Assembly (NCBI RefSeq): GCF_964204645.1
Contig: NC_134035.1
Location: 5,766,501 to 5,830,500 of the forward strand
Length of the DNA stretch: 64,000 nucleotides
DNA from: Tubulanus polymorphus
Taxonomy: Eukaryota; Nemertea; Palaeonemertea; Tubulaniformes; Tubulanidae
Direction: 5' to 3'
The position numbers and the translations under genes were made by a program. Below the pieces are notes generated by a model that ran no database searches, was not told the origin of the DNA, and worked only from the letters and a program-made list of their open reading frames with translations. The first letter of the stretch is position 1; each line of letters starts with the position of its first letter. This document shows, piece by piece, positions 1-64,000 of this stretch.

Positions 1-571
1 GAAAAGAATGGACATCAAAAATCTAATAAAGAGTTTCTGAACTGACGGAATATAGGGGTAGGAGGCTTGTACATAATTCTTATAATCGACATTTAGGCCT
101 ACACAAGAATCGTTTACGATACAGTTCGAATGTACTCATTTTTGTACGGTTTTATAAAATATAGCCTATAGATAAAGAGCACTATAACTGTGATTCAGTC
201 TGGGGAGACGACACATACTAAGTGCTCAGGAATTGATGAGATCAATTACCCATTTACTTGTGGGTTTGAGTGAGGCAATGAGAATACCAGGGTCTTGCCC
301 AGGGAGCCTACAGTAATGTACAGGGTTTGACCTGGTTTCCCCAAGTCAAACGCTCTAATCGGTCAACCCCACAGCTGCTGACAGGACATGCCTTACTGAA
401 CTAATACAAACTATCGAAACGGTTTATTCACAGATTTGGTTGATTTATGGTTCATAGGCGCGACTTTTCACCAGATGGTGTTTTTATAAGAACAATAATC
501 AGCGCAGGCAATGTTTCACTCTAAATAAATACCCGGTACACATCTGTCACAAACGACGGCTCTATACTTAC
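1..571. other. Intron or 3' flank of the phosphotransferase gene
   Basis: A donor site (gtaagt on the minus strand) borders the exon at 572, so this stretch is probably intron. I found no terminal exon, RNA gene or clear repeat in it. Confidence 0.5.
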
Positions 572-3500
572 ACAGCACAACCATAATACAACGTATTCCG
601 AAACTAGCGTGTTAAAATACTGGTTGAAAAATAACATTCCAGGTCCGACGAACACCGAGTCGAGGAAGCTCATTTCACTTTTAGTCATGTGTGCTACCTA
701 AAAAAAAGAAATAAAAGATCAATATCAATTAGTTCAGCATTGTACGGGACAAAAATTGCTAAAATTATTTCTATTATTAACGGCTGTCAAGCTTTCAATT
801 GAATTGAGTTGTTGTACTTATATTGAAAATTTTTCTCAACAATAGTAACAGAGTGAAAGCATAAAACCGGCGTGTAGGTTGACAGGTGCTCGCGACGATG
901 GCAGTCGCAGAGAAGAAGCATTTCTATCTATAGAGAATCCAACACTAATATAATGAGAAAGATGAAGGTCAAAAAGTTTCCTTCAAGCTAATAATTTATT
1001 GTTTCAACATATCGACTATAACCTAATAGTCATCTTCAGGTACACTGAGCAGTATTCTCGAAGATGACTATTAGGATATAGTCGAAACGTTGAATCGATG
1101 AATTATTAGCTTTAAGGAAACTTTTCGGACTTCATATTTCTCGTTTAATTAGCGTGGGATTTTCTATATATCGTCACAACACGGACTTAGTGTAATCTGA
1201 AACGACTTACAAGCATTCAATCGAAAATTTTGAAGTAGGAAAAATATTTACCACTAATTTATTAGTAATTTTTGCGGCTACGATTCCGAAGCTCACCGCG
1301 TACAAACACGGATGATTTACAAATATGTCCGACGTTGATTTAATAGCGATCATCGTCGATAAGATTATCACTGACGCAATCGGGAATAACGGAAACACGA
1401 CGCTGGTGTCCTGAAATTACAATATACAATATGTCTACTTAAACGCGCCGTTGGTTTTTTAATAATTCGACCAATGAAACTGAGAATCGGTCTTCTGTTC
1501 GATTTCTTCTGCATTTCAATTAAAATTGAATGAACTTTTCTCAATTGAATGAACTTTTCTCCTAAATGAATCAAGTATCAATATAGCAGCGGCAAAGCAG
1601 CAATAACGGGTTTTATGCCTACCAGCATTTTTTAGTATGCAAACCTTTGGAAATTAGATAGGTTTTAGAAATTGAGAAGAGTACAATATCTAAATTGGGA
1701 TGGGTATATTTCGTGACAAGCGTGCACAACTTTGAACTGAATTTCTAAGCTCCTGGATCCATTCATTAGGCCTATCACACGGCCCACTAAATCTGTGTTA
1801 GATGAATTTTTCTACTCTGTGGTAGTTGGTATTGGCTTCATTGATAATTGCAAGGGAAAATCGTCTGGCTTTTTATAACAGTTCATTGCTTATCCATTAT
1901 TATAGCTTGGATTGCGCTGGAATTAATAAGTTAATGTCGTAAGCTTTCGATACATGGAGAAGTGCATTGGCCGCTGTATCTAAAGTTTATTTGAAAAATA
2001 GGACTAAAATTGAATCCCAAGGCCAAATTTGGCTCGGGTTAGGTCCTGGCCAGCTTTACCCAGGCCAAATTGTGTCTGAATACGACAGTGGCTAAGTTGA
2101 TATAGTAACTTGGACATTCATAAAGCAACATTAATGAAATCTTGTACATACATTAATAAATAAATATATCATATAATTAATCCTAATCCTAATCCTTGAG
2201 CGTTGAGAAAACTGAAATACTCACAGCGACTGTGGCGCCATTTTTACCGACACCTCCTTTCATTAACGTGCCCAAGTGACCGTAAAGTATGAAAGCTGAT
2301 AACGGAACACCGATGAATGCCATACACGCGTTTACATCTAGATTTATGACCGGTATCTGAAACAGGAATCGTAACATTTCATCACAAGCTGTGGCAACTT
2401 TAAGTGGAACCCGCTTAATTCGGATCATTTGAGACCGATGAAATTCATCCGGTTTATGAAATATCAAGATTAAGGCCATACGAAAATGATACCTCGTTTC
2501 TCCGCTCAGCGGCCGGGTCATTTTTGTAAAATACTTTAAAATTTGTAATCAGTTCATTTCCACAGCTGCCGGGCCGGGTCTGTTATGGTAAAATCGATCA
2601 CGGTTTAAAAGAAAGTTATGTACAGGGTAGATAGGCAGCCGGCCGGGTCAAGTTTTAAGCTCGCTCAGCAAACGGAGAAACAAGGTATCAATTTTGTTTA
2701 GCCTAACGTCATATTTTCTACATGTATACACATGGACTACGGATACATTCTTCCGAATAAGATGTAAAATAAGGATTCAACTGATCTGAATGATTAAAGC
2801 AGGTTTGACTGTAATTCCGATTCTCCTGTAGTACCGTACCGTATATTGCCATATTTGATTTCCAAATATCGCCGATATTAAGTACATCAAAACTATTCCA
2901 CATTGTAATTCTGTGACATCAATTCTGTAAGATAACAACAACGCACATCGGTAATACACTGTACAATGTACAGCAATATATCAATCTGGCGTATTTCCCA
3001 GAACAAGCTTTTAGAACAAGGCGTTAGACCCGGGAGAGAGGTTTTCAATATGTGTATACCCTGAGGTGTATACCCTGAGACAGGGCTATGTCATTAGAAA
3101 AATGCGGTTGCCTGACCTAAACGGAGTTATTTCACATATAGACACGCGGGTCTGTGACCTAGGATAGATAGAGCTATTTCATATATTGTAGGCCTAGACA
3201 TCAAGAAGACAGCGACTAGTTCATAAAGGCCCTACTGTAGACCTAGGTATGAGGGTATCTGACCCAATAAAAAGCTTTTTCATAAAACGTAGATAGAATT
3301 TTCATTTACTTAAAATCACGAAACTTTTATAAAAAAAAAAAGGCCACAACTTTCACACGTTTTAATCGATATCGGTAGAAAAGCGTTTTATAGTCTGACG
3401 AGATATCGAGAACTTACAATCCGAATTTTAACGTTCCAGACAGATAGGTTTGCCAGTGAGCTGTGTAGTACAGTAAACTCGAGACGATGCATTGATAGAA

Positions 3501-6500
3501 TAGTAGAATAGGGTGAGTTCCGAGTCCTATACAAGCGCACCCCGAGACTGTGACAAACACTAGAAAATAAATAAAAAATACGACAATCACATAGAAGAAA
3601 AATATATTCCATCGTCTTCAAGGGAATGGCGCGAACGCAAGCTATATAGCTACAAACAAAAATGTCAAAAGCGTATTAAATAATCTGCGTACTATAGGCC
3701 TAAGCTAGATAGAATAGATAAAGAAGTCATGTTATGCGATAAAATAACCGCGATTTAAATCATTACATAAAGGACCATGGGTCCAGTAGGATCCACTGAG
3801 TACATTTTTAGTTTTGAGCACAAAAACAGATTTGTTCTTGGATTTGCAATAGGCCTAACAGCTGATAAAGATGAAATCATGTTGCACTTTGCAGCAAACA
3901 TGTTCAACATCGACAATATACAAGGTAATAGGTTTCCCTATGAGTCACAATTACATGGTAGAAAACAGTTCTTGGTAATGTCACTGGGAAAGCCCTGCTA
4001 GAGGGATTTCCAAGTGATGCCCTTGTGAAGGCTCTGTGATATCGTGAAACAAGGTCAAGCATCGATTAGTAGAATGGGGGGAAAATTCATTGAATTTTTG
4101 TACATTTTCTCCCAGCACATCCAAATGGCTGATGGACGAAACTTGCCATATTCAATTCCACCACCTATTTCCCTCCTTATGACAAAATATCAGCTGTGTA
4201 TATTCAGTGGTTAGAATTTGTGCCACCAAGAGCTAACAGAAAGTAACTCTTAGAACCATACTTTATAAGGATCAACACAGTTGATCCTAACAATGAAACG
4301 TTCTTGACAGCTTCAGATATTGCACCACCTAACGATGACTATTGCATAAAATTGTGGAAGTTTTTCTACACTTGACACAGATTATAAAGAGTATTTTACG
4401 CAACTAATAGTTTTAGATACGTTAGCCATCAAGTACCAGTAATTGCCTACTTTATGATTGAGTGATTGATTGAGAGTAAAGCGAAACCTCGTTATAACGA
4501 CCTCGGATATTAACGATTTATCGGTTATTACGAACCTAAAATGTCGTTCCCAAATTAGGACGATTCTTATGATTTCATACTGGATAAAACGAACTATCCG
4601 TTATAACGAACATGTTTTCAGCTAGCCTAGTCCTCTGGGGCCAGTTTCACGAAAAAGTTAAACTCAAATTTTTTTATTAATTGCCATTGGTTACTTCATG
4701 TTTTCAATGAGGACAACAATTCAAACTTAACTGTTTTAAGCTTACACTTTTTCGTGAAACTGGGCCCAGGGCTCAGTTTCACAAAAAAGTTAAACTCAAA
4801 CTTTTGGTGTAATTACCATTGGTTACTTCATGTTTTCAATGAGGACAAAACAATTCAAACTTAACCGTTTTAGGCTTAAACTTTTTCGTCAAACTGGGAC
4901 CTGAAGTTGTAATGAAGTTCCGCAATAAATTGTTAAAGTGTTTATTTCATAATGTTTTGCTGTGTAATAATTGAGTAAAATGAAAGGCTTGTTGTTCGTA
5001 TGCGTGCGATACTTGTACCCAATATTACAAATAATGATATTTGCATAGATAATCATCTGAAAAGCATGTTAAACGCGTGTTAAACTAGAACCATCTAATT
5101 TTGCTATCTATTTTTTTTTTGCGTACCTACGTACGTACTTACCCTGATGGGGCCTATGTCATCCATTCAATTACCGTACAATATAATTTAGCTTCTGTTC
5201 TCAAGCAGAATTATTGAAAAACTATCACGTCGATAAATTAGAGATTGATGACAACATTAAACGTTTCACGCGACTACAATAACGCATCAAAGCAATAAAT
5301 CGTTTTTCAAGACAAAACCCGCTGTATACGGGTTAAAAGTATTGAAATCGAGAACGTATTCAATCAGAATTAACCTGTTCTCGCCTGTACATATATCCTT
5401 GGTTTAAAGTTATTCCCTCACGCCTGACGATGATCTCTAGGTTGACGACATCGAAACGTCGTATATTTTCATTTAATTTTTGATCGAACGAATTCTCGAT
5501 TTCAAAACTTTAATCTAGAGCGGGCTTTTAGCTTTTTTCTGTTCTCCACGTTTGAGTGTGGTTATTCTATTACTCGATTTTCATTTCCATTTTACAAATT
5601 TTGCTGCCAGTCGCTTAAAAGTTGGTTCAAGTTATAGTTTCGATTGCATTACAAATTGAAGATCAAAATCGCATTTTTCCCACAGTAATTATCCGATAGT
5701 AAGAGATTTTACCAACTGTCTAGCGATTAGCCTCTGTCTGTTGTACGGTAGAAGCCAGTTTTATAGAGACTGCTATCAACTTTAACCAGGGGTCAACTCA
5801 ATTCACACCCCCCTGCGTTAAAAGGTAGGCATAATATCAGTCCGTTATCTGGCCCTGGTAATCATATGTGGCCTGGATCTACCTCCTCGATAAATTCACC
5901 TTAATTTCAAGCATGTGGGCAGGTCCAGGTCGTATAATCGATACCTTACGCTTAAAACGAGGCACGAATTTGTTAATCGATCTAAACGTAATTTTTACCT
6001 GTTGATATCGAGTCACAGCCGTGATCGAACAGTTCACCTAACGGGGAACTGCTGCCCGTTCTGCGAGCCTGTTTACCGTCTATAGCGTCCAACGACTGAT
6101 ACGCTATCAATCCAAAACCAGTAATCAGATAAACCCACGCAGGAGCCTGTAGAATAACAAATAAACCACAAGTGTTTTTATCTCACAAACAATTACCTAT
6201 CCGAACTTTATAAAGCGGATAATTAAATATGACAACTTTTTATATCTGTGATATTTTGAATAGTTTTACCGCCGTTCAGGTCACGTCTGCTATATGTGGC
6301 ATAAGTGTCATTAAGCAAGGATTAGGGTTTTGGCTACTGTCTGTCACACCTGCTCTTCGTGCGATGTTTTGATCCGTAATTACATTAATAAACTGTTGAT
6401 CTACCTTTATTCAAATCAATTTGTTCAGTAAGGAATTTGCATTCAGAATTAAACAACGATTTTCCCTAAAGTTGTTTTTGTTTTCATTTATCAGCGATAG

Positions 6501-7354
6501 TTTACTCAGCATACGCTCGCGTAATGCTGAAAAAACTGACCCGCAGACGCTCGGAAACGTTACAGTGACGTCATCACCTGCTCATTAGCATATCAAAATA
6601 CAGTAGGTGGCGCCACGTGATGGGCCATAAAAGCCGTTTTTCAGCATCACGCGAGTGTATGCTACGTAAACAATCGATGATAAATGAAGACACAAACAAA
6701 TTTATGCCAATTCATAATTCATTTCTGAATGCAAAATCCTTACTGAACAAATTGATGCATAATATTCGCAGATCAACTGATTATTCACGAAATTACGGAT
6801 CAAAACGTCGCACAGAGAGCATGTGTGCCCGACAGTAGGTACATAGGCCTAACCATTTACGGACACTTTCAAAACGACATTTGCTCCTAAGTATTTAAAG
6901 CATAGCGACCAAATTCGAATATTAATTTCAGAATTTAGAGGTGACAGCAGACATAGTGTGCACTAATTATTGTCTATTAGCCTATTTTGATGTGGCCCAG
7001 ATTGCATGATTTATGAAAGTGCTCGCATTATTTAGTTAAAGGCAAATGTATTGATTAAAATCAGAAACTTACTGGTTGAATCGCATCCGGACTATAATAA
7101 AACACTAACAACGACGTCGCTACGTTAATAAATAAACCGACAGATGTGAGAGCGTTCGGTGCCCAGTGCAGCGGTATCTGTTCGACCAACCATCTCCAAA
7201 ACACTTGTAAATACGGCTCTATAATCGACACTCCTTCCGAGCTGTACTTGTGATCGGCGAGTCTCTTTAATTGAGCTGCAGATAGAATATCCGCCATCCT
7301 GAAAACGCCGCCGAAATAACTCTTGAATTTAGACGTTTCTTTCTTCGACGACAT
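572..7354 (-). CDS. CEPT1: Choline/ethanolamine phosphotransferase, 3' end missing
   Basis: The enzyme would transfer phosphocholine or phosphoethanolamine from the CDP-alcohol to diacylglycerol, the last Kennedy-pathway step, in ER/Golgi membranes. Seven exons read on the minus strand: 7073-7354, 5999-6146, 3418-3559, 2840-2924, 2225-2356, 1252-1410 and 572-697, giving 358 residues in one phase. Exon 2 holds the complete CDP-alcohol phosphatidyltransferase signature DG-x2-AR-x8-G-x3-D-x3-D (about residues 117-139, DGKQAR...FDHGCD). Other family blocks are [14 protein letters not shown] (exon 3), GGVGKNG (exon 5), HPCLY and KITNKLV (exon 6), and VAHMTKSE (exon 7). Several hydrophobic segments fit a polytopic protein. 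The start at 7354 is the first ATG; M20 is an alternative. Human CEPT1/CHPT1 are a little over 400 aa, so roughly 40-60 C-terminal residues are missing, presumably below position 1; no convincing final exon is visible in 1-571. CEPT1 versus CHPT1 cannot be decided by eye. Confidence 0.93.
929..1170. mobile_element. Snap-back MITE, intronic
   Basis: The stretch is an imperfect inverted repeat. The left arm (TAGAGAATCCAACACTAAT, then GAGAAAGATGAAG) matches the reverse complement of the right arm (GAAGTCC ... GGATTTTCTA). The arms meet around a central CTATAACCTAATAGTCATCTTCAG palindrome region near 1015-1085. A second copy of the same family lies at 51251-51525 in an intron of the second chitinase gene. 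It has no coding capacity. It lies in the last visible intron of the phosphotransferase gene. Confidence 0.7.
4641..4898. mobile_element. Two tandem copies of a palindromic MITE (CCAGTTTCACGAAAAAG family)
   Basis: Copy one spans about 4641-4763 and copy two 4773-4898. Each begins with (C)CAGTTTCACGAAAAAGTTAAA and ends with its reverse complement around an AT-rich core containing CCATTGGTTACTTCATG. Further copies lie at 27383-27664 (interrupted by another MITE) and 57498-57643. All are non-coding. Confidence 0.75.
5305..5535. mobile_element. Snap-back element with hairpin-GAAAC motif, copy A
   Basis: Outer arms AAAACCCGCT...GAAATCGAGAACG and the reverse complement of CGAATTCTCGATTTCAAAAC...AGCGGGCTTTT form terminal inverted repeats of about 60 bp. 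Between them is CCTGACGATGATCTCTAGG...ATCGAAACGTCGT (5432-5462). Related copies lie at about 11345-11565 and 32160-32283. It sits in an intron of the phosphotransferase gene. Confidence 0.6.
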
Positions 7355-7408
7355 TATAAACAGAAGTAAATTTTACTTCCGGGTTGTACAGCTCGGTCTC
7401 GTGACGAT

Positions 7409-7957
7409 CTCGACCGTTGAGTGCTGCCCCTATACAAAACGATAGCGGCGAAAACAGGAACTAATAATACACTCGCCTGCCAGACACTTTTTATAGGCAC
7501 AAAGGACGAACTATTTACCGATTTGCGGGCCGGACATAGAACAATATTCTGAAATTCTTGAATCAACACTAGAAGTTTGCAACTGGCAATTCTTTACGTT
7601 GCCGATCATTATCATTAAAGAATTTGATAATGCTTCAGACCCGTGTCTTAAGCAATATCAAATTCTTTAATAATCATGTGATGTTTCACAGCGTCTAACT
7701 TCGTTTTTTGTCAAAAACTTGTACAACTGAAAAGAAAAATAATATTTCGCATTTTCTAGTTGGTTTTTGAACCGGTTGAATTGCCAGTGTAAAGCTGTTG
7801 CGCTGTTTTTGAAAATTTCAGAATATTTTCTGAGTCCGGCCCGCTTATCGGTCCTGAACTCAGGTAAAAGTGTCTGGCAGGCGAGTAAAAATTTAGTTCC
7901 CGTTTTTTCCGCTATCGTTTTACATAGGGGCAGCCCTTGACGGTCAAAACCTGACAC
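7409..7957. repeat. Large imperfect inverted duplication next to the phosphotransferase start
   Basis: The sequence at about 7410-7640 recurs as a diverged reverse complement at 7641-7950. Matching blocks are GCTGCCCCTAT-AAAACGATAGCGG, ACTCGCCTGCCAGACACTTTT, GGGCCGGAC and ACTGGCAATTC. The centre is a tight hairpin, ATTAAAGAATTTGATA at 7611-7626 against TATCAAATTCTTTAAT at 7650-7665. It begins only about 55 bp upstream of the CEPT1-like ATG, so it may overlap the promoter. I cannot name an element family for it. Confidence 0.7.
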
Positions 7958-8018
7958 TATGATGTTGGCCTGGTCCCATTCACTAGCATTTAAAACGTTC
8001 TTGTTGTATTTTCTGCTG
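7667..8018 (-). other. Unrecognised open frame, possible gene fragment
   Basis: A minus-strand frame stays open from about 8018 to the stop at 7667 without needing an ATG. It reads through NASEWDQANIIVSGFDRQG and then KTGTKFLLACQTLLPEFRTD. The composition looks protein-like, but I do not recognise the family. The inverted copy at 7409-7640 has lost this frame through stops and indels. It may be an exon fragment carried by a repeat or a chance frame. No function is proposed. Confidence 0.25.
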
Positions 8019-8339
8019 GTTGAAATAAATTACTTTTACTGTCATTGCAAAAAAAATATTTGTAGATAACTGATAAAATGAATCAATAATTATACTCAAC
8101 GATGATTCTCAATAATTCTGCAAATTTAGACACAATATTGAATCTACAAAAACTCAATTTGTTTAACTATCAATTTTGATTGATAGATGAATTCATGGCA
8201 GTTCAATTGGAGAACAATTGTTTTTGATAAATACAGGCCAAGGGCAGATTTCATGAAGATGGTTTTGTCTTTTGTTGTAGAACTTTTTTCAACGAATATT
8301 TTACTTTTTATGAATTGCAAAATGAAACTCACATTGGCC

Positions 8340-9729
8340 TTTCAGTATTTACAAGAAATTAAATAACGCAAGCAAACTGACAACATCAAAAATCAGTCAA
8401 ACTAATTCTTTTATTTTCAAATTAAATATTTTACAATTTATCATTCATTCTCATATATAACATCTCCGCATCAAATACATCAAAATGCTAAAATTAGATT
8501 TGTATGTCTCTTTTATCCAGAAACAACTCCCGATGAAATTAATAATATATTAATCGATTCTTAAAATATTATAATTACTTAAGATAGAATCCAATAGAAA
8601 ACAATTGCATTACAATGCTAACATATAATATCATTACGTATAAAATATCTCTGCGAAGCCATGCACCTGAAAAACTTACATTTCACAACAAAATCAAGTT
8701 ACAAATTAAACTTTCGAATATTTCAATTACCAATTTAAATAACAATATTAGCGCCAGTGCAGTAGTAGACCACCCTCAAGTCAGATGTGTTTAACTCATG
8801 GGTCCACCTCCATAGTCCAAAAGTGGTCTCAAACCTAAGTAAGACTAATCTTAAGTTGCTTGCTAATATGGTCTAAAGTCAAAGCAGTGACTATGGAACT
8901 GGACCAAAGAGATACTGTAGTTAGTTACCTAATCGTTGGTGGTAAGCTTTTTATAATCGGATGGGTGGTTCGTGAAAATATCGTATCGTGAAATTAAACC
9001 ACAGACAGGTTACTGGAGATACTGTAACTATTCAATCGACACACTTTTTGGAATATTCTATGGTTAAAAACATCCGATATGAGTGTAGTCTACTCACTGT
9101 GTAAAGCTCCCGGTGGATCAGAGTTACCATAGCTTCGATTTCTGTACATATTCTGCGAAGAGATATTCTTATATTTCCAATAAATATAAATAAGACGCAA
9201 ATTATCTTACAGTTTAAATTACCATAGATTTCACAAGACACACTGAATAAAATTTGAGAATTTCATCTTATTTACAAGATATACATTTCATTACTCCTAG
9301 TATAATTAGCAGAATTATTTTATGCACTAAATAAGCTCTGGATATGCAAAGTTCACAAGCATCGTGTATTGAACATCATCTATTGTATCTCATAGTACAA
9401 TCAACATGCATTGAACAGAATTTACTGTAATTGACCATACAGTCAACAAGCATTGAAAGCCAATTACTGTAACTGATGGTAAATAAGCATGCATATAAGA
9501 TGGAATTTACCATAACTTACATTGAATGGAAATTTTACTGTCACAGTAGTTATACCATCCTAGGTCAACACTAAATACTCAATCATTACGACTATAGCAC
9601 ATTGAAATAATCTATATCTGAATTTTAAAACAAATCAATAAATAATTGAATAACTATCTGTTTCACACGCCGTGCATCATGCAGTAAACATCAATCTGAT
9701 CACGATCGTGCCACGCCGTCCAATCGTCG
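8340..9729. other. Myb 3' flank / probable 3' UTR
   Basis: AT-rich DNA downstream of the Myb stop codon (the gene reads leftwards). At 8757-8900 there is a snap-back repeat with GGTCTCAAACCTAAG...AATCTTAAG and TATGGAACTGGACC, related to the elements at 62983-63255. No other gene is seen. Confidence 0.4.
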
Positions 9730-12700
9730 TTACAGTTTTAACGACCTCGGTTTAATACAGTTCACCCACTGTCTCGCTATTTCAGTCATTTCGAGCTGGT
9801 CGGGCGTTTTTCCACAAGCGACGCGCTCGAAGCCAGATTTCCACTGTAAATAAACCATGATATTTTACTAGAAAGAGCGACCAGACGACTCTTACAGGGT
9901 GATCTAACGATTAACAATACTTACAGCATACATAGGGTTCTTAATCGGAGTCTCTTCAAATCGGATTTGTCTTTGCGTTTTCCTCTGCAAAATGAAATTC
10001 GAAAATAATGCGTTAAATGACTGAAAAAAAATGCAACAAGTTTCAGAAGCTGGTGAACAAACAACGGTAGACTTCGCCCAAGTTGGACTTTTTGGGACCG
10101 TAAAAATGTATCTGACTTTAGTGATATTCTGTGTTGGATGCTATTTACATCTCAAGTAGTGTCACAAAAAAGAATATTCAATCGAACATTAGGATCCAGT
10201 ACCAAAGTTGTGAGCTCAGAACTCAAAACTCAGAACTGTGGAACCGAGTCCCGAGTTGAACAGTTTGAACTTGAGCGCGGTCTACTGTATCAACTTGTGT
10301 ACACGACAAGTCGTAAGGGATCAATCATTTATTACGTACGCATGAAATTTGACTTTCTTTCTTAACCCCCCCTGTACACAAAATCAGCCATCTGTTCATG
10401 TAAATTAAGCATTACAGTACGCAATTGCACTTACCCCTCCCACCTCCCCTAATGCGTACGTAATAAGTGAATGATCCCTAAATGCGATCATCGTCTTAGC
10501 TATGACAAATTCAAAGCGTTCTACTGTAGCTGTAGAGTCAAACCATCGATATACCGCTCACATCGGTGCAGAACAATTTTGGGGGTATAGAGAGTATGGC
10601 GGTATATTGGGGGAGTTTTACTATGTGTTTGTTTAGAGATGTACATTGAGAAAGCCTGGCAGTAGGCGGGGGTGGCGGTATATGCAGGGCTGCCAACCTC
10701 TGAAAAGTGGAAAATCAGTAACAAATTGAATTATTCTCAGTAACATTTCATTGAAATATGAATGTTCAAATTAATCAGTAATCAACAGTCAGACCCTCAG
10801 TAACATCTTTCATATATCTGTACGAATCAAATAAATCAGTATTTCTAATTATAAAATATTAACAAATACTGAAAATCAGGAACAGTTGGCAGCTCTGTAT
10901 ATGGCAGGGCGGTATATTGGGGGTTGACTGTATTTCACAGATGAGACAGTGTGAGACTTAACTTCTGGTCTACTTAACAATTTAACATCGCAACATTTTT
11001 TAATTGAAGAACTCACCGATGATTTGCGTACGGATTTCGGCGTTTCGACCGAGAAAGCGTTGTTCAACGATAAATCTCGTTCGTTCAGATGTTTTATAAT
11101 CGACGGAGGTGAGAATATAATACTCTCATCACCGATTAACGATTTACTCTGAAAATAACAATTCATAAACCGTTAATTAATGAAGTCATTTCAGACACCT
11201 TGATTCAGCTCTGAGTTTAACTCCATAGAGTTATAACATTGAAAATGTACCGATTTTAACTCAGAGTTAACTCAAACTCACAACTATGGAACAGGGCCCT
11301 TATCTACTAAATACCAGTCTGGACCCAGTTCCACAGTCATAGTCGAATAACCACACTCAAACGCGGAGAACAGATATAAGACCAAAACCCACCATATGCA
11401 GATTGAAAGTTTTAAAATCGAGAATTCATTCAATCAAAAATTGATCAAAAAGACACGACTAGAGATCTCTGGTGCGAGATCGAAACATTGTGCTTTTTAA
11501 TAGACTTTTGATCGAATGAATTCTCGATTTCGAAACTTGTAATCTGTATATAGTGGGCTTTTCCCAGTTATGAGTTGAGATTTGACGTGAAACACATTGA
11601 AAATGAACTAATCTCAATCTCACTCTAACTGTGTAAATGGATGCTGGTTTTGTTTCTATTTACCGGTGTTTCTGGTAGCAACATCGGATTTCCGTTGAAA
11701 ATGTCCATTTGACCGGGAGTCGACCATTTGTGTTCGAGAGATTTTCGCACTTTCTTCGCGGGCGAAACATTCTGAAATCAAGCGAAGTTACAGGATTACG
11801 ACGCGATAGAAACATTCTCAATTTCCCAACGACGACTGTGCAGGGCTGTCAACTTCTTACAAGTGCTATCAGTAACAAATTGAATTTTTTACAGTATTAT
11901 TACATTGAAATATGAAAGAAAATGTTCGAATCAATCAGTAATCAACAGTAAGACCTTCAGTAACATCTTTCATATTTCTGTTCAAATCAATCAGTAATCA
12001 ACAGTAAGACCCTCAGAAACATCTTTCATATTTCTGTTCAAATCAATCAGTTATCAACAGTAAGACCCTCAGTAACACCTTTCATATTTCTGTTCAAATC
12101 AATCAGTAATCAACAGTAAGACCCTCAGTAACACCTTTCATATTTCTGTTCAAATCAATCACTAATCAACAGTAAGACCCTCAGTAACACCTTTCATATT
12201 TCTGTTCAAATCAATCAGTAATCAACAGTAAGACCCTCAGTAAAACCTTTCATATTTCTGTTCATATCAATCAGTAATCAACAGTAAGACCCTCAGTAAC
12301 ATCTTTCATATTTCTGTTCAAATCAATCATTAATCAACAGTGAGACCCTCAGTAACATCTTTCATATTTCTGTACGCATCAAACAAATCAAATCAGTATT
12401 TCTTGTTGTAAAATAGTAACAAATACTGAAAATCAGGAACAGTTGGCAGCTCTGACTGTGGACTTTATAGATGAAACACTGGTAAAATCCATCAAATTCT
12501 TACCTCCTTGTCGACTTTCCTCTTCACGGGATGAGTTTGTTCTTGTTTAATGACTTCGTTCAGATCAGCCACGTACTGAGAACGACTATCGGCCTAAAAT
12601 TGAAACAATCGTCATCTTATTTTCCGTAAAAACTGATGAAACATTCATCGACGAAGACCCAAACCACTACCTAAGTACCATTATGCACATCCTCGCTTGG

Positions 12701-15700
12701 TAGGGGTCCGGTATCGCTCCCCGACTCGCTTCCACCAGCCCCCTGGCCTCACAAAGCGTGATTTCATTACAGGCGCTGTTGCGCATGTCGTGTATCGATT
12801 TGCGAAATACTTCCTTCTTCGTTCAGTGATTGGTCCATTCAAGGAGAATTCCAACAGAAGCCTCGTCGTTTGTAACAAACGCTGTTAGGTACCACCGTAT
12901 TCTGTTCGGCCGGTAACGACTCGCGCGGTTAAGGGTATCGGGGAATGACTTAAACTTAGTGAGTTCGAATCCCTTGATGGGTGAAGATGTGTGATGCTCA
13001 TACATTAGCGCCTTATAACATCACGGAATAAAGATTGTCCGTATTAGCCCCCCCCCCCCCCCGAAATCAAGGAGAAACGTACCGTCTTTATCATCGATCC
13101 ACTTTTCTTCTCAACTTCAGCCAGCGCGTTTTTAAATGGGGTCGGAGTTCGCGGCGTCACTTCAAGAATTTCTTCTTTAGATTTCGGCGTCCTTTAAATA
13201 CATAAAACGCGTTAAGTAATGTCGAGATCAGATAAAAATGTCTTTACGAGAAAAGGCGCTTCGACAATTCGACAAGAAAGATCCCGGCATTTTTATACAG
13301 GAAAAGATCCTTCGCTTCTATAGAAAAAGATCTCCGCACCTCTATATAAGGAAAGATCCCAGTACATCTATACTAAATTCTGACTGCCTTTCAGAACGTA
13401 TTCGTTACAATAGATCTGTGCATGGTTCCCACAGTTGCACGAATTAAAAATTCGCAGATTCTTCCCAAGTATTTCAAGGGTGATTTTTAAATACAGTCAA
13501 CATTTTAATGGCAACTGGTTGATAAAGATGATTCTTGAAGGAAATTGCTGAAGAAAGTTGCACTTGGCAAATACAATACGTGAAATGTAAAGGAATTTCC
13601 CAAATATTTCCCTGATTCGAGGAACATTTTTCAAATTCTGTCTATGTATTTCATGCTGACCTGTTTTGTAATTTAGGAGTATTGATCGTATTGGATTTGT
13701 TATCAGCGTGACACGTGTTGATCGGGGTCGCGCTGAGGACGTCTCGACAGATCGGCGTCGACGTCAACTGTCCGTTTCCAAATGGTACGTCGGGACTATT
13801 CAGAAACTGAAATACAAAACAACAAACAATTACCGGTCAATTCAACTACCGTAATCAGTTTATAGGAACTAGTGATCTGTCTAGAACTCTCTTGGTTCAA
13901 CAGTGTCAAACTTCTATTAACCACATTTCTCAGTTTTATGCTTAATCTCGAATTTCAAATTTCAACGATTCATATGTCAAACAGTGTGGCCACTTTTATT
14001 TGACTCGCTTTTCCACCCCGACCATTCCCCGACATGTGCTTCGTTTTCTCTGAATCGAACCGCTAAAGTTACAATCAATGAACGCAGTCAAATACATAAG
14101 ACATAGACGGAAGCTGTTTAATTTTTTATACACAATATAGGCCTAGCTGTCTCAACAAATTTCCCTGATTTTCAGCTATTTTTACTAAAGTCCCTGACAT
14201 TTTTTAAAGAATAGTAAATTTCCTGACTTTTCCCTGATTTCCAGGTAAGCGGCCTCTCCGTCTAATGAGTTGTCAGTATAAACTAGTGATAAGTTGCAGC
14301 TGTGACCGATACTCAGCGGTTAACGTAACTAGAATTGTTCAGTTGCACCCACCTGTGACGGAGAGAACGGCAGATTTTTAATCGGCGTTTTGTTCGGTGT
14401 TTTAGGTTCCTCTTTCAGCAGTTCGATGGTAATGCTGTCCGGTAAGAGCGGTTCACAGCTCTGATCTATCGAACCGCTTGTTAAGGTCTGTTTATAATCA
14501 TCCGCGTACAATATCTGTTCCGTATGTAATCGACGTACGGCCATCGCATCTTTCTGTTTGTGAAATAGACGAAAACATAATTTTGAGTGCGATATGTTTT
14601 ATATTACGATGTTGTACAATCAAATTGTACACATTTGCTACCAGCTAAGAGGTTCCGCCATCATCGCCACTACGAGTTATTTCATAGTTTCCAGTTCTGC
14701 CATCATTGCCCCTACAAGTTATCTGATAGTTCCAGTTGTACCATCATTGCCACTATGAGTTATCTGATAGTTCCAGTTCTGCCATCATTGCCACTATTAG
14801 TTATCTCATAGCTGATCCTTCTTAATTTCTGTTAGATATTTGCACTCTGGCGCACGGGAATGACACAGTTCCTTCATTGGATGGCAATGTGAACAAACAC
14901 TGCTTCATTCTCAATTTTGAATTTTGAACGAAGGCCACCTTTGTAATAGCTCTATTCATTGTCAGTAATGAGATAATGTGCAGCACTGTATAACCATGAT
15001 GGTAGCAAATGTGTTTTAAAACCCCTTGGACTGAGAGAACACTGACTTTAATTGAACAATGGCTGAATTGAATGAACAATCGAATGACGCATCATTTTAC
15101 CTGAGTTTCTTTCTCTTTCTTGTGTTCGCGACTCTTACGCAGTATTGTAGGCGGGGTTCGCGGCGGCTGATCTCGACTCTTCGACTCGGGAGTCTCAGCG
15201 GGAATCGTAGTCTCGGCAGCAGTCGTCACAGTTGTATTCAATGATTTCGGTTTTAATGCACCGATTCCATTGCCATTCAACGTATAACCTGTAATAGAGA
15301 GATTAATTACTGTATAATGAGTTAGGTCAGGGAAAGTAGTCACGGGTGGTGTCCCAAGCCCCGCGAACTCAGTATGGCGATTGAGTTAGGTCAATGAAAG
15401 AAGTCAAGTGCAGTGCACCAAGCCCTGCGAACTCAGTATGGCAATTGAGTTAGGTCAGGGAAAGTCGTCAAGGGTGGTAGGGGTGGATCCAAGCCATGTA
15501 TGGAAGGGTAGCACCTGATGAAAAGGGCAATAATTATCGCAAAGAGACACTATCCACCAGTTCCTTCCCAGGTAAATTTCTAAAATAAGCCTTTGCAGTG
15601 ATGCAGTTTCCAAGCATTTGAACTAAGACTAAGACTAAGACTAACATATTGAATGTTGAATGTCCTCAGATGATTTTAGAGGGTAGCACGTGCCCCAGGT

Positions 15701-18700
15701 GCAACCCCCTGGATCCGCGCCTGGGTGGTGCACACAGTTCATTACAGCATTATTGCTGATCCAAATGCGATGATGTATTCAATGCCGCTTTGAATCCATT
15801 TTCAAGGCTATTTTTATTGCCAATATACTAATTTTCAGATGGAATCAGAGTCAATTCAAATAGCAGTGTTTTCAATAAGAGCCAGGTCCCAGACCCGTCT
15901 GTCGTTTGTAAAGGACCCGCCTGTTTTTTCAAACCAGCTTTCGTTTCAGGTACTGTGACATATTATGGGACCATCCTGTTTTTCAAAGGGACCTGGCTTG
16001 TTAATTTCTTATTGAAAACACTGAATAGACACGAAAACACTGGTAGAAATCATAATCTGGAAGGTCAATGGGAGTTGGTTATATTATAAGTGACATACCG
16101 GTGCTTTTAATCTGTTTTTGTTTCGAGGTATCGTCTTCACCCATCAATATATCGTACGTCGTCATATCTGTATTACCGATCATCTCTTCGAATCCATCTC
16201 CGACGCCCCTGTTTAATAATACAGTACATAACTGACATATACGCAAGGCTACTGCAGTGGACATACACCTAGATTCAAAGCCTTTAAGTTTTTACAGGAC
16301 AGCCTAGATTCTAAGTCTTTACGTCTTTATAGGACCACTTAGATTCTAAGTCTTTAATTCTTTACAGGACCACCTAAATTCTAAGTTTTTCCGCAGATCA
16401 CTGACTACTTCAATGTAGTGGTGATCACCGTGAAGTCCTGTTGAATAAACAGTAACCCCTGTAATCGAAACAAACTGCACTTACTTCAGCGGCGATAGAA
16501 TACTGTTGACAGTCGGTAGATGTACCCGATTTTCTAGTTTGATGTAATTAGATTGCGTAGTTTGTCGAGTCGAGGAGAGCGGTTGAGACGACGGCTGTTG
16601 AACGATTTGCCAAGTTTGCGGAGTCGTATACATTCCTGTCGATGGGTTGTACGTACAATTACCGGGTACGATGATCGTGTTCGGAGGGGCAGTCTGAAAT
16701 GAGCGACATTAATGTAAATTTCAATAGTAATAAACTACCAAAATCGACTATATGACGGTATATCAATCTGAAGCCCCGATTGACCCTGTACTCTAATACC
16801 GTCATCTGGGCTTTACCACGTTCAGTGCCTCACCCTAGATAGCTTTATCGATGAAGTAACAAGTGAAGTAAGAATGAAGTAACGAGTGAATTACGAACAC
16901 CAGGGGCTAGTTGCTTAACTCAATAGTTGGTTCAATATAACTGTCAAATACTGCAGTGTCAACCCCAAATTTTGAGAAACTGACCCCAGACATTTGAAAG
17001 TGATCATCTCGATTTCCCTTTGCACTAATGGAAGTCTGAAAGGGGGTTGAGGGGCAAATCCGGGGTATGATTCAGGGAGGTGTGCACCCTCAAAAATGAC
17101 TTTTCTTAGAAGGTGCAAATCCTAGGGATGCTTTCAAATTCACCAAGAACCTTAGTGTCTGATGTACCACAGTGGGTGTACACGTAGGGCAACTTTGATC
17201 ACTGCGTGGAGACAGCTACACTGCCAGGACTTGGTGAAGTTTCAGGCTGCCGATCGCAAACATCGAATAAACGATATAATAAGAAAGATACTAACTGCGA
17301 ACGCTTGATTAGGGAATAATTGCGGAGCGCGTTGTAACGCGTTATTATCAGCGGTCTGATACATGTTGCCCGTCGTCGCCGCGTAAACTCTCTGCCTTTC
17401 GTATTCCTCCTCGTTCTCGAATTTACGTCTCATCGTCGAATTCCAGTGATTCTTAATCGCGTTATCCGTTCTGAATAAAAACACAGCGAACATCAAACAT
17501 TTCAAGTCGTCAGCAGTCGTTGTCATCCAAATAGGACACATTGGTGACCCGATTAGTTTTCTTAATAGTTGTTTCGATGATGAATCAACTTTGATAATTT
17601 ACCTTCCCGGAAGATATTTCGCGATCTCTGCCCAGCGATTACCGAGTTTTTTGTGTAGATTATAAATCAACCGGTCTTCACCTTCCGTCCACGCGCATTT
17701 CTTTATATCGGGGTTTAGATGATTGTGCCACCTAAAAAATTCATCAAATTTCAAACATATTTTATGATTCAATCATATGTTGTTCTGAAGGGTTCTTACG
17801 CAGATCATGGAATCCAAGTCCAAAATTCTCCTACATATATTTCCCCAATTCCCTGATTAAATCAAAACGATATCCTCAGTCGGGGGGGGGGGGGGCTGTT
17901 TCTTATCGAGAGGTTACGTATGCCACTCGAGCAAGATCAAGAAGATGCCAAACATTCAACATTTCAAATTCCCGGATTTTCTCTTGATCGGTCAGAGAAC
18001 CTGGATTCTGGATCGTTGGTCAGAGAAATTTTTTTGCAACTACTATCCATAAGTCTGAAACTGGTGTCTAAATTCATTTTGAAAGCCATGCTGATCTTTG
18101 GGAGAACCCGGTTTTTCAGAAAGCCCAGCTGATCTGTGGGGGTACCCAGTTACTCTCAGCAGTAAAATGCATTATACTGACCGTTCTCGACATTGTTTTC
18201 CGGTTCGACCCTTCAGATGTTTAGATATGAGGGTCCATCTTTTCGGTCCGTATTGATGAACTAACTGCATCACTTTCTCATCTTCCTGGAAAGTAATAAT
18301 AAAATAATATACATCGATATCAATCATTTGCAAACTTTGAGAGATGATGACTGATACACTACGCTACATCGAAATATTAGGTATGTTTCTCTGATGACGA
18401 GATTAAGATTCATCTCAAAATTAATTAAGACTTATAAATCAAATAAAAGATAAAATTAAATGTAGATAAATATCATCAATGTAAATTGTTTATCGACTTA
18501 GAGAACTGACTCGGGTGGTGACTGACTACAAGAATTTTTCTTCTATAAAGGTTGAATTTTTGTAATTATTTCGACAACTTGAATTGTTTGTCCTACCTCT
18601 TTGGTCCACGGTCCTTTAATCAGATCAGGATTCAATACTTTGTACCATCTATGTTGACATTGACCCTCGGTTCGATCGGGGAAATAATTACAAACATTTT

Positions 18701-21700
18701 TCCATTCGAGGCCGTAGTTCTCGACTACTTTACGTAACCTGTCGTCCTACAAATCAAAACACGAGTTCAAATACATAGAATAACTCTTATGTAGACAGGG
18801 GAATTTTGTTGCTTCAAAAGCTTGTAATACCCTCATTAAGCCTATACATCCTAAGGCATGACATTTCGAACATAGGTTCGATGGATCATAAATTTCAATG
18901 AAAGCAAGGAGCTACCATAATACCAGGACGTAATTGAGGGGGCCATGGGTAAAAGAAACCATAAAAAGTTTCGCAGATCACAAGGATCCCAATAACCAGG
19001 TGCTGGGTACTATCTAAATAACTAATAATCATGTTACTCTTCTGAAAGTCAATGTTGGTGAACATTCTAGTTTTGCGTCACTTCTGGCGTTAATGTTGTC
19101 GTTCATTTCTAGAACTAAGATCTGAGCGCACGTTTGCGATTACTAGTTCAACAAGATTACAACCATAAAACACAAACTCTCACCTCTTCTTTCGTCCATC
19201 GTCCTTTGTTGAGGTTTTTCTTGCGTAATATCTGCGATTGATAATCGTGGTCGGGATGTTCGGAGTCGGCATCGTCGGTATCGCTGTCGCAACTACCGTG
19301 TCGGACGCTCCTGTATAGAATAATAAACAACACTCGAAATATCGTGAACGTAGAAGTTTTCAACTCCGTCCTAATTAATCGGAGAACTTCTCTTACCGTA
19401 GAATACTGTACAAAACTGCGTTAGACATTAAACAAATCTTTTCCTAAATTCTCGATATATAAAATCCTAAATATATCAAAATTGCATGCACGCTTCGGAC
19501 TATGCTCAAATGATGTTGACTGCTCGAATTCTCATAACGTAATAAAATTCACCGTCAAATATTTCTATAAATAACGCGCGGGGGCATTTTACCGCAGATG
19601 ACAGATGCACAATGCTTTCTAGGCTAAAATCCCATTCTAAAATTTCGAGTCTAAAATGATCTAACTCTAAAGAGCCGGCGTACACAATAGACGGATATCA
19701 ATGATTTCAGTTTATTCTATTAACAACTTGTCATTGTGCTCCGACATTCCTTTGTAAACATACAGTTTACGAGAGCAGAGAGCAGGAGCCCGTTTCGTAT
19801 TTCCTTGGAAACAACAACCTGTTTGAGAGCGACGTGTCCAGGCCCGTGATGCGTAAGTAGCGATGAGGGCAGCTTCCAGGCTGCCGAGAAGAATACGATC
19901 AGATCCTCTTATTCAGGGCGGAAGTATTTAAACAGTTCAGAAAAACTGCGCAAATACAATTAAGCAAGCGTCGAATAACACTATTTTCAGCTCCTTGATT
20001 TTTCGCGCATGATTCTATTGCGTAAAAGCAGCGAAATCCGAGCTTGGTTAAATACAGTGGAGGATTATTAACGTTTAAACCGATGTCATGTACTAGAAGA
20101 GACAGGATTTGCATTCATGATCTAAGGCACAGTGTTGTCAAAGTCCAGCCTTAATCATTTTCTCTCCATAACAGAAGTGAACAAACAAATCGTTGTTTGT
20201 TATAGTAATTGAATGTTTACATCATGAAACCGATTATTAATTCATCAATTACATTATTCATCCTTTTATTCACCACAAAAACTTAGATAAATAACTACAA
20301 TTAACAACACTACAATTAGCAATAATTAATTAGTTGCATGGTAGTGACAGGTGTGATGGCTTGAGGTAGACAAAGTTTTTGTCTGGAGGCACCCCTGCCT
20401 TGGGTACCTGCCATAAATCACGACCAATTAAAAGTCCAATCTACTGTCTGATGATGTAAGTTGTAATTATCTCCAAGGGTGTGTGAAAAGCATGTCTCTT
20501 GATTGTGGACAAACAAATATAAAAGCAAATTCTGGAATACATATTCTCTTTGTATTAAACCAGCAGGCGCTGAAGTCACATGTGTGCTTAACATGTCCAC
20601 ACTCATAAATACTACATATACAAAACACACTTCGATGAAAAAGAGAAAACTACAGAATAAATCACATTTCCATCCAAGAAGATTAGTATAGGAATGTCTG
20701 AGAATAATTGAAAATAAACGAGATAATATTCATGGTAGAATAGCCCAATCATTACGTATAATTCTCATTTGACAACTGGTTAGTCTCTCTAGTGAGAGAA
20801 ATTAACGTCCCTCAAATGTCTAAAAACAAAATTTTCAAGCCTGGGGTGTTTGTTTTAAACTAGACCTGCACATAGGCCTAGACCGATGTATCCTATCTAG
20901 GCTAAAGCCCGGTGACACTTCCTCATAGGACTGACTGATCACCGACTCTTTTTTTAGTCGATCTATCTGTTTTCACGACAGATGAAAACTGCTTTGTAAA
21001 TTAAGGCGCGTTAGGTGCAATTCTTGCTGCACCAATTGCCGATTTTTGAATTTACCTCAATATTGTCAAAAACATAGTACCGGTAGGCCAGTAGAAAAAA
21101 AAACGTATTTTGCCGATGCAGTTGCTACAGTTCCAACGCCGCTGAGATTTGTTTGACGGTAAAAGTTTTTAAACTACCGACAGATCGATGCATCTTGGCC
21201 TAAATCTGGAAGCTATGATAATTCATCCTCAAACATAATAATAGAGTAAAACATATTAACAGGAAGGTAGAAATAACCATCACTCATAAAACTGTGAATA
21301 GAGTTGACTGCATGTTAATCACCTGTGGTAAAAGGAAAGAATGTGACCTTCCATTGTTAGCGTTCAACAATAGAGCTCTACACCTGTCACTAAGGCAGCA
21401 GGATATATGGGACATCCTATCTCATCTATCTGACCTAGCCGTCCTTGCCCACTATCTCTTGTCCAGTAGGCCTATAAGCAACTTGAAATACTTTTCGGAA
21501 TTTGTGAAGCGAACATTTTTACAACTAAGAAACACAACAACCCAAAAGTTCGGAAATCCACTAAACAAATGCGATGAAAATACAAGCCTAATACTCTGCG
21601 CCCTGACGACCACTGGCACTATGCTCACGCGAGCGAACTCCGACCTAACTTATAAAAACTTTTCTACTTTTTTCCTGCTTGCTTACACACTGTCTGCCTG

Positions 21701-22093
21701 AGAATTTAGTTCAATCCTAAAATCTTAATTCTTGAATAATACTACGCCTACGTCTACGAGGTAGACTGCACAGTCAAAAAAGTACCCATATGGCCATGGC
21801 ATGTCTGACACATTAATAAATAAGGCCACAAAAATACCTTACAAAAAACTTTTGTTGAATACAATACCAAAATACAAACAATTATAAACTGTTCAAAGAA
21901 CGTAAAGATCAACAGAAATACTTCAATCAATATGTAGTAAGTAAACAATAAGAACATTCATTTCAAGAGTTAGTCGAACAGACTAAACGACCCTGACGAG
22001 TAAACTTAAATTTTCTCAGCAGTTTATAGTTTTGAAGGCACAAACTTACCCGATAAGCGGCGCATTTGACGAATAAACGACGAAGTTCTCCAT
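9730..22093 (-). CDS. Myb: Three-repeat Myb transcription factor, complete
   Basis: Sequence-specific nuclear regulator of cell-cycle genes (A/B/c-Myb family), 731 aa in 17 exons: 22050-22093, 19184-19310, 18597-18746, 18182-18285, 17603-17731, 17296-17470, 16485-16693, 16099-16208, 15101-15288, 14353-14553, 13661-13806, 13083-13191, 12504-12593, 11664-11771, 11017-11148, 9925-9984, 9730-9843. R1 (about 50-102), R2 (103-154) and R3 (155-205) keep the spaced Trp residues; landmarks are GRWTKEE, GPWTKE, GRTGKQCRERWHNHLNP and TDNAIKNHWNSTMRRK. The C-terminal half keeps LPFSPSQ (473-479), LTSTPIC (about 493), TPRTPTPFKNAL (540-551), KKVRKSLE and a C-terminal GKTPDQLEMTE block, as in B-Myb/c-Myb regulatory regions. 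Length matches vertebrate A/B-Myb (700-750 aa). The first exon (14 codons) is the least certain, but its ATG, donor and phase fit. Introns carry many repeats. Sequence alone does not separate B-Myb from an unduplicated ancestral Myb. Confidence 0.95.
10314..10481. mobile_element. MITE with TAGGGATCATTCATTTATTACGTACG-like ends
   Basis: The left end TAAGGGATCAATCATTTATTACG and the reverse complement of CGTAATAAGTGAATGATCCCTA form terminal inverted repeats of about 25 bp, apparently with TA at the ends. A second copy at 27403-27569 shares the ends and a core containing GCATTACAGTACGCAATTGCACT. Non-coding; intron of the Myb gene. Confidence 0.75.
10533..10932. mobile_element. Older MITE interrupted by a second element
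   Basis: Ends TAGAGTCAAACC-TCGATATACCGC (from 10533) and the reverse complement of GCGGTATATTGGGGGTTGACTGTA (to 10932) pair as terminal inverted repeats with TA at the boundary, as in mariner-type MITEs. The element is split by the insertion at 10685-10897. Confidence 0.6.
10685..10897. mobile_element. CAGGGCTGCCAAC element, single-core copy, nested
   Basis: It starts CAGGGCTGCCAAC and ends GTTGGCAGCTCTG, a 13-bp inverted repeat with one mismatch. The flanks repeat TATATG (10679-10684 and 10898-10903). The core contains one copy of the CAATCAGTAATCAACAGT-type unit. The longer relative at 11841-12454 has the same ends. The design (short MITE with an internal tandem core) resembles the pearl-type elements known in bivalves; that comparison is from memory. 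Confidence 0.75.
11345..11565. mobile_element. Snap-back element with hairpin-GAAAC motif, copy B
   Basis: Arms AAAATCGAGAATTCATTCAATC and the reverse complement of GATCGAATGAATTCTCGATTTC flank a centre with GAGATCTCTGGTGCGAGATCGAAACA (about 11464-11490), the same central motif as at 5432 and 32166. Intron of the Myb gene. Confidence 0.6.
11841..12454. mobile_element. CAGGGCTGYCAAC element with expanded 56-bp satellite
   Basis: Same ends as the element at 10685-10897 (CAGGGCTGTCAAC ... GTTGGCAGCTCTG). The flanking duplication is ACTGTG (11835-11840 and 12455-12460). The single core unit has become about eight tandem copies of 56 bp (about 11931-12372), each with CAATCAGTAATCAACAGTAA then GACCCTCAGTAACAYCTTTC. 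It lies in a Myb intron about 50 bp upstream of the exon at 12504-12593. Confidence 0.85.
12905..13062 (+). mobile_element. Possible tRNA-derived SINE with C-run
   Basis: GCGCGGTTAAGGGTATC resembles a pol III A box, and GAGTTCGAATCCC about 40 bp downstream is a good B box. A short body follows, then a run of about 14 C residues (13049-13062). A diverged B-box stretch recurs near 52105. Folding as a tRNA is not evident, so this is a SINE head rather than a tRNA gene. Confidence 0.4.
14660..14815. repeat. Tandem repeat, about 47 bp x 3
   Basis: Units contain AGTTATCTGATAGTTCCAGTTSTRCCATCATTGCC, repeated about three times with few changes, in a Myb intron just upstream (gene sense) of the exon at 14353-14553. 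Confidence 0.8.
15320..15477. repeat. Tandem repeat, about 64 bp x 2.4
   Basis: GAGTTAGGTCAGGGAAAGT...CCAAGCCCYGCGAACTCAGTATGGC is repeated in direct orientation in a Myb intron. Confidence 0.75.
16266..16395. repeat. Tandem repeat, about 44 bp x 3
   Basis: Units of the form CCTAGATTCTAAGTCTTTA...TTTACAGGAC are repeated about three times in a Myb intron, next to the exon at 16099-16208. Confidence 0.75.
19311..22049. other. Long first intron of Myb
   Basis: This 2.7 kb stretch between coding exons 1 and 2 holds no exon I can support. A plus-strand frame at 21294-21701 (135 codons) has no recognisable domain and is treated as chance. Confidence 0.5.
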
Positions 22094-22431
22094 AATTGGT
22101 GCGCAACAATGAATCAGTGCCGAATTTCTCGGTGATTTAATTAGTTAGATGTAATTAGTGCGCGACGGATGAGAATGAAAGGATCCACTCTCTGAAGTGT
22201 GTGTAGTAAAATCCGAGTCGCCATTCTTTGTTGTATCTGGCGCCTGATAATACAACGAGATCGCTGATTGGACGAATAGATTAATACAAGACGAACGCCG
22301 ATTGGATGACCTACATAGTCGACTGTGGCAATAGAGGTTTCTGACCCCGACCGGCTGGTATCGCCATCTAGCATCATTTCGTGGAAGCTATTATTAGTCA
22401 ATGGGTGTAAACTATTATTGACGTTTGAAAG
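22094..22431. promoter_or_regulatory. Bidirectional promoter, Myb (-) / Ly6-type gene (+)
   Basis: Only 338 bp separate the two divergent start codons. In the Myb direction there are two CCAAT boxes (ATTGG on the plus strand at 22267-22271 and 22301-22305, 34 bp apart) and an E2F-like TGGCGCC at 22238-22244. Paired CCAAT boxes about one-third of a hundred bases apart are typical NF-Y sites of cell-cycle promoters, and vertebrate B-Myb is E2F-controlled; use of these sites here is inference. I see no clear TATA box on either side. Confidence 0.65.
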
Positions 22432-25400
22432 ATGTATTTACAACTGATCGGTGCCGTGTTTTGTGTTTTATTCGTAGCCAGAAGTAAGTTTTCATAACTA
22501 GCAATTATTAGAATCGTAATTCATTCGTATTTGATCGCTTTATTAAACCGAAAATCACTCGCGAAATGGTATTTTCGGTTGTTTTTCTCAGTGCTGCCAC
22601 CTACTAAAAAAGCCTACTACTAATTGCACTATAGGCGTTTTTACGAGCATACGATTTGATTGAAGAAATCGATGGTTTGGTTAATCATGGTGACATAAAC
22701 ATGGCGACGTTGTCATTGAGAAAGCTTTTATCTTTATCTCAACTAGCTCACAGGGGCTCGTTACGATAGCTGGGGGTCAAAATCAAAGATTTGACCCAGT
22801 ATCCTAGGTACCACCTATAAAAAAAGAAAAGGGAGCTAACATTTTGACATACTAGAATTGACCTTCTCATTTCAATCGCTCATAACTTCGTAACCCATCG
22901 ACCGATTCGCTCGAAATTGGTTTCGTTTCATTCCTAAGAGGTTACTTTTTCGTTTGAGACCTTCCGCGACAAAATCGGATAAGAGACACCCGAGAAATCA
23001 CGACTCTTACCGAAAAAACGAGTCAAAATAGCCAAAGCCGGAATTACTAGGACGTCTCGGAGTAGTCGATTCCCGACGAAAAACGATGAGTTGACGCGGT
23101 TCCCGGACGTTAATCTTCACATATCATACATCGCTGGAAAGCTTATGAACTGACCTTATTGAAAAATGCGTTTATTTGATAATCTGTTCCGAAACCGGCG
23201 ACAAGCGAGGTGATAATACGCACCGAACCGATAAATACGCACTTTAAGCGTCACTGAACCGCCATTGAGGGTGTGACGTCACGGGCTCTGAGGACTGATA
23301 AATTCGCGATACGTGATTGGTCGACTGAATATGTCAATTATCTAGCGTTGCATGCTGGGATTTCTCATGACGTCACGCAGTTAATGGCGGCCGGAATACA
23401 CTTGGAAATCGTATTTATCGCATCAATCTGGATTATCAGCTCGCCAGTCGCGGGTATCGGAACGGATTATCAAATAAACCCGTCTTTCAATAAGGTCAGT
23501 TCATAAGCTTTCCAGCGATGTATGATATGTGAAGATTAACGTCCGGGAACCGCGTCAAATCATCGTTTTTCGTCGGAAATTGAGCACTTCAAGCCGTCCT
23601 AGTAATTCCGGCTTTGGATATTTTGACCCGTTTTTTCGGATTTGAGTCGTGATTTCTCGGGCGTCTCCGGTCCGATTTCATCGGGGAAGGTCTCAAACGA
23701 AAAAGTCACCTCTTAGGAATGAAACGAATCTAATTTCGTGTAAATCGGTCGATCGGTTACGAAGTTATGAGGGGTTGAAATGAGAAGGTCAATTCTTGTA
23801 TGTCAAAATGTTAGCTCCCTTTTCTTTTTTTATTGGTGGTACCTAGGATACTGTGTCAAATCTTTGATTTTGGACCCCCAGCTATCGTAACGAGCCCCTG
23901 TGAACTAGCTGGACGGTAGTCAGTAACCTGTCTGTGTGGTTTAGTTTTACGATCGGATATATTCACAAACCACAGTCAGGGCCACCTTCGGTTATCTGAG
24001 TTATCTGACTATAGTCGAACTAAACGAAACCGAATGTCCGTTAGTCCGAACTATATTCCGGAAATAGTTCGAAAATCAAGCGCATTCGGTTATTAGTTCC
24101 GACCACCAGTCAACTAGATACGAAAACCGAATTTGGCCCAGGAATGGGATGGTCATTTTTGCATGCAATCTTTGTGAGTCAATTTGACTCACGAGTAATT
24201 TGCCTGGCATTTCATTGACATTGTCTCTTAAGATATCCGTCTAATTTTTGTTGTAATCAACGCACAACAGATTCGTAGTTTGTTTGATTGATACCTATAA
24301 CACCTCACCTGACGATCTTAATCCATGTGCAAATCAGCCATAAAGTGAGAGTAAATTTCCGTCAATTCAACGGCGGCCATTTTGAAAAGTTGATGAGGGT
24401 GCTGGCATGTGTGGACTGAGGCCAGGACAACAACACAAACTAACGAAACGAAACGACGAAATTGAAAAAAATTGCGGAATCAACACTAATTCATATTTTC
24501 CTTCAACCAGAATTTATTAGTTTATTATTTATTATGGAAAACACGAAGATTTGAAATATAAGTTGGAAAACTATTAAAAATAAAAATTGTCTTTTCGTTT
24601 TGGAAGTTTTATATAAATCCTTATAGGTCACCTTGTCTATCATGCCACATGTATGCAATACAGAGAAATGGCAGAAATTGTAGAGAAATTGATTAATTTC
24701 TCAAAATAATGTTGATTAATCGCTCGAAACATACATAAAATTGGATTATTTCGAAAGGTACCCATGTTAGTTTGTGAATTAAGCCATTAATTGTGGACTG
24801 AAGTGAATAGAAGGTATATGTTTGAAGTGTTACTTCTTTCAACCGTGTTTTGGCCCTTGTCATCCCTAACGTTGGTGCAAGCCCATCCGATTATAAAAAG
24901 CTTACCACCAACGATTAGGTAACAAACTACCGGGACGGGTGCCACCCTTCTTGAAAATCAAATTGTTCGCGGTCGAGTTGGTCGACTATTGAGAAATCCT
25001 ACCACCAGAGGACAGGGTGACAATCAGAATCACTTGCAGAGCGAATTGGATGATATGAAAAATCGGTCGGAAAACCTCGTTCATAAAAACACCGATTTCG
25101 AAATCGGTGTTCGTATAAACGCCAATTTAATTATTTTTATGTTCTTCTATCATTAAAGGTGATGCTTTTTGGTGTTTTGAATGCGACAGTTCTGATCCAG
25201 GATGCGGTCAAGAGATTGATATCATGTTAGAGAGATGGAAATTGTGTGCGGGGCCGCCGTATTACTGTATGAAAGTTATTGAAAGAATTGGCAGTAAGTA
25301 TCATCCGTGAAGGCCAGAGTGTGGTTACTAACTTGAGTCCAAAAGTCGTCTTAAATCCTAAGACCAGTCTTAAGTTGTTAGACGGACTGAGCTTGAACTG

Positions 25401-26134
25401 GTCTTGTTAGATCGGTTATAGAACCAAAGTGAGCTTAGACTGGTCTTGAGCTGTTGGATAGGCTACGGAACCAAAATGATCTATGACTGGTCTTAAGTTG
25501 TTAGATTGGCTATGGAACCAAAATGATCTAAGACTGGTCTTAGGTTGTTAGATTGGTTATCAAACCAAAATGAGCTTATACTGGTCTTGATTTGTTATCG
25601 AACCAAAATGAGCTAAGACTGGTCTTAAGTTGTTAGGTCAGTTATTGAACCAAAACGAGCTTAGACTGGTCTAAAGTTGTTAGACGGTTTAAATTATAGA
25701 ACCAAAATGATCTAAGACTGGTCTTAAGATGTTTGATTGGTTATAGAACCAAGGCGATCATCTTAGACTGGTTAACTTCAACTAACTTCCGAGCGACTGA
25801 CTCCTTCTGTCTGTCAGCTCAACTAGTTCATAACTGGTAAAAATTGCGCCCTCTATTTTCAGGTAACGTACACATCACTCGTGGTTGTATGGAGATCTTC
25901 ATGCGTAACACCGATTACCGTTTGGACATGCCGACAATCCGTCGCCATAACTACTGTTTACCTGGTCGTAACGTCGACGTAGAACATGGGGCTAAGCCGA
26001 ACCCTTACGTCGATCGGCAGTACTGTTTCTGCAACGATTACAACGGTTGTAATCCGGCGAATACCGTCCGTTCCAATCTGATTCCGATCTTCGTTCTGAC
26101 GATTCTTACGTCGATTCTGCTACGATTTAGATAA
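22432..26134 (+). CDS. Ly6/uPAR-type (quiver-like) GPI-anchored protein 1
   Basis: Three coding exons (22432-22483, 25159-25293, 25863-26134) encode 152 aa. Residues 1-17 are a hydrophobic signal peptide (MYLQLIGAVFCVLFVA). The mature part starts WCFECDSS and is Cys-rich, closing with YCFCNDYNGCNP, the CxC...CN ending of three-finger Ly6/uPAR domains. A hydrophobic C-terminal tail (PIFVLTILTSILLRF) fits GPI attachment. Insect quiver/sleepless proteins of this class modulate ion channels, but no specific partner can be inferred. The signal peptide / N-half / C-half exon split is shared with the two genes at 31386-34457 and 35369-36954. The 2.7 kb first intron carries a foldback transposon; the second carries a minisatellite. 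Confidence 0.88.
22749..23902. mobile_element. Foldback hAT-like non-autonomous transposon with 8-bp TSD
   Basis: The element starts CACAGGGGCTCGTTACGATA and ends with its exact reverse complement. The left arm (about 22749-23230) and right arm (about 23430-23902) are inverted copies of roughly 480 bp, mostly identical by eye. A unique centre of about 150-200 bp has no transposase. The host repeat AACTAGCT (22741-22748 and 23903-23910) is a perfect 8-bp target duplication, the size made by hAT transposases; the AGGGG near the tip also fits. The frame at 23273-23506 is a by-product of the arms. Confidence 0.92.
25359..25771. repeat. Diverged minisatellite in Ly6 gene 1 intron 2
   Basis: About eight copies of a roughly 50-bp unit, GACTGGTCTTAAGTTGTTAG plus ATTGGTTATAGAACCAAAATGAGCTTA. 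The unit shares words (GGTCTTAAGTTGTTAGAT, GAACCAAAATGA) with the snap-back elements at 62983-63255 and 8757-8900, so it was probably amplified from such an element. Confidence 0.8.
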
Positions 26135-27382
26135 AGTACAGTTTTACGTTCGAACGCCGTCCACAGCAGAATTCTAAACTTGTTTGTATTTCGTGGGTTT
26201 AGCTTCCTTCGAAGACGGGGATTTATACCTGATTGGCATTGTGAGGTCATGGCTGCCTGTCGGAAATCATGATCTATTTATATTTAAGCTGTGAATTTGC
26301 CTCATTGATTATACATCAGGGCCCGGTTCCGCAGTTGTGAGTTAGAGTTAACTCTGAGTTAAAGTTAGTTAATTTTCGATGTTTTAAAAATCAAATTTAA
26401 CTCAGGGCCGTGGAACCGGATCCTGGCAATCTGATTGGAACCACACGTTTTTGTGTGGCTAATCAGGAAGGGGTTTATGACTTGGCCGTATTGGATGCCA
26501 TCAGGTTTGAATTGACTTTGCCGAGGGAGGAGGGGATGTGTCAAGGTTAGGACTAATAAACTTTTATGTTTACCCTAAAACTGACCTAAAGGAGATATTA
26601 TATATAAGGCACAACTAAACATGCATATCATAAGTATCGCTTTATAATTATTTATTTTATCTGTATTTATGTCTTAGGGTAGCGCCGGGCCATTAAGGGA
26701 TGTCACATATCAGTTAACATGTAAATAAGGGGGAGGCACTTAATTGATTATCATCCATCAATCAATAAATAATGTAGATATAATGATGATTTTATAAGAT
26801 ATGTAAATTATTTTTTACAAATCAGAATTTTTTTATCAAATTAAACTGTATGTGATACAAATGTATAAGGATTAGGTTTTAGCATACAGTTACTGTATGT
26901 TAGTCGACTATAAATCATGGGCAAACATTCCATTTTATACACGTATTGTCATCGATGATGTTTTTATGCTTATGAATATTTCTATCAAATAAATGTATCT
27001 TCTGTATTTAACACCTATTAACTGGATTTTGTTCATTTTATTACAATTGAACTGATTTCTGTTTACGGTTTTCAAGTATGACATTGTTGAGGAAATACCG
27101 GTACTAGTCTTATTCCCCTCGTGTACCACAGTACATGCAAGTGTTCCAGACTATGAGAAATCCTACAAACCAGAGGACAGTGTGACAATCGGACGTTTGA
27201 AAATCCTACAATAGGACTAGGTGTTCATCAAACTGTATTGAGAAATCTACCAGCAGAGGACAGGGTGACAAACAGGCATCCTACCAGAGGACAAGGTCTC
27301 CACCAGACTATATATATCGAAATATCCTACCAGCCAAGGACAGTGTGACAATCGGGTATTTGAAAAATTCTACCACCAGGGC

Positions 27383-27664
27383 CCAGTTTCACGAAAAAGT
27401 TTAAGGGGGTCATTCATTTATTACGTACGTATTAAAGGAGGGGGGAGGGGTCAGTGCAATTGCGTACTGTAATGCTTAATGTATACGAAAAAACGGCCGA
27501 TTTTGCGTACAGGGGAGGGGGGTTGAAAAATTCAAATTTTATGCATACGTAATAAATGAATGATCCCTAGCCCAAAATGGTTAAATTTGAATTGTTGTCC
27601 TCATTGAAGATATGAAATAACCAATAGCAATTACACCAAAAATTTGACCTTTTTGTGAAACTGG
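27383..27664. mobile_element. MITE of the CCAGTTTCACGAAAAAG family, interrupted
   Basis: The ends CCAGTTTCACGAAAAAGTTTA and TTTTTGTGAAACTGG match the copies at 4641-4898. The element is broken after its first 20 bp by the MITE at 27403-27569. Removing the inner element restores the usual layout, including AAATTTGAATTGTTGTCCTC. Confidence 0.8.
27403..27569. mobile_element. Inner MITE nested in 27383-27664
   Basis: Ends TAAGGGGGTCATTCATTTATTACG and the reverse complement of CGTAATAAATGAATGATCCCTA. It is the second copy of the family at 10314-10481. TA at both ends suggests a TA target duplication. Confidence 0.78.
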
Positions 27665-28928
27665 ACCCAGAGGACAGTGACAATCTAGACCATTGACAAA
27701 TCCTACAAGAGGACAAGGTGTCCATCAGACTATTGAGAACACCAGAGGACAGGCTGACAATCAGACTGAGAAATCCTACTACCGGTACTAGAGGACAGTG
27801 ACCATCAGGCTACAAGTATAACCTAACACAGGGGCACTATCAGACTACAATCCTACTCACTAGGAGAACCCTGCAATTGAAAATAATGAAACAGTTTTTA
27901 ATAGAACAGCACACATTTATTTCTATCTACCATTTAGAACATTATATTCATAATTTCATGGAATCCAATTAAGAAAATTGAGATCAAAATGAAGATTTAT
28001 TATTTTCAAACCTGGAAATAACTCAATTTATCTACGAGTACAATACATCATTAACATGATTATATATACGATGAGTCTGCTATGATACAGTTTAATCAGC
28101 TGATTTCGATGCCTAATAAGAAACTGACAGTAACGAAGGGTCTCATTTGAAAACAACTGCGCACAAAAAATTGCCATTTCTGATCTCCATTCGTGCGTAC
28201 ATCGTAAACGATCCCGAAGTTCGGACACCTCCCCTACTCGTCAATCTCTTCAAGTTATCTACAAACTCTAAAGCTGTGTCTTTACCAGAGTAGCGTTTCC
28301 AACTCACTGCCCCGACTGACCGTGAATACTAGACATGGGTTTAACGGGATGATAATCTAATATATGGAGCCATTTACTCGTAACAGGGTTTCCAGTGGTA
28401 AGACCAGGACAAAAAGAAGTATAAGTAGGACTTCTTCGGTAAAATGACGTCCCATAAGGAAGCATCTTCGCAATGCCTTCAGCAACGAAACTTAGTTAGT
28501 GGATACTTATGTAGACCAGTCTTATATTCCAGGGTAATTCCATAACACTTTCCTGTATATTCAACCTTACTGACTATTGAATTACCAGGCATAGGTAACA
28601 AAAAACTTCGGTCGAATTCGCGACCAAACTGCGTGCAATAAATACATAAACTCTTAATCTGGAAGGACTTTTTAATCAAAAAGAAGGACAAAGATGATGT
28701 TTGTCAAATTTTTTCCCCAAAGAAGGACCGCTGGAAACCCTGTGTAGAATAGACAACAAAACGTATGTAGACAAGTCAGCAAGTTGCTGATAGATGACTG
28801 GAAACCTATTATGCATCTCCATACCCAATAAAAGAGTAAAGCGCATCCACTACACAGCCGGGATACGGGTAGACCTCAGAGTAATCAATCCAACTACTCA
28901 AACAATAGACACAGCTTCAGATATACGC

Positions 28929-28931
<3 letters not shown>

Positions 28932-28970
<39 letters not shown>
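28932..28970. repeat. (TA)n microsatellite
   Basis: About 20 uninterrupted TA units. Confidence 0.97.
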
Positions 28971-28976
<6 letters not shown>

Positions 28977-31385
28977 TTCTATACACAATTACCTTTGTTC
29001 CTTTATACTCCCGGTAATAACAATCGAATGTTTTGTGCAAATAACCTATATGTATTAATCGTTTAAAATAAAGCCACTAATAAAAATGTTAGACTAGTTT
29101 AGCTTATTCAATACTTAATGTTCCACACAATTGTTAAAATCAGATCGGTTGTTTAAAATGAATATAAAAACAAAAACAAGTTTGAACATACCCGGTTCGC
29201 TACAGTACAAAAAAATTGCGTTGTTCGTTAAGGTCACAAAAATACTGACGACTTGCTTTAGAGCGAATGTAAATGGTACATGTCATTGTAAATTCTCAAG
29301 GTCTCGCGATTAAAAAATGAGGCTCGTTCTAAAATTAAATTCGCCGTAAAATGGACTACCTGGAATTCAGTTTGAACACCTGGGAAAGTCTTTTTCACGC
29401 GAGTATCGGCGAATTTTAGAAATTTACTTATCTAACGTATGGTATTCAACAACGTGCATTTTGATTAATTTAAAACGAGGTATTCAATACTTTCCCGGAA
29501 ATGTTTACATCGAAATAATATCTATCTGCTACATAGAGGCTTGATATAGATTTCTACAAATTGACCCTTTCACGGCTTGTAGCCTTACATGCAGTGTATA
29601 GCTGTATTATGCAAAATTGCATCATTGCAAAATATTAGCACAGTAGACTTCACTCAAGTCGATCCGGATCAACTCACGAGATAACTGTTTATCTCAGAGA
29701 TAACCATTCAACTCAAGAGATAACCAACTCAAGAGATAACTGTTTAACTTACGAGATAATCATTTAGCTCTTTGAGACTATTTACTATATCTGACTCTAG
29801 TCCGACAAATTTGTAGTCTGAAAAAGCTTCAACACGAGTGCAGTCTACTCTTGGCGGAATTGATATAATACCGCAAATAATATCGGGGTGGGAAACCGTC
29901 AGCAGTGAAAGGGTTAATGCAAAAATATCACAACAAACTAGTAGAAGACCTATAAACAACCACCAGACATGCTGTAGTCAGTCAGAACTCAACTCACAAC
30001 AGCAGAGGACCGGGCGGATCCAGTCCGCTGTATTATGACAAACATTATCAATAGTAAAATGATTACCAAACACGGTGATAACACGGATTCTAATGTAAAT
30101 TCATCGAATAAAATGAGAATGTTTTTTTTTTCAACCGGCAAAAATGCCACAAGTTTGAGATTCCTAAATGTAATATGCTATGTTGATTGATTTAGGTCCA
30201 TTAGTAATCGGTAAATGTTTAAAACTTTCAAACTGTCCTGGAGATTAATTGGTACGACGCGGTCGGAGACGAGTCAGAGTCTACTGGTTTTGATATAAGT
30301 CTAGCGTACGTTCTTACAGTTTTTCTCGGATCACACGTATATCGTTCGTATATTAGTGAACTAGAGATCGATTAAATCTATACGATGCATAAGCATCATG
30401 CAGATAGTAGTCGGAGATACGGAGAGAGAGACAGATTCGATCAATCAATGATATTGATTTATCGATCGAGGCACAACAGACACCGCTGCAACTTTCTACA
30501 CAATGGTATAGATTAATCCACCCTCGAAACACAATAACTACTACAGAATCCAGGCTACAAAACCGGCATCTCTAAATCTTCTCTCACGTTACACGCAGAT
30601 ATCATACGTTTGGTTAACCCGCATTCTCGGATTCTAATTCATTACCATTGTTCTCCAAGTGCTGGGATTTAAGAAGGGCCGCTTGGCTTCTTTTTTAGTG
30701 TAACATTACGGATGTCAAATGCAAAGCATTAGAAACTGTAACAATTATATAAGCTTCAATTCTGGCGTAATCTTTCATATTAACTCGCTTTGGTATAAAG
30801 CAATTGTCGTTGTAAGCCATGATTGGAAATAATTGTGACATATTTAACTCATGTTTCAGAGGTTGCGGATTTTCGAACATGAGTGGCTGATTTTCAGAGG
30901 GGTCGATGGAAAATTGACAGGGCGACCGCAACACCTGTAAAACCTCTAGCGGAGAACATTAAACCGACATTCTTTCCCCCCCATTATCTTCGCAAATCTG
31001 TCATGGTAATTTATACGACGATCGAGTAGCGAAATAAGCCTAAATTGCGAAAAACGTTAATTTTTACCCTGAATCTAAACAACGATACCCGACGATCAAA
31101 ACCTGTTCGCTAACATTCATGATTAATTCATAAAAACTACAGTACAAGAAATAGTTCCCATAATAAATGCGAAACGTACATATAAAATCAATAACTCGAG
31201 AGAGAGCACGAAATTTACGCTTAAATTGGTCCGAAATCACCAAGCTTTCTCTTTTCCCGGCGGGTGTCTGCATAGATGAGGTATATCGAAAGGTCTGCAG
31301 TTAATCTTCAATTGTCCGACGCTTCGTTCGATTCTTTCTTTAATTATGGGATCTGTTTTTTGTCATTGCGTTTCTTCGACAAACT

Positions 31386-34300
31386 CTAAGAACGCCATGC
31401 TGCGAAAACGGACGTCAAAATCACGAAAAGCAAACCGAACGAAACGGCCGCCGCCGACGCGCCGTTACAATGGTTTCCGCGGCAATAACAAACAACGCTC
31501 GTACCGCCGGCTCCTTGCTGTTTGGTACAACCGTCGCGTTTATCGACCAGCTGGGCGCAGAATCGGGAAACCTTTTTGCCAGCTGAAAGACAAGAATTGC
31601 GAGTACGGTCATCGTTTGATATGAAAATAAGAGAAAATCGGTAGGAACTTCATTTTTCTCTTTGAAATTATGAAACAGAATTTTACCGACAAAAGAATAC
31701 ACTAGGACTCGATTCCGTTAGTCGTGGGTTAAGATTCGATTTCAGAGTTAACTCATTGAAAATGAACTGATTTTAACTCAATCTCAGAGCTGTGGAACTG
31801 GATCATGGTCCGTAGCATTGAGGTTTAAGCATTTAAGTTAGGCCCAACATTTTCAGCATTTTTTTTCTACATTTTTGTGAAAAGTAAACACAAGTCAGGA
31901 CCGACAATAATATTTTTTCGTGCAAGAAGCTGAACTTTTAAGCAGACTCGCTATACAGCGCATGATGAATGTTCAATCATAAGTATGAAATTCATGTTGT
32001 AACACGAGGAAAAGGTCTCGAAGTAAAGGAATGCTTAAATATTATTCAAGAAAGCCCTTTTATTCATATACAGACTAATTACTCCAAGCACATACACTAC
32101 TGACACACAGGCACATATGTCTAGACACGTTCACGCAAATTTGCAATTCGAGAAAATCTTAGAGTACCCTGACGATGATCTCTAGGGTGAGAATGAAACG
32201 TCGTGTCTTTCATATATTTTAGATTTAATAAATAAATTCTGGTTTTTAAATTCTTTTAATCTGTAAATAGTGGGATTTTATCTTATCTTCTTAGAATACC
32301 CATTTATATTTTTCATTAACTCGTAAACGTTAAACGTACCAATCTTGATGTCGCCCCCCTTGTCGATGGTATAAATTTCGGTGATGATCTTCATACAAGA
32401 ATCGTCCTGTTTGCCGCAGTCTTCGGATCTATTCAAAGAAGCCGAACGACTCGGCATCGTCTCCGTACAGCCTTTATCACTGGGAGTCTCACACGCTACG
32501 CACTGTAATGCTTCACCTAGAAACAAAAAAAAAAAGAAGTTTCATAGCAAACTATTCAACAACCTATCGAAATTACCGCCTAAAAAAATCATGATCCGAT
32601 GTTTTGAAAATACAGTAGAATCGGCTTAATTCGGATCATTTGGGACCAACAAAATCAATCCAGTTTTAATACGGAAAATCGAGATCACCCCGATTAGAAG
32701 TCATTTTCTTTATCTTATGAACCGATGATTGCAAATATTCTCCGTATCTGACAAAAATTGGGATTAAGCGGGTTATTCAGTTTGTAGTCATAGAAACCTA
32801 ATGTCAAACTTGTCAAAATCTCTCCACGTAAAAGAAGACTTTTTTCGGCAATTCTTCAAATACAGTGTTGAATATAGACTTTATTCCTTAATTCAGTTCG
32901 GAGGTATATTTCTTCTTCCCTGATCAGTTTAAATAATAAAAGAATAGTTAAAAGATAATAAGGTTAAAAATTTTCATGCTTCCTAGTAATGCCTCTTTAA
33001 TTCTTAGAATGTCATTACCTTTTTTTTTGTTTTATGTTAAGTACAACGTGTACGCAATACGTCTTTTTAGAAAATAGCGCTGCATGAAAGCATATATTAT
33101 CATATTATTACTTATTTCAGGTAGGGCCACTGGGTAACATTTCAGAGTTATTGTACATACCCATGTGCAATAACCTTACATTTACTTCTATGCAAACGTA
33201 TGTAAATGTACTCGTCTGTACTTTTATTCATTTATTCTCAAGCGTTTTCAATGTAACATTTCAGAGTAAATAAAGTTTCATAATGTACGCAACATCTGTG
33301 CAATGAAATCACACCGCAGGTAGATATTAGGCCTACTGTATCAGTCTGAAGCTTGATGTTAAAGAAGCCATCATACAGTCAGTGTAATTGGAAGCATTAA
33401 AATTAGGCAAAAGCGCAGGTTCTTCCCAACTCATATGAATATGACACATTCTGTTTAACCGAAAACCATGATCTATGACTCGGAATGCCCCTAGGGATTT
33501 GATGCAGTGGTTCTTTCCACATAGGCTTGTAAACTGGCTTGGATTTTTTTCCGGGTTGTTCATAATCTCGCGAGAATGGTGCTAAATTTGAACTGCAAAT
33601 AAATTCAAAATATCACGGAAATACTTTGTATTTTGATATTGTTTATTAATTTATCCGCTATAATGTTCCGATAAACAATTGGTTGTTAAGGATCATTAGG
33701 CCTATCAGGCGGTCGCGACGCCTTACTATATGAAAATAACAAGGGATGAAACGGCTTTGCTTTTGCGGCCATTATTCGTGCGTTAGACGCTTTCGATCTT
33801 ACAGACTATTTGGCAAATAACTAAAAGTAAATGCAGACTCATTTCGAATTATAAAATAGACTTTGAGCACAGGTACCTCAGTCATGACATGGGCCTTATT
33901 TCAAAGCAGTCCGACTGAAAGGTTTAATATAAGCCCTAAATCTAAACCCCTAGCCTAGGACTAACTAACCATTTAATCTGACACTCCTCTGGTAATCATA
34001 CCCTAATTGCATAAATCATCAACTTTTTATATCAAATGAAGAAACAGCATCTACCAGGATAAATACTGTAATAACGTGTTGATTGATTATTTATTGTGCG
34101 AAATAATTCCCAAATTCTATTCCATTTCCATAAATTTGTTAGGCCTATATCATTCTATCAGTAAGAAAGCAGTTAGACACACTTTTAACCTATTATGCTT
34201 TAAAACTTACCAGCTGGATATTCATTTCCACTACTTAAACCTAATTACACACAACAGAACGAGCAGATAATTTATCAACGAAATTTGCACAGACTAATTA

Positions 34301-34457
34301 GTGCATTTGAGGCCTTAAAATTATCAGGCCTTAAATCTGTCGAATGCATCGAACAATCAGAGAAAGCTAAAATCACATTGAATAAACAAACATATATAAA
34401 CTTACCACTGGTTAAACAAGCTGCGAATATAACGCCGAAAAGGTATAGATTCATCAT
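31386..34457 (-). CDS. Ly6/uPAR-type GPI-anchored protein 2
   Basis: Three exons on the minus strand (34406-34457, 32340-32516, 31386-31582) encode 141 aa. The start is ATG-ATG at 34457; either can serve. A signal peptide (NLYLFGVIFAACLTS) precedes LQCVACET, then further Cys residues including CGKQDDSC, and finally VVCYCRGNHCNG, the closing CxC...CN motif of a three-finger fold. The C-terminal segment after NGA (SFGLLFVILTSVFAAW) is hydrophobic and ends the protein, as in GPI-anchored members. Exon layout and intron phases match the gene at 35369-36954, its upstream neighbour on the same strand, so the two are likely tandem duplicates. Ligand or target unknown. Confidence 0.88.
32160..32283. 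mobile_element. Partial snap-back element with hairpin-GAAAC motif, copy C
   Basis: ACCCTGACGATGATCTCTAG then GGTGAGAATGAAACGTCGTG (32166-32204) matches the centres of the elements at 5305-5535 and 11345-11565. It is followed by the AAATTCTTTTAATCTGTAAATA and GTGGGATTTT end. The left arm is degraded. Intron of Ly6-type gene 2. Confidence 0.5.
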
Positions 34458-35368
34458 TTTTCCGATAGCTGCACACCCTAACCACACTAACTCAAAATGA
34501 ACTGGGGTCGAGAGGATGGTGGCGGTCTCTGGTGGTGCTGGCGATAATTATTACAAACTTTTGCAACATATTTCATTACAGTTTTTCTACATTATAGCCT
34601 ACATGAGGTGAAACAGAGAATATTCAAAGGATTGAGATATTGACAACATTAAGACAATCTTACGGTTAGAAAATATTTTTGGATAATACATAGGATTCGA
34701 ACTTGCTTACAGAAAATAAGGGGCTAGCTGCAAGTCAGTTCGGCGCGAAATACGAACGAACGCATAAAAATCAAGTTCGAGTCCTACATTTTCCCATTAA
34801 TTTAAAACTTTTATTTTCAATTTCGTAATGTTCGAATTTACAGTTTGGTAATACAAATCTATACAAATCAGATAGATGGATATGAAAAAAACTAACAATG
34901 AAAATCTTAAATGAATTTACGATTCTATCTACTTTCCTGCGGGAATCTAATGCAGAGAAACCAATTTTTCAGATTGTCTCTCATCATTTTTTGATCGTTC
35001 ATTATTAAAAAAAGATTAGTAATGTACACCTTTTTTCACTTCCAATACAAAGTACATCGCTCGAGCATATACATTGAACCCCATGGCATTTATAAATGGA
35101 GGCTTTATACAAAGTGGTTTTGATTTTCAAACATGTCTTGATCTCCAACTGCCAGAAGGCGATTATCCAAAGATGGTCACACATAATTCCAAAACGCGGA
35201 TCCTGGGACGAATTGAAAAGGCTGGAGCCAAGAAGGCGGTATGTATTTCTTAAATCAGGAACTTTTTCATTTGAATTGTGATTTCGACTTCCCAGGATCC
35301 GCTTCACGCTATAAATTCACATTCAAACGTTCGACATTTTTATGCTGCTCAACGAAATTATCAAAAGT
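34458..35368. other. Spacer between Ly6-type genes 2 and 3
   Basis: Promoter side of gene 2 and 3' side of gene 3. An inverted pair, AGGATTCGAACTTG (34692-34705) and CAAGTTCGAGTCCT (34772-34785), flanks about 65 bp. Nothing else recognised. Confidence 0.4.
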
Positions 35369-36954
35369 TTATCGTAAACGAGCAAAAACTAAACCGATCG
35401 CGGTGATTACTATAGCGGCAACGAATTGGTTTCGACTATTGAATAAAGAAGGCGCCGCATTACATAGTTCAGTTGAACAGTAACATTTTCTCGAGTATCC
35501 AGCACTTCCGTACGTGAAGTAACAACCGTCGTCCTGTTTCTCAGTTGCACGTCCGCAAAGTCTCGATGTGATGTTCTGACCTGAAAATCGGACAGGAGAA
35601 TGTCAAATGATTCCGATCGTGCTAGCCTTTTACTCCCTCGTCTAGAGATTCGATTGGCTTCCAAATTATATTTGTTGTACTTGAACGAACGGGGCTCGAT
35701 TTATTGACTATAGAATCAACTTCAACCCGGGGGTATAAGATTGAATTGAAAAGTGAATCTAGTTAGCCCTCCCGTTCCACCGGGACCAGTTTTACAAATC
35801 TGATTTAGGTTTTGACTCGGACTCTTTGAAAACTAACTGATTTTAACTCCAAGTTATACTCTAATTCACCTGTGGAACTTGGCCCTGGTTTAGATTTAGA
35901 AAGTCGATATCAAGTCTATAAGACTATGGGCCCAGGAGGTCTGTAAGAATTTACGGGCTCATGAAAGTCTATGAGACTATTGGTCCAGAAGGTCTATTGC
36001 CGCCGACATTTCATAAATTTCTCGTGGAATGTTATAAACTTTCTATCCACAATACTTTATACGATATGTGATTGCAGTAACGTCTTCATATATTAGAAAA
36101 TAGCGCTGTGTGAAAATGGTATTCACTAATCGTTCGTTATCATTACCTGTTATGGAATGGATTCCGCCGTATTTCGGTTTTCGGAAGTTGTAATACATCA
36201 TAGTTTCGACTTTGATACAAACGCTGCATCGTTCCTCGACCTGAGGTTCATCGCATTTCGATCGAATCGTCGACCCCCGAAAAACGTTACACTCGAAGCA
36301 ACGCAGTGAGTCTTTCTGAGTTAGCACGACCGGTCCATCGGCAGCCGTTTGTGCAGACCCTAAAATGCATGAAAAGAGAACGAGAGAATCTCGATTAAAC
36401 GATTCAAAGATATAAATAGACATTTTGTTGGATGCCATTGGACACTGGAATCTCGAACAACCAACAATTTTACTAATGAATTTCAACATTGGTGTCAACC
36501 ACACAATATAAGATAGAACGAATATTTCAACTCGTCTTTCTATCAGCCTTATGATTATTACTGTTTTAGATATGTAAACGAATTTCAAATGCCCTTAAAT
36601 CGAAAGGATTTTGAACGAAACATACGCATATATATCTGAGTAAAAGAAGATTGACTTGGTGTTATACAGTATGTACGTCATGGTCTATGTGTTAATATAA
36701 CACGATATTTTTTGCCAGTTAAGAGATAGGATTTTTCTTTTTCGAAAACTGTCGATATCTACGTGATATAGGGGGCGGAAACTCGTACTGATTGTATAGA
36801 CTGTTCTCGGGTAAACACATGGTATAGGCCTTCTGCGACGATAGAAATGCCGGACGAAATTAAGCACCAGAACAGCGCAATCGATCATCGACTTACCCAG
36901 CATAAAAGTGGTGGCAAAAACCACTAAAAATCCTATAAATTCCTGTCTATCCAT
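35369..36954 (-). CDS. Ly6/uPAR-type GPI-anchored protein 3
   Basis: Exons 36897-36954, 36147-36359 and 35369-35580 encode 160 aa from the ATG at 36954; an in-frame ATG at 36978 would add eight residues. The signal segment is EFIGFLVVFATTFML. The domain begins LRCFECNVF, has paired cysteines (RCSVC, DDGCYF) and ends RKCYCSTELCNA. The tail FVAAIVITAIGLVFARLR is hydrophobic and terminal, consistent with GPI anchoring. Its three-exon structure has the same phases as the other two Ly6-type genes here. About 30 residues between signal and first cysteine are longer than in gene 2. Role unknown beyond an extracellular three-finger protein. Confidence 0.88.
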
Positions 36955-37864
36955 GCTGCGTCCGGGGTGGTAATTCAATATGGCGTCACGATATGAGCGA
37001 TAAGGTAGTTTCTGTGGACTTTGAGCATTTTATCTTTCGTTGAAATCAGGTGAATCGACCTATATTCAGAATTAGATAACGATTTTAGGCAAATATTGTA
37101 CAGAACACCTTCGATATCTGAGAATCATAAGCGTACTTTTAGAGTATCTTTATAAACGCTTGGCACTTGAAATAAGGGCTCGTGGACAATTGCAGGAATT
37201 TTATCTGCAAATCTCTATGGTGAAATAGGATAACACGAACGCCGTGTGAGGGCCGTAGTCAGATGGGGCAATTGCCCTTTTACTGGTTACTCAGCCCCTT
37301 CAAATCCAAATGCTATCTTCTACGGCCCTGTTGGGCACCAGGACGGCCACGTCCTGTTTCCACGTCCTGTCAGATTGGACCTCACTGAAAATTTCACTTC
37401 GACAGACCAGGACTAGAGGAATTCATAATCCAATGATATATTCAAATGCGCAACGATTTAAACCACTCAAATCCATGATATCATCGGTTTAGAATTTTTA
37501 TTTCATTGTAATAATAAACACATATTTCATCATTAACTAAGGAGAAAGCACCTGCTAGCACCAGCTGGCGCACTTGTTACCGTATAACAATTCACATGAT
37601 CAAACTCATTTGAGAATTGGGAGACAAAATACACAAAAAAGGTAAAACATTTTCTAACACTTCTACATAATTTAGCCCGGGGAAATTTTTAACTAAGAGT
37701 CAACTACTTTATATCATTTCAGTAAAAATAAATTAACTCAGTCAAAGGGATCTGGTCAAAGATAACGTTACATTATGATATACCGGTGTATGTGACAGTT
37801 GACTTGGATAGTTATAAAAAAGTTTCAAAACTAAAAGAAGTATAAATCATATTATATGGTGTAT
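36955..37864. other. Spacer between Ly6-type gene 3 and arylsulfatase
   Basis: Contains the promoter of Ly6-type gene 3 and the 3' flank of the sulfatase gene. No repeat or gene recognised. Confidence 0.4.
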
Positions 37865-39433
37865 TCATGTCGCTTTGCACCAACCCGGGCTCCAAACACC
37901 GTCGAAACGTCTCGGATCACAATTCGGATCTTCCGGCGGAAATATAGCTGGTCTAAGCGTTTCTAGATAATCTAAGAATTCTAATTTCATCTCTGTAACG
38001 ACTCCAGGAAGCGCTTCTACAAGGTTATTCCTCTCAACGGGGTCCGCTATCAGATCGTATAACTGGACCCGATCGAACGGCCAGCCCCTATCAGGCGATC
38101 GACGTTGGCGCCGAATACGATTTTCTGTTCGATAGTTATACGATTTCCCGTCAGATGGCGGAGGATACCACCCGCTGTACGGCCCCGGGTCCCCGACGAT
38201 AAGTTTAAAGCCATCTTTACGAATCGCGGCGCCTTTCGACAGCTCGTCGATATTATACACGATTCTATTTCTGGGATGCCGTCGATGGCGATTTTTTATC
38301 GCGTCCCACTGATCTATCCCATCGATGTTCGAACCTTTTATGGCATCACTGTCACCTCCTGCCAGAGCTAGAATAGTAGGCAGCCAATCGACGGCATGGA
38401 AAAGTCCGTTATAGACGAATGGAGCGCTAGGTATCAGTGAACTGTGTATAAATGCTACAGATCTCGTGCCGCCTTCCCATAGAGTATGCTTAGCACCCCG
38501 TAACGGCCAATCGTTCCCGCCGAAAGACGGGGTTCCACCGTTATCGGTCGTAAATATCAAAACCGTGTTTTCCCATAAACCGGCTTCACGCAGCGCCCTG
38601 GTCACATTACCAACACCTTCGTCCAACGCCGAAACCATGCCCAAAAACTTGCGGCGATCCGCGTTCTTAACGTGGTTGTACATGTCGGTGAAACGTTTCG
38701 GTACTTGTAGCGGAGCATGGACATTCTGATAGGCCAAATACAAAAACATCGGCAGTTTGGTGGTACCGTGTTCGGCGATAATCTCCTCCGCTCGTTTTGT
38801 GAAAGCGAACGTCGAATACGTGCCGTTCTGGTCGCGCACGATATCGAATTTATCCCTGAAATCCAACCCGGTGAATCCACTTTCGTTTAGTACGTGCGTG
38901 TAATGGTCAGCTCGTCCGGCGTAAAATCCGTAGAAGCTGGAGAAACCACGTCGTGTCGGGGTGTAATCCCAGTCGCAGAATCCTAAATGCCATTTCCCCA
39001 CCGCGTGTGTTTCGTAATTGAGTTCCCGCGCGGAGAGGAGCGTCGGTAGAGTTGTAAACCGAGTGGGTAACCCGTACGGTCTTGCCGCCGGTACGTAGCT
39101 ATGCTGTAAGCCAGTGTGGTACGGATAGAGACCGGTCAATATGGCCGCTCGCGACGGAGAACACACAGGTTGCACGTACGAATTGTTCAGTATGACACCG
39201 CCTTTGGCGAGCGAGTCGAGGTTCGGCGTACGAACGTCAGCGTTGTGCCATCCGACATCGTTCCAACCGAGATCATCGGCTACGATGAGTACAATATTCG
39301 GCCTTCGTCCATTCTGAGAATCGCTCGTCGCCCAACCGCAGAATAAAATCTGTAGGTATACGGTTATGACTTTCCCGGTGATAGCCATGGCTGTTCTGGT
39401 AAACGGGATATAAACACGCGAGCTATCAAACAT
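37865..39433 (-). CDS. ARSB: Arylsulfatase B-like sulfatase, intronless
   Basis: Lysosomal or secreted sulfatase; family members remove sulfate from N-acetylgalactosamine 4-sulfate in dermatan/chondroitin sulfate. One uninterrupted frame of 522 aa, close to human ARSB (533). Visible active-site parts in order: the metal-binding Asp pair in VADDLGWNDVGWH (about 51-63); the formylglycine signature CSPSR (about 91-95); GKWHLGF (about 146-152); NVHAPLQVP; TTDNGG; and RGAKHTLWEGG with the late Lys. All catalytic residues I know for the family are present. The first ATG gives MFDSSRVYIPFTRTAM; the second, M16, leads straight into a signal peptide (ITVYLQILFCGWATS) and is the likelier start. No intron or acceptor is needed. 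The next gene rightwards, also intronless, is divergent. Confidence 0.93.
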   Translation of the reverse strand: MFDSSRVYIPFTRTAMAITGKVITVYLQILFCGWATSDSQNGRRPNIVLIVADDLGWNDVGWHNADVRTPNLDSLAKGGVILNNSYVQPVCSPSRAAILTGLYPYHTGLQHSYVPAARPYGLPTRFTTLPTLLSARELNYETHAVGKWHLGFCDWDYTPTRRGFSSFYGFYAGRADHYTHVLNESGFTGLDFRDKFDIVRDQNGTYSTFAFTKRAEEIIAEHGTTKLPMFLYLAYQNVHAPLQVPKRFTDMYNHVKNADRRKFLGMVSALDEGVGNVTRALREAGLWENTVLIFTTDNGGTPSFGGNDWPLRGAKHTLWEGGTRSVAFIHSSLIPSAPFVYNGLFHAVDWLPTILALAGGDSDAIKGSNIDGIDQWDAIKNRHRRHPRNRIVYNIDELSKGAAIRKDGFKLIVGDPGPYSGWYPPPSDGKSYNYRTENRIRRQRRSPDRGWPFDRVQLYDLIADPVERNNLVEALPGVVTEMKLEFLDYLETLRPAIFPPEDPNCDPRRFDGVWSPGWCKAT

Positions 39434-40568
39434 ACATTTTGGGTCATTTTCATCATGTGAATGAAATCAAATCATTATCCAGGAGAATAGAAGAGACATG
39501 AGTAATGGGTCCAAAGGTAACATTTTACCATCAACTTAATTAACTAATCTAAAACCGTATACAGCCTTTCACAGCCATATAGAGGTCTTGCTCGTGAGTT
39601 CATAGCTCATTTTGACCGACATACATAACAACAAAAGATATTCTGGGGATTTACAAACTACGAAGGACCGTCGCATAAATCACTTAAGTTTTTGTGTTTG
39701 AACTTGAAGTAATGAGACTGATTCGATTAGTCAGATTACTCCAAGATCATGTGGTCTAAAACGATGTCGCCCATGAGTCCATGATTTTGACCACCAACAT
39801 GGAGCGTATAGTCAAGTCGAAAAACCACATTGTCTGCAAGATCTTTTGGCTTTCGGACTCAGGCTTCTCGATGTCGAAAAAGCCGAAAAATACAGGCTCC
39901 CATCACTCTCATCCCGGAACTTTATATTCGAAAGAAAAGTGACAGAATGTCCCGCTTAACCAACGCATAACGAGTATCCGAAACATCGTTGAAAACAATT
40001 CTACAGAACTTTAATAATAAATGCACAATATCGTAATTGACTTGACGGATGGGCAAACATAGGCGCGAACAGAGTGGGCGAGGGATTTTTAATCTGTTAA
40101 AACGCTGTGGAATGTTACATAGTTAAAACCGATATCAAAACATTGTCAGAGACCATAATGACGCTGTGTTCACATGATCGTAATTATCTAAATGGTAATT
40201 TTATGTTTATCCGATATTGACGATCAGTCATCAAGTCACATTATTAATATCAATCATTGCTGTTGTAATGTCATTCGAAGCGTTTGATTTATTATGCATT
40301 TTACGTTTTGCCGATTAATCGAAGTTAGTAGTTAACATCATAATATTCTATACAGCTAAGTGGGGTCCATTATGTTATTACTACCTGAGCGAGGTGGAAC
40401 TGCGCTCCTCTTATCTCCAACTGCGATTCCAACTCACTACTACCCAAAGTGACGGACAAGGTGGAAGACTCTCGGAGGCAATCGGCTGACTGACTCGAGG
40501 CAGTGGCTTCGTCAGGGCAGGAAATTCAACTGCATTTTAACGCGAAGAAAAAGAACGCACCAAACGGA
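39434..40568. promoter_or_regulatory. Shared upstream region of the divergent sulfatase and channel genes
   Basis: About 1.1 kb between two divergent intronless genes. It must contain both promoters. I see no clear TATA box, repeat or other gene. Confidence 0.35.
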
Positions 40569-42299
40569 ATGAAGGTTGAGTCCCTCGAGTTGGTAGAGGA
40601 GATTACCCTCGACGGTAAAGATCGGGCTGACGATAAATCAGCTTTCTACGACGCTATCACGCGAGACGACGACAAAACTGTTCGAAACATTTTACTACAA
40701 CAGGGGAATTCTATCGACAGGTCGAAATTATTAAATTACGATTTCGGTTTCAAGGTCGATTTTAGAATTTGCGACGATGTCCCAGTATTGGCCGGGTCGC
40801 CGTTAACGTTAGCCTGCGTGTTCAACGCCAGGAGAACGCTCGAATTGTTTTTGGACGAAGGCGTGGACTTATTCGACGTGGATATCCGCGGTAATAACGT
40901 GGTTCATACGTTGATATCGGCGGCAAAATCGAGTCAAAAACTAGAGCGCGAAATGATCGACGTGTTCGACTTGATAATGAAACGTTTACAGTCGAATACG
41001 CAGAAAGAAATGATTCTACGGACGGTTAACAGCGATGGATACTATCCGTTAGACTGGGCCATGAAAAATAAAACATTTCGATTCTACGCCCGGATTATGG
41101 ATACTGATGGAGTGTACAGACACCTCGTGACGAGATACGGACTGTACTCCAGGTACGAGTACAATCTCGGCGAGTATGACTACGACGGTTCGCGGATGTT
41201 TGTCAGTCCGTTTTTCGGTATGTCTAGTATTTACGCGACCGATGAATTGAGACGGCTACACGAAAGTCGATTACTGATTCATCCTGTTATGCGAGCTCTC
41301 AGTTCGCTGGTAAAACGGAAAAATCGACCTTTATTCGTAGCTATGTGCCTGACGAGGTTGCTGATTATGCTAATTTTTACGGCCTTGCCGTTTTGTCGAT
41401 TCGTCGATTTTCGTGAATTCCGTTCGCTAAGTCACTCGAACTGTTCTGTAGATATATCAGGACTTTATTCTAAACGCGGCCGTCAGACTATTCGACTAGC
41501 TACGTATATATTTTGCGCGGTGATCTGGTTCAGTCTAGCGACCAGACTCATATCGTCGATTGCTTGTAATGTGAGTTACTTCTCACGATCCAGTCATCGT
41601 CGGAAAGAGCGTATACATTTCTTTCAAACGTCACTTCACGCGTTCCTGTATTATACTTCCGACTTTCCCCATCACATCTTGATGACCACATTGATGATAG
41701 CGAACACGATATACACGCGTCAACAGTTTCCACCATATCTCAACTACGTCTACCTCTTGTTCTTACCGATTCAAATCATCGATATTTGCGATTTGTTCCA
41801 ATGCGTCCCGCACATCGGATTCTTTTTCATCAGTTTTCGTAACATGATTCGAGCTATGACCAGATTCATCGTTATATTCATAGTAGTTTATATGGTGTTT
41901 ACCGTAGCATATTCGACGCTTTATCTATCGATAGATATTTGCGAATATGGTTCGTTTATCCATGTCCTATCGGTTGTATTTCTTACCATGTTAAACACTG
42001 TAGATTTTACCGGTCATCCTAACTCACAATTATTCGTCATTTATCAAATGTTGTTGGTAGTAGTTGTTGCTATTACGCTGTTGAATTTTCTGATCGCGGT
42101 AATGACGGAAGCCCACGCCACGGACTTGGAGCTAAAAAGTACGCTATTGGCGGTAACCAGCATTCGCATCCACAATGACGGTGTTTGTTGGTTGAAATAT
42201 TCCCGCGTGGCGCTGAGACTCGCGCCGACCAGTCTAGGTATGAAAAACCTTACGGTTTTCGTCAGAAATGACTGCCAAATAAACAGAAATCATTTCTAG
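40569..42299 (+). CDS. TRP-like cation channel with ankyrin repeats, intronless
   Basis: Probable six-TM cation channel of the TRP superfamily (576 aa from the ATG at 40569). The frame is open from 40494 but has no earlier ATG. An ankyrin-like region covers about residues 20-180 (SPLTLACVFNARRTLELFLDEG; SDGYYPLDWAMKN). Hydrophobic segments follow: about 260-280 (S1), 315-340, 360-385, 390-420, 430-455. The pore-helix segment FIHVLSVVFLTMLNTVDF precedes S6 (VVVVAITLLNFLIAVMTEA), whose LLNFLIAVM is typical of TRP/TRPV channels. The C-terminal tail is about 60 aa and no classical TRP box is evident. No introns are visible, unlike the multi-exon neighbours; AATAAA followed by an A-run (about 42398-42409) lies 100 bp after the stop. 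A retrocopy origin is possible. Subfamily and stimulus cannot be assigned. Confidence 0.78.
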   Translation: MKVESLELVEEITLDGKDRADDKSAFYDAITRDDDKTVRNILLQQGNSIDRSKLLNYDFGFKVDFRICDDVPVLAGSPLTLACVFNARRTLELFLDEGVDLFDVDIRGNNVVHTLISAAKSSQKLEREMIDVFDLIMKRLQSNTQKEMILRTVNSDGYYPLDWAMKNKTFRFYARIMDTDGVYRHLVTRYGLYSRYEYNLGEYDYDGSRMFVSPFFGMSSIYATDELRRLHESRLLIHPVMRALSSLVKRKNRPLFVAMCLTRLLIMLIFTALPFCRFVDFREFRSLSHSNCSVDISGLYSKRGRQTIRLATYIFCAVIWFSLATRLISSIACNVSYFSRSSHRRKERIHFFQTSLHAFLYYTSDFPHHILMTTLMIANTIYTRQQFPPYLNYVYLLFLPIQIIDICDLFQCVPHIGFFFISFRNMIRAMTRFIVIFIVVYMVFTVAYSTLYLSIDICEYGSFIHVLSVVFLTMLNTVDFTGHPNSQLFVIYQMLLVVVVAITLLNFLIAVMTEAHATDLELKSTLLAVTSIRIHNDGVCWLKYSRVALRLAPTSLGMKNLTVFVRNDCQINRNHF

Positions 42300-43526
42300 T
42301 TCGTGTCTTCTTATACGTGTTGTGAATTGTTACAAGTTAGGTGTAGTGTCCAAAATGGTAACAATAACTTCTAAAATTTTGTGTTAAATTGGTAAAACAA
42401 TAAAAAAAAGATTTCAGATTTTGTTACATATGCACGGTGCTTCGAAGTGTTTTAGATAATCATCATTTTTAGTGGAGAATTCTTTTTCTTACATTTGGAG
42501 ACATTTCATACGACGTTATCTGAAATAAATCCTGAGCTTGTAATCTGTTTAACCGACTTCAAATCCGTTTTCATGATAGTATTTACCTGATTTTAGAAAG
42601 TTTGACAAAATGTCTCATTTATGTCAGAATTGCGGAAAAGAACTCACCCATTGGTTATATTCTAATCGTTTTATGAGGTTGTACGATATTCTTGTTTCCT
42701 CCGTGTTTGTTTCCCTTTCGATGGGTCCCAACTCATCAGTCTCTGTTAAAAAACAACCTATTTTCGCGTGAATGCTACGGCATTTTGTAGCCAGATATTT
42801 CAAAAGGCAGTTCCTGATTGCAAAATTAGAAACTTCTTCATCGAAAAGGCACATCCACAAAGAAGATTCTAACCACGGCACCACCCTAGCACTAACTTGG
42901 CTCCAACTCTAAGAACTCTACTTCAAGCTTGGCCTTAGTTCTACATCAAGTTAGGCCTTCCTTTTCAAGAGGGGGCTTACTAGTTCACACATGGCCCTAA
43001 CCTCCTGGATTCAACCAATATAATATTATAACTACCATTACAACTGTGTTAACAATAACAACGAGGGGTTTTGCAACGTCATTTATGAAACCTGGCTCTA
43101 GAACTGGGTTCAGGTTGTTGACTGATTTAGTCACTATACAGTAACTAAATCTCCGATCAGTCATTTTCCCGTCATTATCTCACAACTGCTCATCTTGGTG
43201 ATAAATAATTGGTATGTTCTGTACTTTAGCGGTTAACATACTTAATTTCCTGATTATAATGATTGAATTGTAAATGATTATTATCGATTTTGTCGATTTT
43301 CACAATAAACTCAACTCGTAGGTTACGTTCGTTTACAACATTTTACAACAACGACTATACATTGATCTATTCACCAATTATGTACGGAGAAACATGTCAA
43401 TTTTACGAATAAACAATAATATTGTAAGCGAACTCATTGCTGGAAAGTTGTCTGTTATAATCTAGTCGTATCGTTATAGAACAGATTCTTCCGTTCCCAG
43501 ACTCGCTAGAGATGTCTCGATTCAGC
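42300..43526. other. 3' flank of channel gene and start of chitinase repeat unit 1
   Basis: From about 42515 this DNA is homologous to 49255 onward, upstream of chitinase 2 (shared TTATCTSAAATAAATC, CTAATCGTTT, GATATTCTTGTT and CTCATCAGTC blocks), so the duplicated unit starts within the 3' flank of the channel gene. Confidence 0.6.
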
Positions 43527-43615
43527 TGATAAGATTATATTCAAATTATCCCTCGCTCATCTATAATTATAGTTAACAGCGACCAGACAGGACGACACAG
43601 GGCACGATCAACTCA
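43527..43615 (+). promoter_or_regulatory. Chitinase 1 promoter: GATA site and TATA-like box
   Basis: CGATTCAGCTGATAAGATTA contains a GATA-factor site (TGATAAG, 43527-43533). An AT-rich TATA-like TATAATTATA (43562-43571) lies about 45 bp before the ATG. The block is conserved before chitinase 2 and, with changes, before chitinase 3. Confidence 0.6.
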
Positions 43616-46600
43616 ATGTTTATCATGTTACCTGTTTTACTTCTGTTCGCCTCGGCGATTGTGGTCGATTCAACTGGTAAGTCAAACTTATATAACTATT
43701 ACCAAAGAACCCATAGATTAAGTCCCACAGTTCTCAGAGTTAAAACTCGTTTATTCGATCTTGTGCCTCTTATTTATTTATTTCTTTGATTGATTAATTG
43801 ATTGATTTGAGTTGTGCCCCTTACAAATCCACCAGTAACACACACACACACACACACACTGGAACACACAATGCTATGGGTTACCAGGTATTGTCAATCT
43901 TATTCTTGCCCAAACTTAACCATAAATGAAATCCTACGTAGGCCTATAACAAATAGTTTTGAAATTATCGATTAAGATTTAACCATTTAAACCCTAAGTT
44001 CATTCTCAATGTAATTTGATCATGCCACAAAAATTTGTCGATTGGCCTACACTTTTTTCGTGAAACCTACGGGATTTTTTTTCATTATTACGGAAAATCT
44101 CCTGAATATCTTCTTTTCGTTTTTTATTTATGTTACAGATTACAAGATGGTATGTTACCACACTAACTGGTCACAGTACCGACCCGGTGAGGGGAAGTTC
44201 ATGCCCGAGAATATAGACCCTCATCTGTGCACGCATATCATATATTCGTTCGGTAAAGTTGTCGGTAACGATATCGTACCGTACGAATGGAACGATGACG
44301 ATACCGATTGGTCGAAGGGCTTGTAAGTGTTTGATTTAGATTTTGAAAGTTCTGCATGGTCAAAATCCAATTATTCAAATATTGAATCGCGGCACACTTA
44401 ACACAAACACTCACCATCGTCCGAGGTTACATTCAGTTGTAAAATTCTCTACCAAGGTTTTCAGTTTCTTAATCAAAATTGAATGAACTATAATTGTGAA
44501 GGTACACAAGATTCAACGAATTGAAAAATCAGAATCCTAGTTTGAAAACGCTGATCGCGATTGGAGGTTGGAACCACGCTAGTGCTGGGTTTACTGAAAT
44601 GGTCGCAACTAAAACCAATCGTGCTCAATTCGTGAAGAACGCGATCGCTTTTCTGGAGAAACGAGGTTTCGACGGGCTAGATTTAGACTGGGAATACCCC
44701 GCTAATCGTGGAAGTCCTCCCGAAGATAAACAGAACTTTGCTCTTCTTTGCAAGGTAAATACTCTAGATTCTGTTACACCCGATAATGGTCTTTCAAAGA
44801 AACTAACCTGAAATACCCAGTTTCAACTGTCATTGTTTATGATAAATCTTTCTTCTCTTCCGCAAAAGGAACTGCGAGAGGCTTTTGATCGGCATTCTAA
44901 CCGGTTTTTGCTGACAGCTGCTGTGGCCGCGGGTAAAGCAACCATCGAAACTGCATACGATATACCAACTATATCCAAGTACGTATAGATAAATTCTATA
45001 AATAATGAAGAATAAAGTCCGAAATCATGTTTCCTTAATTCGACATTTTGACTTATATCTTATATAATCATTATCAGGAATGCTGCCAGCGTATCTGTCA
45101 GGGCTGGTTAAAACAAATCCATATCCTTTGAATAAAATGTCTAAACCAAATTTTCCTTAGATTTTTTTCTTATTAAGATATTTGGATTTCATCAATTTAA
45201 TGGCTTACGATCTTCACGGCGCCTGGGAAAAAAAGACAGGCCACCATACTGCGCTGTATCCGCGGAAGGATGAAACTGGTGATGACCGGATTCTGAACGT
45301 CGTAAGTTGCTGTTTTTCTTAGCAATTTATTCGGTACCAAAGCTGTTGGAAATTCAAAATTTTGATTTCATTCTCTATGGTCGTTTTGAAAAGAAAATGC
45401 ATAGTTGAAACTCGGAAAATACGTTTTGCTGTTAAATTCTCTCTCCAGGATACAGCAGTTAATCTGTGGTTAGCAGGTATCTCAGCTGGCGGACAACCTT
45501 CAACTAAACTAGTCCTCGGTATGGGTACATATGGACGTGGTTTTACACTTTCAACGTCCGATAAAGGAATGGGTGCACCAGCTTCCGGTCCATGTTCAGC
45601 TGGCCCATATACCAGAGAAAACGGATTCTTATCCTACTACGAGGTACAGTCCATTTCTTTCACTCTTGTAACTATCGCCTTTTCACGTTAACTTCAGCAA
45701 ATGTCAGTGATCGGAATCGGTTGATAAAATTTCCCGAGAAATATGAAATTTCAAATGACCGGCAGTTCAGCTCTAGAATGAATTAAGTATAAACTAAACT
45801 TACTTTGCATTAACGTACATTACTGATAAAATAGCGAACAATCTAGAGATAATTGTTTATTAATGGTTTTCATAAGTTTATCAAAAGCGTTTGACACAAT
45901 TTATCACTAACTCTGCAAGTCAAAATTAGAACATTATGGTTTAAGTGGCATACCTTATTTTGGTCCCAAAATTATCCTATCGAATAGGAAACAAGTAGTA
46001 ACGTTCAGTAATTGCTTATCCTCAGTTCTCAATATTACTTCTGATGTCCCTCAAGGCACTATTCTAGGGCCGCTAATTTTTTTTATTTACATGATACATG
46101 TCATGTTATATCATATCATATCATACCTGAAGTAATCTCAAAAGTATAAAAATGTAGGGTTGTTGATTTGACTCGTATTAGTCAGTGATTGTTCCGCCTT
46201 TTGGGTCGTTGATTTGTCTATGTAATGCCTTTAGATCTGTAACCTTTTTAAAAATGGTGCAAAACGATTTTTCGACGAGGAAAGTAAGGTACCATATGCT
46301 GTTGTCGGAAACGTTTGGATCGGGTATGATGACAAAGAAAGTTTACTAATCAAGGTAAGAAATTGTTTAAGTTGAGTCATGGATAGGAGTAAAAATTCTT
46401 TGAATTTTGTAACTTCTGCTGTATTTTCTTCTATAGGTTAATTATCTAAAATCGAAAGGGCTCGGCGGTGGTATGATCTGGGCGTTGCCTTTAGATGATT
46501 TTACCGGAACACATTGCGGACAAGGGAAATACCCTCTGTTGAAGACGATTTCGCAATCTCTTCGTGGAGAGGTTGTCACCGTGTAAGAACATTTAGTTAT

Positions 46601-48267
46601 ACGTTCGAGCTATGGATAGAATTCAGGTTCAATATATTATATATTATGATTTCGCATGAGAAATGATTCAAACAACCTATTAGATTCACCTTCCTTATCT
46701 ATCATAATATGTTAACGAGTCAATTACTTTATCTACAAACAGTTCAATAATATCAATTTGAATCAATTTTCAGTGACCCCAACATTGAGACAACGTAAGT
46801 GAATTTTTTTGAACACATCTTCCCTATGGACAGGCGATTAGAGGTCTTATGCCAATCAGTCCTCTGACTGTCGTACATCGACATAATGATCACAAACGAG
46901 AGTCTTTTCATCATTTTTCTCAAATTGTTTATTTTGGACGAAGTAGCAATTAATCGTTTATGCAATGTATCATGAAAATCATCATATAATGAAAATCAAT
47001 TATTGTGTTTGATAACCGATTTGGCGTTAGTCACATCGAAAAGGCGCCAGATTCCCGGTTAGTACATATATTTTGCAACTTGTTCTCGTTTAAGCAGCAC
47101 GACTGTAGCAGAAACTACGACCACCGAGCAGTAAGTAGACAATCAGCCGATAGGATGGCAAAAATAATTTACGATCACTCCTGAGGCTTAGAGGCCACTC
47201 TCCCAGTCAGGACGGTGTTTCTCCAATGCGTAGGAGACCAGTCTACTATGCTCGCAGTCTGAACGGTGTCTCTTGATGCGTAGGAGACCACTCTCCCCTG
47301 TCTGGACGGTATCTTCGCATAAGAGACCCCTCCATCACTCTGGACGATGTCTCCTGAATCGCAGGAGACCATTCATCCTGTTTAGTGGACTGTGCCCTAT
47401 GGACTTATTGTGTTTGACCACCAATTTGGCGTTAGTCATATCGAAAGAGCGTTGTGGTTGTAGTTAGCACATATATTTTGCAACTTTTTCTCATTTCAGC
47501 ACCACGACTGTAGCAGAAACAACGACTACTGAACAGTAAGTAGACAATCAGCCGATAGCATAGCAAAAACGATCACTCCTAGAGCGTAGCCAATCTCCCT
47601 ATCTGGACGGTGTCTCCTAATGCGTAGGTGACCACTCTCCCACTCTCCCCTGTCTAGAGACGATGTCTCCTGATGAGTTAGAATCAACTTCTCCTTGACG
47701 TGCAATAATCGTCCCATCACGACCATGCCAAGCAGCTGACCTTAACTTTTAGGGACGGGATAATTTCCCGGAATGTCTCAATGATACTCGCTAAGACAAT
47801 AAATTCATTGCGAGTTGCTGGTCGTGAAATTACCGAAAATCTATCATGCATTTCAGGCCGACGACAACAGTAGGTCATTCAGGAGGTAAGTTTCGACAAA
47901 AATAATGAAGTTGATGACTGCAGGCCAGGTTGACTTGTATTGGATCTCTCGCATTCTTATCACTGATAAAATTGTTTCAATAACTTATAGTTATTGTATG
48001 TTTACATGAATTACCTAAGATGAATTGTTATTAACTACGATTCGTATGTTTATCGTGTAAAATGTTTTATCTGATCCAGGAAATGGCGGTGGAAGTTCCT
48101 TTGTAGGATGCAGCAGTCAGGCCGATGGATTCTACAGGGACCCGGATGATTGTGCTAAATATTACCGATGTGTCGGTGGTATACAATACGACTTCAAATG
48201 CCCTCATGGCCTCTTTTTTGATTTACAAAGTAATGCTTGTAATTGGCCTGATGCAGTTCAGTGTTGA
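43616..48267 (+). CDS. Secreted GH18 chitinase with CBM14 domain, copy 1
   Basis: Endo-acting hydrolase of chitin beta-1,4 bonds. Thirteen exons give 500 aa: 43616-43676, 44139-44322, 44502-44754, 44869-44978, 45178-45301, 45449-45643, 46235-46354, 46437-46582, 46774-46794, 47095-47130, 47500-47535, 47857-47885, 48080-48267. A signal peptide (residues 1-20) precedes [14 protein letters not shown], the first GH18 strand. [11 protein letters not shown] and [10 protein letters not shown] follow; E146 is the acid/base in DxDxE. Later come MAYDLHG and [15 protein letters not shown]. The linker holds two [10 protein letters not shown] repeats, each its own exon, likely O-glycosylated. The last 62 residues are a CBM14 chitin-binding domain with all six Cys. 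Layout equals animal AMCase/chitotriosidase. The stop codon overlaps the AATAAA signal. The acceptor of exon 10 was chosen to match copy 3. First of three tandem copies; role (feeding, cuticle or defence) undetermined. Confidence 0.94.
45864..46105 (+). pseudogene. LINE reverse-transcriptase fragment in intron 6 of chitinase 1
   Basis: With frameshifts and stops, the sequence reads the RT blocks SKAFDTI, a diverged KLEHYGL block, [10 protein letters not shown] and [13 protein letters not shown], characteristic of non-LTR retrotransposon RT domains. Shorter remnants sit in the same intron of copies 2 and 3. Confidence 0.8.
47165..47715. repeat. Minisatellite in chitinase 1 linker introns
   Basis: Units such as GTCTGGACGGTGTCTCCTRA then TGCGTAGGAGACCACTCTCCC recur in the introns around the second linker exon (47165-47395 and 47575-47715). 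The same units occur at 54380-54480 in copy 2, and at 60545-60750 and 60910-61110 in copy 3. Confidence 0.75.
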
Positions 48268-50100
48268 ATAAAGTAATCATAGGACATGATATCAACGGAG
48301 AGACTTGTGTTATTTCATATCGTGATATACTTTTGATAAGCATTTCTGCTAATTTTTATTCAATCATTAATTCTAGTACATAGTAGGATAATCAACATTT
48401 TTGTTTCTCGGGCTACTCGTACCGTCTGGTCTGCCTGTGAGTCTCGGTGCGTGTGTGTGCGCTTGACAGCTACTGGATTCGTTAATAGGTGGTTGATCCA
48501 AATGAAACCTGGGTACAATGTTAGTTTACAGGGGTCTAGTTGTGCAAGAATGGACCCGCTGCATCACCTAGCGGAAGAACTAGTGTCACTAAAAACTCTG
48601 ACGTCATAACTGAGGAATGGGGTGAAATTCAGATGTAGCTATTGGCATTGGGTACAACATATACAAAATGCAACATGGAAACTAACGCATGGTAATTTCG
48701 GGGTTCGAGTCAGAGCCCGATTACCGTTGTCGCCGATAGATGGCTTGTTATCAATATTAATTATGCAACAATTATGCAAACCTTCGGCGAAGATTTTAAC
48801 GCACCTCTCAGAGGGAGGGGATAGTCGCCTCTCGGGGGCTGGTTTTATAGACTGGTGTATCTTTACTGTCGTTGTCTTGCCTTAAGCCCAACGCACACGG
48901 CAAAACATTTGTTTCGCCGAAACCGATAACACGATTTTCAGAAATCGTTTTTTGCTCGTGAAAAACTTTTTTCAGTTCGGCTTTTTTTCTTTTGCCTACC
49001 CCGCAAACGGCATAACAAAAAACATCGAAAACGTTTTTTCGGTGCCGTGTGCGTTGGGCTTTATTCGTCATCAGATTTGTTGACAAGTTGCTGCCAATGG
49101 TGACCACCTGATCTTCTCTTTCTGTTGGTTTAAGGCATCGTGCCATCCTCTGTAGGCCTATTAGGTGCGAAAGTTCTTCGGTGCATACAGTGTTAGGGGG
49201 GGGGGGGGGTATCTGCTGACGTAATTACAAATGCTACGAGTAACGACCTACTTATTTGATGTTATCTCAAATAAATCATGCGCTGGTAATCTATCTTTCC
49301 GACATCATTTAAATCGTTTTTACGTTTTCTAGTATTTACACATGTCAGAATATTTAAAAAAGATGCATCACGTATATTGCGTAAAAATTTCACCTTTTAT
49401 CTAAATTCTAATCGTTTACAAGGATATTTCAGTTGTTCGATATTCTTGTTACCTCCACGTTTGTTTTCCTTCCGTGGGATTCATCTCATCAGTCGCTGTT
49501 CATATGTGTTGAAAAAACAACCTATCTTTGCGTGAATACGTATGGCTTGCGGGGACCACACGTTCTTAAAAGTTCTTTATTCTTTTTCCATCGGAAAGGC
49601 ACATTCAAGTTAGTTAAAGGAATGACCCTAGCTACAATAGCTCCCCGGCATAGTACCACCATCATTTCATCACTGGTCATTTTGATGATAAACTGTGAAC
49701 ATGGACTATACTTTAGTTTGCACTCTTCATTTCATTTCTCGATTGAAATGATTGAATTTCGAATAATATTCATCGATTTTGTCGATTTTTACAATAAGCA
49801 ACACGAAATTTACGCACGTTTACAACATGTGACAACAACTACACTATACTTGTCTATTATGATTTTCTATTGAGAAACATGTCAATTTTAACGAATAAAC
49901 AATATTATTCTAAGTGAGCTCATTTAGAGACAATGATTTGTGCCATCTATGTTAATTACAAATATACCTGACGTTATACAACGTCGGAATTTTATTTCAT
50001 TTTGAAAATTCAATTCAATACGAAATAACCGTTGTAATTAGTCCTATTATTTTCGAACAGATTCTACCGTTCCCAGACTTGTTCGACATTTCAAATGTCT
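48268..50100. other. Intergenic DNA between chitinases 1 and 2
   Basis: 3' flank of copy 1, the Harbinger-like MITE, a G-run at about 49196-49209, then from about 49255 the upstream part of repeat unit 2. No further gene is supported; short frames here differ from those in the paralogous DNA. Confidence 0.5.
48885..49060. mobile_element. Harbinger-like MITE downstream of chitinase 1
   Basis: Ends AGCCCAACGCACACGGCA and TGCCGTGTGCGTTGGGCT are perfect inverted repeats. The flanks are TTA (48882-48884 and 49061-49063), the TWA duplication typical of PIF/Harbinger elements. At the homologous site after chitinase 2 (about 55180-55200, GTCTTCCCTATTTACGAATT) the element is absent. Confidence 0.88.
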
Positions 50101-50109
50101 CGATTCAGC

Positions 50110-50200
50110 TGATAAGATTATATATTCAAAACATCTATTCTCTATAAATACTGTCTACAGGGAACCAGGGATCCGAAGCTGGACACGATCAGCTAACTTC
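50110..50200 (+). promoter_or_regulatory. Chitinase 2 promoter: GATA site and TATA box
   Basis: TGATAAG (50110-50116) and TATAAATA (50143-50150) lie about 90 and 55 bp before the ATG at 50201. The short distance implies a 5' UTR of about 20-25 nt. Confidence 0.68.
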
Positions 50201-53200
50201 ATGATGTTACCTGTTTTACTTCTGTTCGCTTCGGCGCTTTTGATTTCTGCAACTGGTAAGTTACATTGTTATCAAAAGCCAAGACCAAGTTCCCGAGTTC
50301 TTGAACTCAACAGTTAAAATTAGTTCATTTTCAATGTCAAAATCTGAACTCACAACTGTGTGTCAGTCTTGCAAAAAGTTAAAACTCAAATTTCTATCTT
50401 ACGTAGTCGCTATCTGTTATTTCAGGTTTCCAGTGAGTTGGCTTTTTCCATGAAACTGCTTCCAGAACCAAATTTTTATTTTCATTTGTTAAAACTGACC
50501 CTTGGGCTTTTTATCCCTTCGGCTTTGTATAATTATGGACATCTCTTAAATTTCATCTTTTCGTGTTTTATTTATGTTACAGATTACAAGATGGTATGTT
50601 ACCACACTAACTGGTCACAGTACCGACCCGATGATGGGAAGTTCATGCCCGAGAATATAGACCCTCATCTGTGCACGCATATCATATATTCGTTCGGTAA
50701 AGTTGTCGGTAACGATATCGTACCGTACGAATGGAACGATGACGATACCGATTGGTCGAAGGGCTTGTAAGTATTTGATTGTGAAACCCTTAAAATGATT
50801 GTTTGGTCTATGATTTTTTATGTAATTCGAATACATCTTGCCTTCTTTGCCTCACAGGCCGAACTCCGATGTGCTATTGCGATTGAGCGATATAAAAATC
50901 CCTACAACTAACAAAAATATTAAAATATAATTGTAAAGGTACACGCAATTCAACGAATTGAAAAATCAGAATCCAAGTTTGAAAACTCTGATCGCGATTG
51001 GAGGTTGGACCCACGGTAGTACTGGGTTTACTGAAATGGTCGCAACTAAAACGAATCGTGCTCAATTCGTCAAGAACGCGATCGCTTTCCTGGAGAAACG
51101 AGGTTTCGACGGGTTAGATTTAGACTGGGAATACCCTGCTAATCGTGGAAGCCCTCCCCAAGATAAACAGAACTTTGCTCTTCTTTGTCAGGTGAATTAT
51201 CTATTCCGAAACAACTATTGATGAAATACTATGTCCGTATCGTGACGATGTATAGTGGCTCCCACACTAATAAGACGAGAAAGATGAAGTCCGAAGTTTC
51301 CTAAACGTTATTAATTCATTGATTCGACGTTTCGACGATAACCTTATAGTCATCTCCAGGAATACTGAGTTAACAAAAATATGAGATATTAATGATTTAT
51401 CTCCTAATTTTGTTAACTCAGTATTCTTGGAGATCATAGTCGATATGTCGAATCAATAAATCATCAGCTTTACGGAAACTTCGGACTTCATCTTTCTCGT
51501 CTCATTAGTGTACGATTCCTTATACTATTATGTAACACCTGACGATGGTTTCTATAATAGAGACATATTAGTCAGAAATACTCACTTTCATCTGCCTTTC
51601 TCTATGATCAATGTTTTTCTCTTCCAAAAAGGAATTGCGAGAGGCCTTTGATAAGCGTTCTAACCAGTTACTTCTGACAGCTGCTGTGGCCGCGGGTAAG
51701 GCTACCATTGAAACTGCATACGATATACCAACTATATCCAAGTACGTATAACTCGCTAAATAAATATCCTCTCCACACTAGTAATGAAGAATAGGAGTCC
51801 GAAATATTTCCTGGATATAAATCCGCATACTTTTAAATCTTTTCTAGGCCAAATTTATGAATGATGAAATCTTCTGCTGTTTTTAATTCTAATTCAGATA
51901 TTTGGATTTTATCAATTAAATGGCTTACGATCTTCACGGCGGCTGGGAGAAAAAGACAGCCCACCAGACTGCGCTGTATCCGAGGAAGGATGAAACTGGT
52001 GATGACAGAAATTTGAACGTGGTAAGTGATACTTCTTTCATTTATTATCGGTTCCAAAAACCTTATTCAAGAGTTAGATTCAAGGCTCTAGGGTTAATGC
52101 CACCACGTTCGAATCCCTGTGTGAGGAGGATTGGTTGTAAGAAGAACTACTATTTGAAATGTAACTTCTATCAGCTACCATTAGTCGAAGGGATGTAACT
52201 ATCCGAATTCAATCTCAATTTGGAAAATTTTGCTGTTTATTCTCTCTAGGATACAGCAGTTAATCTGTGGTTAGCAGGTATCTCAGCTGGCGGACAACCT
52301 TCAACTAAACTAGTCCTGGGTTTGGCTACGTATGGACGTGGTTTTACACTTACCAGTACCGTTAAAGGAATGGGTGCTCCAGCGTCCGGTCCATGTCCAG
52401 CCGGCAAATATACAAGAGAAAACGGATTCTTATCCTACTACGAGGTACAATTTGTTTCCTTCTCTCTTTAAGTAACTGTCGCCTATTTCAGGTCTACCTT
52501 CAATTTTCATTTATGGTGTTGGAAAAACGTTGTTGTTTACAGTGGGTTGATCTTATCGAGGAATGTAACGTTCAAATGACCGGCAGATAATTTGTTTTTA
52601 GATATAAGTACTACGTAGAATAATAACATTATGATTTACGTAGCATACCTTATCTAACTAATAGAAAACAAGCCGTTAAGTCCAATAAGTGTTTATCCTC
52701 ACTCTCGATATTACTTCTGGTGTCCCCCAAGGATCTATTCTACGACCTCCTATTTTTATTTTTCATGGTACTTATCATACCGATATCATAAACGAAGTAA
52801 TTTCAAAGGTATCATAATTTATATTTGTTTATTTGTCCACGTTTTACCTCTGTAGATCTGTGACCTTTTTAAAAGTGGCGCACAACGATTTTTCGACGAG
52901 GAGAATAAGGTACCATATGCCGTTGCGGGAAGCACTTGGATCGGTTACGATGATAAAGAAAGTTTACTTATCAAGGTAAGGAATTGTTTAAGCGCATGAA
53001 CGAGAGTAGAAATTTCGATTGAATTTGGGAACTTGTGTTGTATTAGGTGAACTATTTGAAATCGAAAGGGCTCGGCGGTGGTATGATCTGGACATTGGCT
53101 TTAGACGATTTTACCGGAACACATTGCGGACAAGGGAAATATCCTCTATTAAAGACGATTTCGCAATCTCTCCGTGGAGACGTTGTCACCGTGTAAGTAC

Positions 53201-55001
53201 ATTTTCATTAGAGCTGTGCTGATATGTAGATTAAGTATATTTTTCTAATTAGAAATTATTCTACCAGGGCTTCGTATTAGAGTGTTCATGGATCGTACTA
53301 ATATCTAAATTTTTTCATTTTATTGGGGTTCGAACTTACCGGTACTATGGGTCACGAGTTTGGTTACGAAGTTTAAATGTTATCTCATGGTCGTTCAGAT
53401 AAATTCGTTGGGCAAATACATTTAATATGGTGTTATTGTGTGTGGAATTGGACACAGGCACCCAAGACCTGTCTGCCCCGGTCCTTCGTGTTAATCAATT
53501 CAAGGCGTGCTGAAGACTGTAAAAGACATTTGTGACGATGTTTTCATTCACTGGAAACATATGTAGTGATTTCTCGGTTATAGTGTGAGTGAATGCCCGC
53601 AAACTCATTTATGACACATTTTACTTGTAAAAGCTAGGTATTTTAGCTTTAGAAAAACAAAGAAAGGTTGATTCCAAATATTTCTATTAAGAATAGAAAT
53701 GCTGCCTGTCTGATCATTTTCAGGGATTTTGAATACGAGAAAATAGGTATCATCATTTTTGCCTTTGTGTAACATGTGCGCTGTGCAATTGTATTTATTG
53801 TTGAGAAAATAAACTAAACTGAAACTCAAATCTTAAACTAAAAATACCGTTCGGTGATACATATCATTCTGGATAATTTTTCAGTGACCCCAGTATCAAG
53901 ACAACGTAAGTAAAATCTTTGAATATATCAATCCGTGGCTATGTTTGTTGCGTAAAGGTTTCGATGTCATTGTTCGATCACCAATAACTTGAAACTGATG
54001 CATATAGATCGTGATCGGGGGATTTACAATATAATTCGAGCCTGTACACTGTTTTGCTTAAATTGCACATTTAGATATTAACTTTGAAGTAATTCTTTAT
54101 GTACATTAAATAAAATCATGTAAAGCACTTATTGCATTTTCCAAACAATATGACGTAGTCACGTCAAAAAAGTACGTGGTTACGGTCAGTACATTTGCAA
54201 CATCAAAATTTGTAAATTTAAGTTTACGACCAGTCGACAGGATATCGCAAAAATAAGTGCTTCTACATCAAATATGTATGATACAATACCACATAGGCCT
54301 GGAGCCAGTTCGACTGTTTGAGTTACTCTGAGATTCCAGGCTTCCTTAACATTGGCCATGAACTGAACCACTTTATTTTTCTCTGGACTGTGTTTCCTAA
54401 TGCGTACCACTCTCCCAGTCTGGACGCGGTGTCTCCTACTGCGTAAGAGGCCACTCTCCCATCCTGGATGGTGTCTAAATTACGAGTAAAAGAACACTTT
54501 TTCATGTTGGCAATTATGTAATATTTTCAGGCCGACGACAACAACAGTAGGGAATCCAGGAGGTACGTTTACTGTTTATTGACAGAAATAATGAAGATGA
54601 TGAACTACAGGCCTGCTGACTTGTACTGGCTATCCCTCCTAATATTATCACTGATCAATAATGTATCAATAACTAAATTATATTGTATGTTTATATGAAT
54701 TACGTTAGATGAATTAGTATCAACTATAATTTGTATATCGTGTAAAATGTCAGATGAATTGTTATCAACTATGATTCGTATTTTTATCGTGTTAAATGTT
54801 TTATCTTATTCAGGAAATGGCGGTGGAGGTTCGTTCGTAGGATGCAGTGGTCAGGCCGATGGTTTCTACAGAGACCCGGATGATTGCGCAAAATATTACC
54901 GGTGCGTCGGTGGTGTACAACATGACTTCAAATGTGAGAATGGTCTCGTTTTTGATTTACAAAGTAATGCTTGTAATTGGCCTGATGCAGTTCAGTGTTG
55001 A
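50201..55001 (+). CDS. Secreted GH18 chitinase with CBM14 domain, copy 2 (short linker)
   Basis: Eleven exons, 475 aa: 50201-50255, 50583-50766, 50939-51191, 51632-51741, 51898-52021, 52250-52444, 52856-52975, 53047-53192, 53885-53905, 54531-54562, 54814-55001. The signal peptide is [17 protein letters not shown]. Catalytic motif [10 protein letters not shown] has E144, and all GH18 blocks match copy 1 closely; exon 2 differs from copy 1 at only a few bases. The two [10 protein letters not shown] linker exons of copies 1 and 3 are missing. Surrounding intron sequence is still recognisable at about 54150-54250, but the exon is gone. Splicing from the 53905 donor to 54531 keeps the frame, so the linker is simply shorter. 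The CBM14 domain has six Cys. The stop overlaps AATAAA (55001-55006). Intron 8 is enlarged to about 700 bp by unrelated sequence; intron 3 carries a snap-back MITE. Confidence 0.93.
51251..51525. mobile_element. Snap-back MITE in chitinase 2 intron 3
   Basis: Inverted arms CACACTAATAAGACGAGAAAGA and the reverse complement of TCTTTCTCGTCTCATTAGTGTA, with inner arms around CTCAGTATTC. Same family as 929-1170. The intron is about 440 bp here against about 115 bp in copies 1 and 3, so the insertion postdates the duplication. Confidence 0.8.
52655..52790 (+). pseudogene. LINE RT remnant in intron 6 of chitinase 2
   Basis: ATATTACTTCTGGTGTCCCC then CAAGGATCTATTCTACGACC reads [13 protein letters not shown], the same RT block as at 45864-46105, in the matching intron. 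Confidence 0.7.
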
Positions 55002-57070
55002 ATAAAGTGATTCTACCACTTAACATCAACGGAGAAACTTGAGTTATTTCATATCGTGATGTACTTTTGATGAGCATTTCTGCTAATGTTATTTTTTATA
55101 ATCAGAAGGAGGTGATAGTATCCTAATTGCTCAGGGCTTTATAGACCGTTATTACATGCATCTTTTGTGTCGTTGTCTTCCCTATTTACGAATTCGTCAT
55201 CAGTCTGAATTGGGTTGGCTGAAAGATTGCTGATCGACAATGCGTGACCACCCGATCTTCTCTCTCTGCTGGTATAAGGCATCGTGCATCCTCTGCAAAA
55301 ATTCTTCGCTCACTTTCGATCGTTAAGATTTCTTTACACTGAACACTGGGTCTGCTGACGAAACTACCAACCGATGCGTCGCAGGAAAGCACCCGTTTTA
55401 TATCAATTATATCAAAAGTTCATAAAGATGTTTTTATGAATTTTTGGATATAATGCGTACCGTGCTGGTTCGAAAGAGTCGATGTACACCTGTTTTTCCG
55501 CGTGCGTTATAGAGATACTAATATTTTCCTTCTAGTCTTTTTAGTAAAAAAAAACTGAAAAACGTTGTCATTGAAATTAACAACCGTACGTAATAACTTG
55601 CCTGAACTGGAAACTTCGATTTTGGTTCATGCGGTCCATTTCCTTAGAATGAACGATCTATTCCCGGAAGAAGAGTTCGTTAGGTATCTCGTTTGAATAA
55701 ACGTTTATTTCCTCATCGAAGAATTCAACAGCGCAGTTAATTATTGATAAAATTGTGTTGTCGCGCGCACGCACCGGGATTCCGAATATATGATTCATTT
55801 TGATTGAATGAAAATACTCACGATAACTAATTAAATGTGCCACCTCCAGATTCTAACATAACGTATCGAAATAATGGTATCGCAATAAACAGTGAAAATG
55901 ATTAAGGCTCTCGAACTACGTGATGTTTCAATTTGTCATCGCGTTCTCAACATGAAGTCCGTGGTTTTTTTGAAGTGTTATGAAAATGTACCGGCGAGAT
56001 TGATATTGCTTATTAGATTTATAAAACGTATATAAATACATCATTTTCCGTTCTAACTACAAATTTGTATCCCGATTCACAAGTGTACGGTGCACGTACG
56101 AGGCTGCTACAGCAGGAATACGAGGTGAGGGCATTTCTTCGGTTTTCTGACATATTTTCTCGCTTCCATCGAGATCAGACAATAGTGTATTTTATGGAAA
56201 ACCTCTTTCTTCTATCAGCCTGGATCCGCCCATGCAAGCTTGGCCCTAACTCTAATCCATTTTCATTTGATTTGATCAAAGTTCACTATATACACATCGG
56301 GATTTGAAACGTCATTTACGTATAAAATTTGGGTCCAGAACTGTGTTTAGGTTGTCGACTGATTGATGCAGTAATTATTTAATCCGCTGCTAATAGCTAT
56401 ATCGTGCCATCATTTTATCTGTAGTAAGTTCAATAAGAAACAGTTAATATGTCTGCGGCGGATATAGGGGAACTTGTGTTTAGACTTGAACGATCAAATT
56501 ATTTTACAGCCCCCGTTCATTTAGTCAAGAAAATCGGTGTACTCCAGTCCGAGAGTACATCTAATATTGCCTTTATGAACATCGAAGTGTCATTTTTGGA
56601 TGTGACAAGTCTCTCAAAATTGACCCCCGAATATGCTCTGTACTTTAGTTAGCGCTATTCATTTCAATTCCTTTCTCCTGATTAAAATGATTGAATTGTG
56701 AAATAATTATTCATCGATTTTGTCGATTTTTACAATAAACACGACACAAAAGTTAAGTACGTTTACACATGTTACAACAGCTTCTATAAAATTGATCTAT
56801 TCACTAATTTTGTACGGAGAAACATGTCACTTAAACGAATAAACTAAAACATTGTAAGTGAACTGATTTCGAGACAATTAATCAACAAATTGATTAACAA
56901 ATAATTCGAGCTATTTGTGTTGCAAATGTAGTGACGTTGCTGGTGCGTTTTCAAAACGTCTAAAATTAATTGCCATTTGAAAATTCAATTCAATACGAAA
57001 CTGAATGAATCGTCATAATTAGAGAACATATTCTATACCGTTCAAAATATTTGCAATTTCTCGATTCAAC
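55002..57070. other. Intergenic DNA between chitinases 2 and 3
   Basis: 3' flank of copy 2 (homologous to that of copy 1) followed, from about 56210, by upstream DNA of repeat unit 3 (GCAAGCTTGGCCCTAACTCT matches about 42925). About 55300-56200 has no counterpart that I can see. No gene supported. Confidence 0.5.
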
Positions 57071-57164
57071 CGATGAGATTACATTCGAAACATCTCAAAT
57101 TCCTCTATATATATATACTGTCTACAGGAAACGGCGACACAAGAAGACACGATCAACTAACATC
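57071..57164 (+). promoter_or_regulatory. Chitinase 3 promoter: altered GATA site, TATA-like run
   Basis: The position of TGATAAG in copies 1 and 2 reads CGATGAG here (57071-57077), which breaks the GATA consensus. TATATATATA (57106-57117) and CTGTCTACAGGAAAC are at the same spacing as in copy 2. Confidence 0.6.
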
Positions 57165-60100
57165 ATGATGTTACCTGTTTTACTTCTGTTCGCTTCGGCG
57201 CTCGTGATTTCTGCAACTGGTAAGTTACATTGTTATCAAAAATCAAGATCAAGTTCCACAGTTCTTGAACTCAAGAGTTAAAACGGGTTCATTTCCAAAG
57301 TTTTGATCCGAGAGTCAAAACTCAGATTACTGTGGAACTGGATCATACTTACCAGTTATAACGTAGTTATCTTATGTAGATGTCTATCCTTACCCAAACA
57401 TAGATGGAATCGTTACAATTAATTTCGAGATAATTGATTAAGATTTTTTTATGTTTCAAACCTCAAGCTCGTTTTCAATATTATTTTACCACAGGGTCCA
57501 GTTTTACGAAAAAGTAAAAAGCCAAATTTCTAGTTTAGTTGCTATTTGCGACTTTATGTTTTCGATGAGGACAACACGCTTCATGCTTTTTCATGAAACC
57601 ACTGCACCCAGAAGCGAAATTTCGTCTTTTTTGTGAAACCTGGCCCTGGGCATTGTATACTTTCGGTTTTCTATCATTATGGACACTCTCTTGAATTATT
57701 GAATTACTATGGACAATCTCTTGAATTTCATCTTTTCGTTTTTCTGTTTATTCTACAGAATACAAAATAGTGTGTTACCACACCAACTGGTCACAGCACC
57801 GACCCGATGATGGGATGTTCATGCCCGAGAATATAGACCCTCATCTGTGCACGCATATCATATATTCATTCGGTAAAGTTGTTGGTAACGATATCGCACC
57901 GTACGAATCGAACGATGAAGATAGCGGTTCTTCGAAGGGCTTGTAAGTGTTTGACCGTTGATATTTTGAAGGTTTTGAAATTGTTCTGTGTGGAAATGAA
58001 CAAAATGAAATTATTTAAATATTGAGTGAAGTATTACCGTTAGACCATTAGATTTTCTTGTTAATTGTGGGTTTTTATTCAATTGAATCAAGTGACAGTC
58101 ACTTGTCTATAGAAACAAAACTATGTTTTTAAGCCTAGATTCTTAAAGGCCGAATTAATAAGCTAATTATAGCTAATCAAGGCCGTGCATTTGCCATTGC
58201 GATAATAAGCAACATGAAAATCCCTACAACTAACAAAAATATGATTGTAAAGGTACACGCAATTCAACGAATTGAAAAATCAGAATCCAAATTTGAAAAC
58301 GTTGATAGCGATTGGAGGTTGGACCCACGGTAGTGCTGGGTTTACTGAAATGGTAGCAAAGAAAAAGAATCGTGACCAATTTATTAGGAACGCGATCGCC
58401 TTCCTGGAGGATCGAGGTTTCGACGGGTTAGATTTGGACTGGGAATACCCCGCTAATCGTGGAAGTCCTCCCCAAGATAAACAGAACTTTGCTCTTCTTT
58501 GTCAGGTAAATATGAGCTATTCTGTAACACCCGGTGATGCTGATCTCTAATAGAGACAGCCGGGCATACTCAGTTTCGTCTGCCTTTCTCTATGGAAAAA
58601 AAATGATTTTCTCTTTCTAAAGGAATTGCGAGATGCTTTTGATCGACATTCTAACCGGTTTTTGCTGACAGCTGCTGTGGCCGCGGGTAAGGCTACCATT
58701 GAAACTGCATACGATATACCAACTATATCCAAGTACGTATAACTTCCAAAGTGAACTCCACACATTAATAATGAAGAATTAGAGTCCGCAATGTTTCCTG
58801 GTTATACATCCGTATTCTTTTAATCTTTTCCTAATCTGATTTATAAACTGTTGTTTTTCTAATTCAGATATTTGGATTTCATCAATCTAATGGCTTACGA
58901 TATTCACGGCGGCTGGGAACAAAAGACAGGCCACCAAACTGCGCTGTTTCCGAGGAATGATGAAAGTGGTGCTGACAGAAATGCGAATGTTGTAAGTCAC
59001 ATTTGTTCGTATATAAATGTCACCAGTTCCAAAGTCGTTGGGAATAGGTAGAATTCAAGTCTCTCGAGGGTTATAAGAAGAACTACTATTTGAAATGTAA
59101 CTTCTATCAGCCAACATCACAGTCGAAGGGATGTACCTATCAAAATTCAATTTCAATTTTGAAATTTACTTTGCTGTTAATTCTCTCTAGGATGCAGCAG
59201 TTAATATGTGGTTAGCAGGTATCTCAGCTGGCGGACAACCTTCAACTAAACTAGTCCTGGGTTTGGCTACCTATGGGCGTGGTTATACACTTTCTACTTC
59301 CGATGAAGGAATGGGTGCTCCAGCTTCCGGTCCATGCCCAGCTGGAAAATATACAGGGGAAGATGGATTCTTATCCTACTATGAGGTACAATTTATTTCT
59401 TCCCATCCTTAGTAACTATCACCCTTTTTTCGTTCGACCTTCAATTTCAAATATGTTCGAAAAACTCGATGTTTACAATCCGATTTGCGTGGAATACCTC
59501 ATTTGGTACCAAATCTATCAAACTTACAGAAGCCAGGCCGTTAAGACTAATAAGTGTTTATCTCACTCTCGATATCAATTCTAGTGTCCCCCAAGGCTCT
59601 ATTCTAGAGCCTACTATTTTCATTATCATGATACTTAGCCTATCATAATATATCATAAAATATCTGAAGTAATTCCAAAAGTATCAGAATTTAGAGTTGT
59701 TGATTTGTCCACGTTATACACGTATTATCTCTGTAGATCTGTGACCTTTTTAAAAATGGCGCACACCGATTTTTCGACGAGGAAAGTAAGGTACCATATG
59801 CTGTTGTCGGAAGCACTTGGGTCGGTTATGATGATGAAGAAAGTTTACTGATCAAGGTCAGGAATTGTTTAAACGCATGAACGAGAGTAGGAATTTTGAG
59901 TGAATTTCGGAACTTGAGTTGTATTTCATTCTTAAGGTTAACTATTTGAAATCGAAAGGGCTCGGCGGTGGTATGGTCTGGACGTTGCCTTTAGATGATT
60001 TTACCGGAACCCATTGCGGACAAGGGAAAAACCCTCTGTTAAACACGATTTCGCAGTCTCTACGTGGAGAGGTTGTCGTCGTGTAAGTACATTTACATAA

Positions 60101-61584
60101 GAGTTTGGTGATGATATTTTTATGAAGATAAAGTATGTTTTCCAATAAGAAATTATTCAAACGGGACCTAAGTATTAAAGTACTAATTTCTAAAAAGACT
60201 ATTCAATGATGTCAGCTTGAATTATTTTTCAGTGACCCTATTATTGAGACAACGTAAGTACAATCTTTTATCATGATTTACAAACTAATTAGAATCTGTT
60301 CTGCTTAGGTTGCGTATTTCATATGTTAACTTTGAAGTTATCCTTTATGTACATCAATCACACCATGTCGGCTGAATTAATAAATTATTGTGTTTGACAA
60401 CCGGTGGTCACATCGAAAAAGCGCTATGGTCGCAGTCACTACATGTGCAACTTGTTCTCGTTTCAGCACCACGACCGTAGCAGAAACAACGACTACCGAG
60501 CAGTAAGTAGACAATCAGCCGATGGGATAGCAAAAATTTACGATCACTCCTGGAGCGTAGAGGCCACTCTCCCAGTCTGATGGTGTCTCTCTAATGCGTA
60601 TGAACCCCTCTACCCGCAGTCTGAATGGTGTCTCCTGACGCGTAGGAGGCCGCTCTCAGAGTCTGGACTGTATCTCCTAATGTGTAGGAGACCCCTCTAG
60701 GTATCTTCGCGAAGGAGACCCATCCATCAGTCTGGACGATGTCTCCTGTACACATATTTTGCAACTTGTTCTCGTTTCAGCACCACGACTGTAGCAGAAA
60801 CAACGACTACTGAACAGTAAGTATACATTCACCCGATAGGATGACAAACAAATATAGGCTGGAGACAGTTCGACACTACTACAGTTTGAGTTATAGATTC
60901 CAGGCTCTCCAAACATTCAGGACGGTGTCTCCTAATGTTTAGGAGATCAGTCTTCTATCACCACTATCCTTGTCCGGTGACTCAAAATGCGTAGGAGACC
61001 TCTCTCAGTCTGAGCGGCGCCTCCTGATGCACAGGAGACCACACACTGCCAGCCTCGGCAGTGTCTCCCAATGCGTAGGAAACCACTCTGGTGTCTCATT
61101 ATTGGTAAAAAAGCACTTGCTCACTTCCTCATGGCTATTAGAATACATGTATTTTCAGACCGACGACAACAACAGAGAGCAATTCAGAAGGTAAGTTTAC
61201 TTTTATAAACAAAAATAATAGAGATGATGAACTGCTGGCCTAATGACTTGTACTGGTTCCCTCGGTAATCTTTATCACTGATCAAATATGTACCAATAAT
61301 TTATACATGTAATTAGTGTTCATATAAATTGGGTTAGATTAATCATTAACTATAATTCATATGTTTATCGTGTAAATTTTTTTTAATCTTCTTCAGGAAA
61401 TGGTGGTGGAAGTTCGTTCGTAGGGTGCAGTGGCCAGGCTGATGGTTATTACAGGGACCCGGTTGATTGCGGTAAATATTACCAATGCGTCTTTGGTGAA
61501 CAATTCGACTTCCATTGTGGGATTGGTCTTGCTTTTGATTTACTAACTCATATTTGTAATTGGCCTGCTGCAGTTCAGTGTTGA
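57165..61584 (+). CDS. Secreted GH18 chitinase with CBM14 domain, copy 3
   Basis: Thirteen exons, 499 aa: 57165-57219, 57759-57942, 58253-58505, 58623-58732, 58868-58991, 59191-59385, 59737-59856, 59937-60082, 60233-60253, 60467-60502, 60781-60816, 61159-61190, 61397-61584. Signal peptide [27 protein letters not shown] with E144; MAYDIHGGW and [15 protein letters not shown] retained, so activity is likely. Two [10 protein letters not shown] linker exons, as in copy 1. The most diverged copy: the exon 2 end reads ESNDEDSGSS instead of [10 protein letters not shown], and the CBM14 domain changes around its central Cys (CVFGEQFDFHC against [11 protein letters not shown]) while keeping all six Cys. 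Stop codon overlaps AATAAA (61584-61589). These differences suggest changed substrate binding or expression; that is inference. Confidence 0.93.
57498..57643. mobile_element. MITE of the CCAGTTTCACGAAAAAG family in chitinase 3 intron 1
   Basis: TCCAGTTTTACGAAAAAGTA at the left pairs with TTTGTGAAACCTGG at the right, with TTCGATGAGGACAAC in the core as in the copies at 4641-4898. Confidence 0.65.
59525..59645 (+). pseudogene. LINE RT remnant in intron 6 of chitinase 3
   Basis: GTGTCCCCCAAGGCTCTATT reads VPQGSI, matching the RT block in the same intron of copies 1 and 2. Confidence 0.65.
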
Positions 61585-62187
61585 ATAAAGCGATTGTACA
61601 CTGCACCATATGATTAAAAGAAGAGTTGTTTCATTATTTTGATGGGTATTTCTGCTAATGTTTTATCCAATTATCGATTCTTGTGCGAAAACTGCTCAGA
61701 GACATTGGAGCAATAGAATGATCATTTTCATCATTATCAATCGGGCAAACCTATGGCGAAGATTAAAACGCACCTCTCAGAGGAAGGTATATATCGCTTG
61801 GAATTATATCCTTATTATTGCATATGCAATAGACTATTGCATTATACGATTTAAGGTAAGGGTTAGGTTGGATTAAGGTCAGGCATAGGTTTTTAAAGTC
61901 AGGATTTAGTTCTAGTTTTTAGTGCGAGTTAACTCTGAGTTAAAGGTAGGTCATTTTCAGTGGGTTAGCTCCGAATCGAATCTTCACTCTGAACTATGGA
62001 ACTTGTTCCAGAGTGTTACTATAGGTTGAAACTAATACGCCATACCTTTCACAAGGAGTAATGATGTGCATGACCGAAACTGTGTGTGCGTAGTAACTTT
62101 GGAGCTTTTCAATGAATCTCATTTATTTATTAGAAATTAAAGATATATTTCTAAACAATTAATAAATCAGATAAAGTTTCTATCGAT
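61585..62187. other. Spacer between chitinase 3 and the transporter gene (convergent)
   Basis: Contains a 3' flank shared with chitinase 1 (GCGAAGATT...ACGCACCTCTCAGAG) and an inverted repeat of the AACTCTGAGTTAAAG / TATGGAACT family at about 61917-62018. No gene seen. Confidence 0.45.
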
Positions 62188-64000
62188 TCAAACGGTTCCA
62201 TTTAGTAAAGATTCATCGACAGTCGGGTGTTTTGTCGATTTGTTTTTAGGACGGTCGATATCACTGATAGTTTGAGGCATCGGTACACCTCTAGTTTCCG
62301 GTAACGGTAACAACAGTAAAGCGGTAACCAGTCCAATACATCCGAGAATCACGCCCGGTAACCAAGATATAAATTGAGCCTGAAACAATTCAATATTGTA
62401 ATGTTGAAATGTTTAACAAGTGGCAGGATTGAAAATGTACCGAGATAAAAACCTACCAAATAAGCGGCGAATGGTGCTGTCATCGAACCTACTCGGGAAA
62501 ACGCCGATGTGATTCCGATCGCACGATTTCTGTAAAAGAAAAAGACAAGAAGATTGCGAAATACTGAACTCTATCTAAATCCATATGTACAACCACACTT
62601 GTATACCTGAAGTTAGTCGGGTAAAGTTCGCTGGTATGGATGTACGTTACAGCGAACGCTACGGCACAGCAGCACCGGCCCAACGCATTCAACGTGACGA
62701 TCAAAGGAACGAGGTTCGTCTCTCCTACAAAAAGAAATATCACGAAATAGATAGAGGCTGCATAGAATTGATACCCGACTCCTCATTTCGGCTGAGTCTA
62801 AAAGTTGACCCACTTATCTACTCTGTACATCACTTAAAAACATGATCAAGCTAGCAGACAGCTATAGAAATGAACCGATTACAACATTTTCAACGCGGTT
62901 TACAAATTGATCCGGTCGATTATGAGAAACAACGTATCACTTAACTTTAGCCGTTTAGGTACTCATCATGTACTTCAGGGGCCGGTTCCTCAGTTGAGAC
63001 TTAAGTCGAAAAATGGTCTTAGATTTAAAGACTGGTCTTAAGTTGTTAGATCGTTTGTAGAATTAAGATGGTCTTAAATTGGTCTTAAGTCTAACCCATG
63101 ACTATGGAACTGGGCCCAGGGGCCGGTTGCATAGTCGGCTTACTTAAGACCAGTCTAAGACCAACTTAGTTCTATTGCCAATCTAACAACTTACGACCAG
63201 TCTTAAGATTTAAGACCACTTTTGGACTTAGGTCACGTCTGTGCAACTGGCCCCAGAAGTTAAGAAGTATATGTGTATATGAGCTTACCGACACTGTTTG
63301 GACAGAACGTAACGACCATCAACGCAAGCCCGTTTAAAGTGTAAAGTGATATAAGAAAAACCCGTCTTCCAACACTGAAATACGTATAGTCACCACATAA
63401 ATGATTTGACGAACATTTTATACCGACTTATTCTCGGTGACTTAAACTTACTACTGTAGCACGAAGTGCATCACAATATAACTCGGTAATTCAATAGCTG
63501 TGCCTAGGAAATAATTAGCAAATCGACCTCCTGCCATAACCGTCGTGCTCATTGTTAACCCGTAATACGATAAACTCGTAAAAGACCTAGAAAAAAAAAC
63601 AGAGAACGATCTTTAAAAACAAACCACGGTCACCCATTGAGGCCGAAGTGGGCTAAATTCAATGCGTAGGCTTACCATATGATAGATTCTAGTATCGTGT
63701 ATAGACGCAGTTTTGGATGTTTGAGAATCTTGAGAATTCCAATCGTTTCATTATTGAAATCTTCATTACCCTTAGAACAGCCAACCATATTTCTAAACGC
63801 CAATCTGATCTTGTCCCTAGCCGAATAGACGCCTGAAAATAACGATAGGACGTGAGAGTGCTAATATGAATTTTTTGTCGAACGATATGATGTGTGAGCA
63901 AACTTGAGATTTATCTATTTATTTTAGATATTCCATTTATGAATAAAAAAGCCTTATTTCTCACCTTGTTTAGTGGATTCTGTGGTTTTTCTTATGGCAG
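62188..64000 (-). CDS. SLC22-type organic ion transporter, C-terminal half
   Basis: Major-facilitator transporter for organic cations, anions or carnitine at the plasma membrane; the substrate cannot be inferred. Exons on the minus strand: 63965-64000 (partial), 63676-63832, 63452-63586, 63289-63374, 62607-62724, 62457-62529, 62188-62379, about 264 residues, ending at the stop at 62188. The reading starts in the large cytosolic loop (KTTESTKQ), then KHPKLRLYTILESIIW before TM7; SYYGLTMST; an MFS loop with YVGRR; then TSELYPTNFRNRAIG and LPLPETRGVPMPQTISD, both diagnostic of SLC22 proteins. Full members are about 550 aa, so the N-terminal half lies beyond 64000. Codon phases agree at all six junctions. 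Confidence 0.92.
62983..63255. mobile_element. Paired snap-back repeats (GGCCGGTT...TTAAGACCAGTC) in a transporter intron
   Basis: Two adjacent units (62983-63118 and 63119-63255) are each bounded by GGGGCCGGTTSC and an AACTGGSCCC end, with GACTGGTCTTAAGTTGTTAGAT in one and its reverse complement in the other, so the pair is itself inverted. Related to 8757-8900 and the minisatellite at 25359-25771. Confidence 0.7.

Follow-up and report, generated by a model that had tools for sequence, protein, structure and literature searches.

A tandem array of three GH18-CBM14 gene copies

Three GH18-CBM14 gene copies lie head to tail on the plus strand of the 64-kb window (the whole stretch of DNA that was analyzed). 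Splice models of all three copies were built by hand from the sequence and gave the following features:

43616-48267, plus strand: copy 1, intact GH18-CBM14 chitinase gene, 13 coding exons, 500 aa
50201-55001, plus strand: copy 2, GH18-CBM14 gene, probable duplicated pseudogene, 11 exon-like segments, linker exons absent
57165-61584, plus strand: copy 3, intact GH18-CBM14 chitinase gene, 13 coding exons, 499 aa
46774-46794, plus strand: exon 9 of copy 1, symmetric (phase 2-2) 21-bp microexon of the splice model

Start-to-start distances between neighboring copies were 6585 and 6964 bp, in agreement with the head-to-tail triplication of period 6.6 to 7 kb given in a preliminary description of this DNA. 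The equal length and phase that it reported for the catalytic exons were found for exons 2 to 8 (184, 253, 110, 124, 195, 120, and 146 bp) in all three copies. Every intron of the three copies is of the GT-AG type, and the copy 1 model forms a single open frame starting with a signal-peptide-like N terminus. The preliminary description omitted the 21-bp exon 9, which is shared by all copies and directly precedes the position of the linker exons.

Pfam assigned the copy 1 protein to GH18 (6.6e-98) and CBM_14 (1.3e-15). The bit scores of copies 1 and 3 were 328.7 and 319 for GH18 (cut-off, 29.6) and 57.7 and 50.5 for CBM_14 (cut-off, 22.1). Copy 2 matches exon by exon, with a broken frame. In each of the three copies, the DxxDxDxE motif reads DGLDLDWE, with the proton donor Glu140 kept, and the last exon encodes the six Cys residues of a CBM14 domain. 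Asp136, Asp138, Glu140, Tyr212, Asp213, and Trp358 (chitotriosidase numbering) are conserved. The nearest solved structures are those of human chitotriosidase and acidic mammalian chitinase (AMCase). Identity to chitotriosidase is 51 to 54% in the catalytic domain, which contains a 10-letter motif (not shown) and the MAYD motif. The products of the intact copies are predicted to be secreted, active enzymes.

The whole genome (267.8 Mb, 77 contigs) was searched for related genes. One close paralog was found, on the minus strand of contig C4 (C4:566654-568825). Its GH18-domain introns are positioned as in the array copies, a short hydrophobic C-terminal exon (MFNGTILIALFVTLVLAVHRK) replaces the linker and CBM14, and the residue aligned to Trp218 is absent. 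This architecture suggests a membrane-anchored chitinase. Neither CBM14 nor linker exons were found in this paralog, and no linker exons were found outside the array genome-wide. CBM14 was detected in at least three genes of the genome, all in the array.

Upstream of the array, the window contains a single-exon sulfatase gene (37865-39433, minus strand; Pfam Sulfatase, 2.4e-57) and a 598-aa single-exon open frame (40503-42299) that lacks a Pfam match and encodes several hydrophobic segments; judged by eye, its product is a TRP-channel-like candidate. Intron 3 of copy 2 harbors an inverted-repeat insertion (51264-51511), to which a sequence at 926-1191 of the window is related; it resembles a small DNA transposon of the non-autonomous type. 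RNA families were not found within the window.

Symmetric linker exons in copies 1 and 3

The preliminary description placed two 36-bp linker exons in copies 1 and 3 and none in copy 2, and the splice models bear this out:

47095-47130, plus strand: linker exon L1 of copy 1, 36 bp, phase 2-2
47500-47535, plus strand: linker exon L2 of copy 1, 36 bp, phase 2-2
60467-60502, plus strand: linker exon L1 of copy 3, 36 bp, phase 2-2
60781-60816, plus strand: linker exon L2 of copy 3, 36 bp, phase 2-2

The ten residues previously given as the linker product are indeed encoded; the full unit per exon comprises 12 residues, with Ser or Thr at its start and His or Gln at its end. All four exons have the donor GTAAGT, and the L2 exons of copies 3 and 1 are identical at 36 of 36 bases. 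The resulting linker peptides of the two copies are near-identical and Thr-rich, and presumably resemble the O-glycosylated linkers of other chitinases. A NAGNAG acceptor at L1 of copy 1 (47093-47098) would allow in-frame forms of 36 or 33 bp.

Changes among the four linker exons were five synonymous and one nonsynonymous (P = 0.009). Because the differences are mostly synonymous, the linker exons are very probably translated; chance or non-coding sequence was ruled out by this bias together with the consensus splice sites. The core pattern of the linker exons had four matches genome-wide, all of them in the array, and a reversed control pattern had one. The L1/L2 pair may have arisen a single time, earlier than the gene duplications: two exon sites group L1 with L1 and L2 with L2 across the copies, but the downstream flank of L2 in copy 1 is of the L1 type.

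Exons with phase 2 on both sides can be lost without a frame shift, as had been argued before, and the proposed in-frame splicing of copy 2 around the missing linkers holds at the level of phases (2 joins 2).

Copy 2 carries a premature stop codon

The preliminary description counted three complete genes. For the assembled sequence this is wrong because copy 2 carries an in-frame TAA:

51917-51919, plus strand: premature TAA in exon 5 of copy 2 (translation DFIN*MAYD)

The corresponding codon is TTA in copy 1 and CTA in copy 3, both encoding Leu, and the stop sits just ahead of the MAYD motif (translation ...TISKYLDFIN*MAYD...). The predicted product comprises 207 residues, with the C-terminal half of the barrel and CBM14 missing. 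Copy 2 shows this one stop and zero frameshifts, and its splice sites are otherwise intact.

Two features of an unprocessed pseudogene are present in copy 2: it is an intron-bearing paralog adjoining its parent (11 segments, GT-AG introns, tandem position), and its coding frame contains a disabling mutation. Relaxed constraint, a third such feature, was not seen, the dN/dS of the copy 2 branch being 0.22, with the same value before and after the stop. Since this signal of constraint fits only a recent inactivation, copy 2 was classified as no more than a "probable" pseudogene. It would have no functional product, although a locus with a lone nonsense change may still yield something useful.

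To date the inactivation, we simulated neutral evolution throughout a branch with the synonymous length of copy 2. The mean was 6.2 stops, and the probability of one or fewer was 0.0085; the data were best fitted with at most about one-quarter of the branch being neutral. The low dN/dS, the single stop, and the lack of frameshifts suggested a late event. Thus, the inactivation of copy 2 was probably recent, and the linkerless enzyme may have worked before the stop arose.

The stop might also reflect an error in sequencing, or it might be polymorphic, with the TAA being one of the alleles. Were it disregarded, copy 2 would be an ORF with good splice sites and a signature of purifying selection. 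Copy 2 would then be a working linkerless chitinase, the TAA would reflect faulty assembly or a rare allele, and functional paralogs would truly differ in the number of linker exons. The single lesion in a gene with every splice site intact, the dN/dS of about 0.21 on either side of the stop, and the phases that join in frame without linkers all speak for such an enzyme. However, the codon concerned is conserved, and its clean change from TTA or CTA to TAA leaves the frame unshifted, unlike the usual indel error of long reads. Moreover, even in a functional copy 2, linker length could simply have been lost, and tuning has no support. We consider a working copy 2 unlikely, though worth keeping in mind.

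The linker exons of copy 2 were most likely lost

The linker exons themselves are gone from copy 2, and only their flanks remain. The relevant features are as follows:

54155-54345, plus strand: decayed flanks of the linker exons in copy 2, found by local alignment (p <= 0.003 relative to dinucleotide shuffles)
47130-47360, plus strand: approximately 42-bp minisatellite with degenerate units around the linker exons, core GTCTCCTAATGNGTAGGAGACC, 7-bp inverted repeat

Three relics were recognized in copy 2: a flank upstream of L1 (54155-54200), a stretch resembling the linker donor with its downstream flank (54219-54256), and a flank downstream of L2 that is shared with copy 3 (54293-54345). In comparisons with dinucleotide shuffles, the p values of these alignments ranged from 0/300 to 0.003. 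At intron sites, copies 2 and 3 were the closest pair (455 sites, versus 237 and 325 for the other pairs; 1000 of 1000 bootstraps). Because of the flank relics, including the donor-like stretch, and because the introns pair copies 2 and 3, loss in copy 2 is favored. Most likely, copy 2 lost its linker exons, a single loss being the simplest history. The relics also fit the earlier reasoning on symmetric phases, pointing to a real loss of such exons.

Alternatively, the linkerless state of copy 2 could be ancestral, with the linker exons gained by copies 1 and 3. The position of the root among the three copies is uncertain, no close outgroup having CBM14, and within the linker intron the most similar two are copies 1 and 3. 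Against a gain stand the donor-like relic with its downstream sequence (54219-54256) and the L2-downstream flank that copy 2 has in common with copy 3, and the introns overall, which pair copies 2 and 3 and make one loss the simplest solution. We regard a gain as improbable.

If copy 2 lost its linkers, both exons would have been deleted within the minisatellite-bearing intron, and the minisatellite units may have aided this deletion. The same approximately 42-bp minisatellite, with the 7-bp inverted repeat GTCTCCT...AGGAGAC, is also present in copies 2 and 3 (copy 3, 60530-61090). It is dispersed in the genome, with arrays on contig C9, for example, at C9:1656777-1657889.

The linker exons had been proposed to be a modular means of tuning the distance between the catalytic and chitin-binding domains. 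This proposal found no support: the only copy with a different number of linker exons is truncated in the catalytic domain. The intact copies each have two linker exons, and there is thus no linker-length variation among intact genes here. A reading closer to the proposal would require that most individuals have a functional copy 2, with the stop a rare allele or an error, that long-linker and no-linker chitinases be kept by selection, and that minisatellite-driven exon loss be the source of the variation; we find this scenario quite improbable.

Possible products of copy 2

Alternative splicing of copy 2 was examined, and no in-frame option preserving the barrel was found. The frame is lost if exon 5 (124 bp) is skipped. 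Rescue through an internal acceptor in exon 5 was rejected, the sole in-frame choices costing 87 or 111 of the 124 bp. The joint skipping of exons 4 and 5 (234 bp) is in frame, since phase 0 is shared by the end of exon 3 and the start of exon 6, and costs 78 barrel residues. Copy 2 might therefore yield either the short protein of 207 residues or the product with the double skip, in a new role. However, much of the (beta/alpha)8 barrel, with the MAYD motif, is missing from each form, and the other splice changes either break the frame or remove most of exon 5. In addition, a stop codon with introns downstream (six in copy 2) is a typical target of nonsense-mediated decay. A new role for such products is very unlikely.

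Divergence of the copies and a probable conversion tract

The copies differ at 10 to 49% of noncoding sites, depending on the region, and their synonymous divergence is 0.24 to 0.28. An assembly artifact, e.g., uncollapsed haplotypes, deserves almost no credence: no support for it was found, these values far exceed allelic differences (the regional noncoding divergence by itself excludes a haplotype or assembly duplicate), and no further near-identical copies were found elsewhere in the genome.

Exon 2 stands out from this divergence:

44084-44336 (copy 2, 50529-50780), plus strand: probable gene-conversion tract of copy 1 with copy 2

Copies 1 and 2 share 98.9% identity in exon 2, whereas the flanking introns differ at 41 to 45% of the aligned sites. 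The longest run of variable sites common to copies 1 and 2 falls in this exon (permutation P = 0.016), indicating probable gene conversion. In three-copy trees, the exon topology conflicts with the intron topology because of this conversion, and the coding-sequence tree alone is therefore misleading here.

Copy 3 has lost two cleft aromatics

Copy 3 shows the changes Tyr34His and Trp71Ser (chitotriosidase numbering) and thereby lacks two aromatic residues of the cleft, which are kept in chitotriosidase, copies 1 and 2, and the C4 paralog. In the related lectin HCgp39, the residues at positions 34 and 71 make hydrophobic contacts with the bound hexasaccharide (PMC6904773). The branch dN/dS was 0.47 for copy 3 versus 0.22 for copies 1 and 2. 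Unique nonsynonymous and synonymous changes numbered 63 and 31 in copy 3 versus 59 and 60 in copies 1 and 2 pooled (Fisher p = 0.012, uncorrected). By these measures, copy 3 is evolving faster. With its raised dN/dS and the loss of both aromatics, it is a candidate for altered substrate preference.

Discussion

We interpret the locus as an ordinary tandem array of secreted chitotriosidase-like GH18-CBM14 chitinases with one probable young duplicated pseudogene, and assign this reading a probability of roughly 0.83. The exon anatomy, the stop codon, the flank relics, and the divergence are read directly from the sequence. The array would have arisen by ordinary segmental duplication. After the loss of its linker exons, copy 2 would have acquired the nonsense mutation in exon 5, probably recently, and its product would be left without the chitin-binding domain and with only half of the catalytic barrel; loss before stop is the order we infer.

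The array resembles CHIT1 and AMCase in domain order (GH18 with C-terminal CBM14), in the catalytic motif, and in four aligned GH18 cysteines. It differs from them in its linker, which is longer, Thr-rich, and derived from repeated 36-bp exons, and copy 3 differs in lacking the aromatics at 34 and 71. Frog and chicken are already known to have GH18-CBM14 genes in tandem clusters that may include a pseudogene: the Xenopus cluster contains three genes in 95 kb, and the chicken cluster contains two genes and a partial one, which is possibly a pseudogene (PMC1945033). In contrast to the vertebrate clusters, the pseudogene candidate described here, copy 2, has an exon structure kept in full and a single nonsense change.

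In Lutzomyia longipalpis, alternative splicing of a single gene, LlChit1, was shown by RT-PCR (PMC5722264). As in the array, exon variation at the junction of the catalytic and chitin-binding parts alters the C-terminal architecture (PMC5722264); in the array, however, the variation is between paralogs and is known from gene sequence. The linker exons also resemble tandem duplications of symmetric exons, in which duplicated exons of the same phase keep the frame. SNAP25 exon 5 is an example of exon duplication (PMC2581893). Unlike exons of that type, those of the array encode a low-complexity Thr-rich linker and not a folded or mutually exclusive segment.

The array seems to have been shaped by common gene duplication and decay, not by tuning of the linker; on present evidence, it represents ordinary gene-family turnover. 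It clearly illustrates, on a small scale, how symmetric linker exons with minisatellite flanks appear and disappear among tandem paralogs. It also calls for caution, as a copy that is apparently spliced in frame may still be broken. If the linkerless copy were functional, copies with and without linkers would form a natural pair for testing the effect of linker length in a chitinase.
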